From a bacterium (lineage in GTDB: Bacteria > Armatimonadota > Zipacnadia > Zipacnadales > Zipacnadaceae): a stretch of 64,000 nucleotides of DNA. Positions within the stretch are counted from its first letter, which is position 1; each line of letters starts with the position of its first letter. Shown piece by piece: positions 1-64,000 of this stretch. Location: NCBI GenBank assembly GCA_030603495.1, contig JAUVXR010000006.1, positions 20,124 to 84,123 on the forward strand, written 5' to 3'. The notes beneath the pieces were generated by a model. It did no database searches. It saw only the letters and a list, made by a program, of their open reading frames with translations, and was not told the origin of the DNA. Made by a program: the position numbers and the translations under genes.

Positions 1-444
1 GTCCAGCCCGACCGAGCCTACTTCGGCGAGAAGGATTACCAGCAGCTTGTCGTCATAAAGCGGTTGGCCGCAGACCTGAACATGCCGGTGGAGATCATTG
101 GGCTGCCGACCGTACGCGAGTCTGACGGGCTGGCGGTCAGCACCCGGAATCAGTACCTCAGCACCGAGCAGCGGGCAGTAGCCCCCCGCCTCTACCAGGC
201 GCTTCAGAGTGGCGCCGGACTGGCCCAACAAGGCGGTTCCGGCACGGAAGTAGAGCAAGCAGTCCGAGAAGCACTGGAAGGCGAAGCACTGTTTGATGTA
301 GAATATGTGGAGGCTGTCCACCCGAATAGCCTGGCAGCGCGGGGCGAGGCCGGACTGCCTATGGTTGTTGCTGCGGCTGCGTATCTGGGCAATACTCGAT
401 TGATTGACAACATTAGAGTTGAAGAAGGCAGTGGTAATGCTTAG
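1..444 (+). CDS. panC: Pantothenate synthetase, C-terminal part (5' end outside window)
   Basis: Joins D-pantoate and beta-alanine using ATP, the last step of pantothenate synthesis, in the cytoplasm. The frame is open from base 1, so the N-terminal half with the HIGH-type motif lies upstream of the window. What remains (147 residues of a family length near 280) shows the FGEKDYQQL block and the RESDGLAVSTRNQYLS block, which line the ATP and pantoate sites in this family. Its last 8 bases overlap panD, so the two are translationally coupled and one supplies beta-alanine to the other. The TTG at 64 is internal, not a start. Identity is secure. Confidence 0.96.
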   Translation, partial: VQPDRAYFGEKDYQQLVVIKRLAADLNMPVEIIGLPTVRESDGLAVSTRNQYLSTEQRAVAPRLYQALQSGAGLAQQGGSGTEVEQAVREALEGEALFDVEYVEAVHPNSLAARGEAGLPMVVAAAAYLGNTRLIDNIRVEEGSGNA

Positions 445-793
445 GTTGATCGCTAAGGCCAAAATACAGAAGGCCACAATCACCGATACCGAGCTGTACT
501 ACGAAGGAAGTATCGGCATTGACAGCGAAATTCTAGAGGCTGCAGACCTTCTCGCTGATGAGTGGGTCCTCGTAGTCAACCGTGACAACGGCGAGCGCTT
601 CGAGACCTACATCATCGCCGAGCCGGCGGGCAGTGGCGTAATCCGCTTGTACGGGCCCTGCGCACGGCTGGGCGCGGTAGGTGACGTGGTTCACATAATG
701 TCGTACTGTGCAATGGACGATGAAGAGGCCCGTGCCAGCCAGATGAAGGTAGTGGTGCTGGGCGAGGGCAACCATATCGAGGTAATTAAATGA
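437..793 (+). CDS. panD: Aspartate 1-decarboxylase (pyruvoyl enzyme)
   Basis: Decarboxylates aspartate to beta-alanine for pantothenate. The ATG at 437 gives 118 residues, the normal family length, and places the self-cleavage pair exactly at Gly24-Ser25 (YYEGSIGID). Ser25 becomes the pyruvoyl group after the zymogen cuts itself. An upstream in-frame start at 404 would add 11 residues not found in the family and is rejected. The gene overlaps panC by 8 bp and its stop TGA shares bases with the ATG of nadC (ATGA), so panC-panD-nadC reads as one operon. Confidence 0.97.
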   Translation: MLRLIAKAKIQKATITDTELYYEGSIGIDSEILEAADLLADEWVLVVNRDNGERFETYIIAEPAGSGVIRLYGPCARLGAVGDVVHIMSYCAMDDEEARASQMKVVVLGEGNHIEVIK

Positions 794-1656
794 CGTCGCT
801 TGTAAATGACCTTGAGGCTCCACCTCACATAATCCGTGACCTGGCCTCCCAAGCACTGGCCGAGGACATCGGCCCGGGTGACGCCACCAGCCAGGCCGTG
901 ATTTCGCCCTCAGTCCAGGCGGCTGGCCAGTTTGTTGCTAAGCAGGCCGGCATAATGGCGGGCATGGCCGTGGCCCGTCAATGCTTCCAGCAACTTAGCC
1001 CGAAGGTGCACTTCGCTACGCTGAAGCAGGCTGGCGAACGATTTGAGACCGCCGAGGTTCTCGCGGAGGTGGAAGGCGCGGCCCGCGCACTGCTGGCCGC
1101 CGAACGCACTGCGCTTAACTTCTTGCAGAGGCTCTGCGGCGTCGCCACACTCACCCGCCAGTTCGTGGACGCCACCGCTCACGCCAAAGCACAGATTGCG
1201 GACACACGCAAGACCACCCCGGGGGTCCGCGCATTGGACCGAGCTGCCGTCCGGGCGGGGGGCGGCAAGAACCACCGCCGCGCCCTGTACGACGGAATAC
1301 TGATCAAGGACAATCACATTCGCCTTGCCGGCAGCATCGCTGAGGCTGTCGCCTCCGCTCGCAGCAACGTGCATTACCTGTTCAAGATAGAGGTAGAGAC
1401 GACCAGCCTCGATCAGGTACGCGAGGCTGTGGCCGCTGGCGCTGACATCATAATGCTCGATAACATGAGCATCGAAATGATGCACGAAGCCGTGGCGATA
1501 ATCGGCGACCAAGCGCTGATCGAGGCCTCTGGCGGCATTGATCTGAGCAACGTGGCCGAAGTAGCTGCGACCGGGGTTGATCTGATATCGGTGGGCACAC
1601 TGACCCACTCGGCTCCGTCACTGGACATCAGCCTGGAGCTGCGTCCCGTTCCGTAG
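790..1656 (+). CDS. nadC: Nicotinate-nucleotide pyrophosphorylase (quinolinate phosphoribosyltransferase)
   Basis: Converts quinolinate and PRPP to nicotinate mononucleotide in de novo NAD synthesis. The 288-residue product has full family length. Visible blocks are an N-terminal ALAEDIGPGDATS, the RKTTPGVRALDR and GGKNHR substrate-binding stretch, LIKDNHI, the IEVETTS barrel strand, IMLDNMS and EASGGI near the end. The start overlaps the panD stop (ATGA). Grouping nadC with the pantothenate genes puts two aspartate-consuming cofactor routes under one transcript. No nadA or nadB is in the window. Confidence 0.97.
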   Translation: MTSLVNDLEAPPHIIRDLASQALAEDIGPGDATSQAVISPSVQAAGQFVAKQAGIMAGMAVARQCFQQLSPKVHFATLKQAGERFETAEVLAEVEGAARALLAAERTALNFLQRLCGVATLTRQFVDATAHAKAQIADTRKTTPGVRALDRAAVRAGGGKNHRRALYDGILIKDNHIRLAGSIAEAVASARSNVHYLFKIEVETTSLDQVREAVAAGADIIMLDNMSIEMMHEAVAIIGDQALIEASGGIDLSNVAEVAATGVDLISVGTLTHSAPSLDISLELRPVP

Positions 1657-1702
1657 CCCGGCCCACCACTAGCCGGTCCGGGGGTGAACTTCGCTGCGCG
1701 TA

Positions 1703-2908
1703 ATGTTGAACCGCCACAAGCGGACGCCTGCCGCGGTTGTGCTGGTGTTGGTCCTGACCGCACTGAGCAGTGCTGCGCAACAGAATCTGGCCCAGGGCAA
1801 GCCGTACCTGTGCACCAGCGAGCTACTCCCCGGGTGGACTGGGCTAGTTGACGGTCTCCTATCCAGCGATCAACCTCCCGGGTGCTTCGCCACTGACAAC
1901 TCGCCCAAGTTCCCTAAGGAAGTGATCATTGACCTGGGCGGGATCTTCCAGATAACCAAGATCGCCGTATACAACAGCCTCAACGGCAATACCCGCCATA
2001 TCGCCATCTCCTCTTCCCTCAACGCAACGGATTTCGAGCCGCTGCGGCAGTACTACTTCCCGCCGGACAAGGTCCAGCCGCTGGTCCATTCGTTGCCGAC
2101 TCATCCCCGCCGCGGGCGTTATGTCAAGATCAAAATGTACGACACCTGGACCGGCGGGACGAATGGCGACAACTGCCTGTACCTACGCGAGGTCGAAGTC
2201 TACGGTACCCCTGAGGGGAGCGCGGGCAACACAAGCGAACCGCCGGACACGATGGCCCTGGCCCGGTGGCAGCAGCCGCTGGTCAAGCCGGATACGGTGC
2301 GCTTGTTCCGTCGCTATTGTCTGGAGGCTAGCTCACAACTCACGGTAGCAGTACTGGGCGACAGTTTCGCGGCTGTCGACGGCCAGGACAATCCCACCTG
2401 GCCCGCACTGTTCGTCAATCGTCTCAAGCTACGCGGTGACTATCAAAGCATCGAGGTAATCAGTGTCGCCGGCGAACCCGGGCTGGACAATCTGCCGCAA
2501 CTGCAAGACAAGCTGGCAGGCTTCGCCTCGCTGGACCTGCTAATAATAGCTTACGGCACCGATGCCGCCCTGGCGGGTCAGCCGACGCTGGAGTTCCGCC
2601 GCCAACTCCAACAACTGGTACAAAGCGCCCAGCAGCAGTCAGCCGCGTTGATCGTCATAGTCACTCCAGCGCCTTTTGCCGCTGAGCCCGACTTAGCACG
2701 CTACGCGCAAGTCCAAGGCAAAGACGGCCTACGGCTGGCCCGAGCAGCCGAACAGGTGGCGGCCTTGACCAGCTGTCCCCTGGTCCGCACAGCCTCGGTG
2801 CTAGCCCGTAGCGGGCGCGACATTCGAGATCTATACCAGGACAACGTTCGCCTGAGCCAGTTGGCCGCGCTGACACTGAGCCGCGCAATGGAAGAGCTAT
2901 TGTGGTAG
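1703..2908 (+). CDS. Secreted protein with discoidin (F5/8 type C) domain and SGNH-hydrolase-like domain
   Basis: 401 residues: a signal peptide at about 1-25, a discoidin-like beta-sandwich at about 28-168 (QNLAQGKP start, VIIDLGG, YVKIKMYD, LREVEVYG end), then an SGNH-type alpha/beta domain from about 213. The block I motif VAVLGDSF puts the nucleophile at Ser221. Block III is seen only weakly as YGTD, and the usual C-terminal D-x-x-H catalytic pair is not evident (the matching region reads DNVRLSQLA). Such domain pairs bind and deacylate extracellular glycans, but the missing His leaves catalysis in doubt. No strong ribosome site precedes the ATG. Confidence 0.7.
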   Translation: MLNRHKRTPAAVVLVLVLTALSSAAQQNLAQGKPYLCTSELLPGWTGLVDGLLSSDQPPGCFATDNSPKFPKEVIIDLGGIFQITKIAVYNSLNGNTRHIAISSSLNATDFEPLRQYYFPPDKVQPLVHSLPTHPRRGRYVKIKMYDTWTGGTNGDNCLYLREVEVYGTPEGSAGNTSEPPDTMALARWQQPLVKPDTVRLFRRYCLEASSQLTVAVLGDSFAAVDGQDNPTWPALFVNRLKLRGDYQSIEVISVAGEPGLDNLPQLQDKLAGFASLDLLIIAYGTDAALAGQPTLEFRRQLQQLVQSAQQQSAALIVIVTPAPFAAEPDLARYAQVQGKDGLRLARAAEQVAALTSCPLVRTASVLARSGRDIRDLYQDNVRLSQLAALTLSRAMEELLW

Positions 2909-2957
2909 GCAGCCAACGCCGGTCGAGGGGCAGCACAACAACACAAGGAGACAATAG

Positions 2958-3272
2958 ATGCGAGTATTTTGGGGCCTAATCCTGGGACTGGCTCTGTTCT
3001 TCCCCGGTATTGTCCTGGTACGGTGGCTGGGGCAAGACGTGCTCGGCTACACCGAGATGTCAGTGACCGACGGCTGCCTGGTACTCATCATCATTCTACT
3101 GTGCGTGATAGTCGTCACCGGCGCTCATCGTCGCGCCGAATCGGAGCGGTACTCCCGGCGCCAGCCCGCTGTTCCAGGACCGGAAATGGAACCATACCCT
3201 CGCCCAGAACCACAACGAGGGGTACGTCGCCCCAGGACCAGACGCTCCAGCCAGAGCCGCACCGGACGGTAG
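2958..3272 (+). CDS. Small two-segment membrane protein, unknown function
   Basis: 104 residues preceded by a good AAGGAG about 8 bp before the ATG. Two hydrophobic segments (about 4-23 and 40-58) are followed by a basic, Pro/Arg-rich cytoplasmic tail. An overlapping +2-frame ORF (2969-3295) lacks hydrophobic segments and a ribosome site and looks like a shadow. I do not recognise a family. It sits between the SGNH protein and a lipoprotein on the same strand, so an envelope role is only an inference. Confidence 0.6.
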   Translation: MRVFWGLILGLALFFPGIVLVRWLGQDVLGYTEMSVTDGCLVLIIILLCVIVVTGAHRRAESERYSRRQPAVPGPEMEPYPRPEPQRGVRRPRTRRSSQSRTGR

Positions 3273-3313
3273 TCACCAGACCACTGTTCTTATAGAGATT
3301 GGCCAAGCCGCGA

Positions 3314-3706
3314 ATGACCGCTCAACCTTTTCCGCGCGCACATGTAGGCATGCTCATACTACTGTCGGCCATAGCAGCTTGCGGTGGGGTCCTGGGCTGC
3401 CGAGGCCCACAGAGCACCCGGAGCATTGACCAAGTGCAGGTGCTTGCCCAGCGCTTCTACGTCGAGGAGGGACGCAGCAAAGTACAGGTAGTCGCCAAAG
3501 TTGAGAATACCGGGAAGGCCGTCGTTGAGGCGGTAGAGGTTCAAGTGGTCTTGCGCAACTTCCGGGGTAGCATCTGCGGCAACAATATGATTCTGCTTGA
3601 GGACCTCCAGCCGGGGGAGGTTCGGAGCTTTGACGTGGGGGTAACCCGGCACGGCGGAGTGGCTACCGCAACGGTGGAACTGGCCCAGCCCGAGAGCGCT
3701 CCCTGA
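3314..3706 (+). CDS. Putative lipoprotein with FxLYD-like beta-sandwich
   Basis: About 130 residues. The N-terminus carries a hydrophobic stretch ending in a lipobox-like GVLGC, so export and lipid anchoring are likely. The rest resembles the FxLYD/DUF3426-type fold: alternating strands with VVAKVENTGKAVVEAVEVQVVL, a central NMILLEDLQPGEVRSF and a final strand pair. Such domains are structural, and no enzyme residues are visible. The ATG at 3314 is preferred over an in-frame TTG at 3299. The stop precedes a short inverted repeat. Confidence 0.6.
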   Translation: MTAQPFPRAHVGMLILLSAIAACGGVLGCRGPQSTRSIDQVQVLAQRFYVEEGRSKVQVVAKVENTGKAVVEAVEVQVVLRNFRGSICGNNMILLEDLQPGEVRSFDVGVTRHGGVATATVELAQPESAP

Positions 3707-3727
3707 AGGCAATATTTGGCTATGGCC

Positions 3728-3747
3728 CTCTGACACGACCGTCAGAG
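3728..3747 (+). terminator. Weak hairpin after the lipoprotein gene
   Basis: A 7-bp perfect inverted repeat (ctctgac/gtcagag) with a 6-base loop. There is no T-run, so this may only pause transcription or protect the mRNA end. Confidence 0.25.
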
Positions 3748-3819
3748 ACCCAATACATATCTATCACAGGTCCGGTGCCCGCCAATATATGCACCTAATC
3801 AGGCGGGGAGAGGGTTGCC

Positions 3820-4440
3820 GTGCACTGGGGTCTGCCTTCAGGCTTCACGCTGGTCGAATTAGTAGTGGTAATAGCCATTATCCTGATTCTGGCAGCTATG
3901 CTACTGCCGGTGTTTGAGCGTGCCACCAAGGCTGCCGAAGGTATCAGTTGCCTGGCGAATGTACGCCACATCGGCTGGGCCGCCCAGCTCTATGCCCAGG
4001 ACCATGACCTGTACTTCCCTCCGGCGGTGATCGATGTTCCAGACAGCTCGCAGAAGGACTGCTGGGACATTCTGCTCCAGCCGTACTTGGGCACTGTTGC
4101 TATTTATCTGTGCCCTGCCGACGAGAATCCGACCGCCGGTCCTTCGTACACTAACTCGCTCAAACACAGCTATGGCATTAACCTGGACGTGGCGATGGTC
4201 GGCGGCTACGCCGGCGCATCGCTGATGGAGACCCAGATAGACAAGCCCGCCGAGACGATCCTGTTTTTCGATCTGGGCCAGGCCAACTCGTTCGGCTGGC
4301 GCGCTGATTGGGCCAATATGTCTCAGTACGTGGCCGCCCGCCACAACCAATTCAGCAATTTCGTCTTCTGCGCGGGCAATGCGAAGCATATCAAGCCTGC
4401 CGAAACGCTGACCGACACCACCAACCTCTGGAAGCCCTGA
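3820..4440 (+). CDS. Type II secretion/type IV pilin-like protein with prepilin methylation motif (H-x9-DG-like tail)
   Basis: 206 residues starting at GTG after a purine-rich ribosome site. The leader is short and followed at once by GFTLVELVVVIAIILIL, the prepilin-peptidase cleavage and methylation motif with its pilin helix. The globular part has the sequence style of the large H-x9-DG pseudopilin family of planctomycetes and Armatimonadota (SCLANVRHIGWA, LYLCPADE-like, ARHN near the end), but the final DG is replaced by AGN (FCAGNAKHIKP). Expected to be an envelope pseudopilin of unknown partner. No secretion ATPase or prepilin peptidase is nearby. Confidence 0.8.
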   Translation: MHWGLPSGFTLVELVVVIAIILILAAMLLPVFERATKAAEGISCLANVRHIGWAAQLYAQDHDLYFPPAVIDVPDSSQKDCWDILLQPYLGTVAIYLCPADENPTAGPSYTNSLKHSYGINLDVAMVGGYAGASLMETQIDKPAETILFFDLGQANSFGWRADWANMSQYVAARHNQFSNFVFCAGNAKHIKPAETLTDTTNLWKP

Positions 4441-4451
4441 CCAGCCCTCCC

Positions 4452-4476
4452 GGTAGGACAGGCGTCTCGCCTGTCC
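4452..4476 (+). repeat. Palindromic repeat, family A, single arm
   Basis: Contains a 9-bp perfect inverted repeat (ggacaggcg/cgcctgtcc) around TCT, preceded by GGTA. The same unit recurs at 34227-34285 and 38109-38226. Read through in frame it would give TGVSPV, a sign that upstream extensions of neighbouring genes across this unit are artefacts. Confidence 0.85.
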
Positions 4477-4549
4477 ACAAGCGATCGGCGAGGCCGCCGT
4501 TATGCCAACCGGGGGAACGAACCTGCAATCCCTCCGAACGCCTCCGCCC

Positions 4550-4579
4550 TTGCCTCCAGGCCACTAAACCCCTTATAAT
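4550..4579 (+). promoter_or_regulatory. Sigma70-type promoter of the amidase gene
   Basis: TTGCCT, 18-bp spacer, TATAAT. It would start transcription about 28 bp before the ATG at 4614. It also shows that the longer reading frame beginning at 4308 is not the true start. Confidence 0.65.
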
Positions 4580-4613
4580 CCAGGAAATAGCCGGTGCGAG
4601 GCATGCCGAAACG

Positions 4614-6323
4614 ATGCAGCCCAGATACATTCTACTCGTAGCAGTGGTCATCAGCGTTTTCCCTCTGGCCGCTTACGGTGACGCTGTGCAAAGCGTTTAC
4701 TTGCAGGTGGCCGCTCACAAGATAAGCGGCGAGCCAGCATCTTGCGTGCAAAACGGTCTGCTGTGGGGGCCGGTAGATGCCGTAGTGCGCTGCCTGGGAG
4801 CAGACGTGAACTGGCAGCCTGAGATCGATTTACTGGTCGCAACTACTGCCGAAGGCCGCGAGTTTCGGTTCGAGGCCGGCCATATCATGTTTAGGCGAGA
4901 CGGCCAACTCGTACCTCTACCCGCACCGATGACGGTAGTTGACGGCATGCTAGTTGCGCCGCTTGCGCAGATCATTGAGGCCTTAGACGGCAAGCTCTCG
5001 TCGAACGAGGAGTTGACCCACTTTTACGTGACAGTGCCGATGGCCGAGCCGATAGTGCGGGCGGATGAGAAGGGCCTGGCAGTGGAGCTTAAGACGACGG
5101 GCCTCGTTACCGGCGAGGTCAAATACCTCGATGAGCCCCACCGGGCTTTCCTGGACATATCCGGTGCAGCGCCGCATTCGGTCGCGGGTAAGCGCTATAT
5201 CGGCCAGAACGGTATCTGGCGGCTGCGCTGGGGGCAGTTTGCCAGCCGGCCGGCGATCGCCCGCTACGTCCTTGACCTGCAAGCGGAGCAAGAGGTCGTC
5301 TGGCTGCCGCGGGCCGACGGTCGGGGCGGCTCACTGATCGTCGGGCGATTCGACGGAGATGAGCCGGAGTTGCCCGTCCGATTTCCTGAACTGGCAAGCA
5401 CACAGATACACCAGCGGGCCGATGATGCCACCGTCGTGGAGCTTGCCCTGTCTCTACCGGTGGAGCTGGACTACGATGTGCTCAGCCAGCCGTGGCGTGT
5501 CCGCGTGAAGCTCAAAGACGCCCAGACTGGCGGGAAGCTGCTCCGGCAGCGAGCATCCGGGGGAATTGTCAGGGCCCTCGAAGCGATACCGACCGACGAC
5601 GGCGTGAAGGTTGACATTTACCTCAACCAGTTGATCGGCTTTGAGCTCTGCACACGGACAACTGGCAGGGGTTCCGAAGTGAAGTTGACCTTCAGCAAGG
5701 CGCAGCTTTGTGATCAGCTTATAATGATTGACCCGGGACATGGCGGCGAGGATACCGGCGCTCGCGGCCAGAATCTAGTGGAGAAGGAGATCAATCTGGA
5801 CGTGGCTACGCAGGTCGTCCACAAGCTGATAGCTGAAGACTGCCTGGCGATGCTGACCCGCGATGGCGACGTGGCTGTTGATCTGTTCGACCGCCCGAGG
5901 CTCGGCCAGCAGGTCGGCGTTGATGCCTTCGTCAGCATCCACTGTAACGCGATGCCCCAGCGCGACACCAACTGGGGCACCGAGACATACTACTACACAC
6001 CGCAGAGCAAGATGCTGGCAGTGATCATTCACCAGGAGCTTCTCAGAGCGCTCGGCCGCAAAGATAACGGCGTGCGGCGGGCCCGCTTCGTGGTCATCCG
6101 CGAGACTGAAATCCCCTCGGTCCTGATAGAGCTGATGTACCTTAACCATCGTGACGAAGAGAAGCTGCTGGCCCAACCTGAGGTGCGGGCCGCCGCCGCC
6201 CAGGCGATCGTCCGGGGGCTGCGCCAGTACTACGAGGGGCAGGGCAAACCGCAGCCAGATGCACAAGAGCCAGCCAGTGGCGATGTACAGTTGCTCGACG
6301 ACAGTACGAACGGAGGCGAATGA
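4614..6323 (+). CDS. N-acetylmuramoyl-L-alanine amidase with copper-amine-oxidase-like and AMIN-type N-terminal domains
   Basis: 569 residues. A signal peptide (about 1-22) is followed by a copper-amine-oxidase-N-like stalk domain (about 35-145), one or two AMIN-like beta domains (about 160-365) and an Amidase_3 domain (about 370-545). Zinc ligands are visible as His376 (DPGHGG), Glu390 (VEKEINL) and His443 (SIHCNA), with the catalytic Glu506 in VLIELMYLNH. It cleaves the bond between MurNAc and the stem peptide, probably for daughter-cell separation or wall turnover in the periplasm. The start at 4614 follows a promoter at 4550-4579; upstream in-frame codons run through a repeat. rph begins 4 bp after its stop. 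Confidence 0.93.
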   Translation: MQPRYILLVAVVISVFPLAAYGDAVQSVYLQVAAHKISGEPASCVQNGLLWGPVDAVVRCLGADVNWQPEIDLLVATTAEGREFRFEAGHIMFRRDGQLVPLPAPMTVVDGMLVAPLAQIIEALDGKLSSNEELTHFYVTVPMAEPIVRADEKGLAVELKTTGLVTGEVKYLDEPHRAFLDISGAAPHSVAGKRYIGQNGIWRLRWGQFASRPAIARYVLDLQAEQEVVWLPRADGRGGSLIVGRFDGDEPELPVRFPELASTQIHQRADDATVVELALSLPVELDYDVLSQPWRVRVKLKDAQTGGKLLRQRASGGIVRALEAIPTDDGVKVDIYLNQLIGFELCTRTTGRGSEVKLTFSKAQLCDQLIMIDPGHGGEDTGARGQNLVEKEINLDVATQVVHKLIAEDCLAMLTRDGDVAVDLFDRPRLGQQVGVDAFVSIHCNAMPQRDTNWGTETYYYTPQSKMLAVIIHQELLRALGRKDNGVRRARFVVIRETEIPSVLIELMYLNHRDEEKLLAQPEVRAAAAQAIVRGLRQYYEGQGKPQPDAQEPASGDVQLLDDSTNGGE

Positions 6324-6326
6324 ATC

Positions 6327-7055
6327 TTGCTGCGCATAGATGGTCGTGACAACGAAGATCTGCGCGACCTATCCATCAGTCGGAGCATTAGCAAGTATGC
6401 CGAGGGGTCCTGTCTCATCGAGATGGGCGATACCGTAGTCCACTGCACTGCGACGGTAGATGACCGCGTGCCCGCTTGGCTGGTAGACAGCCACCAGGGC
6501 TGGGTAACTGCCGAGTACGGGATGCTACCCCGCGCGACCACCGAACGCTCGCCGCGTGAAGCTACGCGTGGCCAGCGCAGCGGGCGCAGCCAGGAGATCA
6601 GCCGGCTCATCGGGCGGTGCCTGCGTGCGGTGGTAGACTTACATCGGCTCGGCCAGCGGGCCATCCAGCTCGACTGCGACGTGCTTCAGGCCGATGGGGG
6701 CACCCGTACCGCTGCCATTACCGGCGCCTATGTTGCCCTCGCCGAAGCATGCGGCTACCTGCGCGAGAAAAAGTTGCTGAAGAGCTGGCCGCTGCGCGAC
6801 CAGGTGGCTGCCATTTCGCTGGGGCTGGTCTCTGGCGAGCTGCTGCTCGATCTGTGCTACGAGGAGGACAGCCGGGCGGCTGTAGATATGAACCTGGTGA
6901 TGACCGCCAGCGGCTACGTAGTGGAGGTCCAGGCAACAGCCGAGGGCGCGCCCTTTTCAGTCAAGCAAATGGACCAGATGTTGGCTCTGGGCCGCCAAGG
7001 GTTGACGGCGATATTCGCCAAGCAAGAAGAAGCGCTGGCAGATCTGACCAAATAG
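6327..7055 (+). CDS. rph: Ribonuclease PH
   Basis: Phosphorolytic 3'-5' exoribonuclease that trims the 3' ends of tRNA precursors. 242 residues, close to the usual 240-255. Family blocks include GSCLIEMGDT, TAEYGMLPRAT, RSGRSQEISRLIGR, QLDCDVLQADGGTRTAAI, and DLCYEEDSRAAVDMN with the conserved acidic pair. It starts at TTG with GGAGG about 10 bp upstream, overlapping the end of the amidase gene, so the two are co-transcribed. rph next to an XTP pyrophosphatase gene is common; here a TPR gene is inserted between them. Confidence 0.96.
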   Translation: MLRIDGRDNEDLRDLSISRSISKYAEGSCLIEMGDTVVHCTATVDDRVPAWLVDSHQGWVTAEYGMLPRATTERSPREATRGQRSGRSQEISRLIGRCLRAVVDLHRLGQRAIQLDCDVLQADGGTRTAAITGAYVALAEACGYLREKKLLKSWPLRDQVAAISLGLVSGELLLDLCYEEDSRAAVDMNLVMTASGYVVEVQATAEGAPFSVKQMDQMLALGRQGLTAIFAKQEEALADLTK

Positions 7056-7120
7056 GCACATAAGGCCCAAGGGATTTTCCCGTCAGCAAGAACGTATCTG
7101 GGAAATCTCGGATTATGTGC
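7056..7120 (+). other. Long imperfect hairpin between rph and the TPR gene
   Basis: An outer 8-bp perfect stem (gcacataa at 7056-7063, ttatgtgc at 7113-7120) encloses an inner stem of about 8 bp (gattttccc against gggaaatc, one bulge). No T-run follows. It might be a leader structure or a protective 3' end for rph. No known riboswitch consensus is recognised. Confidence 0.4.
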
Positions 7121-7172
7121 GGAGGAGCATACTCGCAGTAAGGAGCACGTTGGGCGAAGGGGGTGGAGCGAA

Positions 7173-9074
7173 ATGTCTGAGCTTAGCAAGAAGACAGACT
7201 CACACCGATGGATAACTGCCCTCGTGGTGGTGGCAGTGGGGATATGGATACTGCTGGCACTAGCTGCGGGCTTGTTTGCCCTATATGCGTGGCCTTCCGT
7301 AGCACAAGAGCTGTTTCTGTCGCAGGCTGCGAAACGCCAAGAGCCACTGGCTGCCGCCGTAGCTCCCAAGGCGACAGTGGCGGTTGTTCCATTTGTGAAC
7401 GAGTCACCAGAGGTAGATTACGAGTGGTTAGGCTACGGTTTCGCGTATGGCACGGTCAGCCGACTTGCCAACTTCGAAGAACTGGTGATTGCCCGACCCG
7501 AAGAGATTCGCGAAGAGCTTGCCAATGAACAATCTGAGCTCACGCTCGGTGACATAACTAGCCTGGCTGCGGCTCAGGAGGCCGGAGAGGCAGTCTATGC
7601 TGATTACGTGCTCATGGGCAACTGTGCCAAGTCGGGCGACGAGATACGAGTGACCGCCCAAATCGTTGAGGTCGCCACGGGCAATATCCACAGCGAGCGT
7701 GCGGGCGTGCGTGAGTACGCCAATATATTCGACTTCCAGGCCGAGCTTGTCCGATGGGTGGCCGACACTCTGGATGTCACCACCGACTCTGCTAGGCTGG
7801 AAAGGATAGAGTACAAGCCTACACAATCTATCCCCGCCTATGAGTGCTTCGGTCAAGGGGTGATGCACTATTACCGGGGTGAGTATGAAGAGGCCGCTGC
7901 CGCTTGCCAGAAGGCGGTGGATATTGATAGCGATCTTGCAGATGCCTATGTTGTCCTGGCTCGGGCTTTAGGCTGCCAGGAAGAATATGGTGAAGCCATT
8001 GCCCAGTTGAAGAAGGCCGAGAAACTGGATGCTGAACGACCCTACCTGCATTACTACCTCGGCATAGCGTACGAGGGGAACGAGGACTACGACGAGGCCG
8101 TGGATCAGCTCCGCCAGGCGGTGCAGTGCTACCCGTCCGATCCGCACGTTCGCCGCTGGTTAGGCAATGCTTACCACGAGAGCTACCAGTATCCCAGGGC
8201 TATTGCCGAATACAAGGAGGCGTTGGTACTGCGGCCCAATTGGGCCCTGGTACATTGCGACCTGGGTTGGAGCTATCATGTGTCGGGTAGGACCAATAGA
8301 GCCATCGAAGAGTGTAAGAAGGCGATCCAGCTTTGCCGGGCCGGGAACGACCTCCTCAGAGGCTCGGCTCACCATGTCCTGGGACGTGCCTACGGAGACC
8401 GAGGAGAGCTTGAGAAGGGGCTTTACCATTTAAAACAGGCGGCAACTTTGGCTCCTAACAAGGGAAATATCCAGTATAACCTAGCCCGCACATACAAAAT
8501 GCTGGAGCACTGGGATGAGGCAATTGCCTGCTATGAGAAGGGAGTCATCATCTTTCGCGAAAAGCAGGACCTCATTGGTGAGGCAGACTGCCATTATGGT
8601 ATCTCCAGAGTCTACCAAAAGAAAAGGGAACATCAACTTGCCCTGAAGCACTGCAAGAAGAGACTAGATCTAGTGCTTGCTGCAATTGAGAAGCATGAGA
8701 CGCGAAAGCAGGAAGCCCTGAGGAGCGGTGACCAACAGACAGCGGCAAACGAGGCCGCGAAAGTTGAAGAACTGCGGTATGGGGAGCTTGCCTCTGCCTA
8801 TAATAGGTACGGTGCCGTTCATACCCGGCTCGGCAAACCTGAGGTTGCGATAGAGTATGTGAACAAGGCCCTCGAACTCAATCCAGATTATTACTGGGCT
8901 CATTGGAACCTTGCCTTTGCTTATGACAACATGGGCGAGAAAGACAAGGCGATCTATCATTACCAAAAGCGCCTGGACGAGGCTCCTTCATGGGAGGAAG
9001 ACGATGAGCATGCACAGCATGCGAGAAAGCGCCTGGAAGAGCTAAGGGGCGAGTTGGAGGAGTTAAGCGAATAA
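7173..9074 (+). CDS. Membrane-anchored TPR protein with FlgO/TolB-type N-terminal domain
   Basis: 633 residues. One transmembrane helix (about 15-38) is followed by a 'VAVVPFVNES' domain of the FlgO/TolB-N-like type (about 65-200; VLMGNCAKSGDEIRVTAQIVE), which in this family measures 'time to act' or binds partners. From about residue 215 there are roughly nine tetratricopeptide repeats, with a charged linker near 500-540. It should be a scaffold facing the periplasm. The upstream GGGTGGAG serves as ribosome site. The codons look more AT-rich than in rph and in the next gene. Confidence 0.8.
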   Translation: MSELSKKTDSHRWITALVVVAVGIWILLALAAGLFALYAWPSVAQELFLSQAAKRQEPLAAAVAPKATVAVVPFVNESPEVDYEWLGYGFAYGTVSRLANFEELVIARPEEIREELANEQSELTLGDITSLAAAQEAGEAVYADYVLMGNCAKSGDEIRVTAQIVEVATGNIHSERAGVREYANIFDFQAELVRWVADTLDVTTDSARLERIEYKPTQSIPAYECFGQGVMHYYRGEYEEAAAACQKAVDIDSDLADAYVVLARALGCQEEYGEAIAQLKKAEKLDAERPYLHYYLGIAYEGNEDYDEAVDQLRQAVQCYPSDPHVRRWLGNAYHESYQYPRAIAEYKEALVLRPNWALVHCDLGWSYHVSGRTNRAIEECKKAIQLCRAGNDLLRGSAHHVLGRAYGDRGELEKGLYHLKQAATLAPNKGNIQYNLARTYKMLEHWDEAIACYEKGVIIFREKQDLIGEADCHYGISRVYQKKREHQLALKHCKKRLDLVLAAIEKHETRKQEALRSGDQQTAANEAAKVEELRYGELASAYNRYGAVHTRLGKPEVAIEYVNKALELNPDYYWAHWNLAFAYDNMGEKDKAIYHYQKRLDEAPSWEEDDEHAQHARKRLEELRGELEELSE

Positions 9075-9164
9075 CGGCGGATTGGAGACAACGCTTCGTA
9101 TGCCCGACGGACTACAGCAGCGAAACGACCATAGTAGCCACTGGACAGCCAGGAGCCGCCCAGA

Positions 9165-9794
9165 ATGACGCCGCCGCGACGGGTCTTGGTGGTCGCCTCG
9201 GAGAACCCCGGCAAGGTCCGGGAAATCCGCGAACTGCTGAGCGCGGCCCCGGTGCAGGTGATCGCGTTGAGCGACCTGCCTGCCCCGCCACAGCTCAACG
9301 AATCGCACGACGACTTTGCCGGTAATGCCGCGGAGAAGGCTACCAGCGCAGCCCGGGCTACTGGCTACCTGGCCCTCGCTGACGACAGCGGGCTGGTCGT
9401 ACCAGCGCTGGGTGGTGCTCCCGGGGTACACTCCAGCCGCATTGCTGACAGCGATCCGGATCGCATCGCGTGGCTGCTGGAGCGGATGGGCGGTCTGACC
9501 GGCGAGCAGCGCGCCGCCTATTTCCTATGCGCCGTGGTGCTGGCTGACTCGCAGGGCAGCGTGCTGGGGGCGTGGGAGGGTCGCGTTGACGGTTTGATAA
9601 CCGCTGAACCGAAGGGAACAGCGGGCTTCGGCTATGACCCGGTCTTCTGGTACTCGCCGGCTCAAAAGACCTTCGCCGAAATGAGCGCGCAGGAGAAGAA
9701 CCAAGTGAGCCACCGCGGCCGGGCGCTGCGCGCTTTTGCACAGGATCTGCCGGATATTCTAGCTCTCAATACCCGTAACAGAGCGATCGAATAG
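9165..9794 (+). CDS. rdgB: XTP/dITP diphosphatase (Ham1/RdgB family)
   Basis: Hydrolyses non-canonical purine triphosphates (XTP, dITP) to monophosphates and so keeps them out of DNA and RNA. 209 residues, full length. Family blocks are VVASENPGKVREI (phosphate loop), NAAEKA, LADDSGLVVPALGGAPGVHSS, and GTAGFGYDPVFW followed by AEMSAQEKNQVSHRGRAL. Every expected catalytic block is present. The heptosyltransferase gene begins 6 bp after its stop. Confidence 0.95.
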   Translation: MTPPRRVLVVASENPGKVREIRELLSAAPVQVIALSDLPAPPQLNESHDDFAGNAAEKATSAARATGYLALADDSGLVVPALGGAPGVHSSRIADSDPDRIAWLLERMGGLTGEQRAAYFLCAVVLADSQGSVLGAWEGRVDGLITAEPKGTAGFGYDPVFWYSPAQKTFAEMSAQEKNQVSHRGRALRAFAQDLPDILALNTRNRAIE

Positions 9795-9800
9795 CGCTTT

Positions 9801-10859
9801 ATGCCAACCTTATCAGAAGATCAATCCCAGTCACTGCAACGCATCTTGCTGGTCAGGCGCAGTTCGCTCGGCGACATCATTAACACGATGCCGACGCTGG
9901 TCGCGCTGCGCCGGGGTTTTCCTGACGCATATATCGCCTGGCTGGTGGACCATCGCTTCTCGCAGATACTCGAGGGGCACGAATGCCTGGACGAGATCAT
10001 CCCGGTGCGCCGGTACAGTGCCCGCAAAGTCCTGCCGCTCATCGGCGAGCTGCGCCGGGCGCGACGGCTGCTGCACGGCAGACACTTCGATATTACTGTG
10101 GACACTCAAGGGCTGCTGAAAAGCTCGGTGCTCTGCTACCTATCGGGAGCGCCCCGGCGCCTGGGATTTGATGACGAGCGCGAATTCAGCCGCATGCTTA
10201 TGAATGAGTCGGTGCCTGCCGAGCAGGATATGCACGCAGTGGACCGCTTCCTGCTGATGGCCAAATACCTGGGCTGTCCTACTGAGCCGGTAGAGTTCCG
10301 TGTACCGATCGCCGAGGCGGCTCGGCAATGGGTCGGGGAGTTTCTGGCGGCCAATTCAGCGCTGGCCGATCGGCCGCTGGTCGGCCTCAATCTGGGGGCT
10401 ACCGGGGCGCACCGGCGCTGGCCAATGGAGTATTTTGCCAGATTGGCGCAGATGCTGCACGACGGCCCGGGTGCGGCAGTAGTTCTGATCGGCGGTCCAG
10501 GTGATCGAGCCCTCGCCGAATCCGTCAGACAACAGACAACTGTCCCGCTAATTGATGCCGTCGGCCAAACGACGCTACGCCAATTGCCGGCTCTCATTTC
10601 ACGCTGCGACGTGCTGATATCGGGAGACACGGGGTCAATGCACATTTCTGTAGCATTGGATAGACCGACGGTTGCGCTGATCGGCCCAACCTTCCCGCAC
10701 CTGACCGGCCCTTACGGGGATAACCATATCCTGCTGTGGTCGAAGCCGGAGTGCGCCTGCTGGAACAAGCCGACCTGCCGAGACTACCCGTGTATGCGGG
10801 CGATCTCACCGGAAAGCGCCCTGCAAGCCGTGGTGGAGTTGCTCGCGCGCGATACCTGA
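9801..10859 (+). CDS. Lipopolysaccharide heptosyltransferase-type glycosyltransferase (GT9)
   Basis: 352 residues with the GT9 pattern: N-terminal ILLVRRSSLGDIINTMP, DITVDTQGLLKSS, then in the second Rossmann half LNLGATGAHRRWPMEYFA, VVLIGGPGDRALA, and SGDTGSMHISVALDRPTVALIGPT. It resembles WaaC/WaaF enzymes that add heptose or a related sugar to lipid A-core. The presence of this family supports an LPS-like outer membrane. Which residue it transfers cannot be told. A Cys-rich tail (CACWNKPTCRDYPC) is typical of several non-proteobacterial members. Confidence 0.88.
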   Translation: MPTLSEDQSQSLQRILLVRRSSLGDIINTMPTLVALRRGFPDAYIAWLVDHRFSQILEGHECLDEIIPVRRYSARKVLPLIGELRRARRLLHGRHFDITVDTQGLLKSSVLCYLSGAPRRLGFDDEREFSRMLMNESVPAEQDMHAVDRFLLMAKYLGCPTEPVEFRVPIAEAARQWVGEFLAANSALADRPLVGLNLGATGAHRRWPMEYFARLAQMLHDGPGAAVVLIGGPGDRALAESVRQQTTVPLIDAVGQTTLRQLPALISRCDVLISGDTGSMHISVALDRPTVALIGPTFPHLTGPYGDNHILLWSKPECACWNKPTCRDYPCMRAISPESALQAVVELLARDT

Positions 10860-10895
10860 CCCGTTGCGTTTATTGCCCGCAGGTTCTGCACTGAT

Positions 10896-11981
10896 ATGCT
10901 TATTGAAGAAGACCGACGAACTGAGTGGAACGATTTCGTCGCGGCTTGCCCCCACGGCGACGTCCTCCAATGCTGGGAGTGGGGCGAACTGAAAGGTCGC
11001 ACCGGTTGGCAGCCGCTGCCGATAGCGGTGGTAGAGGGCGACCGAATCGTGGCCGCGTGTCTGGTGCTCAAGCGCTCGGTGCCGCTGATCGGTAGCTGTC
11101 TGCTGTACGCCCCACACGGGCCAGTCGTGGACTTTGCCGACGAATCCACATGGCCTCGCCTGCTCGACGAGCTAAGACAACTAGCCGCAGCGCACCAGGC
11201 GATGGCGCTGAAGATTGACCCGGCAATTCCGGTGGAGCGTGCTGACATCGTGGCTGCCCTGGAGCAGGGCGGATTTCGGCGACATAATGGAGAAGGGGAT
11301 TTCGGCGGAGTACAGCCGCGCTACGTAATGAAGGTGGACATCAGTGGTGACCTGGACGAGTTGCTAGCCCAGTTCAAGTCAAAAACGCGGTACAATATCC
11401 GTTTGGCGGAGCGCAAGGGGGTGACCGTGCGTCTGGGCCATCGGGATGACTTACCCGATTTCTACGAGATCCTAACAGCCACCGCCGAGCGCGACGGCTT
11501 CGTGGTGCGCGAGATATCATACTTCTACGATATCTGGGACCTGATCATCAAGGCCGGTCTGGGCCAGCTCTTTCTGGCTTATGCCGAAGGCAAGCTGGTG
11601 GCGGGCACCCTTGCTTTTGCGCTGGGGCATCAGGCCTGGTACGTCTACGGCGCCTCCAGCTACTCTCATCGCAACCTGATGCCCAATTACCTGCTACAAT
11701 GGCATATGATACAATGGGCCAAGGACCGCGGCTCTACCGTGTTTGACATGCGGGGCGTTGCCCGGGAGATAGACGGCCAAGCGCAGGGGGAACTGAGTGG
11801 GCTTAACCGGTTCAAACGAGGCTTTGCGCCTCAGTATGTCGAATACATCGGTGAGTGGGATCTGGTCTTCCGGCCCGGCCTATACCGGTTATTAAACCTA
11901 GCCCAGCCGATTGCGCAGAAAGCAGGCAAGCTCAAATCCCGGCTCCGGGGCCCATCCCACCGCAGTAAGTCTAGTCGTTAA
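10896..11981 (+). CDS. FemAB/peptidoglycan-bridge-type GNAT acyltransferase
   Basis: 361 residues forming two tandem GNAT-like halves as in FemX/FemAB. Marks are QCWEWGELKGRTGW near the start, the KSKTRYNIRLAERKGV linker helix, the second-half core LFLAYAEGKLVAGTLAF, YGASSYSHRNLMPNYLLQW, and GLNRFKRGFAPQYVEYIGEWD at the end. These enzymes use aminoacyl-tRNA to build the interpeptide bridge of peptidoglycan, although many environmental members are uncharacterised. It follows the heptosyltransferase gene by 36 bp, so an envelope role fits. Confidence 0.85.
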   Translation: MLIEEDRRTEWNDFVAACPHGDVLQCWEWGELKGRTGWQPLPIAVVEGDRIVAACLVLKRSVPLIGSCLLYAPHGPVVDFADESTWPRLLDELRQLAAAHQAMALKIDPAIPVERADIVAALEQGGFRRHNGEGDFGGVQPRYVMKVDISGDLDELLAQFKSKTRYNIRLAERKGVTVRLGHRDDLPDFYEILTATAERDGFVVREISYFYDIWDLIIKAGLGQLFLAYAEGKLVAGTLAFALGHQAWYVYGASSYSHRNLMPNYLLQWHMIQWAKDRGSTVFDMRGVAREIDGQAQGELSGLNRFKRGFAPQYVEYIGEWDLVFRPGLYRLLNLAQPIAQKAGKLKSRLRGPSHRSKSSR

Positions 11982-11992
11982 GGGACTCATCA

Positions 11993-13387
11993 ATGCAAGA
12001 GCTAATCGAGAAGACTCTGCAGCGCGCCCAGCACAAAGGCGCCCAGTTCGCCGACTTACGCATAGGGGACGGTGAGCAGACGGCCGTCGAGGTCGAAGAC
12101 GGTCGGGCTGATACCATCTCACATTCCTCGGTCAGTGGTGCCGGCCTGCGCGTGCTCGTTGACGGGGCGTGGGGTTTTGCGCCGACCAACAAGGTTGGCA
12201 CCAGCGAGCTAGACCAATGCGTGGATGACGCGGTAGCAATGGCGCGCACCGCCAGCAGTAGCGTAACCGAGCCGGGGGTCGTTGCCGAAGTCGAGCCGGT
12301 GCAGGCCCGGGTGAGCACTACCTACGGGATTGATCCCTCAGAGGTCCCGCTTGCTGACAGAGTCAGTGCCGTCTTTGAATTAGACCAGGTGGCGCGCGCG
12401 CAGGACCCGGAGCGGATTGTAAACACGGTGGCAGTCTATGCTGACAGCTCCGCCCGGATGCAACTGGCCAATACCTTTGGCACTTACATCGAGTACGAAT
12501 CGGTGCGCTGTCGGATCGGCGTGGTGGTCACTGCTCAGCAAGGTGATGTCCGCCAGCGGACCGCGGACTATCAGGCGAATGCCGTGGGCTACGAGCTGAT
12601 CAATGACACCGATCCCGAGGAGTTCGCCGGGGGCATCGCCCGCCGCGCGGTGAAGCTGCTGGAGGCTGCGCCCCCACCCGCCGGCAAGTTCGAAGTCATC
12701 ATAGGCCCCAAAATCTGCGGACTGCTCACTCATGAGGCTTTCGGGCACAACTGCGAGGCTGACGCCGTCTGGGCGGGCAATTCGATTCTCGACGGCAAGA
12801 TCGGCGAGCTTGTGGCAGCGCCGATGATCACCATCATAGATGACCCGACACTCCCCGGCGCTAACGGGTCATACCAGTACGATCACGAAGGCGTCGCGGC
12901 GCAGCGCCACGTGCTGGTGGACAATGGCGTATTGCAGACCTTCTTGCACAGTTTAGAGACCGCAGCGCGCTTTGGGGTTGAGCCTAACGGTGCCGGCCGC
13001 GCCGGCGGCCATAAGTCCCCGCCGCAGGTGCGGATGAGCAATACCTTCATCGCCCCGGGTGACGCCAGCTTGGACGAGATGATCGCCGACATTGACCACG
13101 GGCTGTATCTCAAGGGGGGCCAGTGGGGATACGTCTTTACCGCCCAGGGGCAGTTTACCTGCAACGTCGAGGAGGCTTACGCTATCGAGAAGGGCCAGCT
13201 TGGCCAGCACTACCGCAACGTCAACATCTCCGGGATGACCCTCGAGACGCTGCAGGGAGTCACCGCGGTGAGTGACGATGTGGTGTTGCGCAACGGGGGC
13301 ACCTGTGGCAAGGGCGGCCAGGGTGTACCGGTAGACACCGGGGGGCCTCACCTGAGCATTGCCGAGATGGTCGTAGGAGGGCAGTAG
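11993..13387 (+). CDS. tldD: TldD-type metalloprotease
   Basis: 464 residues. The zinc-binding HExxxH motif is plain as HEAFGHNCEAD, and the third ligand region lies in the Cys/Gly-rich C-terminus (CGKGGQGVPVDTGGPH). TldD normally pairs with the inactive-looking TldE (PmbA) to form a periplasm-independent peptidase that matures microcins or cleaves unfolded peptides in the cytoplasm. No TldE homologue is next to it. It starts 11 bp after the FemAB-like stop and its own stop precedes a small membrane protein gene by 16 bp. Confidence 0.93.
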   Translation: MQELIEKTLQRAQHKGAQFADLRIGDGEQTAVEVEDGRADTISHSSVSGAGLRVLVDGAWGFAPTNKVGTSELDQCVDDAVAMARTASSSVTEPGVVAEVEPVQARVSTTYGIDPSEVPLADRVSAVFELDQVARAQDPERIVNTVAVYADSSARMQLANTFGTYIEYESVRCRIGVVVTAQQGDVRQRTADYQANAVGYELINDTDPEEFAGGIARRAVKLLEAAPPPAGKFEVIIGPKICGLLTHEAFGHNCEADAVWAGNSILDGKIGELVAAPMITIIDDPTLPGANGSYQYDHEGVAAQRHVLVDNGVLQTFLHSLETAARFGVEPNGAGRAGGHKSPPQVRMSNTFIAPGDASLDEMIADIDHGLYLKGGQWGYVFTAQGQFTCNVEEAYAIEKGQLGQHYRNVNISGMTLETLQGVTAVSDDVVLRNGGTCGKGGQGVPVDTGGPHLSIAEMVVGGQ

Positions 13388-13403
13388 TAACCGGGACCCG
13401 ACG

Positions 13404-13802
13404 ATGAACAATGCTACCGAATGGATAGCAATAGGCGCAGTGGTGACGGGAGCCACGATATTCTTCAGCTATCTCGTCTACCTCAGGGCTACCGCTCTGG
13501 GCCATCACCCGCGGGGGATATGGCGAGCACTGGTGATCGTCTGGCTATGCTTAGTGGCCACGATAGTAGTCCTCGCCGGGGCCCGGGCGATCCTGGGCGG
13601 GCCCATTATTGAATACGCTGCCCATCGCGGCAGCTTTCGGCTGGGCGGGGACCGACCAGAGAGCTTCTACGTAATAGCGGCTGCCCTCGTTGTGGTGGGC
13701 CTGCTACTGTACGTAGCGCTACGCACGGTCCGGCAGCTTCAAGAGTCACCCGACGATGATGCGGAACCGCCGTATCCGCCCCCGTCAGAAGAGAGCACCT
13801 GA
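13404..13802 (+). CDS. Three-segment small membrane protein, unknown function
   Basis: 132 residues with hydrophobic segments at about 8-27, 42-65 and 88-106 and an acidic, Pro-rich cytoplasmic tail. No family recognised. The ATG is spaced closely between tldD and the phosphoesterase gene (2 bp before the latter), which supports a real member of this operon. Confidence 0.6.
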   Translation: MNNATEWIAIGAVVTGATIFFSYLVYLRATALGHHPRGIWRALVIVWLCLVATIVVLAGARAILGGPIIEYAAHRGSFRLGGDRPESFYVIAAALVVVGLLLYVALRTVRQLQESPDDDAEPPYPPPSEEST

Positions 13803-13804
13803 CT

Positions 13805-14731
13805 ATGATCATTACCGCGATAGTCCTGTGGGCGGTGCTCGGCGCCACGGTGCTCTTCTGGGTCTATGCCTCGCTGATTGAACCCAGGCGCCTACACGTG
13901 CGCCACATCGAGATACCTTTGCCCAACCTGCCCCCGGAACTGGCCGGCCTGCGTATCGCTCACCTTTCTGACCTGCACTGCGCCAACCAGCCCGGCGCAG
14001 CTCAGGTCCCCAGCCAGGCCGCGGCTGAGACGCTCCGCGCGGCACCCGACCTGGTCCTAATCACAGGAGATCTGTCTAGTGGGTCCGGCAATATGGCCTA
14101 CACCGCCGATCAGATCAGCGGTCTCCGTGCTCAGTACGGAGTCTATGCCGTACTGGGCAATCACGACTGGGACTCTACCCTGGGCAACTATCTGTTCGGT
14201 AGTCCGGAACCGCCCGTGACCCTCGCCCGCTGGGAAGAGACCTTATCGAGCACCCAGGTAGAGCTGCTGGAGAACGCTAGCCGTACGCTTGTCATTAGGG
14301 GCCAGACGGTTACGCTGGTGGGTATTGGCGATCCCTCGTGTGGGCGGGACGATCTGCCCGCCGCGCTGGCGAACGCCGGCCCGGCCGACTTGAAGATCTT
14401 GCTGGCGCACTCCCCGGATGCCATTGATCTACCCGGCGCGGACTGGGCCGACCTCCTGCTGGCCGGCCATACTCACGGCGGCCAGTGCCAACTGCCAGGT
14501 TGGGGCAGTGTCTGGGCACCGGTCTGGCAATTGCGCCAGCGCTCAGATGGACTGTTCCGGTTTGACGAGACAGTCGTCCACGTCAGCCGAGGCATCTGCG
14601 CCGGGATGGATGCCCGTTTTTTCTGCCCGCCGGAGGTATGCATCATCACGCTGGTGCGCGGGCCAATACAACAGATGAGCGCCACGCCACGGTTCGTAGA
14701 CGAGGCCGAATGTTCCGGGGCACCCAGTTAG
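13805..14731 (+). CDS. Membrane-anchored metallophosphoesterase (YkuE/YaeI-like)
   Basis: 308 residues: an N-terminal membrane helix (about 1-22) and a calcineurin-like phosphoesterase domain. Di-metal motifs are complete: LSDLHC, ITGDLS, LGNHDWD, LLAHSPD and LLAGHTHGGQCQLP. Relatives include the lipid-A-pathway UDP-2,3-diacylglucosamine pyrophosphatase-type enzyme of some bacteria and YkuE, so a lipid or envelope phosphoester is the likely substrate. The gene is packed between the small membrane protein gene and the PqqD-like gene in one transcript. Confidence 0.88.
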   Translation: MIITAIVLWAVLGATVLFWVYASLIEPRRLHVRHIEIPLPNLPPELAGLRIAHLSDLHCANQPGAAQVPSQAAAETLRAAPDLVLITGDLSSGSGNMAYTADQISGLRAQYGVYAVLGNHDWDSTLGNYLFGSPEPPVTLARWEETLSSTQVELLENASRTLVIRGQTVTLVGIGDPSCGRDDLPAALANAGPADLKILLAHSPDAIDLPGADWADLLLAGHTHGGQCQLPGWGSVWAPVWQLRQRSDGLFRFDETVVHVSRGICAGMDARFFCPPEVCIITLVRGPIQQMSATPRFVDEAECSGAPS

Positions 14732-14742
14732 GATAGATAATA

Positions 14743-15309
14743 ATGCGGATGATAGCTAACATCTTAAACAAGATCCATTTGCGCAAAGCCCAGCCGGCCA
14801 TCACCCGCCGTCAGGCCATGCAGGTCCGGCCTCTACGCAACCCCCATCTAGAATGGGAGCACAACGAAGAGGGCAACGTCGTGGCCACTCTGACCCGCCG
14901 CGTTGGGCTTCGAGGTAAGATACTTACCTTCTTCCTTTCCGTCCCGGAGGCCCGGCCCGTCGTCCTCGATGAAGTGGGCAGCTTCGTCTGGGATATGTGC
15001 GACGGCGAGCACAGCGTGGAGGACATTACCGAGGCCCTCTGCAGCAAGCATAACCTCAGCCGCCGCGAAGTTGAGATCTCTCTGAATGAGTATATGCGGA
15101 TACTGGGCAAGCGAGGGATGATCGTCATCGCCGTCCCTCAGGAGATAATGGCCGAGCTGAGCGAGGAAACCAAGCGAGCTTTGGGCATCCAAGACCTGGC
15201 GGCAGATGAAGAGGCGTCGGCGGCGCTGCTCGAGTCTGCCCAGGACGCGGAGAACAACAGACAGGAAGATCAGGGGACCAGCTCCGCTTCGGCTTCTGAT
15301 CAGGAATAG
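14743..15309 (+). CDS. PqqD-family peptide chaperone-like protein with long tail
   Basis: 188 residues. Residues about 65-130 match PqqD: ARPVVLDEVGSFVWDMCDGE, then HSVEDITEALCSKHNLSRREVE and the closing hydrophobic strand. PqqD proteins hold a precursor peptide for a radical-SAM enzyme (RRE fold), but a widespread free-standing group exists with no known peptide. No radical-SAM gene or precursor is adjacent. The C-terminal 50 residues are acidic and Gln/Ser-rich and probably disordered. It is the last gene of the plus-strand run and converges on rpsT. Confidence 0.75.
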   Translation: MRMIANILNKIHLRKAQPAITRRQAMQVRPLRNPHLEWEHNEEGNVVATLTRRVGLRGKILTFFLSVPEARPVVLDEVGSFVWDMCDGEHSVEDITEALCSKHNLSRREVEISLNEYMRILGKRGMIVIAVPQEIMAELSEETKRALGIQDLAADEEASAALLESAQDAENNRQEDQGTSSASASDQE

Positions 15310-15329
15310 CCTAGCTGAGCCAAGACTAC

Positions 15330-15605
15330 TTACTCGCTGGCAGCCTGGGCTGTTCCTGCTTGCCGCGCCAGTACTGACTTCTTGCGACCAGCGCGCCGGG
15401 GGTGCAATACACCAGCCTTGGTAGCCTTGTCAATGGCCTGATAAGCACGATTGAGGGCTTCCTGGGTCTCTTGCTCATCGCCGCTACGCACTCTCTCGAG
15501 GGCCGCGCGGGTGGCGTACTTGATCTGATCCTTGAACTGGCGATTGCGCCGTGTGCGCTTCGCCGTTTGGCGAATGTGCTTGTGCCGCGCCTTTATCTGA
15601 GGCAT
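15330..15605 (-). CDS. rpsT: Small ribosomal subunit protein bS20
   Basis: 91 residues, highly basic, with the N-terminal MPQIKARHKHIRQTAKRTRRNR helix and the KATKAGVLHPRRAGRKKSVLAR block that are signatures of S20, which binds 16S rRNA at the 5' domain. The ATG at 15605 is preceded by a purine-rich GAAAGAGAG. It has its own promoter with an extended -10 at 15677-15685. The plus-strand operon ends 20 bp from its stop, so the two converge. Confidence 0.96.
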   Translation of the reverse strand: MPQIKARHKHIRQTAKRTRRNRQFKDQIKYATRAALERVRSGDEQETQEALNRAYQAIDKATKAGVLHPRRAGRKKSVLARQAGTAQAASE

Positions 15606-15676
15606 ATCGAACTCTCTTTCGTATCATTCAACTAAATAGCCGCCTGCCAGCCTGCTCTGCCAGCGGCAGCCTCATT

Positions 15677-15685
15677 ATTATAGCA
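15677..15685 (-). promoter_or_regulatory. Extended -10 promoter of rpsT
   Basis: On the minus strand TGC-TATAAT, a perfect -10 with the TGn extension. The -35 is poor (TTGCTT at 18 bp). It yields a leader of about 65 bases. It lies downstream of the terminator at 15762-15808, so rpsT does not depend on the upstream RNA's promoter. Confidence 0.7.
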
Positions 15686-15761
15686 CACCCACGCCAGTAA
15701 AAGCAAGCAGCCACACAGATCTGGGCTCAAGTGACTACGCCAGCTCACGGCCTCCGTCTGG

Positions 15762-15808
15762 AAAAATAGGCAGCCGAGCTCCCTTCGGGGCGGAAAAGAG
15801 CTCGGCTG
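15762..15808 (-). terminator. Strong intrinsic terminator of the candidate ncRNA
   Basis: Read on the minus strand: an 11-bp perfect stem (cagccgagctc/gagctcggctg), 16-base loop, then CCTATTTTT. It ends the transcript made from the promoter at 15986-16014, before the rpsT promoter. Confidence 0.8.
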
Positions 15809-15979
15809 TATTCTTGCTACCTACTGGCTTCAATGCTGTCTGTGTAACGTAGGTAGCTGAGGCCCGTAGACTCAACCTGCCAACAGATGAGGAGGCGATC
15901 TTTGCTGCGTCTCGGGCTGCATACACTGCTGCCGTTCGAGGCTTGTATATAGATATAGGTCCAGACTTATACAAGCTTC
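15762..15979 (-). ncRNA. Candidate free-standing structured RNA, about 218 nt
   Basis: Bounded by a consensus promoter and a strong terminator with no plausible protein inside. Stems seen on the minus strand, in order: 9 bp gcttgtata/tatacaagc (15968-15976 with 15941-15949); a hairpin closed by CTCG/CGAG (about 15915-15945); a middle stem near CTCA/TGAG; 9 bp gctacctac/gtaggtagc (15849-15857 with 15816-15824); and the terminator. It is not recognised as SRP RNA, RNase P RNA, tmRNA, T-box, cobalamin, TPP or FMN elements. Since its 5' end folds on itself, the 6S long-duplex layout also fits poorly. It could be an sRNA or a leader-type attenuator acting before rpsT. Confidence 0.55.
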
Positions 15980-15985
15980 TACATC

Positions 15986-16014
15986 ATTATAGCAACTCTC
16001 ACAGTAAATGTCAA
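15986..16014 (-). promoter_or_regulatory. Perfect sigma70 promoter of the candidate ncRNA
   Basis: Minus strand TTGACA (16014-16009), 17-bp spacer, TATAAT (15991-15986): 12 of 12 consensus bases with ideal spacing. The predicted start is near 15979. This is the strongest promoter in the window. Confidence 0.88.
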
Positions 16015-16058
16015 GGCCTATGCGAAACTTTTTTCGACCAGTACCAGCCCCCGGCTGG

Positions 16059-16991
16059 CTAGACCAAGTCCACACTCAGCAGCACCTTGTTCCCCACTCC
16101 CAGCAACCGCAGCACCCGTTCCGCGCCCCAAGTGATACTGCTGAGCAGCCCAGCGCCAACCTGCGACTCACCCAGCCCGTCGCTTACCGGCCCGGGGGGC
16201 AGGTCGAGGTATAGCCGCTGCTGGCGTACCCGGAGGTAGTCGCCGTGTATCATCTCCCTGAGGCGCACAGCAGACAGCCGCGTGGGTTCAATCCGTGAGT
16301 ACTCACGGCGGTGCGCCAGCCGGAGCCGGCCGAGCAGATTAAAGATGGCCCCGGTATAGGGCTCAATAATAACCAACCGGTGGCGAGCAACGCGCACCAA
16401 CTCGGCAAAGCCCACCGCCGGATCAGGGGTGTGGTGCAGCCCTGCCACAACGACAGCCAAGTCAAAACTGCCCTCGGGGAAGGGAAGATGAAGAACGTCG
16501 GCCTGCACATAGGGCACCTGGTAGCCCCTGGCGGCGGCGCGCTTGGCCAGGCCGCGCAGGGCTTGCGCAGAGAGATCCGAAGCAGAGACCTGGTAGCCCG
16601 CCTTTACCAGTGCTTCGACTTCATAGCCGGTACCGCAACAGGCGACGTGCACCGACCCCTTCTCAGGGAGACCCTCTGCCAGGGCTGCCAGCAGATGCCC
16701 CAGGCGCTCCTCCATGCGCCGGCGGCGGTAGCGGGGATGGAAATCCGGTTTAAAAACAGCCTTGTCGGGGAGCTGACCAAAATGCTCGTCCTGCCCGGCC
16801 ATCTCCTGCCGCCCTGCCGCTGACAGCCCGGCCCAGTCCACCATACGAGGCACACCGTCCGTGATAGCGTACGCTGTATCACATTCGGTGCACCGCAGCT
16901 CTCGTCTGTCGTGCCGCAGGTGTCCGCGGCAGGTCGGGCAGACCAGCAGGTCCAGGCGATCCCAGGTTGTCTCAGTCTCGTGACCGGCCAT
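16059..16991 (-). CDS. Class I SAM-dependent methyltransferase with N-terminal Trm112-like zinc ribbon
   Basis: About 310 residues from the ATG at 16991. The N-terminus has two CxxC pairs (VCPTC and RCTEC) of a Trm112/zinc-ribbon segment, then a methyltransferase fold: VHVACCGTGYEVEAL (motif I variant of GxGxG), YVQADVLHLPFPEGSFDLAVVVAGLHH (motif II/post I), and a C-terminal membrane-like tail. Such fusions methylate small molecules or lipids, and the substrate is unknown. An upstream TTG at 17078 would add 29 residues with no family match. It reads away from the protease gene. Confidence 0.8.
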   Translation of the reverse strand: MAGHETETTWDRLDLLVCPTCRGHLRHDRRELRCTECDTAYAITDGVPRMVDWAGLSAAGRQEMAGQDEHFGQLPDKAVFKPDFHPRYRRRRMEERLGHLLAALAEGLPEKGSVHVACCGTGYEVEALVKAGYQVSASDLSAQALRGLAKRAAARGYQVPYVQADVLHLPFPEGSFDLAVVVAGLHHTPDPAVGFAELVRVARHRLVIIEPYTGAIFNLLGRLRLAHRREYSRIEPTRLSAVRLREMIHGDYLRVRQQRLYLDLPPGPVSDGLGESQVGAGLLSSITWGAERVLRLLGVGNKVLLSVDLV

Positions 16992-17228
16992 GAATGGCAC
17001 GTCATCTATTTCGCCGCTCCGAGTAGCTATCCTGCCGCAGGAGCCAATTCGCTCGACCTCACAGGCAACAACAGCCAAAAAACAATGGGCTCAAGTTGCT
17101 CATTTCGGGAACCGAATGGACATCAAACACGTCCAATATAGGAATACCACAAGCAGCCAAGTACGGCGCGAGAGCATTCGCGCCTGTGTAACTTGGTGCC
17201 ATCTACCATAACAAGCCGATCTCGCGGG

Positions 17229-17234
17229 TATACT
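17229..17234 (+). promoter_or_regulatory. -10 box 7 bp before the protease ATG
   Basis: TATACT is followed by GATAGCT and the ATG at 17242. No Shine-Dalgarno is present. Transcription would begin at or one base from the start codon, suggesting a leaderless mRNA. The -35 region is weak. Confidence 0.5.
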
Positions 17235-17241
17235 GATAGCT

Positions 17242-20200
17242 ATGAATAAGCCAATCCGTCACGGGTCATCGTCGGTGCTACTGGTTTGTCTGGTGACACT
17301 CGCGCTCACCGCCCAGAGTTCTCCGGCTCAGCGCCAACTGGTTACCGTACCCCTGCCTGGTCCGGGCTACCAGACGATAGGCCCGCAAGGGACCACACGC
17401 GTGATGCCAGCCCGGGCCGTGGCCGATCGCTTGATTGTCAAGCTGCGCCCTCACGTCGGGCCACAGCAGCTTGGGCCGTTGGCTGCAGCGACTAGCTCGC
17501 AGGTCGAGAAGGTCCTGCCTCTCAGCGGGATGCTCGTGGTGCGTCTGCCCGCCGGCAGTAGCCTACTGGCGGCGGCAGCACAGTTCGAGGCCCGGCCCGA
17601 GGTCGAGTTCGCGGTGCCCGATACCCTGGTTTATCCGGCACTCATACCCAATGACCCGGAGTATAGCAAGCAGTGGCACCTGCCCAAGATTGATGCCCCC
17701 CAGGGCTGGGACCAGACTACGGGCACATCCACGGTCACCATCGCAGTCATTGATTCAGGTTGTGATATGGATCATCCCGACCTCGCAGCCAAGATCTGGA
17801 CCAACCCGGGAGAGATACCGGGCAATAGCTTTGACGATGATGGCAATGGCTACGTTGACGACGTCCACGGCTGGGATTTCTACGACGATGACAACGACCC
17901 TACTCCTGAGCCAACGGGAGGCGTTGACGAGAACGTCTCTCACGGCACGCTGGTGGCCGGCACAGCCGCCGCTCTAGGTAACGAAGGCTGGGGCGCAGCC
18001 GGGATTGACTGGCACGCTAAGATAATGGTCCTGCAAGTCTTCCCCGCCAGTGGCAGTGGGTCGGTTTCCACAGTAATAGAGGCAATTGACTACGCCACCG
18101 CCAACGGCGCAGATATCATTAACCTCAGCCTGGGCGGCGGCTTCAGTGAAGCCTTCTCCCCCCCGGTTGTCGCGGCGTACGAGGCGGGCAAGGTCGTCGT
18201 AGCCGCAGCCGGTAACGGCAACGGGGAATTTGCCACATGGAGCGGTTCGTGGGAGTCACCTGCGTGCAACGACGGCCCTATCGGCCGCGAACTGATTGAT
18301 AACTATGTGCTGGGCGCGGCGGCAACCGACCAGGATGACCGCAAAGCCTCCTTTAGCAACTACGATGGCACTGATGGTAAGCTATTGGACGTAGCCGCAC
18401 CGGGGCAGAATATCTACGGTCCGGCCTTCTATGACGGCGACCAGTTCGACGAGTATTGGTACACCAATGACGGCACTTCCTTTTCAACTCCGATCGTCTC
18501 AGGGATTGCGGCGCTGCTTATCGCACAGAATCCGGCGCTCCGCGGCAATCCTGCCGCTGTCTACGACCTGATTCGCGGTACAACCGATAACATTGACGCA
18601 CTCAACCCGGGCTACGCCGGGAAATTGGGCACCGGCCGGGTGAACGTCGCCCGCGCTCTGGGCGTGCCCACCCCACCGGAGCCGGTTACCAACCTCCAGG
18701 CCCAAGATACTGCCGGCGACGAGGGCGGGAGCATCACTCTTACCTGGCTCAAGTCACCCGACGACGGTGGCGGGAGCAATTCCGTCACTAGCTATGTTGT
18801 CCGGCGGCAGGTCGGGACCACCGGTGGGTTCAGCGACATCGCCAGCTTGCCACCGGGCACGCAGCAATACGATGACGACTCCGTCAGCGACGGGACATAT
18901 TACTATTACGTGATCCGCACCGTGGCCGATACTCTTTACGCTGACTCAGCGGTAGCCGGGCCAGCACAATCACGCGACGACTTACCACCACCGCAGATCA
19001 CCACCCTGACGGCTTGCGACCGGCCTGGTGATGCCGGCGGTACTATCGAACTGGAGTGGACCTACACCCCGCCCGCCGATTTCACTCTCTACAGCATCTA
19101 CCGCCATCACCGCAACTTCACTACCGTTGAAGGGCGTACGCCGCTGATAACCTTCAGCAATCCGGCCACTGGCGAGTGGACCGATACCAGCGTGGTAGAC
19201 GGCGCTGATTACTACTATGCTGTCACCGCGACTGACGATAACGACAATGAGAACAAGATCGTCCAGACCGCCGGGCCGGTGCAGTCGTATCCCAACGACG
19301 ACATCCCCTTCGGCGCCGGTCTACAGATGTTGTCAGCGCCGGCGATACCCCTTGACCAGCATCCCGCTACCCTGTTCGGCCTGAATCCCGAGGATCTGTT
19401 CAATCGCTACGCGGGATGGGACATAGCCGTTCAGAATTACGTGCGTTATGAGAACGAGCCGCTTCCCGAGATTCTCAAGCTGGAACTGGGCCGCGGCTTC
19501 TGGGTAGACCTGCCCGGCCCGGCTGTGGTCACACCCGAAGGCCCCTCGGCACCGGCGGGCGACTTTGACGTGGCACTCGAATCTGGGTGGCAACTGCTGG
19601 GCAACCCCTTCTTCGGCCCGACCGATTTCAGCGCGTGCACGGTCACCTACCAGAGCACCACCATGGATCTGCTCAGCGCGCACGTCCAACATATTATCGC
19701 TGCCATTGCCTGGATCTACGACCCCGATGAGGGCACCTACAATATGCGCGGTGCCGACATCACCGGCCAGCGCCAGATTCCGCCGTGGTACGGCTTCTGG
19801 CTGCGCGCGTATGAGCCGTGCGTGCTTACCATTCCCCGGCCTACCGGCCCCTCCAGTGTAGGGGTGACGACCAGTCAGATCGCGGCACAGGAGGGGGACT
19901 GGTCGCTACGGCTGGTCGCCGCCAGCCGTGATGGCCGGGATACGGACAACTTCTGCGGGGTGCGCCCCAATGCAGTTGTCACCAAGGTCGAGAACCCCCC
20001 GCCGGTGGGCGGAATGGTTGATCTCTACATGACGGATGCCGACTCAGGCCGCCGCCTCGCCGTTAGCTACGATACCCAGGCCGCTGCGGAGCATGAGTGG
20101 GACGTGGTGGTGGCCTGGTCACGGCCGGCCGATGAAGTGAGTATCTCCTGGCCCGACATCACCAACCTGCCCGGGGACTACGATGCGGTACTCAAGGACC

Positions 20201-20604
20201 TGGACGCCGGTGCGACCGTCAACCTGCGGCTCCAGCCCCGGTACACCTTTGCCGCTGAGCGGCCCGGCAGCCGCCACTTCCAGCTCTCGGTCGTGCCGGC
20301 CAGCAGTCAGCCAGTTATGCTTACTTCCGTCGCAGCAGTATCGCGCACCGGCGGTGGCGAACTGATCTTTACTCTCTCCCAGCCGGCGCAGTGCGCGATA
20401 CGGATAATGAACATCGCCGGCCGAACGATCCGCGTGCTGGAGACGAGCCAGGTACACGCTGCCGGTCAGAACATCGTGCCATGGAATGGCCGTGCCGACA
20501 CCGGCAGTAGTGTGCCTAGCGGCCGCTACCTCGTTCAGATCGAGGCGGCCGCATCCAACGGCACCACCGCCCGCGCCCTGCGCACCCTCAACATCACCCG
20601 CTAA
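17242..20604 (+). CDS. Large secreted subtilisin-like serine protease (S8) with fibronectin III and FlgD-like C-terminal domains
   Basis: 1120 residues: signal peptide (about 1-29), a fervidolysin-type propeptide (about 57-130; ADRLIVKLRP), the S8 catalytic domain (about 140-475), two FN3-like modules (about 480-575 and 590-690), a beta-rich middle, and a final FlgD Ig-like module ending GRYLVQIEAAASNG. The triad is Asp171 (IAVIDSGCD), His234 (SHGTLVAGT) and Ser413 (DGTSFSTP), with oxyanion Asn325. Calcium-site-like DDDGNGYVDD runs lie near residue 200. It should act outside the cell as a scavenging protease; the FlgD-like tail is a common outer-surface sorting-type module. Confidence 0.94.
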   Translation: MNKPIRHGSSSVLLVCLVTLALTAQSSPAQRQLVTVPLPGPGYQTIGPQGTTRVMPARAVADRLIVKLRPHVGPQQLGPLAAATSSQVEKVLPLSGMLVVRLPAGSSLLAAAAQFEARPEVEFAVPDTLVYPALIPNDPEYSKQWHLPKIDAPQGWDQTTGTSTVTIAVIDSGCDMDHPDLAAKIWTNPGEIPGNSFDDDGNGYVDDVHGWDFYDDDNDPTPEPTGGVDENVSHGTLVAGTAAALGNEGWGAAGIDWHAKIMVLQVFPASGSGSVSTVIEAIDYATANGADIINLSLGGGFSEAFSPPVVAAYEAGKVVVAAAGNGNGEFATWSGSWESPACNDGPIGRELIDNYVLGAAATDQDDRKASFSNYDGTDGKLLDVAAPGQNIYGPAFYDGDQFDEYWYTNDGTSFSTPIVSGIAALLIAQNPALRGNPAAVYDLIRGTTDNIDALNPGYAGKLGTGRVNVARALGVPTPPEPVTNLQAQDTAGDEGGSITLTWLKSPDDGGGSNSVTSYVVRRQVGTTGGFSDIASLPPGTQQYDDDSVSDGTYYYYVIRTVADTLYADSAVAGPAQSRDDLPPPQITTLTACDRPGDAGGTIELEWTYTPPADFTLYSIYRHHRNFTTVEGRTPLITFSNPATGEWTDTSVVDGADYYYAVTATDDNDNENKIVQTAGPVQSYPNDDIPFGAGLQMLSAPAIPLDQHPATLFGLNPEDLFNRYAGWDIAVQNYVRYENEPLPEILKLELGRGFWVDLPGPAVVTPEGPSAPAGDFDVALESGWQLLGNPFFGPTDFSACTVTYQSTTMDLLSAHVQHIIAAIAWIYDPDEGTYNMRGADITGQRQIPPWYGFWLRAYEPCVLTIPRPTGPSSVGVTTSQIAAQEGDWSLRLVAASRDGRDTDNFCGVRPNAVVTKVENPPPVGGMVDLYMTDADSGRRLAVSYDTQAAAEHEWDVVVAWSRPADEVSISWPDITNLPGDYDAVLKDLDAGATVNLRLQPRYTFAAERPGSRHFQLSVVPASSQPVMLTSVAAVSRTGGGELIFTLSQPAQCAIRIMNIAGRTIRVLETSQVHAAGQNIVPWNGRADTGSSVPSGRYLVQIEAAASNGTTARALRTLNITR

Positions 20605-20786
20605 GTGACAATTGCACCCCCACAACCTCCCGGCCCGTCAGCATGGTCCGAGCCGGGGGCTGTACGCGCGGAGAGCTGTCGGAAGTAGAGAGGCAGGATG
20701 ATAGTCTCCAGGTACCATGCAGGAAAAAGGTGCTGCGCTGGCGAAAGTACCAATCCAGGGCAGGTCCTGCCTACGGACATCAACGA

Positions 20787-21230
20787 ATGAGTGCAAACGG
20801 ACATCACATTCTGGTGGTGGAAGACACGCCGACGAGCATGAAGCTATCCCGGCTGGTGCTGGAGAATGCCGGCTTTACTGTGGATGGTGCGGAGACCGGC
20901 GCTACCGCGCTGAATGCTGCCCGCGACCGGCACTACGATGCTATTGTGCTCGACCTGAAGTTATCGGGCATTGATGGGTTGGCAGTTGCCCGGCAGTTGC
21001 GCGCTCGTCCGGTAACACAATACACACCCATAGTGGCGGTGACGGCCTGCGCAATGCCCGAGGACGGGGAGCGGGCCCTGGCGGCGGGCTGCAACGGCTA
21101 CCTCACCAAGCCGATTGACGTCAGCCGATTTGCCGAGGAGATCAGACATCATATCGTGTCTGCCCACAACTCCACCCGGGGGCCCGGCCCCGGCACAACC
21201 GTTAACCGAGGAGACACAAGCCGCCGATGA
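20787..21230 (+). CDS. Receiver-only response regulator (DivK/CheY-like)
   Basis: 147 residues from the ATG at 20787; the longer frame from 20643 adds 48 residues of non-family sequence. A single receiver domain: ILVVEDT acidic pocket, phospho-acceptor Asp in IVLDLKLSGIDG, Thr in VAVTACAM, and Lys in YLTKPID. No output domain, so it works by protein contact, as DivK or CheY do. No histidine kinase is in the window. It overlaps the following membrane protein gene by 4 bp (ATGA), so the two are coupled. Confidence 0.9.
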   Translation: MSANGHHILVVEDTPTSMKLSRLVLENAGFTVDGAETGATALNAARDRHYDAIVLDLKLSGIDGLAVARQLRARPVTQYTPIVAVTACAMPEDGERALAAGCNGYLTKPIDVSRFAEEIRHHIVSAHNSTRGPGPGTTVNRGDTSRR

Positions 21231-21505
21231 GAGAGTTCATCAACCTACTCTGGGCGCTTCTGGGCGCTATTCTGGGGCTGGCGGTAGGCCTACTGGCCGA
21301 TATGTTTGCTTTCAATACCTTTACTGAGCCGCTGCAAACCAATCCGACCCTGGCGGGAATCGTGTTGTTTGGCCTACCTGCGATGGGCATGGTGGCCGGA
21401 GGATCGGTGTCGCTATATATCACTGCCCGAATAGACAGGACACGCCGGGAGAAGGCGCGCGCGGCGCGCAAGAAGTTCGGTGCCGCGGGACGCAAGAAGA
21501 AATAA
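21227..21505 (+). CDS. Small two-helix membrane protein with basic tail
   Basis: 92 residues: hydrophobic segments at about 5-27 and 42-65, then a strongly basic C-terminus (RREKARAARKKFG...RKKK). Unknown family. Coupled to the response regulator by a 4-bp overlap, so it may place that regulator or its partner at the membrane; this is inference. Confidence 0.65.
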   Translation: MREFINLLWALLGAILGLAVGLLADMFAFNTFTEPLQTNPTLAGIVLFGLPAMGMVAGGSVSLYITARIDRTRREKARAARKKFGAAGRKKK

Positions 21506-21525
21506 CGCCGGAAAGGGGGATTCCC

Positions 21526-21795
21526 ATGAGTGAAAGTGAAGCAGGTCCTGAGGAACTGATCGGCGAGGCGACCCATTATTTCCCACATGTGAAGGCCGCG
21601 GTCTTCAAACTGGATACAGGCATCCGGATAGGTGATACAATTCACATTCGCGGACACACCACCGACTTCGTCCAGACCATCGAGTCAATGCAGATTGACC
21701 ACGCGGACGCGGATGCGGCCGGGCCCGGCGACGACGCGGCCATTCTGGTCAACGACAAGGTCCGCGAGGGCGACAAGGTCTACCGCGTCGAGTAG
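21526..21795 (+). CDS. Stand-alone translation-factor domain-2-like protein
   Basis: 89 residues matching the small 'translation elongation factor-like' family: HYFPHVKAAVFKLDTGIRIGDTIHIRG followed by FVQTIESMQIDH and a closing GDKVYRV strand, which is the beta-barrel domain 2 of EF-Tu/IF2 without a GTPase domain. Its function is not known. The ribosome site (GAAAGGGGG) is good. The family often neighbours collagenase-like U32 peptidase genes, but none is here; tmRNA, another translation factor, follows. Confidence 0.85.
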   Translation: MSESEAGPEELIGEATHYFPHVKAAVFKLDTGIRIGDTIHIRGHTTDFVQTIESMQIDHADADAAGPGDDAAILVNDKVREGDKVYRVE

Positions 21796-21894
21796 TGGGT
21801 CTCGTTACCCCGGCACGCGTACAGGAGAGCCAGCAGTTGCTGGCTGAACCTGGCGGTGTGCCCGCTCGTCCATGTTAGTGAAAGCACTGGTTTG

Positions 21895-21903
21895 TGGTAT
21901 AAT
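21895..21903 (+). promoter_or_regulatory. Extended -10 promoter of tmRNA
   Basis: TGG-TATAAT (21895-21903): perfect -10 with a TGn extension; the -35 (TTAGTG, 17 bp) is weak. The start would be about 6 bases before the mature 5' end. Confidence 0.7.
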
Positions 21904-21915
21904 GTAGATGATAGT

Positions 21916-22270
21916 GGGGGCGAACTGGATTCGACGGGGAGCCAGTGCGTCACGGCTGCAGGCCGAGATCTCCGCTGCCTCGTAAAACGCGGAAAACAAT
22001 AACTGCCAATAACCAACTGGCACTCGCTGCTTAATCACTAAGCAGCACGTCCCCCCGGCCCCGCTAGTCGGGTTGGGGTGTGGCGTAATAAGATTAGCTA
22101 CTCGCTGGCGGCCGCTGGGACAGTCGGCGGGGAAACTTAATCCCAGATAGCTCCTGGATCAAGCCCGGTACGAGGGCTCATCAGGGGCGAAACCTAATAC
22201 TCGTACTAAGCCTGTAGAAGCTTTGTCGGCAGCTCTTCGGACGCGGGTTCGATTCCCGCCGCCTCCACCA
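21916..22270 (+). ncRNA. ssrA: Transfer-messenger RNA
   Basis: 355 nt. The 5' end GGGGGCGAACTGGATTCGACGGGG and the 3' tRNA-like end (GGGTTCGATTCCCGCC then CGCCTCC-A-CCA) pair as a 7-bp acceptor with one G-U. The tag frame resumes at GCC (22005) just after TAACT and reads A-N-N-Q-L-A-L-A-A-stop (TAA at 22032), so stalled proteins are tagged AANNQLALAA with the charged alanine. The GTAAAAC...AAAACAA lead-in before the resume codon matches the pattern in other bacteria. CCA is encoded. The gene is one-piece, not permuted. Confidence 0.97.
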
Positions 22271-22366
22271 GCCTTCGCTCGGGAAACTCTGACAAGTTCC
22301 CCGAGCTACGGCTGGCGCGCCACTCTCGCACACAGTATTGACACTTCCTTTCAGGAGAGGGATAAC

Positions 22367-22600
22367 ATGCCCGAACGCAAAACCTACCACGTGACGCCGC
22401 ACCCCGACGGAGGCTGGAAGGTGCAAGGAGAGGACGCATCTCGGGCCTCAAGCATCCATGACACGAAGGCCCCAGCGGTCGAACGGGCGAAGGAACTGGC
22501 AAAGCGTCAGCCCCTAGGACAGGTCGTCATTCACAAGGAGAATGGCACGATCCAAACAGAGCATACCTATGGCAAGGACCCCTGTCCACCACCCGGATAG
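22367..22600 (+). CDS. DUF2188 small protein
   Basis: 77 residues: KTYHVTPHPDGGWKVQGEDASRAS and an A-V-x-R-A-K-E-L-A helix, then QVVIHKENGTIQTEHTYGKDP, the complete DUF2188 pattern (a short beta-rich fold of unknown function). The ATG at 22367 has AGGAGAGG upstream. The longer frame from 22223 runs through the tmRNA 3' end and is rejected. It lies directly after ssrA, a common landing site for mobile DNA. Confidence 0.85.
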   Translation: MPERKTYHVTPHPDGGWKVQGEDASRASSIHDTKAPAVERAKELAKRQPLGQVVIHKENGTIQTEHTYGKDPCPPPG

Positions 22601-22720
22601 ACAGCTATTCGGAGAAGTCACGTAGGTATCAGGCCCAAGGGGAATTCACGATGCCCTGTGTGAAGAGGCGCCCGTAGGGCTTGCGAGTATTGTCGGGGCA
22701 TTGTGGCGAAGGAGGAGCAG

Positions 22721-23689
22721 ATGGCAGCCCCGAGGGTATTCATAAGCTCAACCTGGTACGACCTCAAGTACATCCGGGAGAACCTCGACTATTTCGTCAG
22801 TAGTCTTGGCTATGACCCAGTCCTGAGCGAACAAGGCGGGGTCTACTATGATCCGGATCTGGACGTACAGGATGCCTGCTTGGCAGACGTTCCCTCGTGT
22901 CAGATGTTGGTGTTGATAATCGGTGGGCGCTACGGTACGCAGTACCGAGACATGCAAAAGTCGGTGACCAATGCTGAATACGATAGGGCTGTACAAGCAA
23001 GGATTCCGGTTTTTGCGTTGGTTGAGCAATCTGTGCACGAGGAATACAACGTCTACATCGCGAACAAAGATAATCCCGACGTTGACGAGAACAGTATTAC
23101 CTACCCCTCAGTGGCCGATACCAGGATATTTGAGTTCGTAACCAAAGTTCAAACCCAAGCGGCGAACAATGCCCTGATACCCTTCTCGGACTTTGGGGCT
23201 ATCCGGGACTACCTCCAACAGCAATGGGCTAGCATGCTGTATCGCTTCCTCACTTCAGAAAATGAGGCGAAGCGCGTGGGAGACTCGCTAAGCTCACTTG
23301 CTCAGGCAACTGAGAAGATCAATTTCTTGATGGAACAGCTTGTGGATTCCGTTGGGACACATATAGCGAAGTTGAATGTGGAATTCTACGATCATATGCT
23401 GGCCTATGGAGTTGTCCGGGATCTCAGCTTCTGGCGCATGCGTCCGTCACCCAGCGACATATTGAAACACGATTCCATTGAGGACCTGTGCGATGGGCAG
23501 ATAGAGGTCATATCCTACTCGGGACACGACCTAGACGACAGCTCAATTACCGGGGGTGGGCCCCCGTACCATCTAAACGCCCGAAAACTTGAGGTGATGA
23601 GCAACGAGTATGCACAATTGCGCAAGGAGCTTATCGAACGACTCCAAGAAGAGGATCGAACCGTCGAGCAATTCTTGAGCGAAGCATAG
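22721..23689 (+). CDS. DUF4062 (TIR-like) domain protein
   Basis: 322 residues from the ATG at 22721, which has AGGAGG six bases upstream; a GTG at 22703 lies before this site. The N-terminal half is a DUF4062 domain: VFISSTWYDLKYIRENL, LVLIIGGRYGTQY, SVTNAEYDRAVQARIPVFALVE. DUF4062 is a flavodoxin/TIR-like fold seen as the sensor or effector part of NTPase and defence-type proteins. Here the C-terminal half (from about 180) is helical with coiled-coil character and no NTPase. Base use looks more AT-rich than in the flanking genes, so transfer is plausible. Function unknown. Confidence 0.8.
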   Translation: MAAPRVFISSTWYDLKYIRENLDYFVSSLGYDPVLSEQGGVYYDPDLDVQDACLADVPSCQMLVLIIGGRYGTQYRDMQKSVTNAEYDRAVQARIPVFALVEQSVHEEYNVYIANKDNPDVDENSITYPSVADTRIFEFVTKVQTQAANNALIPFSDFGAIRDYLQQQWASMLYRFLTSENEAKRVGDSLSSLAQATEKINFLMEQLVDSVGTHIAKLNVEFYDHMLAYGVVRDLSFWRMRPSPSDILKHDSIEDLCDGQIEVISYSGHDLDDSSITGGGPPYHLNARKLEVMSNEYAQLRKELIERLQEEDRTVEQFLSEA

Positions 23690-23734
23690 GTAAGTTGTAT
23701 GCTCATCTGCGTCACGCGAAGCTGAGAATGTTCA

Positions 23735-26263
23735 TCAACGTACGCTCCGACACCCATTAAGGAACCCGCACACTCTTGCATCTTCTCCGTCCGTTTCGAC
23801 CGTAACCATTCCCGACTGGCCGGTGATAGCCAGCTCGACCGAGCGCGGCATTGGCTCAGCGGCGTCCGGAGCAATCGCCTCGCCGCCGGAGACGATCCCC
23901 AGGCGGGGCTGGCTTAATCCGATGACGGGCCCAGCATAGCGCAAACTGCGGCCGTGGTGGGGCATTTGCATTATCGTGCTGCGCAGAGAGATGTCATGCT
24001 GCCGACTCCAGGTAATCAGCCGCTCCAGCCCTGCTTTCTCCTGGTCGGCCAGCATCAGCAGGGATACCCCGCCGTACTCCAGGCGCAGGGCTATCGAGTT
24101 ATTATTAAGGTCGTCGCGCGAGCCGCGAATTAGCGGCCGGCTGGGCGCGAGCGCCAGGGCCTCTACTCCAATGCCGAGGTCAATCCGCCCGCCTGCTCGC
24201 ACCGTCGTAACAGGCACTTGGTACTGCTTCGCGGCATTCTCTACCGCCTGCCATACGTTGGTGTCAGGATTGAAGCCCGGTTCGAGGATGAGATCAACTG
24301 GCAGCCGCGCGAGCAGGCGCGGGACGGCATTGCAGTGGTCCGACTGCGGGTGCGTGATGACCAGCGCATCGAGGCGGCGGATGCCCCGCCGGCTCAGGAA
24401 GGGCAGTATGACGCGGTCAGCGAGCACCTCTCCGCGCAGTCCGGGGTACTGCCTGCTGCCCGCATCTACCATCAGGACCTGTCCACCCGGCGCCTCGATC
24501 ACCGCGCACTGGCCCTCCCCCACCGCCAGGAAGGTTACGCGCAGCGACTGATCCCGGTTGTGCACCGCCACCAGCATCGCTACAAGGGCAACGGCTGCCA
24601 CCAGGCTGATTACTATCCAGCGTCGGTCAAGGCTCCGGACCAACTCCACTGCACGGCTCCGCAGGGCCGGCTTAGCTGCCACCAGAATCAGGCCGCCGAC
24701 TACCACATACCACAGGAGCACCATTGGCCCCGAAAAGTAGACATTGTCGAAGTAGGCGCCGGGCAATCGCGCGAACAGCTCATTACTCACAAGCATTATC
24801 TGCATCAGTACGCGGGCAAGGCCGCAAAGCATCGTCGTGACCGGCATTAGAACTGAGCCGGTGACCAGCGCGATCATCCCCAGCGGCATCACCAACATCG
24901 AGATAGGCACCGCGATGGCGTTGGCTAGATTCGCCGACCCGGCGAAACTATAGAAGTTGCAGGCGAGAATCGGCGTGACCATAATCCACGCCCCGAGCGT
25001 CGCCAGCAGCACCGTAGCCACCAGATGAGGCCGGTGAACCACACCCAGGATGTCGCGGTAGCTGCGCGGCGCGTACAGACTCACCCCGATGGCCGCAGCG
25101 AACGTAAGCTGCGCACCAACGTTGAAGACGGTGTCGCTGTCCGCGATCACCAGTACAAACACAGCCAGCGCCACCGCGTTGGGCAGGTCGTAACGCCGGC
25201 CGGTGACGAGAGCGTAGACCAGAATACCGGCCATCACCAGCGACCGACTCACCGAGGGCCCGAGGCCGGCTAACAGGGCAAATCCCACCACTACTGGACC
25301 GATCAGCAGGGCGTGCCACGGACCCAGTGCGCGTCGCCGGCCGGCGGTGACCAACAGGATCAGAGTGAAGATGATGAAAGTCACCTGGGCACCGGAGACC
25401 ACCAGCAGGTGAATCGTCCCGGTCTGGCGGAATGTGTCCTCGGTATCCTTGTCTATTCCCCGCGTTGCGTGGAGACCGTAGACCATACCCGCCATCAGAT
25501 GGGCATAGAAGTCCGAGTCAGGCCCGGGCATCGCCTTTTCCAGATTCGCCAGCGCCCGTTGCCGGGCAAACTGCATAAGATTCTTCAGCTTGAACCGCCA
25601 GGGCATCAATCCCGGCAAGGGCTGCATGACCTGCACACGCGCCTGGGCAGTTATCCCCCGGCGCGCCAGGTAGCGGCGCATGTCAAACTGGCCCAGGTTC
25701 ATCGCTGGTGGTGGCAGCGCGAGGTCAGTCACCCCAGCCGAGACCCTCTGCCCCACCTTTAGTTCTTCCTCCCAATCTGACTCGGCCAGCGACACCCGCC
25801 CTGTCGCCGACCACGCGGAGCCGCCGCTAGCCACTGACTCCGCAGCTACAATCAGGCGGCGCCAATACGAATGCTGCTCGGAAATCTCCACCACCCGGCC
25901 GACTACCAGGGCCTGTTCGCGAGGGGCAAAGCGGGAGATATCGTGCGGGGGCACCACAAACTGCACTGCGTGCAGGCAAATCCCGGCAATAAAGAAGGCC
26001 GCGGCCAGCCACAGGTGACTGTAGACCGACCTACCCCGGGCAACTAGGAAAGCTATGCCAAGGGCAGCCAAGGGAATGAGCAAGCTTGGGGAGAAGCCTA
26101 TGCGTAGACGTTCGGCGGCGACTATACCCAGGACCAAAGCCACCGTCACTGAGACCAACGGGCGATAGCCGAGGTGCCGGAGCAACCTCCAGGGTCGGGT
26201 CTCGCCTACGGAAGTCTGTTCAGTCGTGTTGTGCGAGCTTGGCAAAGAGCTATCCACTAGCAT
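23735..26263 (-). CDS. comEC: DNA internalization channel/nuclease-like protein ComEC/Rec2
   Basis: 842 residues, full length. Order: N-terminal membrane pair and DUF4131/OB-like domain (about 30-215), the Competence integral-membrane domain (about 235-520, with HLLVVSGAQVTFI and GLGPSVSRSLVMAGI), and a C-terminal metallo-beta-lactamase domain (about 575-830) with VDAGSRQYPG, THPQSDHCN, and MPHHGRSLRYAG. It passes single-stranded DNA through the inner membrane in natural transformation. No comEA or comF is adjacent. It is transcribed divergently from the ABC exporter gene. Confidence 0.94.
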   Translation of the reverse strand: MLVDSSLPSSHNTTEQTSVGETRPWRLLRHLGYRPLVSVTVALVLGIVAAERLRIGFSPSLLIPLAALGIAFLVARGRSVYSHLWLAAAFFIAGICLHAVQFVVPPHDISRFAPREQALVVGRVVEISEQHSYWRRLIVAAESVASGGSAWSATGRVSLAESDWEEELKVGQRVSAGVTDLALPPPAMNLGQFDMRRYLARRGITAQARVQVMQPLPGLMPWRFKLKNLMQFARQRALANLEKAMPGPDSDFYAHLMAGMVYGLHATRGIDKDTEDTFRQTGTIHLLVVSGAQVTFIIFTLILLVTAGRRRALGPWHALLIGPVVVGFALLAGLGPSVSRSLVMAGILVYALVTGRRYDLPNAVALAVFVLVIADSDTVFNVGAQLTFAAAIGVSLYAPRSYRDILGVVHRPHLVATVLLATLGAWIMVTPILACNFYSFAGSANLANAIAVPISMLVMPLGMIALVTGSVLMPVTTMLCGLARVLMQIMLVSNELFARLPGAYFDNVYFSGPMVLLWYVVVGGLILVAAKPALRSRAVELVRSLDRRWIVISLVAAVALVAMLVAVHNRDQSLRVTFLAVGEGQCAVIEAPGGQVLMVDAGSRQYPGLRGEVLADRVILPFLSRRGIRRLDALVITHPQSDHCNAVPRLLARLPVDLILEPGFNPDTNVWQAVENAAKQYQVPVTTVRAGGRIDLGIGVEALALAPSRPLIRGSRDDLNNNSIALRLEYGGVSLLMLADQEKAGLERLITWSRQHDISLRSTIMQMPHHGRSLRYAGPVIGLSQPRLGIVSGGEAIAPDAAEPMPRSVELAITGQSGMVTVETDGEDARVCGFLNGCRSVR

Positions 26264-26445
26264 ATCCGGTCAGCAGAGAACGCGGATGGAGACTACGGAA
26301 CACTTCGCGGGCGGTACGACCAAGTCCTCCGCCCTCGTAGCCACTACAGGTGGTTTGTGATACAATAGCAGCATCCGACCAGGCAACTACACTGAGTGGC
26401 AGCTACCTCACCAAACGGTAACGCAACAGCAAAGGACTTGATACG

Positions 26446-28314
<1,869 letters not shown>

Positions 28315-28361
28315 GCGAAAGTCCGTCGGCCCGGATGGTCGCCCCAAGAGAAGATGGCAAG

Positions 28362-29207
28362 ATGAGCTTGAACTGGGATGAAGCAAGGAAACTGGTAGTG
28401 CAGATGCGCTCCGAAGGCGCCACCTCCGAGGAAATCAGAATGTCACTGCGCGATGCAGGCTGCTCTGAGATCAAGATATCCAAGCTGGCGCCGACCCAAG
28501 CGCAAGGCAGCCCGGTACTACCACTTCTTGCTCTGTCGCTGGGCCTATTGTCTCCATTCTTCGCCGCTCTGGTGTTCCCCGTGCTGGCCCGGGTCACTCA
28601 CCGCACTCCGTCGTCGGAGCTACTCTGCCGAGGACTCCTGATGCTTGCTCCCCTGACGGTGCCCATTACACTGGGCATCATCGCACTTGCCACGCGGAGC
28701 GGGCGGAAATACGCAGCCGCCGTCGGGATTGCGCTGCCGGGGGTCATACTGGTGTTCATGCTGTCAATCATCTTGGGTGATGCTCTACGGGGCCCAGGCC
28801 CAACAATCCGGTGTCTGTCCAACATCAAGAACCTCGCGCTATCCCAGATGATCTATGCCTCGGACTGGGAAGAGCACTTCCCACCTGCTCAAAGATGGCC
28901 TGAATGCATCTTCGAGTACCTCAACGAGGAGAAGGTCTTCCTTTGTCCGGGCGACAACCGTAACGCAAAGCATCAATTTGCTGGCGTCGAAACTAGCTAC
29001 ACCATGAACGCGCTCTGTGGTGGGCTGAGGCTTGATAGTTTTGAGAAGCCAGGGGACACCGTTCTGCTTTTCGACGGCACGAAACTCTTCGGCAGCCACG
29101 GGGCCGCCGCATTTCGACACCACGAGGGCCTGAATGTGGCCCTCGCGGACGGCCATGCCCGGTGGTGTTCACGAAACGACTTTCTGCGGTTGCGACTCGA
29201 GCCGTGA
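28362..29207 (+). CDS. Membrane protein with H-x9-DG-type pseudopilin C-terminal domain
   Basis: About 281 residues. The N-terminus is a helical 'DEARKLVVQMRSEGATSEEI' segment, not a pilin leader; then three to four hydrophobic segments (about 55-160) and a globular part like that of the pseudopilin at 3820: CLSNIKNLALSQMIYASDWEEHFPPA, VFLCPGDNR, SYTMN and, near the end, FRHHEGLNVALADGHARW, the classic H-x9-DG tail. So the family's distal domain is joined to a multi-spanning membrane part. The start at 28362 follows AGAGAAG; 28335 is an alternative. Role unknown. Confidence 0.7.
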   Translation: MSLNWDEARKLVVQMRSEGATSEEIRMSLRDAGCSEIKISKLAPTQAQGSPVLPLLALSLGLLSPFFAALVFPVLARVTHRTPSSELLCRGLLMLAPLTVPITLGIIALATRSGRKYAAAVGIALPGVILVFMLSIILGDALRGPGPTIRCLSNIKNLALSQMIYASDWEEHFPPAQRWPECIFEYLNEEKVFLCPGDNRNAKHQFAGVETSYTMNALCGGLRLDSFEKPGDTVLLFDGTKLFGSHGAAAFRHHEGLNVALADGHARWCSRNDFLRLRLEP

Positions 29208-29324
29208 CGGCCCAAGTCAGTCATCGCTCACGGCCGGCTCCCCGTAGTAGGCACACGGCCTTCCTCGAGAGGTAGAGCAGACGCTAGACGGGGACAGATA
29301 GAGGCAGACAACGGCAGGCGAGGC

Positions 29325-29804
29325 TTACGGGCAGGGCCTAAAAACGATCCGGTACTCCTCGTTCTCATCTATTCCATCAACATAGTCAAATTCGAATTCG
29401 TCGCCGAACTCCCGGCACCACTCGGCCAGTTCTGCTGGCCAGATCACACTGCTGATCTGCTTCTCCAAATGCTCACGGCCCGACTTGCGCAGCAATTCCC
29501 GCCACTGGCAGTGGGTGACAACGAACACTACACCGTCGGGCACTTCATCCACGCGAAACAGGTGACCGTCAGCCCGCAACTTCAAGCTGAAGCAGGCGGT
29601 CAAGTCGGCGATGGAATTGCCAGTGATGCCCAGGACCTCGCGCGCCTTGCGCGCCTGGATTTTGGGCACAATCTGCCAGACTTTCTCGTCCAATGCCAGG
29701 GCGTGCTCGAAGCCGTGAGCCTCCTCGACCGTCACAAACCACAGTCCATCTACCGCCGTATACGACCGCCGCAAGTATTCAACCAGCGCCTTGTCCTGGT
29801 TCAT
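29325..29804 (-). CDS. DUF6125-like protein
   Basis: 159 residues: LVEYLRRSYTAVDGLWFVTVEE, FEHALALDEKVWQIVPKIQARKARE, and Cys residues near the middle and end (LTACFS, VTHCQW, AEWCREFG). This matches what I recall of the DUF6125 family, also called L-2-amino-thiazoline-like by weak similarity; the function is unknown. The ATG at 29804 is preferred to a GTG at 29813. It is downstream of the phosphohexomutase gene on the same strand with a palindromic repeat between. Confidence 0.6.
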   Translation of the reverse strand: MNQDKALVEYLRRSYTAVDGLWFVTVEEAHGFEHALALDEKVWQIVPKIQARKAREVLGITGNSIADLTACFSLKLRADGHLFRVDEVPDGVVFVVTHCQWRELLRKSGREHLEKQISSVIWPAELAEWCREFGDEFEFDYVDGIDENEEYRIVFRPCP

Positions 29805-29864
29805 TGGCACCACCCCGAAAAAGAGTAGCCGCGCACGATGTGTGATCTGGTAGGTATGTTATTT

Positions 29865-29937
29865 CGTAGGAGCGACATTCTTGTCGCGATGGTGTCATAC
29901 ACTGGACTGAGTCGCGGCAAGAATGTCGCTCCTATCG
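29865..29937 (+). repeat. Palindromic repeat, family B, two-armed copy
   Basis: Arms GTAGGAGCGACATTCTTGTC and its complement (…GACATTCTTGCC type) face each other around about 25 bases, forming a near-perfect inverted element. Each arm itself holds GCGACA/TGTCGC. Other copies lie at 35424 and 38013. It sits directly after the phosphohexomutase stop and may act as its transcription end. Confidence 0.85.
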
Positions 29938-29954
29938 CACGAAAACGGCTCGTA

Positions 29955-31313
29955 CTACAACTGTGCCTTCACGCGGCTGACCAGCTCCTCCCCAATGCGG
30001 TCACGGGCTTGGGGAGTTTTGCCCTCCCAGCGCATAACCAACTCCTCAGCTGTATTCGAGGCGCGGATCAGCGCCCAGCCCTCAGGCATCTGAACGCGGG
30101 CGCCATCCACCTCCAGAACCGGGTGCTCTTCGCGATAGCTCGCCGCCACCTGCTCGACCACCTGCCACTTGAGCGCATCCGGGCAGTCCATCCGTATTCC
30201 GGGCGCGGGGAAGTACCGGGGCAAGTCCGCCACAATATCACGCAGCGGCTTGTCCTGGGACGAGAGGCTACCCAGCAGCCGGGCGGCAGCGTAGGCGGCG
30301 TCGTCGAACTTGATGTAGGGGTTGCCGAAGTAGCAGTGTCCAGAGGTCTCGAAGCCCAGCGGCGAATTCACCCGGCGCATGCCGTCGAGGATGAACGGAT
30401 AGCCGCACGCAACCATCTCCACCCACCCGCCCCACTGCTCCACCTGGTCAATCAGCGCCTGCGAGCAGCGGACCTCGGTGACAATGGTCGCCGGGGCGTC
30501 AGCCAGCACCTCGCGGCACAGCGGCACCACATAGTTGTCGGGCCAGACCATTGCACCAGTGTGATCCACCACCGAAATCCGGTCGCCGTCAGCGTCAATG
30601 GCGACACCCAGGTCGGCGCTGGTCTCGACGACGCGCTGCGCGCAGTGGGTCATGGCCTCCTCGCTCAGCGGATCCGGCGAACGGTTGGGAAACGTCCCAT
30701 CAGGCTCCGCGAACAGCACCTCCAGCTCGTGCCCAAGGGCTGCCAATAGCCTTGGTGCGTTGAATGTGCCGCAGCCGTTGCCCACGTCCAGTACAACCTT
30801 CAGCGAGCGCTGGGCACTAACCTGGGCCGCTGCGATCTCAAAATACTTCGGCCAGATGTCACGCTGCTCACATCTGCCCTGGCCCTCTGCAAAGTTGCCA
30901 GCTATTGCCTGCTGATAGAGCTCCTGGAGCTGGTCGCCGTAGAAGGGCCAGTCACCCAGGCGCAGTTTGATCCCGTTGTACTGCGGCGGGCGGTGGGAGG
31001 CGGTAATGCCCATGCCGCCGTCGGCCTGCCACAGGCCTATAGCGAAGTAGACCACTGGTGTAGGGCACTGGCCGATGTCAATCACCTGGCAGCCGCAGCT
31101 CACCAGCCCCTCGATAGCCGCCGCACAAAGTTCTTCAGACGAAGGGCGCAGGTCGCGGCCGACGACAACTGTAGCGCTCGCAGGATTGGGGAAGCGGCTG
31201 GCGTAGGACTGCGCGATAGTGCGGACGACCGCCGGAGTGATCTGGCTGCCGACCTCCCCTCTGATGTCGTAGGCTCGGAAAATGCTAGAATCAATCTCTA
31301 CCGCAGCACTCAC
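29955..31313 (-). CDS. Phosphomannomutase/phosphoglucomutase
   Basis: 452 residues, a four-domain alpha-D-phosphohexomutase that interconverts hexose 1- and 6-phosphates for polysaccharide and glycolipid precursors. Seen: N-terminal IFRAYDIRGEVG, VVGRDLRPSS, the phosphoserine loop GMGITASHRP, the metal loop AIDADGDRIS, the sugar loop GFETSGHCYF, and the phosphate loop IRASNTAEELVMR. The phosphoserine loop usually reads TASHNP; here Arg replaces Asn. The start is GTG at 31313 with AGAGGTGA upstream. Confidence 0.92.
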   Translation of the reverse strand: MSAAVEIDSSIFRAYDIRGEVGSQITPAVVRTIAQSYASRFPNPASATVVVGRDLRPSSEELCAAAIEGLVSCGCQVIDIGQCPTPVVYFAIGLWQADGGMGITASHRPPQYNGIKLRLGDWPFYGDQLQELYQQAIAGNFAEGQGRCEQRDIWPKYFEIAAAQVSAQRSLKVVLDVGNGCGTFNAPRLLAALGHELEVLFAEPDGTFPNRSPDPLSEEAMTHCAQRVVETSADLGVAIDADGDRISVVDHTGAMVWPDNYVVPLCREVLADAPATIVTEVRCSQALIDQVEQWGGWVEMVACGYPFILDGMRRVNSPLGFETSGHCYFGNPYIKFDDAAYAAARLLGSLSSQDKPLRDIVADLPRYFPAPGIRMDCPDALKWQVVEQVAASYREEHPVLEVDGARVQMPEGWALIRASNTAEELVMRWEGKTPQARDRIGEELVSRVKAQL

Positions 31314-31389
31314 GGCATCACCTCTGAAAGACTAGACTGTGCGGAGTCGGAAGCTTCGGGGGCCCTAGCAGCACGATTTGGGCCAAGCA

Positions 31390-33135
31390 TCAGTACATCC
31401 GCCGCGCGCCGACGTAACGAGGGGCATAGTAGCTATCAGTAATGTGGCTAATCTTGACGCGGGAACGCGAATTGGAGGCATGGATAAACTTGTTGTCGTT
31501 GATGTAGAGACCGACGTGAGAGATGCCGCGCCGGTAGGTGTTCTTGAAGAAGACGACATCACCCGGCTGCAATTGGCCACGCGAGACCGGCTTGCCCTGG
31601 AGAAATAGCCCCGGACTGGTGCGGCCCACCTTGGTGCCGTGGCGGCCCATTACGTACTGCACAAAGCCCGAACAGTCGAAGCCGCCTGGGCTTTCCCCCC
31701 CGCGTACATACCGATGTCCCAGGTACTTCAGCGCTGTCTGGATTATCTGACTACCCTTGTTACGGCTAGCGGAGCCGGTTGCTATGCCACCTTCCTGACG
31801 GGCAATGCGCTCTTCGCGGGTGTCAATCAGCCAACTGGCCACCCAGCCGGTTTTGCCGTTGTCCAGTAAGACCTTGTACCAGTCGCCCTGCTGGTCAGTG
31901 ATTATTACCTGGGTGCTGAGCACCAGCTCGCCAATCTCCGCATGCTCTGCGCTCGGGCCATCGCGCAGGTTGACCTCCGGTCGGGCCACCCAACCGACAT
32001 TGACCTCGATCTGCTCGCCGTTCTGCTCAGTGGTAATCGCCTGGCCCGGCGGCAGGAAGCTCACCACCCAGCCGGCGGCCCAGCCGACCTTCCCCTCCCC
32101 TGTCTTGATCCGGCACCAGTGACCCTCGGCACCCATCACTTCGATCTTGCTGCCGCGCTCAAGCTGGAACTGAACCGGACGCTCCGTACTTGGCCCGCTG
32201 CGCACGTTGACACGGTCCTCATCAATCCAGGCGTAGAGCTCCTCGCTGGGTGGGGCTGGTTCCTTGTATTCTGGCGACGGAAAATCAGGAGGCGGCGCGG
32301 GCAGCGGCGGCGTACTAGCTCGCGAGCCCTCGCCCTCCTCGACCTTAATCAACCACTCAGCCACCCAACCGGTATTCCCGCCGTGGACGGTTACCTGCTT
32401 CCAGTCACCCTTTTCCCCAAAGATATACAATACCTGGCCCTTTTTGAGCGTGGCCACTATATCAGAACTGGTGCTAGGCTCCATGCGCAGGCGGACGTTG
32501 TCGCCCTCAACATAACCCTTGGCTGACGTCCACCCGCGGTTGCTGGCCGTAGCGCCTCCACGTTCGGCCAGCTTGCGGCCCGCCTCGACGTTGAATTCGA
32601 GCATATCCCCCCGGATCCAGCCCTCGCCGCCGGGAGTCCTACACTTGATCCAGTCGCCGCGCTGGCTGAGCTTGTAAACCTTGGTACCCCGCGGCAGAGA
32701 GCCGTAGCGCTCGTAGCCCAGCCCAGGGCCGCTGCGCACATTGCCCGCGCTTACATTGATCCAGGAGGGGGGATTACCAGTAGAGACAGTTTGCACCGCC
32801 GAACTCGCCTCCGCCAACTGCCGGCCCTTGTCGTAGGAGAACTCCAGCAGCCATTCGGCTACCCAGCCCCAACTGTCATCGGGCAGCCTGGCCCAGCACC
32901 ACCGGTTGCGGAAGGCCGTCACGTAGAGCTTGGTGCCCTTGGTCAGCGTGCCGATTTTCTGGCGATCGGTGCCCGGGCCGCTGCGCACGTTCAGTGTCTC
33001 CGCCTTGACCCATGCTGTCCAGACCTTCCTATCAGCATGCACCGCCGTGCCTATCAGCACCGAGGTCAACAGAAATACCCCAACCCACAACAGCACAGCT
33101 TGGCCCGTCATTTGGCGGCGCAAATCTACCTGCAT
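31390..33135 (-). CDS. Secreted NlpC/P60 endopeptidase with five bacterial SH3 domains
   Basis: About 581 residues. A membrane/signal segment (about 10-33) is followed by five SH3b modules, each with an N-V-R-x-G-P/M-E-P-type start and a G-W-V-A-x-W-L end (about 40-100, 120-180, 205-262, 300-360, 380-437), with a Pro-rich linker before the fourth, then an NlpC/P60 domain (about 460-580). Catalytic residues are Cys in FDCSGFVQY, His in ISHVGLYI, and a polar third in FIHASN. It cuts peptidoglycan stem peptides. The start at 33135 is chosen because a promoter -10 box overlaps the earlier in-frame codon at 33156. Confidence 0.92.
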   Translation of the reverse strand: MQVDLRRQMTGQAVLLWVGVFLLTSVLIGTAVHADRKVWTAWVKAETLNVRSGPGTDRQKIGTLTKGTKLYVTAFRNRWCWARLPDDSWGWVAEWLLEFSYDKGRQLAEASSAVQTVSTGNPPSWINVSAGNVRSGPGLGYERYGSLPRGTKVYKLSQRGDWIKCRTPGGEGWIRGDMLEFNVEAGRKLAERGGATASNRGWTSAKGYVEGDNVRLRMEPSTSSDIVATLKKGQVLYIFGEKGDWKQVTVHGGNTGWVAEWLIKVEEGEGSRASTPPLPAPPPDFPSPEYKEPAPPSEELYAWIDEDRVNVRSGPSTERPVQFQLERGSKIEVMGAEGHWCRIKTGEGKVGWAAGWVVSFLPPGQAITTEQNGEQIEVNVGWVARPEVNLRDGPSAEHAEIGELVLSTQVIITDQQGDWYKVLLDNGKTGWVASWLIDTREERIARQEGGIATGSASRNKGSQIIQTALKYLGHRYVRGGESPGGFDCSGFVQYVMGRHGTKVGRTSPGLFLQGKPVSRGQLQPGDVVFFKNTYRRGISHVGLYINDNKFIHASNSRSRVKISHITDSYYAPRYVGARRMY

Positions 33136-33145
33136 ACCATCGGGA

Positions 33146-33175
33146 ATTATACCCAATCGCTTCCTACATAGTCAA
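33146..33175 (-). promoter_or_regulatory. Promoter overlapping the start region of the NlpC/P60 gene
   Basis: Minus strand TTGACT (33175-33170), 18 bp, TATAAT (33151-33146). The transcript would start about 4 bases before the ATG at 33135, so the mRNA is leaderless or nearly so; no Shine-Dalgarno is present. Confidence 0.7.
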
Positions 33176-33320
33176 ACTGCCGCACCCGACGCTCGCACGT
33201 ATGTGCGGCCACACTGACCCACGGGCGAGCTATTGCTACTGACATTTCTGTGCGCTCAGAGGTTCACCACAATGGCTCTGTCCTGTCGCCCACGTTCTCG
33301 GGCACGCCGCGCGCATGAGT

Positions 33321-33349
33321 TTGCATTCGCACAGCCGATTTGCTATACT
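33321..33349 (+). promoter_or_regulatory. dapB promoter
   Basis: TTGCAT, 17 bp, then TGC-TATACT (extended -10). The start is near 33356, leaving a 38-base leader containing the GGGGAGGG ribosome site. Confidence 0.6.
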
Positions 33350-33393
33350 TCCTATCTACCGCTGGAGAACTGATCGTCTCGGGGAGGGCCAAG

Positions 33394-34197
33394 ATGTCGG
33401 CGGAGAAGATAACCATTCTGGTAACTGGTGCCTGTGGACAGATGGGTAGGTATGTGGTAGCCGGCGTCCTCGATGCGCCCGATATGGAGCTGGTCGGGGC
33501 AGTGGACCCGGCGGGCCGCGGTAAGCCGCTCAGCGAGATCGTGTCCGGGGCGCCTGAGGATGTTGTCTGCAGCGGACACTTGGCCTCGGCCCTGGCGGAG
33601 AGCCAGCCCCAGGTCATGATTGACTTCACCCATCCCGACGTGGTCATGGACAATACCCAGGCTGCCTTGAACGCGGGGGTGGCCTGCGTGGTCGGCACCA
33701 CCGGATTCTCGCCGGTGGACCTTCAGGTGGTCGAACAGATGTGCCGGAAGAAGCACACGCCCTGCATCATCGCGCCGAACTTCAGCATCGGGGCGAACCT
33801 GATGATGAAATTCGCTGCCGAGGCGGCCAATGACTTCGACTACGCCGAGATCATCGAGCGCCATCACGAGAAGAAGGCCGACGCGCCCTCGGGCACTGCC
33901 CTGATTACCGCTGAAAAGATGACCCAGGCGAGCGAGCGACCCCTGCGCGACGTGCTGACCGCCCGCGAGAAGCTACCGGGCTCGCGCGGGGGCGCGACCG
34001 AGGGCATCCGCATCCACAGTGTGAGGATGCCCGGCTACATCGCCAACCAGGAAGTGGTACTGGGCGGCACCGGCGAGGTGCTCAAGATCGAGCATATCAC
34101 CACCAGCCGGGAGTGCTTCATTCCCGGCGTGCTCCTGGCAGTGCGTAAGATCCTCGAGATGGAAGGACTGACCTACGGGCTCGATAAGATTCTCTGA
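33394..34197 (+). CDS. dapB: 4-hydroxy-tetrahydrodipicolinate reductase
   Basis: NAD(P)H-dependent reduction step of the diaminopimelate/lysine pathway. 267 residues from the ATG at 33394, preceded by GGGGAGGG. NAD-binding ILVTGACGQMGRYV, VVGTTGFS, the substrate stretch APNFSIGANLMMKFA, and the catalytic ERHHEKKADAPSGTA are all seen. The 18-residue longer frame lies within the promoter region. asd follows about 100 bp away, the partner enzyme that makes its upstream substrate; dapA is not in the window. Confidence 0.97.
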   Translation: MSAEKITILVTGACGQMGRYVVAGVLDAPDMELVGAVDPAGRGKPLSEIVSGAPEDVVCSGHLASALAESQPQVMIDFTHPDVVMDNTQAALNAGVACVVGTTGFSPVDLQVVEQMCRKKHTPCIIAPNFSIGANLMMKFAAEAANDFDYAEIIERHHEKKADAPSGTALITAEKMTQASERPLRDVLTAREKLPGSRGGATEGIRIHSVRMPGYIANQEVVLGGTGEVLKIEHITTSRECFIPGVLLAVRKILEMEGLTYGLDKIL

Positions 34198-34226
34198 CGA
34201 AACATTGAGCATGGTTCATTGCGACA

Positions 34227-34285
34227 CGGTAGGACAGGCGTCCCGCCTGTCCCAAATGCCGACAGGCGAGACGCCTGTCGTACCG
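34227..34285 (+). repeat. Palindromic repeat, family A, full two-armed copy
   Basis: 59 bp. CGGTA at one end and TACCG at the other enclose two hairpin units (ggacaggcg…cgcctgtcc and gacaggcg…cgcctgtc), which are themselves inverted to one another. It fills the gap between dapB and asd without breaking co-direction. Confidence 0.88.
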
Positions 34286-34298
34286 CATAGAAGAGGTG

Positions 34299-35372
34299 AT
34301 GTCTGTGGCCGTACGAGCCGGATTAGTCGGCGTCGGCCCAGTGGGAGACCGGATCGTAACCTGTCTTAGGGAACGCAGCTTTCCGCTGGCCCAGTCGCTG
34401 CGGGTGATGGCGACCCGCAGTCGTCGCGAGGTGCTCGGTGGTGAGGAGTTCGACGTCCAGGAGACGCGAGCCGAGTTGCTCGCGGACCTTGATGTGGTCT
34501 TCTTCGCCGGGCGCGAGGGCGGCAAGGGTGCCAGCGTCCAGTGGGCGGAGACCGCTATCAACAACGGGGCCTACTGTATTGATAACGGCAGCGACTTCCG
34601 GCTGGACCCAAATGTGCCGCTGGTCGTTCCCGAAATCAACATGGACACGGTCAACGAGCAGACCAAACTCATTGCCAGCCCCAACTGCTCGACGATTCAA
34701 CTGGTCGTCGCGCTGGCGCCGCTGCACCGGGCAGCGGGCATAAAGCGCGTCGTCGCTTCGACCTACCAAGCGGTCAGCGGCTGGGGGCAGGCGGCCGTCG
34801 AGGAGATGGAGCGGCAGTTGCCGAACTGCTTGGGCGGGGATCCGGTGGAATGTGATCCCAGCATCTTCGCCCGGCCCATAATGCTCGACTGCATCCCGCA
34901 TATTGACCGCTTCCTGCCCGATGGCTACACCAAAGAAGAGCTGAAGATGGTCAGCGAGACGCGCAAGATTCTCGACGAGCCAGATATGCCAATTACCGCC
35001 ACCGCAGTGCGCGTGCCGATCCCCATCGGCCATAGCGAGTCGGTCAACGTCGAGTTCGAGCGGCCTATCACCCGCGAGGAAGCAATAGAGATTCTTAGTA
35101 AGGCGCCCAGCGTAGTGGTCATTGATGGCCCTACGCTGGATCCCAATGCGCTCGAGCACCGCGACGCGCCGGAGGAGTTGCAGTATCCGACTGCCGCCGA
35201 CTTGCGCCAAGACGAATACAAGGATATGGTCCTGGTCGGCCGCATTCGCCAGGATGAGACTATCGAGAACGGCCTGAATCTGTGGATCGTGGCCGATAAC
35301 TTGCGCAAAGGTGCGGCGACCAACGTCGTGCAGATCGCCGAAGCGATGCTGGAGCGAGGGCTGCTAGGGTAG
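34299..35372 (+). CDS. asd: Aspartate-semialdehyde dehydrogenase
   Basis: Reduces aspartyl-4-phosphate to the semialdehyde feeding lysine, threonine and methionine. 357 residues. Seen: N-terminal GLVGVGPVGDRIV, VFFAGREGGKG, IDNGSDFRLDPNVPLVVPEIN, the nucleophile Cys in ASPNCSTIQLV, a STYQAVSGWGQA block, VRVPIPIGHSESVNVEF with the acid/base His, and NLWIVADNLRKGAATN. ATG at 34299; a GTG at 34305 is possible. The ribosome site (GAGG) is close. Confidence 0.95.
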   Translation: MSVAVRAGLVGVGPVGDRIVTCLRERSFPLAQSLRVMATRSRREVLGGEEFDVQETRAELLADLDVVFFAGREGGKGASVQWAETAINNGAYCIDNGSDFRLDPNVPLVVPEINMDTVNEQTKLIASPNCSTIQLVVALAPLHRAAGIKRVVASTYQAVSGWGQAAVEEMERQLPNCLGGDPVECDPSIFARPIMLDCIPHIDRFLPDGYTKEELKMVSETRKILDEPDMPITATAVRVPIPIGHSESVNVEFERPITREEAIEILSKAPSVVVIDGPTLDPNALEHRDAPEELQYPTAADLRQDEYKDMVLVGRIRQDETIENGLNLWIVADNLRKGAATNVVQIAEAMLERGLLG

Positions 35373-35423
35373 AAGATAGGATGCAGGACACGACATACCG
35401 GCGAGAGCAGGAGCGCATTAACC

Positions 35424-35449
35424 GGTAGGAGCGACATTCTTGTCGCGAC
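35424..35449 (+). repeat. Palindromic repeat, family B, single arm
   Basis: GGTAGGAGCGACATTCTTGT followed by CGCGAC; identical in core to one arm of the copy at 29865. It is the first piece of a composite repeat stretch running to 35516 between asd and argC. Confidence 0.85.
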
Positions 35450-35460
35450 CAGGAAACGGT

Positions 35461-35516
35461 CCTTCGACAGGCTCAGGACAAGCGGGCGGATGTTCCTGCG
35501 GAATATTCGCCCCTAC
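35461..35516 (+). repeat. Two further short repeat-like units in tandem
   Basis: CCTTCGACAGGCTCAGGACA (35461-35480) is a unit I have seen as a high-copy interspersed sequence in many uncultured-bacterium genomes. It abuts a hairpin-forming GGGCGGATG…TATTCGCCCC unit (35484-35512). Neither codes. The long in-frame extension of argC through this stretch is therefore an artefact. Confidence 0.6.
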
Positions 35517-35615
35517 AGACGGCAACGACAAGCGCGACGGGCAGTTCGACGAGCTCACCGGAAACGAGACGCCCATCGTGCCGGTAGATTGCATAGTTGG
35601 CGTAAGGAAGTAGCT

Positions 35616-36659
35616 ATGACTAAGATAGGCATACTGGGTGCAGCCGGATACGGCGGCGCCGAGCTAATCAGGCTGCTACTGGGGCACTCCGAGGTGGAGA
35701 TCGTCTACCTGGGCGGGCATACTACCGTGGGCGAGCAGATCGCCGAGCTGTATCCCAATCTGGCCGGCAAGATTGATATGGTCATCGGGGAGAGCGCCGT
35801 GCCGCCCGTGGTCGAGCGCGGAGCGGAGGTGCTCTGCTCGGCGTTGCCGCACAAGGTGGGCGCCGATATTGTAGCTGAGGCGCTCGACAGCGGGCTGAAG
35901 GTCATTGATTTCTCCGCAGATTTCCGGTTGAAGGATGTCGCCCAGTACGAGAAGTACTACCAACATCATCCCCACCCCGAGATGCTGGCCGAGGCCGTCT
36001 ACGGGCTGCCCGAGCTGCACCGGGAGGAGATCATCCCGGCTCGGCTGGTGGCGGCACCCGGCTGCTTCCCCACCGGCGCAATCCTGGCACTGGCCCCGGC
36101 AGTCGAGGCCGGCCTGATCGGCACCGACGGCATCATCGTGGACAGCAAGACCGGGGTCTCGGGTGCGGGCCGCACCAACCTGGATCTGGCCTTCCACTTT
36201 CCCGAGATCAACGAATCCCTCAAGGCCTACAAGGTGGCAGAGCACCGCCACACTCCCGAGATTGACCAGGAGCTATCCCTGCTCAGCGGCCAGCCGCTAC
36301 AAGTAACCTTCGTCCCCCACCTCATCCCGGTAACGCGCGGGATTCTGACCACCGCCTACGGTCGGCTGCACGAGGGCATCTCAGAGAGCCAGGTACGGGA
36401 TGTCTACGAGCAGTTCTACGCCAACGAACCGTTCGTTATAGTCATGGCGCCCGGTGAGCAGCCCACCACCAAGCAGGTCAGCGGCTCGAATAACTGCCAC
36501 ATCGGGCTGGTAGTGGCTGAAAAGACAGGCCAGCTTATTGTCACTTCGGTCGTTGACAACCTGATCAAGGGGCTGTCCGGGTCAGTACTGCAGTGCCTGA
36601 ACCTGATGATCGACTGCGCCGAGACAACGGCGCTGGAAGCGCCAGCCCTGTGGCCGTAG
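35616..36659 (+). CDS. argC: N-acetyl-gamma-glutamyl-phosphate reductase
   Basis: Third step of arginine (ornithine) synthesis. 347 residues from the ATG at 35616, with AAGGAAG seven bases upstream. NADP-binding KIGILGAAGYGGAELIRLL, CSALPHK, FSADFRLK, YGLPELHRE, catalytic Cys in VAAPGCFPTGA, SGAGR, and catalytic His in FVPHLIPVTRGILTT are present. argJ follows by 79 bp. The upstream in-frame codons are repeats. Confidence 0.97.
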   Translation: MTKIGILGAAGYGGAELIRLLLGHSEVEIVYLGGHTTVGEQIAELYPNLAGKIDMVIGESAVPPVVERGAEVLCSALPHKVGADIVAEALDSGLKVIDFSADFRLKDVAQYEKYYQHHPHPEMLAEAVYGLPELHREEIIPARLVAAPGCFPTGAILALAPAVEAGLIGTDGIIVDSKTGVSGAGRTNLDLAFHFPEINESLKAYKVAEHRHTPEIDQELSLLSGQPLQVTFVPHLIPVTRGILTTAYGRLHEGISESQVRDVYEQFYANEPFVIVMAPGEQPTTKQVSGSNNCHIGLVVAEKTGQLIVTSVVDNLIKGLSGSVLQCLNLMIDCAETTALEAPALWP

Positions 36660-36738
36660 CAAGACAGGCAAGAGAGCAGGAGGGACTACAGGCACGAAGT
36701 ATCGCCCGGAGCTTCTTCCAGTCCCAGGAGAACTAACC

Positions 36739-37980
36739 ATGTCGGCCAACCTGTTTGAGATAATCGAGGGCGGTATTACCGCGCCCGAAGGCTTTTCCGG
36801 AGCCGGCGTGCACTGCGGCATCAAGCCCGATTCCCTGGACCTGATGCTGCTGCATTCCGAGCCTCGGGCCGCCGCGGCCGTGACCGTCACGACCAACTCG
36901 TTTCGGGCCGCGCCGACCTACATTGCTCAGGAGCACACCGCCGACGGCTGGGCCCATACCGTTGTGGCTAACAGCGGTAACGCCAATGCCGCCACCGGCG
37001 AGTCGGGCATGAGTAACGCACGGCTCATGGCTGAACTGACCGGCCGGGCCCTCGATATCCGGGCCAGAGACGTGATAGTCTGTTCGACCGGCAAGATCGG
37101 CGAGCAGCTGCCCATGGACAGGATCGAGGCGGGCATCGCCCAGGCCGCGGGCCAGCTTACCCGCCAGGACCCCGAGTCCATCACCCGCGCCATAATGACT
37201 ACCGATACCTTTCCCAAGATGGTCTCGGTGCAGTTCCCGGTCGGCGGCGTTACGGTCAAGATGGGCGGCATCGCCAAGGGTGCGGGAATGATCTGCCCAC
37301 AGATGGCGACGATGCTCTGCTTCCTGACCACCGACCTCGCCATCACGCCCGAGATCTTGAAGACCAGCCTCCAGCAGACGGTGCGGCAGTCGTTCAACTG
37401 TATCTCGGTGGACGGCTGCATGAGCACCAACGATACGGTGGCAATCCTCGCCAACGGTGTCGCCGGCAATAAGCCAATTCTCAGCGATCATTCGCCGGGC
37501 TACGAGGCGTTCCTGGCGGCCCTGACCTATGTCACGCAGGAGCTGGCCAAGATGATCGCCCGTGACGGCGAGGGGGCCACGAAGTTCGTCGAGATCACAG
37601 TCGCAGGAGCGAAAGACTGGGAACAGGCCCAGCACATCGCCCGAGCCATTGCCAACTACGACATCCTCAAAACTGCCATCTTCGGCGAGGACTTCAACTG
37701 GGGACGGATTGCTGCGGCGGTCGGTGCCGCCGACCGAGCCCTTGACCCCAGCACAATTACTATCACCTGGGCAGGAATCACCGCGTGGGACCGTGGCAAC
37801 GTGGCTGAGTTCGACGCCGCCGAGGCTAAGTCCGCAATGCAGGCCGATGAGATCACAATTGAGGTAGACCTGGGCATCGGTGAGGCCCAGGCGACGGTCT
37901 GGACGTGCGACTTGACGTACGACTACATCAGAGAAAACGCCGGGCCCGATGTGTACGATAGTACAGTGGATAGTAGATAG
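36739..37980 (+). CDS. argJ: Glutamate N-acetyltransferase/amino-acid acetyltransferase
   Basis: Recycles the acetyl group from N-acetylornithine to glutamate. 413 residues, full length, with AGGAGA before the ATG. The autocleavage motif KGAGMICPQMATML is intact, with Thr191 as the N-terminal nucleophile of the beta chain. NSGNANAATG and the closing DLTYDYIREN block also fit; the last residues (DSTVDSR) differ from the usual short end. argB, which normally follows, is missing here. Confidence 0.97.
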   Translation: MSANLFEIIEGGITAPEGFSGAGVHCGIKPDSLDLMLLHSEPRAAAAVTVTTNSFRAAPTYIAQEHTADGWAHTVVANSGNANAATGESGMSNARLMAELTGRALDIRARDVIVCSTGKIGEQLPMDRIEAGIAQAAGQLTRQDPESITRAIMTTDTFPKMVSVQFPVGGVTVKMGGIAKGAGMICPQMATMLCFLTTDLAITPEILKTSLQQTVRQSFNCISVDGCMSTNDTVAILANGVAGNKPILSDHSPGYEAFLAALTYVTQELAKMIARDGEGATKFVEITVAGAKDWEQAQHIARAIANYDILKTAIFGEDFNWGRIAAAVGAADRALDPSTITITWAGITAWDRGNVAEFDAAEAKSAMQADEITIEVDLGIGEAQATVWTCDLTYDYIRENAGPDVYDSTVDSR

Positions 37981-38012
37981 TGGACAGGAAACGACACAGA
38001 GCAACACGAATT

Positions 38013-38068
38013 GGTAGGAGCGACATTTCATCCGCCGTAGCTTGAGCGAAGGCGGGTCTTGTCGCGAC
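38013..38068 (+). repeat. Family B repeat interrupted by another palindrome
   Basis: Starts GGTAGGAGCGACATTT, ends TCTTGTCGCGAC, as in the other copies, but about 28 bases (CATCCGCCGTAGCTTGAGCG… with CCGCC/GGCGG arms) sit exactly in the turn. One repeat appears to have been inserted into another. Confidence 0.8.
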
Positions 38069-38108
38069 TAAGAACCGGGGTTCGTGAAGCTCGCCCCAGC
38101 CGTGCTCC

Positions 38109-38226
38109 CGGTAGGACAGGCGTCTCGCCTGTCCAGACTTACTGTGGGGCCACCCTGGCAGCTATGGTACACAGGGTGGATGCCTGTCTCATCTAACCAG
38201 CGACAGGCGGGACGCCTGTCGTACCG
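38109..38226 (+). repeat. Family A repeat, widely spaced two-armed copy
   Basis: Left unit 38109-38134 (CGGTAGGACAGGCGTCTCGC…) and right unit 38200-38226 (…GACAGGCGGGACGCCTGTCG TACCG) are inverted copies separated by about 65 bases, longer than the 7-base gap in the copy at 34227. It lies just before the ThuA-like gene and ends 20 bp before its start. Confidence 0.85.
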
Positions 38227-38245
38227 AATGAGAAGGAGAGAAGTC

Positions 38246-38992
38246 ATGGCAACAATCCGCGTTACGGTCTGGAACGAATTCCGCCACGAAAAAGAGAAAG
38301 ACGCCGTCAAGAGCGTCTACCCCGACGGTATGCACGAGGCTATTGCCGCATATCTGGGCCAGCGGCCCGGCTTGACGGTGGGGACGGCCACCCTCGATGA
38401 GCCCGAGCACGGGCTGACTGAGGAGGTGCTCGCCGAGACGGATGTGCTGATCTGGTGGGGACATTCAGCTCACGCCGAGGTTCAGGATGAGATCGTGGAC
38501 CGCGTCCAGGCGCGCATTCTCGACGGGATGGGCCTGATCGTGTTGCACTCTGGGCACTTCTCCAAGATCTTCAAGCGTATGATGGGCAGTTCCTGTGCCC
38601 TCAAATGGCGCGAAGTGGCGGAAAAGGAACGACTCTGGGTGGTCAATCCTGTCCACCCCATCACCCAGGGGCTGGGGCCGCACATCGAACTGCCCCATAC
38701 CGAGATGTACGGTGAGCCGTTTGATATCCCCACACCCGACAAAGTCATCTTCATCAGTTGGTTCGCGGGCGGCGAGGTCTTCCGCAGCGGCTGTACCTGG
38801 ACTCGGGGCAAGGGCAATATCTTCTACTTCCGCCCCGGCCACGAGACCTTCCCCATCTTCCACAATCCCGAAATCCTCAAGGTCATCGAAAACGCCGTGC
38901 GCTGGGCGGCCTTCGCCGGCAGTACGGAAGTTGACATGTCGGTCGGCAATGTCCCACCGCTCGAGGACCTGTCCGCCAGGAAGGGACAGTGA
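38246..38992 (+). CDS. ThuA-like (trehalose-utilisation) glutamine-amidotransferase-fold protein
   Basis: 248 residues with AGAAGGAGAG ideally placed before the ATG; the longer frame from 38084 runs through a repeat. ThuA-family blocks: [41 protein letters not shown], and [17 protein letters not shown]. ThuA proteins oxidise or bind disaccharides in trehalose and 3-keto-sugar metabolism, but many have unknown substrates. It stands apart from other sugar genes. Confidence 0.85.
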
Positions 38993-39203
38993 TGGATCAG
39001 AGCAAGCCAGGTTAGTTTCAGGTTCACGCACAGAAGGTTTTCCGAGGGTTCCGGTTTACTGGCCCTGCTCGTCCGTGTCAAGTCCTACGAGCGGGAACTT
39101 GCAGTGGATTCGACGAATGTCAAACTAACCAGAGGCAAGTGGGGAATCCCAGCTGAGCAAACCAGGTTGAAGGAGGAGTTCTTGCGGACGCGGGGAAACT
39201 TAC
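38993..39203. other. Intergenic stretch without a gene
   Basis: No supported ORF. The only structure noted is a far-spaced 9-bp inverted repeat (ggttagttt at 39010-39018, aaactaacc at 39122-39130), likely chance. Confidence 0.5.
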
Positions 39204-39232
39204 TTGCAGTTCAGGGCCTGCTCTGATATACT
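39204..39232 (+). promoter_or_regulatory. Promoter of the PEP-CTERM gene
   Basis: TTGCAG, 17 bp, TGA-TATACT (extended -10). Start near 39239, leader about 54 bases with a GAGG ribosome site. Confidence 0.6.
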
Positions 39233-39292
39233 GCTATCAACCTCGTAGTACGAGAGCACCGACCGGGCCGAATCGTCGAGCGAGGATTGGTC

Positions 39293-40249
39293 ATGCGATG
39301 CACATGGGTGTTGGTGATTGTAGCTCTGATGTGGCTGGGCGCTAGCCTCGCTCAGGCAGATGTTCGCTCTGATGCCACCGCTTGGCCTTACCCCGTCAAC
39401 CAGCTTATCGACAGCACCTACGACGACTACGACCCGCAAATCCACAACGGCCAGGTTGCCTGGGAGGGCTACGGAGGCGGATGGGACCTCGAAATTTTCT
39501 TCTGGGATGGCACTTTCGACGGCGAGGGTAACCCTACTGGCATCGCCCCGCTTACCAACAACAGCTACGACGATTACGACCCGCAAATCCACAATGGCCA
39601 GGTTGCCTGGCATGGCAAAGAAGGCGGCAGCGACTACGAGGTCTTCTACTACGACGGCACCAGCACCACCCAGCTTACCAACAACGCCTACACCGATTGG
39701 TACCCGCAAATCCACAACGGCCAGGTTACCTGGTATGGCTACGACGGCAACGACTTCCAAATTTTCTTCTGGGATGGCACTTTCGACGGCGAGGGTAACC
39801 CTACTGGCACCACCCCGCTTACTGCCAACAGCTACGCCGATTACTACCCGGAAATCCACAATGGCCAGATTACCTGGTATGGGGAAGAAGGCGGCAACGA
39901 CGCCGAGATCTTCTATTATAACGGGACCAGCACCACGCAGCTTACTACCAACAGCTACTACGATGCCGACCCGCAAATCCACAACGGCCAGATTACCTGG
40001 TGGGGCTACGACGGCAGCGACTACGAAATCTTTTACTGGGACGGCAGCACTATCTACCAGGTAACGGACAACACGTGGGACGACCGGTCCCCGCAGATTT
40101 GGAATAGTCAGATTACCTGGTGCAGTAGGGTGAACGATGGTGATTGGAAGATAATGGAGGCGCACATCCCCGAGCCGACCACCATCGCCCTCTTTGGACT
40201 GGGGCTACTTGGCCTGGGCGCGAAGCTGCGCCGGCGCCGCCAGAGTTGA
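39293..40249 (+). CDS. PEP-CTERM surface protein with propeller-like repeats
   Basis: 318 residues: signal peptide (about 1-22), six to seven repeats of about 40 residues each with 'DPQIHNGQVAW…GGSDYEVFYYDGT…TQLTNN' style, and a C-terminal PEP-CTERM sorting signal (IPEPTTIALFGLGLLGLGAK then RRRR). The repeats resemble TolB/WD40-like propeller blades. PEP-CTERM proteins are cut by an exosortase and sent to the outer surface; no exosortase gene is in the window. The protein is acidic and very rich in Tyr, Trp, Asp, Gly and Thr. Confidence 0.9.
   Translation: MRCTWVLVIVALMWLGASLAQADVRSDATAWPYPVNQLIDSTYDDYDPQIHNGQVAWEGYGGGWDLEIFFWDGTFDGEGNPTGIAPLTNNSYDDYDPQIHNGQVAWHGKEGGSDYEVFYYDGTSTTQLTNNAYTDWYPQIHNGQVTWYGYDGNDFQIFFWDGTFDGEGNPTGTTPLTANSYADYYPEIHNGQITWYGEEGGNDAEIFYYNGTSTTQLTTNSYYDADPQIHNGQITWWGYDGSDYEIFYWDGSTIYQVTDNTWDDRSPQIWNSQITWCSRVNDGDWKIMEAHIPEPTTIALFGLGLLGLGAKLRRRRQS
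39492..39808 (+). repeat. Internal 267-bp duplication inside the PEP-CTERM gene
   Basis: A stretch of about 50 bases starting AAATTTTCTTCTGGGATGGC occurs at 39492 and again at 39759 with nearly no change (offset 267 bp = 89 codons, two propeller blades). The shorter CCGCAAATCCACAA unit recurs several times across the gene. Confidence 0.85.
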
Positions 40250-40334
40250 GCGAGCCGGTTCACCTAAGCAACCAAGCAGTCCCCTGAAAAGGGCTCGACA
40301 ATGCGCCACCCCAGAGCCACCAGGTATAATCCGC

Positions 40335-40363
40335 TTGACTTCTGGGTATCCATAGGCTATAAT
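40335..40363 (+). promoter_or_regulatory. Promoter of the leuA leader
   Basis: TTGACT, 17-bp spacer, TATAAT: 11 of 12 consensus bases. The start would be near 40370. A second TATAAT at 40325-40330 has no good -35. Confidence 0.85.
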
Positions 40364-40369
40364 CCGGTC

Positions 40370-40669
40370 AAATTGAAGCTGCAAAGACGATGACGGGGAG
40401 TAGTAGGCGCGGGGAGGATAACAGAGAGGTCGCTCCTGGCTGAAAGGCGACTATCCGAAGCGCACTGAAACTCGCCCCCGAGTCGCGGGCTGAACCGGCC
40501 CTCACTAGGCCCAAGTAGGTACCGACGGAGTTCCCGCCGTTACAAGGGAAGCGGTATCGGAGAGTTGTTGCTCTCCCGTGCCGTACAGAGCGGGCCGCTT
40601 CGGCGGCCAATTAGAGTGGTACCGCGGATTGCTTAGGTCTTCCGTCTCTTAAGAGATGGGAGGCTTTTT
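40370..40669 (+). promoter_or_regulatory. T-box riboswitch (leucine type) controlling leuA
   Basis: About 300 nt. The T-box itself is AGAGTGGTACCGCGG at 40613-40627 (consensus AGGGTGGNACCGCGG). Stem I starts near 40388 with GATGACGGGGAGTAGTAG, whose AGTA-type loop is typical. A candidate specifier CTC (Leu) lies at 40471-40473 after CTGAAA. The discriminator-pairing base of TGGT is T, which fits the A of tRNA-Leu. Uncharged tRNA-Leu would favour the antiterminator and let leuA be made. The terminator is at 40639-40669. Confidence 0.93.
40639..40669 (+). terminator. Regulated terminator of the leuA T-box
   Basis: A 10-bp stem (cttccgtctc/gagatgggag, with G-U pairs), TTAA loop, then GCTTTTTCGTTTTT. 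The 5' strand partly competes with the T-box antiterminator region. Confidence 0.88.
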
Positions 40670-40715
40670 CGTTTTTGGTACTCTATTTGCTGCAGCAATA
40701 CAGGAGGAGATGAAG

Positions 40716-42230
40716 ATGCCCAGAGTAATCAGAATCTTCGACACAACCCTGCGTGACGGTGAGCAGTCACCCGGCGCCAGCCTGAGCGTAGATGAAAAGA
40801 TAGCGATAGCCCACCAGCTCGCCGCGCTTAACGTGGATATCATCGAGGCCGGCTTTCCCATCTCGTCGCCGGAGGACTTCGAGGCGGTGCGCCGTGTGGC
40901 TATCGAGGTACAGGGGCCGGTGATCTGCGGCCTGGCCCGCACGATGCCGGAAGACATTGACTGCAGTTGGGAGGCGGTGAAGGAGTCAGAGCGCCCGCGC
41001 ATCCACACTTTTGTCAGCACCTCGAAGATTCACTTGGAAACGACCCTCAAGAAGACAGCCGCCGAGGTGCTGGAGATAGCGGTGACCGAGGTGCGCCATG
41101 CGCGGGAGCTGTGTCCAGACGTAGAATTCTCGCCGATGGATGCCACCCGCACCGACCTGGACTACCTGGCCGAGATCGTCCAGGCGACGATCGAGGCAGG
41201 GGCGACGACCGTCAATATTCCCGACACCGTCGGCTACGCCACTCCCTGGGAGATGCATGATACGATCACTTACCTGTTCGAGCACGTCGCCAACATTGAC
41301 CAATGCACTATCAGCGTGCATTGCCACGACGACCTGGGTATGTCCGTAGCGAACTCCCTGGCGGCGGTGAAGGCGGGCGCTGGCCAGGTGGAGTGCACTA
41401 TCAACGGGATGGGCGAACGCGCGGGCAATGCCTCGCTGGAGGAGATCGTGATGGCACTGCATACGCGCGGCGCGGAGCTCGATGCCACGACCAACGCCTG
41501 CACCCAGCAGATCACAAAAACCTCGCGGATGGTCTCGAACCTGACCGGCTTCGTCGTCCAGCCCAACAAGGCGATTGTGGGCGAGAACGCCTTCGCCCAC
41601 GAATCCGGTATCCATCAGCACGGCGTGATTATGGACCGGCAGACCTACGAGATAATGCGGCCCGAGGACGTAGGCCTCAGCGAGAGTGTATTGACCTTGG
41701 GACGGCGCTCGGGCCGCCACGGACTGCGCCAGCGTCTCGAGGAGTTGGGTTATAAGGTTCACGACGACCAGATTGACGCGATTTACGAGCGTTTCCTCAG
41801 GATCGCCGACAAGAAGAAGCAGGTCTATGACGAGGACTTGCAGATGATAATGCACGAAGCAACGACACAGGTGCCCGAGATCTGGGAACTGATCAGCGTG
41901 GAGACTACGTCCGGCGGCACGCCCACCGCCACGATGACGCTGCGCAAGGAGGGTGAAACGCATACCGATGCGGCCACCGGCAACGGGCCCGTGGACGCCG
42001 CCTACCAGGCGATAGAGCGGATTACCGGCGTTAGCCTGACGCTAGATGACTACTCACTGCGCAGCATCAGCACCGGTAAGGACGCTATCGGCGAGGCGAC
42101 GGTGAAGGTCCGGCGCAACGGACAGGAGGTCATCGGCAAGGCCAGCAGTACCGACATCATCGAGGCCAGCGCGAAGGCCTACCTGAACGCGGTCAACCGC
42201 CTGCTGGTCAAGGAGAACCAGGCGAAATAG
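40716..42230 (+). CDS. leuA: 2-isopropylmalate synthase
   Basis: Condenses acetyl-CoA with 2-ketoisovalerate to start leucine synthesis. 504 residues from the ATG at 40716 (AGGAGG eight bases upstream; an ATG at 40710 is too close to it). DTTLRDGEQSPG (metal and substrate), IEAGFP, ATRTDLDYL, VHCHDDLGM, NGMGERAGN and ESGIHQHGV fit LeuA, and a LeuA_dimer regulatory domain (about 380-500) is present. Under a T-box in its leader. No leuB, leuC or leuD follows, so it is a lone leu gene here. Confidence 0.96.
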   Translation: MPRVIRIFDTTLRDGEQSPGASLSVDEKIAIAHQLAALNVDIIEAGFPISSPEDFEAVRRVAIEVQGPVICGLARTMPEDIDCSWEAVKESERPRIHTFVSTSKIHLETTLKKTAAEVLEIAVTEVRHARELCPDVEFSPMDATRTDLDYLAEIVQATIEAGATTVNIPDTVGYATPWEMHDTITYLFEHVANIDQCTISVHCHDDLGMSVANSLAAVKAGAGQVECTINGMGERAGNASLEEIVMALHTRGAELDATTNACTQQITKTSRMVSNLTGFVVQPNKAIVGENAFAHESGIHQHGVIMDRQTYEIMRPEDVGLSESVLTLGRRSGRHGLRQRLEELGYKVHDDQIDAIYERFLRIADKKKQVYDEDLQMIMHEATTQVPEIWELISVETTSGGTPTATMTLRKEGETHTDAATGNGPVDAAYQAIERITGVSLTLDDYSLRSISTGKDAIGEATVKVRRNGQEVIGKASSTDIIEASAKAYLNAVNRLLVKENQAK

Positions 42231-42234
42231 GCAC

Positions 42235-42270
42235 AGAGGGCAGCGGGCAGCGCGTCGGCCGCTGCCCTCT
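42235..42270 (+). terminator. Hairpin after leuA
   Basis: An 11-bp perfect stem (agagggcagcg/cgctgccctct) with a 14-base loop. On the plus strand it is followed by TGCC, not a T-run, so termination strength is uncertain. It partly overlaps the murC -35. Confidence 0.5.
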
Positions 42271-42298
42271 TGCCAAAAAGCCGCTTATGTCGTAGAAT
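42270..42298 (+). promoter_or_regulatory. murC promoter
   Basis: TTGCCA (42270-42275), 17 bp, TAGAAT (42293-42298). The start would be at about 42305, only 3 bases before the ATG at 42308, so the murC mRNA is probably leaderless; no Shine-Dalgarno is seen. Confidence 0.7.
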
Positions 42299-42307
42299 AC
42301 CAGCGTC

Positions 42308-43708
42308 ATGACCAACGGTGCTGTAACGACACACGTCCTGAAGCTGGAACCGGGACAGCATGTACACCTCATCGGCATCGGCGGCGTGTCAATGAGTGCT
42401 CTGGCGCTGGCCCTGCACCACAAGGGGCTTCGCATCACCGGCTCGGACAAGGCCAACTCCGAGACGGCACAACAGCTCCGGACAGCAGGCATCCCCGTAG
42501 CCAAGGGACAGGCCGCGGAGAATATCGGCGGGGCCGATATCATCGTCTACACCACCGCTATCTCCGAGGACAACCCCGAACTGATCGCGGCCCACAACAG
42601 TGGTCAGCCGGTTATCCATCGCTCAGATCTGATTGCCTACCTCCTGGACCAGAAGCAACGAATCGCCGTGGCCGGCACCCACGGTAAGACCACCACGACC
42701 GCAATGATAGGCACGATCTTCCTGGAACTGGGCTACGACCCGACTATCTTTGTGGGCGGCCACTGCCACAACCTCGACAGCAACTTCCGCCTGGGCGAGA
42801 GCGACCATGCCGTATTCGAAGCATGCGAGAGCGACGGCTCCTTCCTGGCTTACGACCGCTGCTCGCAGGTGCTGACGAGCATCGAGACCGACCATCTGGA
42901 CACTCACGGCAGCTTTGACCGTCTCCGCCAGACCTTCGCGGACTTCGTACGGCTGGTTGACCCCCAGGGATTCGTGGCGTATTGGGGTGAGAGCAACGAA
43001 GTGCGCGAGGCCGTCCTGAGCAGCTCCGCGCGGCTCATCTCCTACGGAATTAGCCCGGAGTCGGACGTGACGGCGACTGAGATTGCCATCACGGCGCAGG
43101 GCATAGGCTTCACACCGTTGATTCTCCTCGAGCCGCTGCAGCCGGTCAATTTGCAGGTGTTCGGCCGACACAATGTCCTTAATGCGCTGGGAGCACTGGC
43201 CGCGGCGTGTGGCGCAGGGCTGCCCATGGATGCGGCTGCTAAAGCCCTAGCCAACTTCCAGGGCGTCAGGCGGCGCTTTGAACTACTCGGCCAGGTGAAT
43301 GGCTACTTAATCGTTGACGACTACGCTCACCACCCCACAGAGATTCAGGCAACGCTGGCAACAGCCCGCGAGCACTTCGATACCCGGATCGTGGCGGTAT
43401 TCCAGCCTCATCTGTACAGCCGCACCCGGTACCTAATGGAGGACTTCGCCAATTCGTTCGATGACGCAGACGTGGTCGGGATAACCGACATCTACGCCGC
43501 GCGCGAAGAACCTCGTGACGACGTTAGCGCCCAGGAGCTGTGTGAAAAGATCCATGCCCGGCACCGCGACAAGCAGGTGGTATACCTGCCGACCATTGAC
43601 GAGGCAGTTGCTTTCCTGAGGGAGAACGCTACGCCCAACGACCTTGTCATCACTATCGGCGCCGGTGACATCCGGCAAGCCGCTGAGCAGTTAGCAGCCA
43701 CCGTGTGA
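42308..43708 (+). CDS. murC: UDP-N-acetylmuramate--L-alanine ligase
   Basis: Adds L-alanine to UDP-MurNAc, the first amino acid of the peptidoglycan stem. 466 residues, full length. N-terminal HLIGIGGVSMSALA, the ATP loop AVAGTHGKTTTTAMIG, the FEACESDGSF block, DDYAHHPTEI, and FQPHLYSRT are all there. First of a murC-ftsQ-ftsA run; the usual murG and ftsW upstream are replaced here by leuA. Confidence 0.96.
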   Translation: MTNGAVTTHVLKLEPGQHVHLIGIGGVSMSALALALHHKGLRITGSDKANSETAQQLRTAGIPVAKGQAAENIGGADIIVYTTAISEDNPELIAAHNSGQPVIHRSDLIAYLLDQKQRIAVAGTHGKTTTTAMIGTIFLELGYDPTIFVGGHCHNLDSNFRLGESDHAVFEACESDGSFLAYDRCSQVLTSIETDHLDTHGSFDRLRQTFADFVRLVDPQGFVAYWGESNEVREAVLSSSARLISYGISPESDVTATEIAITAQGIGFTPLILLEPLQPVNLQVFGRHNVLNALGALAAACGAGLPMDAAAKALANFQGVRRRFELLGQVNGYLIVDDYAHHPTEIQATLATAREHFDTRIVAVFQPHLYSRTRYLMEDFANSFDDADVVGITDIYAAREEPRDDVSAQELCEKIHARHRDKQVVYLPTIDEAVAFLRENATPNDLVITIGAGDIRQAAEQLAATV

Positions 43709-43759
43709 CCAAAAGCAGCCGCAGATACAGTAACGATAGGAACATTCTTAGCAGCAGGG

Positions 43760-44524
43760 GTGTGTCACACAATTCAACGCTTGGCCGGTCGGCAATTAGC
43801 TGGGCGACGCTATCGGGTCGCCAGCGCAGTGAAGCTGGTGGGACTGACCGTAGTCCTGAGCTTCCTCTACGGTCTGGCCTCTTCTCCCTACTTCTCGATC
43901 CGCGAGGTGCATGTGCAAGCCCCCGATGGCATCCTGGCCAAACAGGCCATCGCGCGCATCAACGTGCCCAGCGGCGCCAGCGCCCTGCTCTATCCGGTCC
44001 AGCGCATCGTCGAGGCGCTCGAGCGCTGCCCCCACATAAAGCGGGCGACGGTGGAGCGGGATCTGCCCTCGCGGCTCGTAGTCCGCATCTGGCGGCGCTA
44101 TCCGGTCGCGGCGATACAGACTGACGAACAGTACGCACTGGTGGATGAACAGGGCGTATGTGTACAGGCAAGTGCCTCATTCCCTGAATCACTCGTCCAC
44201 GTCTACGGCCTGCTGCACGGGCCACTGGCACCGGGCAAGCGAATGGGTGAGCCCGAGCTCGCCCTGTTTACCGAGACGCTCAACGTAGTACAAGGCAAGG
44301 CCCTGGCGCAGGGGCTGGTTATGGATTTCACTGACCCTCACCTCATTCAGATTCTTCCCTCTTCCGGCGTGGTAGGCAAACTGGGCAGCGCCGACAACCT
44401 CAAGCGAAAGATGATGATGTTCGTGGCAATAATGGAGCAGTTGGAGGAGAAGGGGAAGCGTCCGGCGTATATTGATGTCAGGATCATGGATCGGCCGGTC
44501 TGGAAGCCGCGCAATAGATCTTAA
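43760..44524 (+). CDS. ftsQ: Cell division protein FtsQ/DivIB
   Basis: 254 residues: short basic N-terminus, one membrane helix (about 22-42), a POTRA domain (SIREVHVQAPDGILAKQAIARIN, then RCPHIKRATVERDLPSRLVVRIWRR split across the fold) and the FtsQ beta domain (YALVDEQGVCVQ). It links the division ring to septal wall synthesis through FtsB/FtsL. The start is GTG at 43760 with a weak ribosome site. Called by order (between murC and ftsA) as well as by fold. Confidence 0.9.
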   Translation: MCHTIQRLAGRQLAGRRYRVASAVKLVGLTVVLSFLYGLASSPYFSIREVHVQAPDGILAKQAIARINVPSGASALLYPVQRIVEALERCPHIKRATVERDLPSRLVVRIWRRYPVAAIQTDEQYALVDEQGVCVQASASFPESLVHVYGLLHGPLAPGKRMGEPELALFTETLNVVQGKALAQGLVMDFTDPHLIQILPSSGVVGKLGSADNLKRKMMMFVAIMEQLEEKGKRPAYIDVRIMDRPVWKPRNRS

Positions 44525-44566
44525 ACAGCCCCAGCCGACGCACTGGTACAACGAGGTTATTCAGCC

Positions 44567-45841
44567 ATGACTGACCACAGCTATGTGGCGGGCGTGGATG
44601 TGGGGACAACCAAGATCTGTACTCTGGTTGCCCAGACCGCCCCGAACGGCCAGCTCGATATTCTGGGCATTGGCGTGCAGCCTGCCAGGGGCCTTAAGCG
44701 AGGCGTGGTTGTTGACCGAGCGGACGCGGTTGCCTCAATCCGCAAGTCGGTAGCCAAGGCCGAGCGGATGGCCGACTTGCCCATCTGGGGGGCCTACGTG
44801 GGCATCACCGGCTCGCATATTCGCTCGCGTAACGTCACTGGGCGAGTGCGAGTAGGGCCCAGCGGCGAGGTAACTGCGGACGATATTGACAAGGTCATCC
44901 AGAGCGCCCGAGACAATGTTAGCCTCGACCCGGACCGCGAGATCATCCACGCGCTGGTGCGCGACTTCGCTATTGATGGTCAATCGGGCGTCAAGCGAGC
45001 CCTGGGCATGCACGGCGCCCGGCTGGCCGCACATGTGCACGTGGTGACCGGCACGACGGGAGCAATGCTGAACCTCAAAGACTCCGTGGAAGATGCTGGA
45101 GTCAAGGTACAGAAGCAGGTGCTGGAACCACTGGCGACCAGCCTGGCGGTGCTCAGTGAGGACGAAAGCAATCTGGGTGTGGTGGTCATTGACATCGGCG
45201 GGGGAACGACGGATGTGGCGGTGTTCGTCGCCGGCGCCATTGCCCATAGTACCGCCATACCGGTCGCAGGCAACCACATCACGCAGGACATCGCTAAGCT
45301 GCTACACATCTCCCATGCCCAGGCCGAAGAGATCAAAAAGCAGTTCGGCACAGCCTTCGCCGATATGGTGAGTGGCGATGAATCGCTTTCGGTCAAGGAG
45401 ATCGGCACCGGCCAGGAAAACCAGGTGCCACGTCGGCTGATCGCTGAGATAATTGAGGCCCGGCTCGAAGAGATCTTCCTGTTGACCGTCGAGGACCTCC
45501 ATCGCTCCGGCATGTATCACACGCTCGCGGGCGGCGTCGTGCTCACCGGCGGCAGTTGTCAGCTCCCGGGCACGACGGAGATGGCCTCGCAGATAATGGA
45601 TGATTTGCCCGTGCGTATCGGCACAGCACGCAGCGTGGGGCGGCTGGCCAGCCAAGTGGCCAGCCCGATATTCGCCACCGGTGTCGGGCTGGTTATGCAT
45701 GCCGCCGCAGAAGGCGCCTACGCCAGCCCAGCCCAGACCCCGACGCAGTTGGCCTGGCTTGAGACAAGCTGGCGGACTGTCAAGGAGTGGTGGAGCCAGA
45801 ATGTCCAACGCCGAATTGCCGCATATTTACCCCGGCGGTAA
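44567..45841 (+). CDS. ftsA: Cell division protein FtsA
   Basis: Actin-like ATPase that tethers FtsZ to the membrane. 424 residues. VAGVDVGTTKICTLV (phosphate 1), the 1C domain including SHIRSRNVTGRV, VVVIDIGGGTTDVAVF (phosphate 2), and LTGGSCQLPG (adenosine). The C-terminal tail (QNVQRRIAAYLPRR) is amphipathic, the membrane-targeting helix. ftsZ, which almost always follows, is absent; an anti-sigma-like gene comes next. Confidence 0.95.
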   Translation: MTDHSYVAGVDVGTTKICTLVAQTAPNGQLDILGIGVQPARGLKRGVVVDRADAVASIRKSVAKAERMADLPIWGAYVGITGSHIRSRNVTGRVRVGPSGEVTADDIDKVIQSARDNVSLDPDREIIHALVRDFAIDGQSGVKRALGMHGARLAAHVHVVTGTTGAMLNLKDSVEDAGVKVQKQVLEPLATSLAVLSEDESNLGVVVIDIGGGTTDVAVFVAGAIAHSTAIPVAGNHITQDIAKLLHISHAQAEEIKKQFGTAFADMVSGDESLSVKEIGTGQENQVPRRLIAEIIEARLEEIFLLTVEDLHRSGMYHTLAGGVVLTGGSCQLPGTTEMASQIMDDLPVRIGTARSVGRLASQVASPIFATGVGLVMHAAAEGAYASPAQTPTQLAWLETSWRTVKEWWSQNVQRRIAAYLPRR

Positions 45842-46013
45842 CACCGCTCACCTCCTCTCCATCAAGATTTCCTCATCATTTGGCCAACTATGAGAAACTT
45901 CCACCACGCACGAGTGTCTATATGGTTGACTTGAGGAACGCCCCTTGCCGCCATGCTCACAGGGAGCGGTTGCTGGTGAGGGATTCCTAAGAACTTTGGC
46001 AGGTTACAAAGCG

Positions 46014-47219
46014 ATGGCAGGCTGTCCGGGACCAGAGACAATTCAGGCGTACGTTGACCGCCAGATGACCGGAGTAGAGGCGGCCTTGGTCGCCGCCCAC
46101 CTCCAGTTGTGTCCTTGCTGCCGCAGGATCCACGATTGGCTGCTCTTCATCTCCCAAACCCTGTCGGCTCGCACCCAGCCAGTGGCACCCGAGAGGCTTC
46201 AGGCCTCGATTCGCCAAGCGATTGACTCCGCCAAGCCCATCCCGCGCATATCCTGCAAGCGGGCCGCTGACCTGATATGCTCATATGTAGATGGCGAACT
46301 GGCGTCTGCCGAGGAATTGCTCCTGTGGCGGCACGTCTTCACCTGCGCGCAGTGCTACCTGGAGCTCAAGCAAACCGAGGAGATTGCCGGGGCGCTGCGC
46401 CGACAAGCTGCGCCCGTACTGACGCCCGACGGTCTGCCCCAGCGCGTCTACCGCGCCGTGGAGGCGGAAAGGACCCACCAGGAAATCAGCGCGATTCGGC
46501 CACAGCGGTGGCCAATCTCGTGGCGCAAGACCGCCGCTGCTGGCGCAGGCCTGGCCGCCGCGGCGGCTTTGGTCGTAGGCCTGCTGCTTGGGCCGCAGCC
46601 CCCCGGCTTGGACGAGTCGGAGTTCGCCGAAGTGCCACCCGTGGTACCAGTGACTGAGCCAGCCGTCGAGCCGATCCAGCCTGAGGTAGCCGTCGTCGAA
46701 CAGCCCGAGATTGCCGGGCCCCAGGCTCCCACAGCAAAGCCTGTAGTCAGGCCACGCCGCACCACACGTTCACGGTCCGCAGCAGCAGTGAGAGCTACCA
46801 AACCCAAGCCGCTACCCGACAACGCCGAAGTGGCTACCGACAGACCGGAGCCATCGGTACGCGAGGAGGGCACGACCGTAGTTGCCGTCGGCCCTGTGCC
46901 GGTTCCGTCCCCACGTCACCCCGAACCGCCAGCCATTTCCGATCCAGGTCATAGCCCGGGCGGTCCTGAGCTCGTCGCAGTGTCACCGAACACGCGACCG
47001 ACCGCACCGGTTACACCGACGACAAGCCCAGGAGAAGGTCCCCGCCTAGCGCTGGTGAGATATACGCCGGTTGCGAGTAGCAGCGAGACGCTGTACAGCA
47101 GTTCAGGTGGCGTTGCCGAAAGCGCCCTAAGTGCGGCTGCTCGCGAGATTAACAAACACGCTGATTTCAACCAGAGATACGCAGCGCGTCCCAACATTGA
47201 GCTGAAGAAGCCGTGGTGA
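46014..47219 (+). CDS. Membrane protein with two zinc-finger (zf-HC2) anti-sigma-type domains
   Basis: About 401 residues from the ATG at 46014. Two zf-HC2 modules: HLQLCPCC near residue 27 and RHVFTCAQC near 105, each following the H-x3-C-x2-C anti-sigma pattern. One membrane helix (about 180-200) is followed by a long Pro/Ala/Val-rich extracellular part. Such proteins hold an ECF sigma factor at the membrane, but no sigma factor gene is adjacent, so the partner is unknown. The start is uncertain; TTG and other codons lie upstream. Confidence 0.75.
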   Translation: MAGCPGPETIQAYVDRQMTGVEAALVAAHLQLCPCCRRIHDWLLFISQTLSARTQPVAPERLQASIRQAIDSAKPIPRISCKRAADLICSYVDGELASAEELLLWRHVFTCAQCYLELKQTEEIAGALRRQAAPVLTPDGLPQRVYRAVEAERTHQEISAIRPQRWPISWRKTAAAGAGLAAAAALVVGLLLGPQPPGLDESEFAEVPPVVPVTEPAVEPIQPEVAVVEQPEIAGPQAPTAKPVVRPRRTTRSRSAAAVRATKPKPLPDNAEVATDRPEPSVREEGTTVVAVGPVPVPSPRHPEPPAISDPGHSPGGPELVAVSPNTRPTAPVTPTTSPGEGPRLALVRYTPVASSSETLYSSSGGVAESALSAAAREINKHADFNQRYAARPNIELKKPW

Positions 47220-47326
47220 TTGGGTAGCGTATTGCCCCTCGATTCTATCCCCTGAGACGAGCTTGACTTTCCTGTCACCTCGAAAGCTACTTGTGGCGAT
47301 TGTCCACCACGGGTACCGCTTTGCCC

Positions 47327-47568
47327 TCACTCGAGCAGCTTGACGGTGAGCCGAAACAGAATCTCCTCTGCTAGTTCACGCCCTATCTGGCCACGGATTG
47401 CCTCGAGCGGTCGGGAGCCGTCATATCCATACTGCACGAGGCCAGCCGCTGGGCCTGAAGCTCCAGGATCTCCTCCCGGCGCAGCTCTTCAGCTTCATAG
47501 AACGGGCATTGCTTCGATATCTGCGACAGGAAAGTCGCCTCCTCGCACGTCGAGAATATACTGCGAAC
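47327..47568 (-). pseudogene. Frameshifted small gene
   Basis: No intact ORF exists, but two minus-strand frames together read like protein. Frame one (47383-47568) includes FLSQISKQCPFYEAEELRRE and LELQAQRLA, then stops at TAG 47385-47383. The other frame (stop TGA 47329-47327) reads LVQYGYDGSRPLEAIRGQ and RELAEEILFRLTVKLLE. Joining them near 47440 gives one helical protein of about 75 residues. No good start is seen. It lies immediately downstream of the broken M20 peptidase gene on the same strand. Family unknown. Confidence 0.55.
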
Positions 47569-48849
47569 TCAGTCTGCTGACAAAGTGCGGCGCAGATACA
47601 AGGCTAGAGCCTTCGCATAGTCGAGCACCGTCTGGACATCCACGTGCTCGCGCGGGCCGTGCGCCTGGCCCGGTTCTCCCGGGGCAAAGTTAACGGTATC
47701 CATGCCCACCAGCGCCTGAAGATACGCCGACTCAGTCCAGGCGTTCATCTGCTCCACAGCCAGGGCCGTCCCCGCAACATCTTGGTACGCTTGCACCAGC
47801 TCCCTTGCCAAGGGCAAAGTCAGGGGCTGGGTGAAGGGGATTAGATCCTTGACCCAGCTCACCTCCGGCGGGTGCTCAGCCAGCCACTCATCGTTCTCAC
47901 AAGCTTGCGCCACCTTCGCCTCGAAGACACGGCGCAGCAACGTGCCGTTCCACCATTCGCCGGCCTCGCGCGAGGCAATAGCCTCTTCGGTGGGATAAAC
48001 GATGTTCAGCGACATACGCGCCCAGCCCGGGATCACCGAGGGGAGATTGCCGGATTCGAATATGCCGATGTTAACCAGACAATCGGGATACTTCTCGCCC
48101 AGTTCGGCGGCAAACTCGTCAATCTCCGCCTTGACGACCAGGGCTTTCTCCAACGCCGAGACCCCGTTGCCATAGGCGGCATGGCCTTCCTGTCCCGGCA
48201 CGAAAACGTCGGCGGTCAGACAGCCGTAGCAGCCAGTGGTAATGGCCCCAGCCGAACCGTCGGCGACGATCGCCAGGTCGCCGGTGTAGCCGGCGTCAAT
48301 GCAGGCCAGCGTGCCTGCACCGCTGCCGTTGGCCTCCTCGTCAATGGTGCTGTGAAAGATTATCTTGCCCCTAAGCGCAGCGCCGCTGTCCAGCAGCGAC
48401 TTGATCGCGCCATAGATGGTGGCCAGGCCGGCTTTGTCATCGCTGGCACCCCGGCCCCAGAGTTTGCCGTCGCGGACCTCGCCGCTGAACGGCTCTATCT
48501 CCATATTATCCGCGCCGACCGTGTCCATGTGAGCGTTAAGCACGATGCAGGGGCCCTCGCCCCCGAACTCAAACTCCGAGACGATCACGGGCCGCCCCTC
48601 GAACTCACGGCCCTCCGGCCCAATTACGCCACTGCGCTCGAAGATATCCTGCGGGACCTCCAGCCAGGTGATGCGCGTGGCCATCGGCTCCAGCTTTGCC
48701 GCCAGGTACTACTGTCCCTTTTCCTCTCCGCCCGGCGCGGCGTCGCCAGCATACGGGTTGACGGTGTTGATGCGCACCAACTCCTGGAGCAGGCTGATGA
48801 CTTCGTCGCTATTATGGTCAACGGCCTTCAGCACATCAGCTTCCGACAT
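47569..48849 (-). pseudogene. M20 family peptidase (ArgE/DapE-like) interrupted by an in-frame TAG
   Basis: The ATG at 48849 has a good AAAGGAAG site and opens a frame (EADVLKAVDHNSDEVISLLQ, then ELVRINTVNPYAG) that stops at TAG 48711-48709. The same frame continues at once as YLAAKLEPMATRITWLEV and runs to 47569. Zinc and catalytic residues lie after the stop: LNAHMDTV (His, Asp), GRGASDDKAG, STIDEEANGSG (catalytic Glu, zinc Glu), and a distal HGPREHVD His. Without the stop it would be 426 residues, normal for the family. A single-codon nonsense change, sequencing error, or suppression of TAG are the options. Confidence 0.85.
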
Positions 48850-48903
48850 GTTCAGCTTCCTTTCTGCTGCGAAGTTGTCTAAGCCCTTTCGAGCGGCGGG
48901 AGA

Positions 48904-48939
48904 CAATCTCCTCCTGAACTACTGCTCAGGAGGAGATTG
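48904..48939. repeat. 14-bp perfect inverted repeat between divergent genes
   Basis: caatctcctcctga and tcaggaggagattg, spaced by 8 bases, lie between the M20 gene and pfkB starts (55 and 76 bp away). It could be an operator for a dimeric regulator or an RNA hairpin. No T-run on either strand. Confidence 0.75.
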
Positions 48940-49014
48940 CTCTAGCAAGCGCGAACTGACTCTCCGCCAGGAATTCGCCGAGTTTACGCCAACCGCAGGC
49001 AGACGGAGAGCGAA

Positions 49015-50016
49015 ATGTTCGATATCATCACGGTGGGCAGCGCCACCGAAGACGTATTCGTCAACCTGGACGACACCCAGATCGTGGGCTTCGAAGACAA
49101 AGACCACAAGGTCGAGTATCTTGCGCTTCGCTATGGTGCAAAGATCAGCGTGGACGGCATTACGCTTGACACCGGCGGAGGCGCCGTAAACACGGCCGCT
49201 ACCTTCGCAGCGATGGGGCTGGAGACCGCGGTCTTGTCCAAGATCGGCCGCGATGTAACGGGCAAGCACATTATCCAGTCGCTGGCGAAATGTAGCGTGG
49301 ACACCTCACTACTCATCGAGTCTGATGAGCATCCCAGCGGCTACTCGGTGATCATCACTGGATTTACGGGCGATCGGACGATTCTGGTCTACCGCGGAGC
49401 GGCGACCGATCTCTGTAAGCAGGATATTCCCTGGGAGCAGCTCGCGCAGGCGGGCTGGCTCTACACCGGCTCGATGCAGGGGCCCAGCGCGGCGATGTTC
49501 GAGAGACTGGCTATCTTCGCAGGCGAGCATAACGTGAAGGTGGCCATCAATCCCGGCTCTACGCAGCTCAAGTCGGGTATGGCGGGACTTGCCGACGTCT
49601 TCGCCTGCACCACAGCAGTCTTCCTCAACCGCGCTGAGGCGTACGAGCTAACCGGGGTCGCGCCCCAGCGTGGCCCGACCGACGAACGCCGGATGCTGCG
49701 TATGCTCCACGGGGCCGGCTGCCAAAATGTAGTCATAACCGTTGGCGGGGAAGGTTCGTGGGGCTACGACGGCCGCTCCTTCTACACCATACCGGCATAC
49801 CCGACCGAGGTGACCTCCACGGTAGGAGCAGGCGATGCCTACGCCGCTGGCTGTGTAGCTGGCCTACACAAGGGCCTCTCACTCAATGCCGCTATGCGCA
49901 TCGGCGCTGCTAACGCTGCTTCGGTAGTGAGCAAGTTCGGGGCCAAGGAAGGCATTCTGACCTGGTCGGCGGCGCAGGAATTTGTCGCGGTGCACCGGGG
50001 AGGTTCCGCGCAATAG
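49015..50016 (+). CDS. PfkB-family carbohydrate/nucleoside kinase
   Basis: 333 residues: N-terminal IITVGSATEDVF, the glycine turn TGGGAVNTAATFA, SKIGRDVTG, and the C-terminal signature STVGAGDAYAAGCVAGL with the catalytic Asp in GAGD. The usual D-T before T/V-GAGD is S-T here. Family members phosphorylate ribose, fructose phosphates, adenosine or related sugars with ATP; the substrate cannot be named. GGAG precedes the ATG. A flavodoxin-like gene follows. Confidence 0.9.
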   Translation: MFDIITVGSATEDVFVNLDDTQIVGFEDKDHKVEYLALRYGAKISVDGITLDTGGGAVNTAATFAAMGLETAVLSKIGRDVTGKHIIQSLAKCSVDTSLLIESDEHPSGYSVIITGFTGDRTILVYRGAATDLCKQDIPWEQLAQAGWLYTGSMQGPSAAMFERLAIFAGEHNVKVAINPGSTQLKSGMAGLADVFACTTAVFLNRAEAYELTGVAPQRGPTDERRMLRMLHGAGCQNVVITVGGEGSWGYDGRSFYTIPAYPTEVTSTVGAGDAYAAGCVAGLHKGLSLNAAMRIGAANAASVVSKFGAKEGILTWSAAQEFVAVHRGGSAQ

Positions 50017-50072
50017 TCGGCAAGTCCCAGGAGCTACTCGAGGAACTACAATACCAATCGGAGTGATCTGCA

Positions 50073-50552
50073 ATGGCGAGACTGCTGGTAACATACTACA
50101 GCCGCACCGGCAACACCGAGAAGATGGCGAAGCTGGTCGCCGAAGGCGCCAGCGAGGTGGAAGGGGTTCAGGTTGACGTGTGCCCCGTCACAGACCTCAG
50201 TCCCGACGACTTGCTCCCTTACGACGGCATCGTGATGGGCTCTCCCGTCTACTATGGCACGATGGCCGCGGAGGTCAAACTGCTCATAGACGCCAGCGTG
50301 GTTCATCACGGAAAACTGGACGGAAAAGTCGCTGGCGCGTTCGCTTCCTCGGGTGGACCCGGCGGGGGTAACGAGACAACCGTCATTGACATCCTCAAAG
50401 CACTGCTGATTCACGGGATGATCGTCGGGGGCGACCCTGCGGGCGATCACTACGGACCCATCGCGGTGGGCGCACCGGATGAGCGTTCGGCCAAAGAGTG
50501 CCGACGAATGGGCCGCCGCGTGGCGGAGCTGACCGCCCAGCTCTTTGCCTGA
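50073..50552 (+). CDS. Flavodoxin-fold protein (WrbA/flavodoxin family)
   Basis: 159 residues: the FMN phosphate loop VTYYSRTGNTEKMA and the isoalloxazine loop GIVMGSPVYYGTMAAEVK, then FASSGGPGGGNETT. Shorter than WrbA (about 198) but with the same order of motifs; likely an NAD(P)H:quinone-type or electron-carrier flavoprotein. 56 bp after pfkB on the same strand. Confidence 0.88.
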   Translation: MARLLVTYYSRTGNTEKMAKLVAEGASEVEGVQVDVCPVTDLSPDDLLPYDGIVMGSPVYYGTMAAEVKLLIDASVVHHGKLDGKVAGAFASSGGPGGGNETTVIDILKALLIHGMIVGGDPAGDHYGPIAVGAPDERSAKECRRMGRRVAELTAQLFA

Positions 50553-50603
50553 GCAGCTTGGGCAACTGGCAGGGGGAGACTTGCCGGATGAAGTGGTTCA
50601 GCC

Positions 50604-50901
50604 ATGCTTGAGCCCGGCCAGATCAACCTGATTTTTGCCTTGAGTTTGCTGCTGGCGGCGGGCTTTGCCGCGGCGCGCCTCGCCAATGTACCAACAGGTT
50701 CCGGGCACAGTGACCTACCGAGCCGTGGCCGCCGAATCACGCGTACACGAGATACTCCAGGCCGCCGCTCATCACGATGTTATCGTGATTGCCGTCGGTG
50801 CCGAACGGCGCGGGCTGCGCAGAGTCTTCTTCGGATCCCTCGCCGAGGATATCGCCCTTCGCAGCCCCATCCCCATCCTGCTGGTCAGCGGGCAGACTTA
50901 A
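50604..50901 (+). pseudogene. Deletion relic of a cation/proton antiporter with C-terminal UspA domain
   Basis: The ATG at 50604 begins a typical antiporter first helix (MLEPGQINLIFALSLLLAAG, then FAAARLAN). About 90 bases later, in another frame (ending at 50901), is the end of a universal stress domain: SRVHEILQAAAHHDVIVIAV then RVFFGSLAEDIALRSPIPIL. In intact antiporter-Usp fusions these ends are separated by about 450 residues. So an internal deletion with a frame change near 50690-50700 is the best reading. The start has a weak ribosome site. Confidence 0.6.
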
Positions 50902-50983
50902 CCACCACCCCACTCCTTACCCGTCTGAGTCTCTACTCCCGCCCAGCCGCGCCCAGAGCCGTAGCCTCCTACAACGAGCCAAT

Positions 50984-51281
50984 CTACGCCGCCCGTAAAG
51001 CCCGGCTGAAGATCATGACCTCGTCCATGAGCCCGTCATAGTATGACTGGAATCTAGCCGGAGCAATTCCCAAGCACACCGGTTGCTGCTTCTCAAGCGG
51101 CACCACGTGGCGATTGTGCACCGCGCATCACCGCATCGCCCCGATGCGATGCGTCACATCAGTGGTCTGAGCGTAGCGCCCGTACACCACCAGGTCCGCA
51201 CCCAGTTCCCGCTCCCACGGCGGCCACCAGCATGCACAGCCCCCCCAGCCTCGCAATCATCCGCACCCTCGCATATCTCAT
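50984..51281 (-). pseudogene. Relic of a secreted LamG-domain protein
   Basis: The minus strand has a good start (GGGGGAGAGCAGA then ATG at 51281) and a signal peptide (ARVRMIARLGGLCMLVAAVG). A +1 frame change near 51200 leads into ERELGADLVVYGRYAQTTDV, an in-frame TGA at 51130-51128, then APARFQSYYDGLMDEVMIFS and RALRAA-stop. The last part is the typical closing strand of a LamG/concanavalin-like jellyroll. About 99 codons remain, far too short for an intact secreted LamG protein. The stretch 50902-50983 and 51282-51428 holds no recognised gene. Confidence 0.6.
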
Positions 51282-51428
51282 TCTGCTCTCCCCCTTCGGG
51301 AAGTACGACACAGATAGCCATAGATTCGCAGCGGCCGGGACAGAGTCCTCTCCCGGTTCACTCCCGGAGAGGCAGACTACGCTCTTTCTTGAACCCCGGG
51401 GCCATTGGTTTCTATCCGAACAGCTTTC

Positions 51429-52871
51429 TTACCTATTTGCCTCCGAGCGGGCGACAACGGCCCGGCTGGCTTCCTGAATGCTCGCGAATTCTCCACTTGC
51501 CACCGCAGCGCACAGAGCAGCCCCGACGGCTGCTTCTTCGCTGTAACTGACCATTTGCAGCGGCAGCTCGAAAGAGGCCGATAGGATCTCCCTCAGTAAG
51601 GGATTCTTGCGTACCCCGTTACCCGAGCCAACCAAGACGGTACGATCGGCAACGCCAGCCTGCTTCATCTGCTCATACTGGCGGTTGAAATGCGCGGCCA
51701 GGCCTTCCAAAAGTGCGCGGGCCAAGTGCCCCGGCGTGAAGTTTGTTTCGCTCATTCCTGACCATACTGCACGGCGCTGCGGCTCTTGGCGCGATCCGGC
51801 AAACAGCGGTTCGCAGCGAAGCCCCTCGGCACCCGGCGGGACGCCTGTGGCCAACTGGTTCAACCGCTCATAAAGATCAGGCATCTGTACGACCTGAAAC
51901 AGTTCTGTGCCTACCAGTTGCATGAAATCCCGCAGCGCGCGGTACGCACGCCCGCCACAAAGCCCCGCCCCCACCAGGAGAAAACCTGGGTCCAAAAAGG
52001 GGCGGAGGTCTAATCCATTGCACCAGATCGGCTCAGCGACAAATGTAGATATCTGGCCTCCAGTGCCAATGTTGATGAGCAGACTCTCAGCACAATCTGT
52101 TACACTCGCGGCGAAGCTGGCCTGATTGTCGCCGCAGGCTATCGCTACGGGCAAGCCCCCGGTCAGGCCCGTCGCTTGCGAAACGGCTGCAGACGCCTTG
52201 CCGGCGATGCCACAGCTTGGGTACACCTCTGCGAAGTGCTCTTCGCCGAGGCCCAGGCTGCTAATCAGCTCACTGTTCCAGCAACTCTTAAGGACATCGA
52301 AAACGCCCGCGCTGGCCGCATTGGTTGGATCAGTGATAGGCTTGGTTCCACAGAGACGACTCACCAGGTAATCGGGCGCAAAGCACGCCACGCTACCGGG
52401 AGGCAGCAAGTCGCTCTGGGCCAACCAGAACAGCGTAGACCCCATATACCCGGTAGCCGGGATGCACCCACTGCGGTCAAAACCCTCGCCGCTCAGGGCT
52501 ACCATCTCCTCCAGAAAGCTACCTCCGCCAGACATCTGTTCTTCACAGCGACGGTCCTGCCAGCCAATGAACGGTCTGATTGGCTGCCCCGCTGCATCCA
52601 GAAGTACCATCCCGTGCATTTGACCCGTCACGCCCAGCCCCGCTACTGAAACAGCGCCGCACTTGGCGACGACGGTGGACAATATGTCCAGGCAGAGCCC
52701 GACCATACGCTCAATATCCCATTCACTGCGTCCCCTGGCCAGATCGTCCGGCGAGTTCACACAGGTCTTATTCTCCACCGTCTCGCTGATCGTCACCTGC
52801 CCGGAGTGGGTATCGAGGAATAGTCCGGTTATGGAGGTGGAGCCGAGGTCCAAACCGATGTAGTAGCTCAT
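51429..52871 (-). CDS. FGGY-family carbohydrate kinase (xylulokinase/sedoheptulokinase-like)
   Basis: 480 residues: phosphate loop IGLDLGSTSITGLFLD, GVTGQMHGMVLLD, the FGGY-type WQDRRCEE block, IPATGYMGSTLFWLA, CGDNQASFAAS, INIGTGGQIS, and VLVGSGNGVRKNPLL near the end. Motif details look closer to sedoheptulokinase/xylulokinase than to glycerol or gluconate kinase. It stands alone as a sugar-phosphorylating enzyme, flanked on both sides by decayed secreted-protein genes on the same strand. Confidence 0.87.
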   Translation of the reverse strand: MSYYIGLDLGSTSITGLFLDTHSGQVTISETVENKTCVNSPDDLARGRSEWDIERMVGLCLDILSTVVAKCGAVSVAGLGVTGQMHGMVLLDAAGQPIRPFIGWQDRRCEEQMSGGGSFLEEMVALSGEGFDRSGCIPATGYMGSTLFWLAQSDLLPPGSVACFAPDYLVSRLCGTKPITDPTNAASAGVFDVLKSCWNSELISSLGLGEEHFAEVYPSCGIAGKASAAVSQATGLTGGLPVAIACGDNQASFAASVTDCAESLLINIGTGGQISTFVAEPIWCNGLDLRPFLDPGFLLVGAGLCGGRAYRALRDFMQLVGTELFQVVQMPDLYERLNQLATGVPPGAEGLRCEPLFAGSRQEPQRRAVWSGMSETNFTPGHLARALLEGLAAHFNRQYEQMKQAGVADRTVLVGSGNGVRKNPLLREILSASFELPLQMVSYSEEAAVGAALCAAVASGEFASIQEASRAVVARSEANR

Positions 52872-52886
52872 TGCTGTCTGCCCCTC

Positions 52887-53039
52887 CTATAGGGCGATGG
52901 TTGGCGACATAACTCGGACGGGAAAATCCCACCCGACCTTAATCAGCTTATTCTGCGGGACCTCGACAGATGTCACGGTCACCAGCATGCACAGCTCACC
53001 GACCAGACCCACAGTCCTCACCACTCTCGCACAGCTCAT
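52887..53039 (-). pseudogene. N-terminal relic of a secreted protein
   Basis: 50 codons from a good start (GAGGGGAGAGACCACC then ATG). Signal peptide SCARVVRTVGLVGELCMLVT followed by PQNKLIKVGWDFP, a lead-in I recall from large secreted proteins of Armatimonadota and planctomycetes that begin 'NKLIEYGWD'; then the frame ends after ten unrelated residues. The signal resembles that of the relic at 51281 (ARV…GL…LCMLV). Read as a truncated gene. The ATG at 53039 is preferred to 53078. Confidence 0.5.
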
Positions 53040-53146
53040 GGTGGTCTCTCCCCTCGTGCAGTAGGACATAGGCAACAATACATTCGTGGTTATCTGGCCA
53101 GACCCCTTTGCCTGGCCGCCCCCGGTGAGGCGGGCCGCAGTCCTCC

Positions 53147-53175
53147 TTGACAGCTTGCCCGCCGTCCGTTAGCAT
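53147..53175 (+). promoter_or_regulatory. Promoter of the SIS-domain gene
   Basis: TTGACA, 17 bp, TAGCAT. Start near 53182, about 40 bases before the ATG at 53221. Confidence 0.55.
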
Positions 53176-53220
53176 TGCCTACAATACCAACATACATTGC
53201 CATGCGCGCTAAGATCGAAT

Positions 53221-54291
53221 ATGTCAGGAGCGAATGACTTGAAAACCGACGTGACTCATATAATGCGGGATGAAATCCGTGAGCAACCCCAGGCGATCCG
53301 GGAGACGCTGGCGGCCGAAGGCGAGCGCATCGCCCAGTTTGCCGCGCAGCTGCGTGCGGAGCAGATCCACCATGTGCTGCTGGTAGCCCGGGGCACTTCC
53401 GACAACGCCGCCACCTACGCCCGGTATCTGTTCGGAGTAGTCAACGGCGTCCTGGTCACCTCCGTCGCCGCCTCGCTGTTTACCGTCTACGACGCGGAAC
53501 TGGACCTGAGCGACACCCTGGTGCTGGGCATCTCACAGTCCGGAACGGCGACTGATGTCATTGACGTGCTCGAGAGGGCCCGCGCCACGGGCGTGCTGAC
53601 CGCGGCGCTGACCAATACCGAGGACTCGCCGATCTGCGAAGCTGCTGAGGTGACCCTGCTCACCCGAGCCTACAAGGAGCACAGCATTCCCCCGACCAAG
53701 AGCTACACCACCGCTCTGGCGGTACTCCACCGACTCGCCGCCCAGTGGGCCCAGGACAGCGAAATGGCCGCAGCCCTTAACGGCGTACCCGCACTGATGG
53801 AAGAGGTCTTAGAGCTGGAGCCTCAGATCGAGGACCACTCCGAGCGCTACCGCTTCCTGGACACCTGCGTGCTGCTGGGGCGGGGGTTCAACCTCTGCAC
53901 GGCTCACGAGATTGGGCTCAAGCTCGGCGAATGTGCTCAGGTCGTCCCTGCGGCTCACAGCGCCGCCGACTTTATGCACGGCCCCATTGCCAGCATCCAG
54001 GCCGAGGTGCCCTGCATCCTGATCGCTCCCGAAGGCAAGGCGCTCGGCTCAATGCTGGAGCTCGCGATGGCCCTGGACGAGCGCGATGCGGAGATGCTGA
54101 CCATATCCAATGAGTCGTCGCTGCTAAAGATAGCAAGAGTCGGCTTTGAGTTGCCCACGGGGATGCCCGAGCACATCTCCCCGCTGGTGGCGGTCGTAGT
54201 GGGCCAGCTTCTCGCCTACCACGTGGCGATTCACAAGGGCCTCGACCCGGATCGGCCCGCAGGGCTGCATAAAGTCACCCGCACAATGTGA
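53221..54291 (+). CDS. Double-SIS-domain aminosugar isomerase-like protein (GlmS C-terminal type)
   Basis: 356 residues: two SIS domains like the isomerase half of GlmS. First SIS: LLVARGTSDNAATYARYLF and VLGISQSGTATDVID; second: VLLGRGFNLCTAHEIGLKLG then AADFMHGPIA. There is no glutaminase domain, so ammonia-dependent isomerase or aminosugar deaminase activity (AgaS/FrlB-like) is more likely than GlmS proper. The ATG at 53221 is picked over TTG 53197. It converges on fhs across a strong hairpin. Confidence 0.85.
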   Translation: MSGANDLKTDVTHIMRDEIREQPQAIRETLAAEGERIAQFAAQLRAEQIHHVLLVARGTSDNAATYARYLFGVVNGVLVTSVAASLFTVYDAELDLSDTLVLGISQSGTATDVIDVLERARATGVLTAALTNTEDSPICEAAEVTLLTRAYKEHSIPPTKSYTTALAVLHRLAAQWAQDSEMAAALNGVPALMEEVLELEPQIEDHSERYRFLDTCVLLGRGFNLCTAHEIGLKLGECAQVVPAAHSAADFMHGPIASIQAEVPCILIAPEGKALGSMLELAMALDERDAEMLTISNESSLLKIARVGFELPTGMPEHISPLVAVVVGQLLAYHVAIHKGLDPDRPAGLHKVTRTM

Positions 54292-54329
54292 CATGCAGTG
54301 ACCAATCGGCGTCTCCTGATCTCATATCA

Positions 54330-54377
54330 TCAGGAACAACCGCCCCTCGAGAAATCGAGGGGCGGCGTTGTGTTCCT
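54330..54377. terminator. Hairpin between convergent SIS and fhs genes
   Basis: An 11-bp perfect stem (ccgcccctcga/tcgaggggcgg) with a GAAA tetraloop, extended outward by AGGAACAAC/GTT(GT)GTTCCT. No long T-run, but its site between two stops suggests a bidirectional end. Confidence 0.7.
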
Positions 54378-54408
54378 GCCATGATGTCTTGCGCCTAGCG
54401 CAGCTCGA

Positions 54409-56106
54409 TCAGAACAACCCGACTGTTTGGCCGTCTTCGTCAATGTCCACGTCCACCGCCGCCGGACGGGTCGGCAGCCCCGGCATCGTACGCATCTCGC
54501 CGCACAACGGGTACAAGAAGCCCGCACCCACCGACGGCCGGATATCCCGGATCGGCACAGTGAATCCAGTGGGCCGACCCTTCAGTTCTGGATCGTGGCT
54601 AAGCGACAGATGGGTCTTGGCCATACAGATCGGCAGGTTGTCCAGGCCCTGCTTGGTGAACCGGCGGATCTTGCGCTCGGCCTCCGAAGCGTATTCGACG
54701 CCGTCGGCACCGTAAATCTCGGTGGCAATCGTCTCGATCTTCTCCTTGATGGACGCATCAAGCGGATACAGGAACTTGAAGTCGCTGCCCTGCCCGCAGA
54801 CCTCCACGACTGCTTCAGCCAGCTCCACACCACCCGGCCCGCCGTCGCTGTGCACGCGCGTATCCACTGCGGCCTTGGCGCCCGCCGCCAGGGCCTCTTC
54901 GCGCACTACGTCAAGCTCCTCCTGCGTATCGGTCGGGAAGACGTTGAGCGACACCACCACCGGCAGGCCCATCTTGCCCATATTCTCGATATGCTTGGCC
55001 AGATTTGCGCAGCCCTCCCGCAGCGCGGGCATGTTGGGCTTAGCGATCTCGTCCATCGGCGGCTTGCGGCCCGGCTTGAACTCGAATGCCCCACCGTGCA
55101 TCTTTAGCGCCTTGACCGTAGCCACGATCACCACCGCCGACGGCTGCATCCCCCCGACGCGACACTTGATATTAAGAAACTTCTCGGCGCCGCAGTCGGC
55201 CCCGAAACCGGCTTCGGTCACCACATAATCGGCCAGCTTCAGCGCGATTTTGTCAGCCAGGATCGAGTTGGTGCCGATGGCAATGTTGGCGAAGGGCCCG
55301 GCGTGGACAAGTATCGGCCCATTATCGAGTTGCTGGCACAGGTTGGGTCTGATGGCGTCCTTCATCAGAACGGTCATCGTCCCGGCCGCATCGAGGTCCT
55401 CCGCCGTTATCGGCTTGCGGCTGCGGCTGTAGGCGACCTGGATACGACCGAAGCGCTCGCGGATGTCGGCAAGCCCACTGGTCAGCGCCAGGATTGCCAT
55501 GACCTCCGAGGCCACCGTGATATCAAACTGTGTCTCCCTCGGCCAGCCGTTATTCCTACCCCCCAGGCCGACAACTATATTGCGCAGGGCCACGTCATTC
55601 ATATCCACATTGCGGTTCCAGCTTATGCTGAACGGATCAATGTCCAGCGGGTTCTTGTGCCACAGGTGGCCGTCAATCATCGCCGCCAGCAGGTTATTGG
55701 CCGCACCGACGGCATGAATATCCCCCGTGAAGTGCAGGTTGATATCCTCCATCGGCACGGCCTGGGCCAGGCCACCGCCACAGGCACCGCCCTTGATCCC
55801 GAAGGTCGGCCCCATTGACGGCTCGCGCATCGTGGCCATCGCCTTCTTGCCAATATGGCGCAGCGCCTGAGCCAGGCCCAGGTTCACCACGGTCTTGCCC
55901 TCGCCCAAGGGAGTGGGCGTGATGGCCGTGACCAGAATGAACTTGGCATCAGGTTCGTCAGCCAGCCGGTCGAGAACAGACAGGTCCACTTTGGCCATGT
56001 AGTCGCCGAAGAGCTTGAGCTCCTCGCGCTCGATTCCCACATCCGCCGCCACGTCCACGATCGGTCTCAGCGTAGCTTGTTGAGCAATTTCCAGATCACT
56101 TAGCAT
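54409..56106 (-). CDS. fhs: Formate--tetrahydrofolate ligase
   Basis: ATP-dependent formylation of tetrahydrofolate to 10-formyl-THF for purines, fMet and one-carbon routes. 565 residues, full length. ATP loop ITPTPLGEGKTVVNLGLA, REPSMGPTFGIKGGACGGG, HFTGDIHAVGAANNLLAA, VVTEAGFGADCGAEKFLNIK, and a closing PSVGAGFLYPLCGEMRTMPG. The ATG at 56106 has GAGAGGAAG upstream. No folD or other pathway gene nearby, so acetogenesis cannot be inferred. Confidence 0.97.
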   Translation of the reverse strand: MLSDLEIAQQATLRPIVDVAADVGIEREELKLFGDYMAKVDLSVLDRLADEPDAKFILVTAITPTPLGEGKTVVNLGLAQALRHIGKKAMATMREPSMGPTFGIKGGACGGGLAQAVPMEDINLHFTGDIHAVGAANNLLAAMIDGHLWHKNPLDIDPFSISWNRNVDMNDVALRNIVVGLGGRNNGWPRETQFDITVASEVMAILALTSGLADIRERFGRIQVAYSRSRKPITAEDLDAAGTMTVLMKDAIRPNLCQQLDNGPILVHAGPFANIAIGTNSILADKIALKLADYVVTEAGFGADCGAEKFLNIKCRVGGMQPSAVVIVATVKALKMHGGAFEFKPGRKPPMDEIAKPNMPALREGCANLAKHIENMGKMGLPVVVSLNVFPTDTQEELDVVREEALAAGAKAAVDTRVHSDGGPGGVELAEAVVEVCGQGSDFKFLYPLDASIKEKIETIATEIYGADGVEYASEAERKIRRFTKQGLDNLPICMAKTHLSLSHDPELKGRPTGFTVPIRDIRPSVGAGFLYPLCGEMRTMPGLPTRPAAVDVDIDEDGQTVGLF

Positions 56107-56713
56107 TACAGACTTCCTCTCTACTTGGTATAAACTGGCTTGTAAGCTCAGTTACAGGACAGTTGCACGCCGGACCTGCTGTCCGGGTCCGGCCACGAAA
56201 ATACTTGCCGCCATAGAGCTGTCTCTTAACCCGGCCGCAAGGACTACTTGCCTACTGGTTAGCAAACCCCGCATATGTTCGTCACTGCGCCAGAATCGCT
56301 TATGGCCTGCCCCAATAGTTGTGCCAGTTGCTAGGTTGGGCCCACGGGCTCTGCCGCCGTGGCTGGATTGCCTCCGGTGCTGGTGGTCGGTAGTCCAAGG
56401 CACCGTGCGGCCTCACCATACTATGCTATATTCGCCATCGCTTGACTAATACCTGCACCTCCAGCAGTCCATCAGAGATCGTCCACAACCTGTGATAGTT
56501 GTTCAATTCAGGCGGAATCTCCTTCAAGAGTCTTCCAGTCTCGGGTTTGATTAGTTAGACGATCCGCTTTGCGAGGAAGGGGAATCGCGTTGGCGCAGCG
56601 AAAGGGGAGCTAAACTGACAAGGGCTTTCTCAGGCTGCAACTAGAGGTCGCCAAGCAGACGGCAAGGTTGTGCTTCGTGCAGGGCGAGCAATATCATTTG
56701 AGGAGGAGAGAGA
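56107..56713. other. Gene-poor gap with a possible minus-strand relic
   Basis: 607 bp. From about 56426 to 56602 the minus strand reads RFPFLAKRIV, a TAA at 56557-56555, then LIKPETGRLLKEIPPELNNY and HRLWTISDGLLEVQVLVKRW before a TAG at 56428-56426. This looks protein-like but short and unstarted. The remaining bases (56107-56425) show no supported gene; a minus ORF at 56152-56403 looks like chance. No known riboswitch pattern was recognised before fhs. Confidence 0.3.
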
Positions 56714-58681
56714 ATGAAGCGTAGGAGACTAACTTACTTCCGTGTTGTATTGCTGGGTATTGGGATCGGCCTGCTGGTGGCCGTGGCAGTGCCGGCTATT
56801 TCCCAGGAGGACGCCGCTACGGAGCAGCCAGGCGTTGGGGCCATAGTTGGGGAGGAAAGAATGGCAGTCCTAATGATCCCTATCGGTGGCAGGCCGGATA
56901 CACTGCCACTTGTCTCCTCCGAAGCTGATGATTCCCCGGTCTGCGAGACAGTCCGCTTGTACTACGTGCGCGAACCGGGGGCACTGCAGATGCTGCTGGA
57001 ACCCATCAAGGCGGCCCTGGCACTCGACGTCAATGTAGCGGCCAGCGAGGGCTTAAGCCTGACCCCACTGGTGGTGCTATCCGGTCCGCGTTCGCAGGTG
57101 GACGACCTCAAGCGGGTCATCGCCACCATTGACGTCCCTCAGCCGCAGGTGCGCCTCGACCTGTGGACCTTTCAGATCAGCGGCGGCGATGCCCAAGTTG
57201 TGGCCGGGCGAGCGCAGGAGGCGCGGAAGATAGTCCGGACAGTGGGCGATCTCATGCGCAGCTATCTGCGCCAACTCGAGGCCTGTGCCCTGTCCTCCCA
57301 ACAGCACAACCAGGAGACAGCCGAGCAAGCCCTACAGCAGGCGGCCACCTCACTGGAGGGCGCAACGGACGGTATTGAGCTGGAAGGGCTGGGCGATCTG
57401 CCAGCTGAGCCGTGGTATTCGATCAAAATGAATGTCGGGGACCTGGGCGACCTGCTGCCGGGGCAGAGCACCATTCTCATTGGGCCCTCCGCCCGGGGCC
57501 TGCACCCCCTTTCGCTCACGGAGACGCTGGCCACGCTGCTCATGATGCCGCCGACGGAGGGCTTGAGCTGGCGGCAGACTCTCGAGCAGTACCTGAGCCA
57601 GTCGCTGGGCCGCTGGCTGGGCAAGCTGTCGCGCCAGGACCCCTCCGCACTGGCTGCCTGGCACAGCCTAGTAGCCACCAAGTCAACCGTGCCCGCCACC
57701 GAGCTTGCTGCCCTGTTGAGCAGTACTATCATGGCACCGCAAGCAGAATCCCAGAGTACCCAGGAGACCAGCGTCATACCCCTTCTGCCCGAGACCTTGC
57801 TGCGCACATTCGACGATGCCGCGTACCTCAAGCTCGCCCAGCAGACCATCGGCAACTTCCTGCTGGACTCCCGGACCCAGGCTGGCGATTGGCGCGCGTT
57901 GCCTTCGGACCGCCTGAGCCGGCGCGCCGCCGACGTGGATGTCGTCTTGCAGGCCGCAGAGCGCGCGATAGCCGCAGACATCGAGGCTCTCTTCCTGCAC
58001 CCACTACTCGACCAGTTGCGCAGCATCGCCGGCCGCAGCGGGCAGTCCGGGCTGGCCTCCACCAGCTTCACCACCATCGTTGTCCTGGCCGGCACCCAGG
58101 CCAAGGTCACAGGCAGCGCCCGTAGCTACTTCGAACTGAACGCCCCGCCCGAGGAGGAGGAGTCGGTGGTGATGCACAGCGAGCTGCCTGTCGTCGCGTT
58201 GCCCGGGCTGATCGAGTCGCTGCGCACTGCAGACGAGCCCCGGGTCTGGGGTTCTATGACGGAGGGGGCCGAGCTCACTTTCACCCCCCACATCTTGCCG
58301 GGGGGTGCCGCCGCGGAATTGCAGGTTGAGGTCAAGATCGCCCACGAGGATGCCGAAGTGACAGTCGAAGGGGTTGAGTATCCGACGACGGCACCGCTAA
58401 GCCGCGTGGCTGAGCACACGGCCACGACCAGCGTCTACGTGAACGCCCTGGACCTTTTCTCCCTGTCCAGCATGATGTTGCGCACCACCCAGCCACGGGC
58501 TAAGTCCTCCGTGCCCGTGCTCGGGAAACTGCCGTTAGTGGGCGAGGTGTTTAGGTTCTCGCGCACCCCAGTCATAGTCCATCACGAGAGTGTCCTGCTC
58601 GTCTACTCGACGATTCTGCCCACCGGGCAGGACCTGGGGGGCCTGCTTGATTTACAAACAGTCCCGACACCCCCGCCCTGA
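56714..58681 (+). CDS. Orphan secretin-like protein
   Basis: 655 residues. GAGGAGGAGAG just before the ATG is a very strong ribosome site. A signal anchor (about 10-30) is followed by a secretin N-domain-like fold (LTPLVVLSGPRSQVDDLKRV then IDVPQPQVRLDLWTFQI), a long helical Gln/Ser-rich middle (about 165-450), and a secretin core-like end (ELTFTPHIL, VPVLGKLPLVGEVFRFSRTP, ESVLLVYSTILP). The core is short and the middle is unusual for PilQ or GspD. No pilus or type II genes surround it. Function unknown; it may be a secretin-derived surface or scaffold protein. Confidence 0.65.
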   Translation: MKRRRLTYFRVVLLGIGIGLLVAVAVPAISQEDAATEQPGVGAIVGEERMAVLMIPIGGRPDTLPLVSSEADDSPVCETVRLYYVREPGALQMLLEPIKAALALDVNVAASEGLSLTPLVVLSGPRSQVDDLKRVIATIDVPQPQVRLDLWTFQISGGDAQVVAGRAQEARKIVRTVGDLMRSYLRQLEACALSSQQHNQETAEQALQQAATSLEGATDGIELEGLGDLPAEPWYSIKMNVGDLGDLLPGQSTILIGPSARGLHPLSLTETLATLLMMPPTEGLSWRQTLEQYLSQSLGRWLGKLSRQDPSALAAWHSLVATKSTVPATELAALLSSTIMAPQAESQSTQETSVIPLLPETLLRTFDDAAYLKLAQQTIGNFLLDSRTQAGDWRALPSDRLSRRAADVDVVLQAAERAIAADIEALFLHPLLDQLRSIAGRSGQSGLASTSFTTIVVLAGTQAKVTGSARSYFELNAPPEEEESVVMHSELPVVALPGLIESLRTADEPRVWGSMTEGAELTFTPHILPGGAAAELQVEVKIAHEDAEVTVEGVEYPTTAPLSRVAEHTATTSVYVNALDLFSLSSMMLRTTQPRAKSSVPVLGKLPLVGEVFRFSRTPVIVHHESVLLVYSTILPTGQDLGGLLDLQTVPTPPP

Positions 58682-58876
58682 GCCTAGTCGGGAAGTGCTG
58701 CGGTGCACGCGTCGGCCACTGGCTGATGTACTCAGGGCGCGGGTCGCCCTCCAACAGACCGCCCCTATGCTCACCGTCTATCGCCACGAGATGTAACACA
58801 TCAGCCGACAGACTGTCGAACAATGCTTGTCTGACCAACGTCTACGACCAGGAATCAGCCAAGAGAAGGAATGTCT

Positions 58877-60340
58877 ATGCGTAGGTTCCGCTTTTCGTCA
58901 ATTCTTGTTGCTGCCCTCTTCGTGCTCACAACGACAGTCTGCATCAGCCAACAACGCCAGGAACAGAAAAGATCCGGGGCGAAGGCCTTCGCCAACCAGC
59001 CTCCCCGCGTCGGTGAGCTCGCCCCTGATTTCATCCTGGCGACTACAACCGGCGATGCTGTTGTGCTGAGCAGTCTCTACCGCCAGAAGCCGGTTGTCCT
59101 GGAGTTCGGCTCGATTTCCTGTCCGGTCTTTCGCGGCAAGATCGAGCAGATGGAGCGACTGTACAACGAATCGGGCACCACGGCGAACTTCCTGGTCGTC
59201 TACACCCTCGAAGCTCATCCAGCCGACGTGGTCAGCCCTTACAGCAATCGCGTCTGGGTCCACGACAAGAACGTGGATGAGGGCATCCTCGTAGATCAGC
59301 CCACCATCTACGACGAGCGCTGGGCGCTGGCGCTGCAGGCTGAGGCTCTGCTGGGTATTACCCGCCTGTTGGTCGTGGACAATATGGACAATGCGGTCTG
59401 GGAGCAATATGGCAAACGCCCCAATTCCGCTTTCATCATCGCCACCGACGGCAAGGTGGTAACCAAACAGTTCTGGTGCAATCCCCAGCAGTTGCTTCGC
59501 CAACTACGCGGGGAGGCTCCGGGCGGCGGCCGGCCCGGTGATGACCAACTGGCTAATATGACCGTGCAGCGGGACATCGAGTACGGCGTCGTGGGCGGCT
59601 ACTCGTTGAAGCTCGATGCCTACCTGCCTGAGGGCGACGGCCCCTTCCCTGCGGTCATTAACATTCACGGCGGCGGTTGGCGGGGTGGTGACAAGGGCGG
59701 CTTCCGCCGGAAGGCAGCTTCCTACGCCCAGAGCGGCGTCGCCTCCTTCTCTATCAACTACCGCCTCTCGGGCGTGGCGACCTATCCTGCCGCAGTGGAC
59801 GATTGCCGCCGCGCGGTGCGTTGGATCCGCGCCCACGCTGCTGAGTTCAATATTGACACTGACCGTATGGGCGTTGAAGGCGGCTCAGCGGGTGGCCACC
59901 TGTCACTGATGATGGCCTTGATGGAGCCGGACGAACTGGATTCAGCCGGCCCGCCGATCAGCAACTGGTTTCGCTGCGTCTACGCCAAGAACGGCCCGAC
60001 CGATTTCACCCAGGCGGAGATGGGCTCCGAGCCGGCGCTCAAGACATTTATGGGCGGCCAATATGCAGACATGCCCGAGGCCTACCGTGAGGCCTCGCCG
60101 CTTACCTACGTCTCCGCCGACGCCCCCCCCGTGCTGATGATTCACGGCACCGAGGACCACACTGTCCCCTACGCTCAGTCCGTCTTGCTGAAACAGGCTC
60201 TGGACGAGGTGGGTATCCATGCAGAGTTGATCACTCTCGAGGGTGCTGGCCACGGTCTCAAGGGCGGTGACCCCGAGCAGGTCCGGACTGCCTACGACCG
60301 CGCCCACCAGTTCATGCTCGAGCGTCTGCTGGCGGACTAG
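58877..60340 (+). CDS. Fusion of deiodinase-like thioredoxin-fold domain with alpha/beta-hydrolase esterase
   Basis: 487 residues. Signal peptide (about 1-24), then a thioredoxin-like domain (about 45-205) with LEFGSISCPVFRGKIEQM: the position that is selenocysteine in iodothyronine deiodinases is Cys here. Then an alpha/beta hydrolase (about 230-487): oxyanion HGGGWRGG, nucleophile Ser in GVEGGSAGGHLS, acid Asp in HGTEDHTVPY, His in GAGHGL, the BD-FAE/esterase type. It should act outside the cytoplasm. ATG 58877 is spaced better from GAAGGA than ATG 58871. Confidence 0.88.
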   Translation: MRRFRFSSILVAALFVLTTTVCISQQRQEQKRSGAKAFANQPPRVGELAPDFILATTTGDAVVLSSLYRQKPVVLEFGSISCPVFRGKIEQMERLYNESGTTANFLVVYTLEAHPADVVSPYSNRVWVHDKNVDEGILVDQPTIYDERWALALQAEALLGITRLLVVDNMDNAVWEQYGKRPNSAFIIATDGKVVTKQFWCNPQQLLRQLRGEAPGGGRPGDDQLANMTVQRDIEYGVVGGYSLKLDAYLPEGDGPFPAVINIHGGGWRGGDKGGFRRKAASYAQSGVASFSINYRLSGVATYPAAVDDCRRAVRWIRAHAAEFNIDTDRMGVEGGSAGGHLSLMMALMEPDELDSAGPPISNWFRCVYAKNGPTDFTQAEMGSEPALKTFMGGQYADMPEAYREASPLTYVSADAPPVLMIHGTEDHTVPYAQSVLLKQALDEVGIHAELITLEGAGHGLKGGDPEQVRTAYDRAHQFMLERLLAD

Positions 60341-60371
60341 GCAGGTCCTCGGGCGGGCCAGGCAGCGGAGG

Positions 60372-61385
60372 TCACGGGATCACGATGAGACGTAATTCCG
60401 GCCCCGGCCCCTGGGCAGCGAGGGCAAAGGCCTCGGGTGCTTCGTCGAGGCTGAAGGTCCGAACCGGTATCGCGCCCAGGCCTACCTGGCCGCTGGCCAC
60501 CAGCTCCACCGCAGTCTCCAGCGTATTCAGCGAGCGGCGCGAGAAGGTTATGCTTATCTGGTTACGGCGGGCGCGTCCACAGTCAAAGCAGATTTCCGGC
60601 GGCTCGGGAATGCCCACCACGATGACATGGCCATTGGGCCGCACCAACGCCAAGGATTGGGCGAAGGCTGCGTTATCTCCGGAGCACTCAAAGACAACGC
60701 GCGGCTCGATACCGGCATCAATTAGGTCCTGATGGCTCTCCCCGACGACCCTCGCACCCATCTGCCGGGCAAACTCCCGGCGCTCCGGTATCGGCTCGGC
60801 CACATAAAACGCATCAACGCCTTGCACCTGCGCTGCCAGCATCGTTGATATTCCCACCATCCCCGCGCCCAGGACAGCAACCTTCTCATTACCAGAAAGC
60901 TGGGCAAGGCGCACTGCATGAACTCCGACACCCAGTGGCTCGGTCAGCGCGCCCTCAATGTCGCTGACGTTATCGGGCAAGGCCGCTACGCTGTAGTCGG
61001 GACAGGCGATATACTCCGCCATCGCGCCATCGCGTGGTGGGTAGCTGGGAAAAACGATATTGCGACAGAGATTGCAAAGGCCCTCCCGACACATATTGCA
61101 CCGACCGCAGTGCCAACTGGGCTCCACCGCCACCCTCGTGCCCACCGCTGGCGCATCGGCACATTCTCCCAGTGCTACAATCTCGCCGGAAAACTCATGC
61201 CCCTGACTCATCGGCTCCGGCGGATATATTCCGCCACTGGCACAGCCGTTCTCGTATATCTCGATATCGGAGGCACAAATCGCCACCGCACGCACGCACA
61301 CCAGGACCTCGCCTGCCGCCGGCTCAGGTGCAGGCACATCCACCACTCGAGTATCTCTTGCACCAAAAAGCTTTACCGCCTTGAT
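60372..61385 (-). CDS. Zinc-type MDR dehydrogenase (sorbitol/threonine-dehydrogenase-like), apparent ATC start
   Basis: GroES-like domain with catalytic-zinc residues (ICASDIEIYENG, GHEFSGEIV) and structural cysteines CGRCNMCREGLCNLC, then Rossmann AVLGAGMVGISTMLAA. Homologous N-termini read M-K-A-V-K-L-F-G; here the frame reads ATC-AAG-GCG-GTA-AAG with GGAGGT exactly 8 bp before ATC and a TAA two codons upstream. So the natural start codon has become ATC (61385-61383). The first GTG (61346) would cut 13 residues of the first strand. It follows an SDR gene by 40 bp on the same strand. Confidence 0.85.
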   Translation of the reverse strand: MKAVKLFGARDTRVVDVPAPEPAAGEVLVCVRAVAICASDIEIYENGCASGGIYPPEPMSQGHEFSGEIVALGECADAPAVGTRVAVEPSWHCGRCNMCREGLCNLCRNIVFPSYPPRDGAMAEYIACPDYSVAALPDNVSDIEGALTEPLGVGVHAVRLAQLSGNEKVAVLGAGMVGISTMLAAQVQGVDAFYVAEPIPERREFARQMGARVVGESHQDLIDAGIEPRVVFECSGDNAAFAQSLALVRPNGHVIVVGIPEPPEICFDCGRARRNQISITFSRRSLNTLETAVELVASGQVGLGAIPVRTFSLDEAPEAFALAAQGPGPELRLIVIP

Positions 61386-61425
61386 AAGAGCTTACCTCCC
61401 GGGCTTGTATCGTAGCATCACGGCG

Positions 61426-62247
61426 CTATCCCCGCGACTTGCCCCCAGAGATGTTGACCACTGTCCCGGTGATGTAACTGGCCATATCCGAGGCTAGGAA
61501 GCAAACCACGTCAGCCACTTCGTCCAGCCGACCCACCCGCCCCAGAGGCACCGCCACCTTCTCATAGGACGCACGGAGTTGCTCCACGCTCATCCCTCGC
61601 GTGTAAGCCAAAGCTCGCTCATATTCCGGGCTGCGCAGCGCCGTTGGTTCCAGGATGGCCGGTGCTACTCCCACCATCCTGATATCGTACTTGCCCAATT
61701 CCTTAGCCCAGGACCGAGTATAAGCGTATAATGCACCTTTCGTGCCGGCATACGCGCTCTGCCCCTCAGAACCCTCCAGACCAGACTCGGAAGCCATATT
61801 GATGATGACTCCACCTTCGCCTCGGCCTATCATCTCACGAGCGACAGCCTGGGCGCACAGGAAGGCCCCTTTTTGATTGACGGCTACCGTCTTATCGAAT
61901 ACTGCTTCGTCCAGCTCTACTTTGCCCTGCGGGTCAACCAATAGGCGGGGGATGAGTATCCCGGCATTGTTGACTAGGATATCAACCTTTCCGTGCTCCT
62001 CTACGGTCTGTCCAACCATCGCCGTGACACTATCGCGACTCGTCACATCGGTTTCGACGAAAAGATGTGCTCCCCCGGCACTTAGCGCCTTGAGCTCCTG
62101 CACAGTACTCTGACCGATTTCAGCATCAATATCAGCCACGGTCACGCTGACGCCTTCCTCGGCCAATGCAGTGCAAATGCTCTTGCCGATTCCGGCCGCT
62201 CCGCCGGTAACTATCGCGCTCTTTCTTGCTAAGTTGAGTCGTGACAT
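61426..62247 (-). CDS. SDR-family oxidoreductase (sorbitol-6-phosphate dehydrogenase-like)
   Basis: 273 residues: cofactor loop VTGGAAGIGKSI, the VADIDAE acid that favours NAD(H), DILVNNAGIL, catalytic Ser in INMASESG and Y-x3-K in SAYAGTKGALY. The C-terminal TALRSPEYERALAYTRGMSV and YITGTVVNISGGKSRG match Gram-positive-type sorbitol-6-phosphate 2-dehydrogenases closely by eye. With the MDR gene behind it, this looks like a small polyol-oxidising pair. GAAGGAAG precedes the ATG. Confidence 0.88.
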   Translation of the reverse strand: MSRLNLARKSAIVTGGAAGIGKSICTALAEEGVSVTVADIDAEIGQSTVQELKALSAGGAHLFVETDVTSRDSVTAMVGQTVEEHGKVDILVNNAGILIPRLLVDPQGKVELDEAVFDKTVAVNQKGAFLCAQAVAREMIGRGEGGVIINMASESGLEGSEGQSAYAGTKGALYAYTRSWAKELGKYDIRMVGVAPAILEPTALRSPEYERALAYTRGMSVEQLRASYEKVAVPLGRVGRLDEVADVVCFLASDMASYITGTVVNISGGKSRG

Positions 62248-62334
62248 TCGTCATCGCTTCCTTCACTGAATTATGCCCAGCACTTAAGCCCGGACGTTGT
62301 AGCGAGGCTGGGTAGATTCGAGGCTTTCGCTACA

Positions 62335-62901
62335 CTAGCGGGGCCGGACCAGAGGGATAGTCAGCCGGCTCAAGCCCAGCGCGCCGGCCAGCTTGAGCAC
62401 ATCTCCCGGCAGGAAGGGCAAAACACCCTGCCCAACTGCCGCCGGCCAGCTCAGGCCAGTGGTCACCACCAGTCCCGCCACACCACAGCCATATATCACC
62501 GCCGTCGCGCCCAGCATCCCCAGCGCCACGTGCCCGATGCGAAATCCTCCCCGTGCCGCCAATCCGACTACCACCGCCGCCGCCACGAAGCCGACGATAT
62601 AGCCTACCGTCGGCCCGGCTAGTCCCGCACCGCCTGCCAACACCGGTGCGCCCAGCAACGCGGTGCAAATCCATAGCATCTGGCTGACCGCGCCGCCGGC
62701 TACCCCCAGAGTGGCTCCGGCAAGCAGCACCACGCCCGTTTGCAGCGTAACCGGCACCGGAGTAAACGGCAGGTGAATCCGCACCTGCGCGGCGATTGCC
62801 GTGGCCATGGCGAACACCACCACACCCACCCCGAGCCGGATCGCCGCCGGTGAAATCGAGGCAACACCAATCACTCCCAAATGTTCCCGCACCTTGCTCA
62901 T
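62335..62901 (-). CDS. bioY: Biotin transporter BioY
   Basis: 188 residues, six hydrophobic segments; ECF-type S component that binds biotin. Family marks: VRIHLPFTPVPVTLQTGVVLL, LGVAGGAVSQMLWI, AGPTVGYIVGF, and LPFLPGDVLKL near the end. Can work alone or with an EcfAAT module, which is not in the window. A strong promoter lies at 62944-62972; no two-part BirA operator is clear there. Confidence 0.95.
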   Translation of the reverse strand: MSKVREHLGVIGVASISPAAIRLGVGVVVFAMATAIAAQVRIHLPFTPVPVTLQTGVVLLAGATLGVAGGAVSQMLWICTALLGAPVLAGGAGLAGPTVGYIVGFVAAAVVVGLAARGGFRIGHVALGMLGATAVIYGCGVAGLVVTTGLSWPAAVGQGVLPFLPGDVLKLAGALGLSRLTIPLVRPR

Positions 62902-62943
62902 ATATTCTGCTCTCCTGGTAGCGCCAGGTCAGGGACTGGTCAG

Positions 62944-62972
62944 ATTGTAGTCCTCGTCCCAGCCACTGTCAA
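62944..62972 (-). promoter_or_regulatory. bioY promoter
   Basis: Minus strand TTGACA (62972-62967), 17 bp, TACAAT (62949-62944): 11 of 12 consensus. The GGTTGACA overlapping the -35 resembles one BirA half-site, but no matching second half is seen. Confidence 0.8.
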
Positions 62973-63017
62973 CCAGATATCCCTCTGCTGTTGGCTACGG
63001 CTGGCACTGCAAGCATC

Positions 63018-63046
63018 TTGACTTGCGCACGCCCAGATTCTATACT
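63018..63046 (+). promoter_or_regulatory. Promoter upstream of tRNA-Thr(TGT)
   Basis: TTGACT, 17 bp, TATACT. Start near 63053, about 205 bases before the tRNA; that leader (63053-63257) has no supported gene. It diverges from the bioY promoter. Confidence 0.75.
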
Positions 63047-63257
63047 GCAGGAATATAGGCTTGCGCAGGCTGACTGTTATTTCCGGGCGGGAGCGGCTGC
63101 TGACAATTTAGTCCAGGAAGAGATGATTGGGCTTTACAAGGGATTTGTGATCGTTCGCAGACGGCTAAGCCAGACTTCCGCTCCTGCGCCAAGGTCGGTC
63201 TCCAAACTGCTACCGCGAGAGGCAAGCAAGCCAGATAAGCTCGATTCTGCCCGACAA

Positions 63258-63332
63258 GCCGACGTAGCTCAGGGGTAGAGCAGGTCACTTGTAATGACCA
63301 GGTCGTCCGTTCGAATCGGACCGTCGGCTCCA
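63258..63332 (+). tRNA. tRNA-Thr (anticodon TGT)
   Basis: 7-bp acceptor GCCGACG/CGTCGGC, D-arm with GCTCAGGGGTAGAGC, anticodon stem GGTCA/TGACC with loop CTTGTAA (anticodon TGT), T-arm GTCCGTTCGAATCGGAC, T discriminator and encoded CCA. Confidence 0.97.
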
Positions 63333-63338
63333 AAGTAT

Positions 63339-63367
63339 TTGACGAAGGTGTCCCGAATGGTTATAAT
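63339..63367 (+). promoter_or_regulatory. Promoter of tRNA-Tyr/tRNA-Thr/tuf
   Basis: TTGACG, 17 bp, TATAAT, 11 of 12 consensus. It follows tRNA-Thr(TGT) by 6 bases and should drive the second and third tRNAs and tuf. Confidence 0.85.
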
Positions 63368-63441
63368 ACCATATCGTGGCTTGGGACGCTCGGGCTTACT
63401 GCAGGGCGTCCCGTCTGATATAGGAGGCCTAGCTTGGCTGT

Positions 63442-63527
63442 GGAGGGGTGCCCGAGCGGCCAAAGGGAGCAGACTGTAAATCTGCCGGCGATTGCCTTCG
63501 GAGGTTCAAATCCTCCCCCCTCCACCA
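63442..63527 (+). tRNA. tRNA-Tyr (anticodon GTA)
   Basis: Class II tRNA with a long variable arm. Acceptor GGAGGGG/CCCCTCC, anticodon stem GCAGA/TCTGC with loop CTGTAAA (anticodon GTA), T-arm GGAGGTTCAAATCCTCC, A discriminator, encoded CCA. Confidence 0.97.
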
Positions 63528-63540
63528 TAAGCTTCATCGG

Positions 63541-63616
63541 GCCCACGTAGCTCAGTAGGCAGAGCGTGTCCTTGGTAAGGACAAGGTCACCGGTTCGATT
63601 CCGGTCGTGGGCTCCA
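63541..63616 (+). tRNA. tRNA-Thr (anticodon GGT)
   Basis: Acceptor GCCCACG/CGTGGGC, anticodon stem TGTCC/GGACA with loop TTGGTAA (anticodon GGT), T-arm ACCGGTTCGATTCCGGT, T discriminator, encoded CCA. 13 bases after tRNA-Tyr, 85 before tuf; the Thr-Tyr-(Gly)-Thr-tuf order is an old arrangement. Confidence 0.97.
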
Positions 63617-63700
63617 CAGCATCGGGCCGCGCAGGCTCGTACTGTGAGACCCGACCAAGTCGCTGGCTCCCAGCTCTGAGATTCAGGAGGTGTGCTGTCA

Positions 63701-64000
63701 ATGGCCAAGGAGAAATTTGAGAGGACCAAGCCACATCTAAATGTCGGGACGATCGGGCACGTAGATCACGGTAAGACTACGCTGACTTCAGCGATCACCA
63801 AGTGTCTGGCCGCCTCCGACGAAGGTGCTGCTGCGGCGCTGGCTTACGAGCAGATTGACGCGGCCCCCGAAGAGCGAGAACGGGGTCTGACTATCGCTAT
63901 CTATCACGCCGAGTACGAGACGGCGAACCGCCACTATGCCCATATTGACTGTCCGGGCCACGCCGACTATATCAAAAATATGATTACCGGCGCCGCCCAG
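63701..64000 (+). CDS. tuf: Elongation factor Tu, N-terminal part (3' end outside window)
   Basis: AGGAGGTG precedes the ATG. First 100 residues: [20 protein letters not shown] with the P-loop GHVDHGKT, the switch region [20 protein letters not shown], and [12 protein letters not shown] (G3). Brings aminoacyl-tRNA to the ribosome. The switch I stretch reads [11 protein letters not shown] where most EF-Tu have GITINTAHVEY, a mild but clear divergence. The frame runs off the end of the window. It follows the tRNA cluster in the same transcript. Confidence 0.95.

Follow-up and report, generated by a model that had tools for sequence, protein, structure and literature searches.

At one place in the 64,000-nucleotide stretch of DNA analysed here (the window), a promoter and an intrinsic terminator enclose a short unit upstream of rpsT in which no credible reading frame was noticed. 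What does this unit encode, and does it belong to any RNA class already known from bacteria? The preliminary description of the locus, made from the sequence alone, had proposed a free-standing structured RNA that is abundant and separate from rpsT. The organism belongs to Candidatus Zipacnadia (formerly candidate division WS1), a class of Armatimonadota; the class and the order have been described (PMC10290634). In the literature searched, text describing Zipacnadia mentions no noncoding or small RNA.

A compact predicted transcription unit with a stable fold

The features of the locus are collected in Table 1. The consensus promoter reported in the preliminary description was recovered exactly, with both hexamers and the 17-nt spacer matching, and the predicted +1 of the RNA gene is G15979 on the minus strand. 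The same description had given the terminator as an 11-bp hairpin with a T run. The T run is present and the base of the stem (H5) does consist of 11 perfect pairs (CAGCCGAGCTC/GAGCTCGGCTG, followed by CCTATTTTTC), but the full stem is longer than was stated, with 15–16 pairs (16 by the scan, 15808–15771). Both of the perfect 9-bp stems that had been claimed were found, one in H1 and one in H4, and a further imperfect stem, H3, lies between the two. Read from 5′ to 3′, the RNA begins with the 5′ hairpin, continues through the long imperfect central stem and the 9-bp hairpin, and closes with the terminator. Its predicted folding energy was −83.3 kcal/mol compared to −62.4 ± 4.5 kcal/mol for dinucleotide shuffles (z = −4.7), and 0 of 200 shuffles folded as well. 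That the RNA is transcribed and abundant remains an inference; the abundance is deduced from the promoter, and no transcript has been shown.

Table 1. Features of the RNA locus and its immediate neighbours (window coordinates).
Feature	Position	Strand	Remarks
Upstream neighbour, class I SAM methyltransferase with Trm112-like domain	16059–17078	−	Outside the RNA gene
Sigma-70 promoter, TTGACA-17-TATAAT, 12/12	TTGACA 16014–16009; TATAAT 15991–15986	−	Promoter scan; also extended −10
Predicted RNA gene, about 215–218 nt	15762–15979	−	Fold z −4.7; one full-length homologue per genome in 36/41 order genomes
5′ hairpin H1, GAAGCUUGUAUA / UAUACAAGCCUC	15938–15979	−	Perfect 9-bp stem GCUUGUAUA/UAUACAAGC inside
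Central stem H3, 13 pairs, imperfect	15862–15917	−	GCCCGAGACGCAGC (15917–15904) with GUUGAGUCUACGGGC (15876–15862); between both 9-bp stems
H3 apical part, GAU-CGCCUCCUC-AUC, C-rich loop	15886–15900	−	GCCYCC at the same place in most families
Most conserved sequence block, GGCAGGUUGAGUC	15869–15881	−	Consensus GC.CCCAGGCUGA
Hairpin H4, GCUACCUAC / GUAGGUAGC	15816–15857	−	9-bp stem, 15857–15849 with 15824–15816
Terminator hairpin H5 and T run	15762–15808	−	Loop GCCCCGA at 15791–15785
Neighbour rpsT (ribosomal protein S20), own promoter	15330–15605	−	PF01649, E 6e-19; outside the RNA gene

Distribution of the RNA across Zipacnadia

Within the genus, a DNA and S20 protein search of 61 genomes, which like all genomes used here are metagenome assemblies, placed the RNA before rpsT with a TTGACA-17 promoter and a terminator in 7/7 genomes. 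A covariance model built only from these seven genus members (R1) gave full-length matches in 24 of the 41 order genomes, spread over five families, with E values down to 4e-18 outside the genus. Retraining on 17 sequences (R2) extended the RNA to 36/41 order genomes and all six families. Every one of the 19 order genomes that were ≥90% complete and ≤5% contaminated carried it, and the five genomes without a match were each 76–90% complete. R2 also matched, weakly, two more members outside the order and within the class (G042 and G041). A third model (R3, 29 sequences) confirmed the R2 members, including G019, G017, G022, G011 and G042, which had not been used in training, and weakly G041 (E 2e-4). 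Each genome held one full-length high-scoring copy; additional matches were weak, and several lay antisense over the same locus.

Beyond the class, the RNA was not seen in a phylum-wide search with R2 (291 genomes, only eight candidates per genome scored), a search of weak sensitivity whose sole match outside the class, in G086, was 36 nt long, the size of a terminator. R3 applied to 40 genomes around another class returned only short matches of 31–36 nt outside the order. With so few candidates scored in each genome, these searches are only a weak test of absence outside the class.

Covariation and upstream promoters

In the alignment of 38 sequences, 88.5% of pair cells held standard pairs. 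Cells in which both partners had changed numbered 325, compared to 102 ± 9 after shuffling and 36–63 when the partners were slid by one to three columns. Fitting the alignment to the structure inflates this count somewhat. Both controls (slid and shuffled), together with an earlier MAFFT alignment of the genus in which seven pairs showed compensatory change, nevertheless argue that the covariation signal is real. Beyond the terminator, H3 and H4 also contributed to the signal: H4 was 93% paired with both-side changes at all 8 pairs (38 sequences), and H3 (helices 1 and 2) was 84–88% paired with both-side changes at 10 of 12 pairs. H1, which takes the form GUAUAGG...CCUAUAC in relatives, was paired in 79% of cells, with a weak middle (24 sequences). 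The most conserved blocks of sequence were GC.CCCAGGCUGA, GCCYCC and the 5′ GU..AGG...ACAAA. The covariance search of relatives that the preliminary description had suggested as a check thus yielded homologues across the order, with abundant compensatory changes in the stems. In genus g3 alone (L106 and L116; G011, G008), the RNA is longer by ~45 bases, which lie in the region of the 5′ linker and central stem.

The covariance models contain no promoter sequence. A sigma-70 site scoring at least 10/12 was present within ~80 nt upstream of 36 of the 38 homologues (11 or 12 in 25 of these), and the other two scored 9. Among equal-sized (83-nt) background windows, such a site occurred in 12 of 6279 (0.19%). 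The members outside the order had promoters of 12/12 (G041) and 11/12 (G042), and these strong upstream sites back the two weak matches.

Alternatives to an independent RNA family

Could the RNA act in cis on rpsT, as a leader or an attenuator? In 7/7 genus genomes its terminator ends 165–196 nt before the rpsT start on the same strand, as such an element might. This linkage, however, is limited to genus g1. The neighbours of the RNA are constant within families or genera and different between them, other genera and families carry it beside other genes, and rpsT is found elsewhere without the RNA. A terminator also closes the RNA, and rpsT is served by a separate conserved promoter, with a TATAAT (TGTGCTATAAT-like) ~75 nt before the ATG that was kept in 7/7 genus genomes; similar −10 boxes precede rpsT in other genera of the same family, where no copy of the RNA lies upstream of it. 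Two earlier assertions, that rpsT has its own promoter downstream and that the RNA is not simply the rpsT leader, accordingly held up: the −10 box is kept separately from the RNA, and the neighbouring genes change across other genera and families. We consider an rpsT leader highly improbable. Because the neighbours differ between families, a trans-acting role is most likely for the RNA.

The size, single copy and strong promoter of the RNA would fit a known class in divergent form (6S, SRP, RNase P or tmRNA), and an Rfam scan had been named as a check on this point. Rfam 15 contained no match to the locus at gathering score and nothing meaningful up to E = 10 (15700–16060), and no match for the RNA was obtained in 17 relatives. 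True 6S RNA (G000:C10:70377-70552, 78 bits) and SRP RNA (G000:C17:1425-1524, 75 bits) lie elsewhere in the genome, tmRNA lies elsewhere in the window (21916–22270), and RNase P is separate in the RNA-carrying relative L065. With 6S RNA (RF00013), the Zipacnadia RNA shares a length of ~200 nt, a single standalone copy and near-universal presence in its lineage; in 6S RNA one long stem, interrupted by a central bubble, joins the two ends, whereas the Zipacnadia RNA has a separate 5′ hairpin and a terminator hairpin. It resembles SRP RNA (RF00169) as a housekeeping-like single-copy RNA, but the locus has no match to the SRP model. Divergence from one of these classes is therefore very unlikely in our judgement. 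As a separate observation, the tmRNA gene carries the tag peptide ANNQLALAA, and a T-box leader is present at 40381–40652 of the window, above its gathering score (110.6 bits).

An open frame of 79 codons starting from TTG crosses the RNA in the window, as might be expected of the mRNA of a small protein, but this frame runs through the terminator, and what the homologues have in common is base pairs, not stops or frames. No conserved ORF was found among the homologues, in which stops fall in different frames, in agreement with the earlier view that the locus holds no credible ORF. A CsrA-type protein sponge would have several hairpins and a constitutive promoter, as this RNA does, yet ANGGA sites were fewer than expected (16 observed, 23 expected), as was GGA (98 compared to 111). 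Neither the small protein nor the sponge retains appreciable support. The lack of an Rfam match, the covariation, the promoters, the changing neighbours and the presence of the known RNAs elsewhere therefore indicate an independent, apparently undescribed RNA family, undescribed in the sense that neither Rfam 15 nor the literature searched contains it. We are highly confident that this family is real and undescribed.

Possible functions of the RNA

We tentatively propose, with a probability of roughly 0.4, that the RNA is a free-standing trans-acting noncoding RNA whose C-rich loops pair with the ribosome-binding sites of mRNAs; this function is inferred, and no target or transcript has been shown. 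The near-consensus housekeeping promoter would give a constitutive RNA, which its own intrinsic terminator would end. The central stem (CGCCUCCUC) and the terminator hairpin (GCCCCGA) would each present a C-rich loop at the tip, these loops may pair with purine-rich ribosome-binding sites, and the pairing could damp translation initiation of a gene set. The paired body of the RNA would presumably give protection. For rhizobial alpha-r14 sRNAs, whose hairpin loops bear CCUCCUCCC anti-Shine-Dalgarno motifs, an analogous mode has been proposed (PMC3927594, PMC10746234). The Zipacnadia RNA resembles these alpha-r14 (NfeR1) sRNAs of Rhizobiales in being a hairpin RNA that stands alone and bears pyrimidine-rich loops that could complement ribosome-binding sites. 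They have three identical CCUCCUCCC loops, whereas the Zipacnadia RNA has a single GCCYCC loop plus GCCCC in the loop of its terminator; no homology or Rfam match connects them, they come from different phyla, and the Zipacnadia RNA is single copy.

GCCYCC was located at RNA position 73–81 in 21 homologues and, shifted to 66, in one further copy (G004); families f6 and f4 have CCCCC at its place, and the terminator loop is CCCC or UCCC in nearly all members outside f5. Only the position of these words is conserved, as C-rich words were not enriched compared to dinucleotide shuffles (CCCC, 73 vs 73; CCYCC, 39 vs 36). Several findings count against anti-Shine-Dalgarno pairing: the central-loop GCCYCC is lost in the sister species G002, G003, G005 and G006, f5 is without a C-rich terminator loop, CCCCC pairs imperfectly with GGAGG, and no Hfq was found in several good genomes that carry the RNA. 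The gene as a unit of DNA, its fold, covariation, single copy, order-wide presence and independence of neighbours are observed.

Alternatively, a housekeeping ribonucleoprotein specific to the lineage may be built around the RNA, which would serve a major machine as scaffold or regulator. The role of the RNA would then be comparable to that of 6S, SRP or Y RNA, its descent would not, and the GC.CCCAGGCUGA block and a repeated GCAGC motif would be protein-binding sites. This reading is favoured by one copy in every good order genome and a near-consensus promoter everywhere; near-perfect promoters in all species are more in keeping with a housekeeping RNA than with one that is regulated. It is further favoured by the strongest conservation lying in an asymmetric internal-loop block and not at the tips of the loops, by the occurrence of GCAGC in 66 places compared to 26.5 in shuffles, and by retention of the RNA in carriers where Hfq was not found. 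The Hfq search found none in several good RNA-carrying genomes (G009, G012, G015 and G017). On the other side, there is no protein partner or linked protein gene, and the neighbours differ between families. We hold the ribonucleoprotein and the anti-Shine-Dalgarno reading to be close, each no more than possible. That the RNA is an unknown housekeeping RNA, order-universal like 6S or SRP, forming a ribonucleoprotein with a function that has no known bacterial RNA counterpart, appears rather unlikely to us.

Over the order as a whole, Hfq was found in 27/41 genomes, with none in families f2 and f4 or genus g4, where some genomes are >90% complete. This pattern amounts to patchy loss or divergence within one order.

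To our knowledge, order-universal bacterial RNA genes without an Rfam family are rare, and most lineage-wide abundant RNAs belong to a known handful. The present case also shows that a core RNA can go entirely unnoticed in an uncultured lineage. Because a covariance model, 38 sequences and a clean transcription unit are in hand, the RNA can be searched for at once in metatranscriptomes. Homologues from family f5 (e.g. L109:4482-4692) contain another AUCAGC stretch, which can pair with the same GCUGAU as does the conserved CAGC. Two alternative central stems are possible in this family, and a conformational switch is conceivable.
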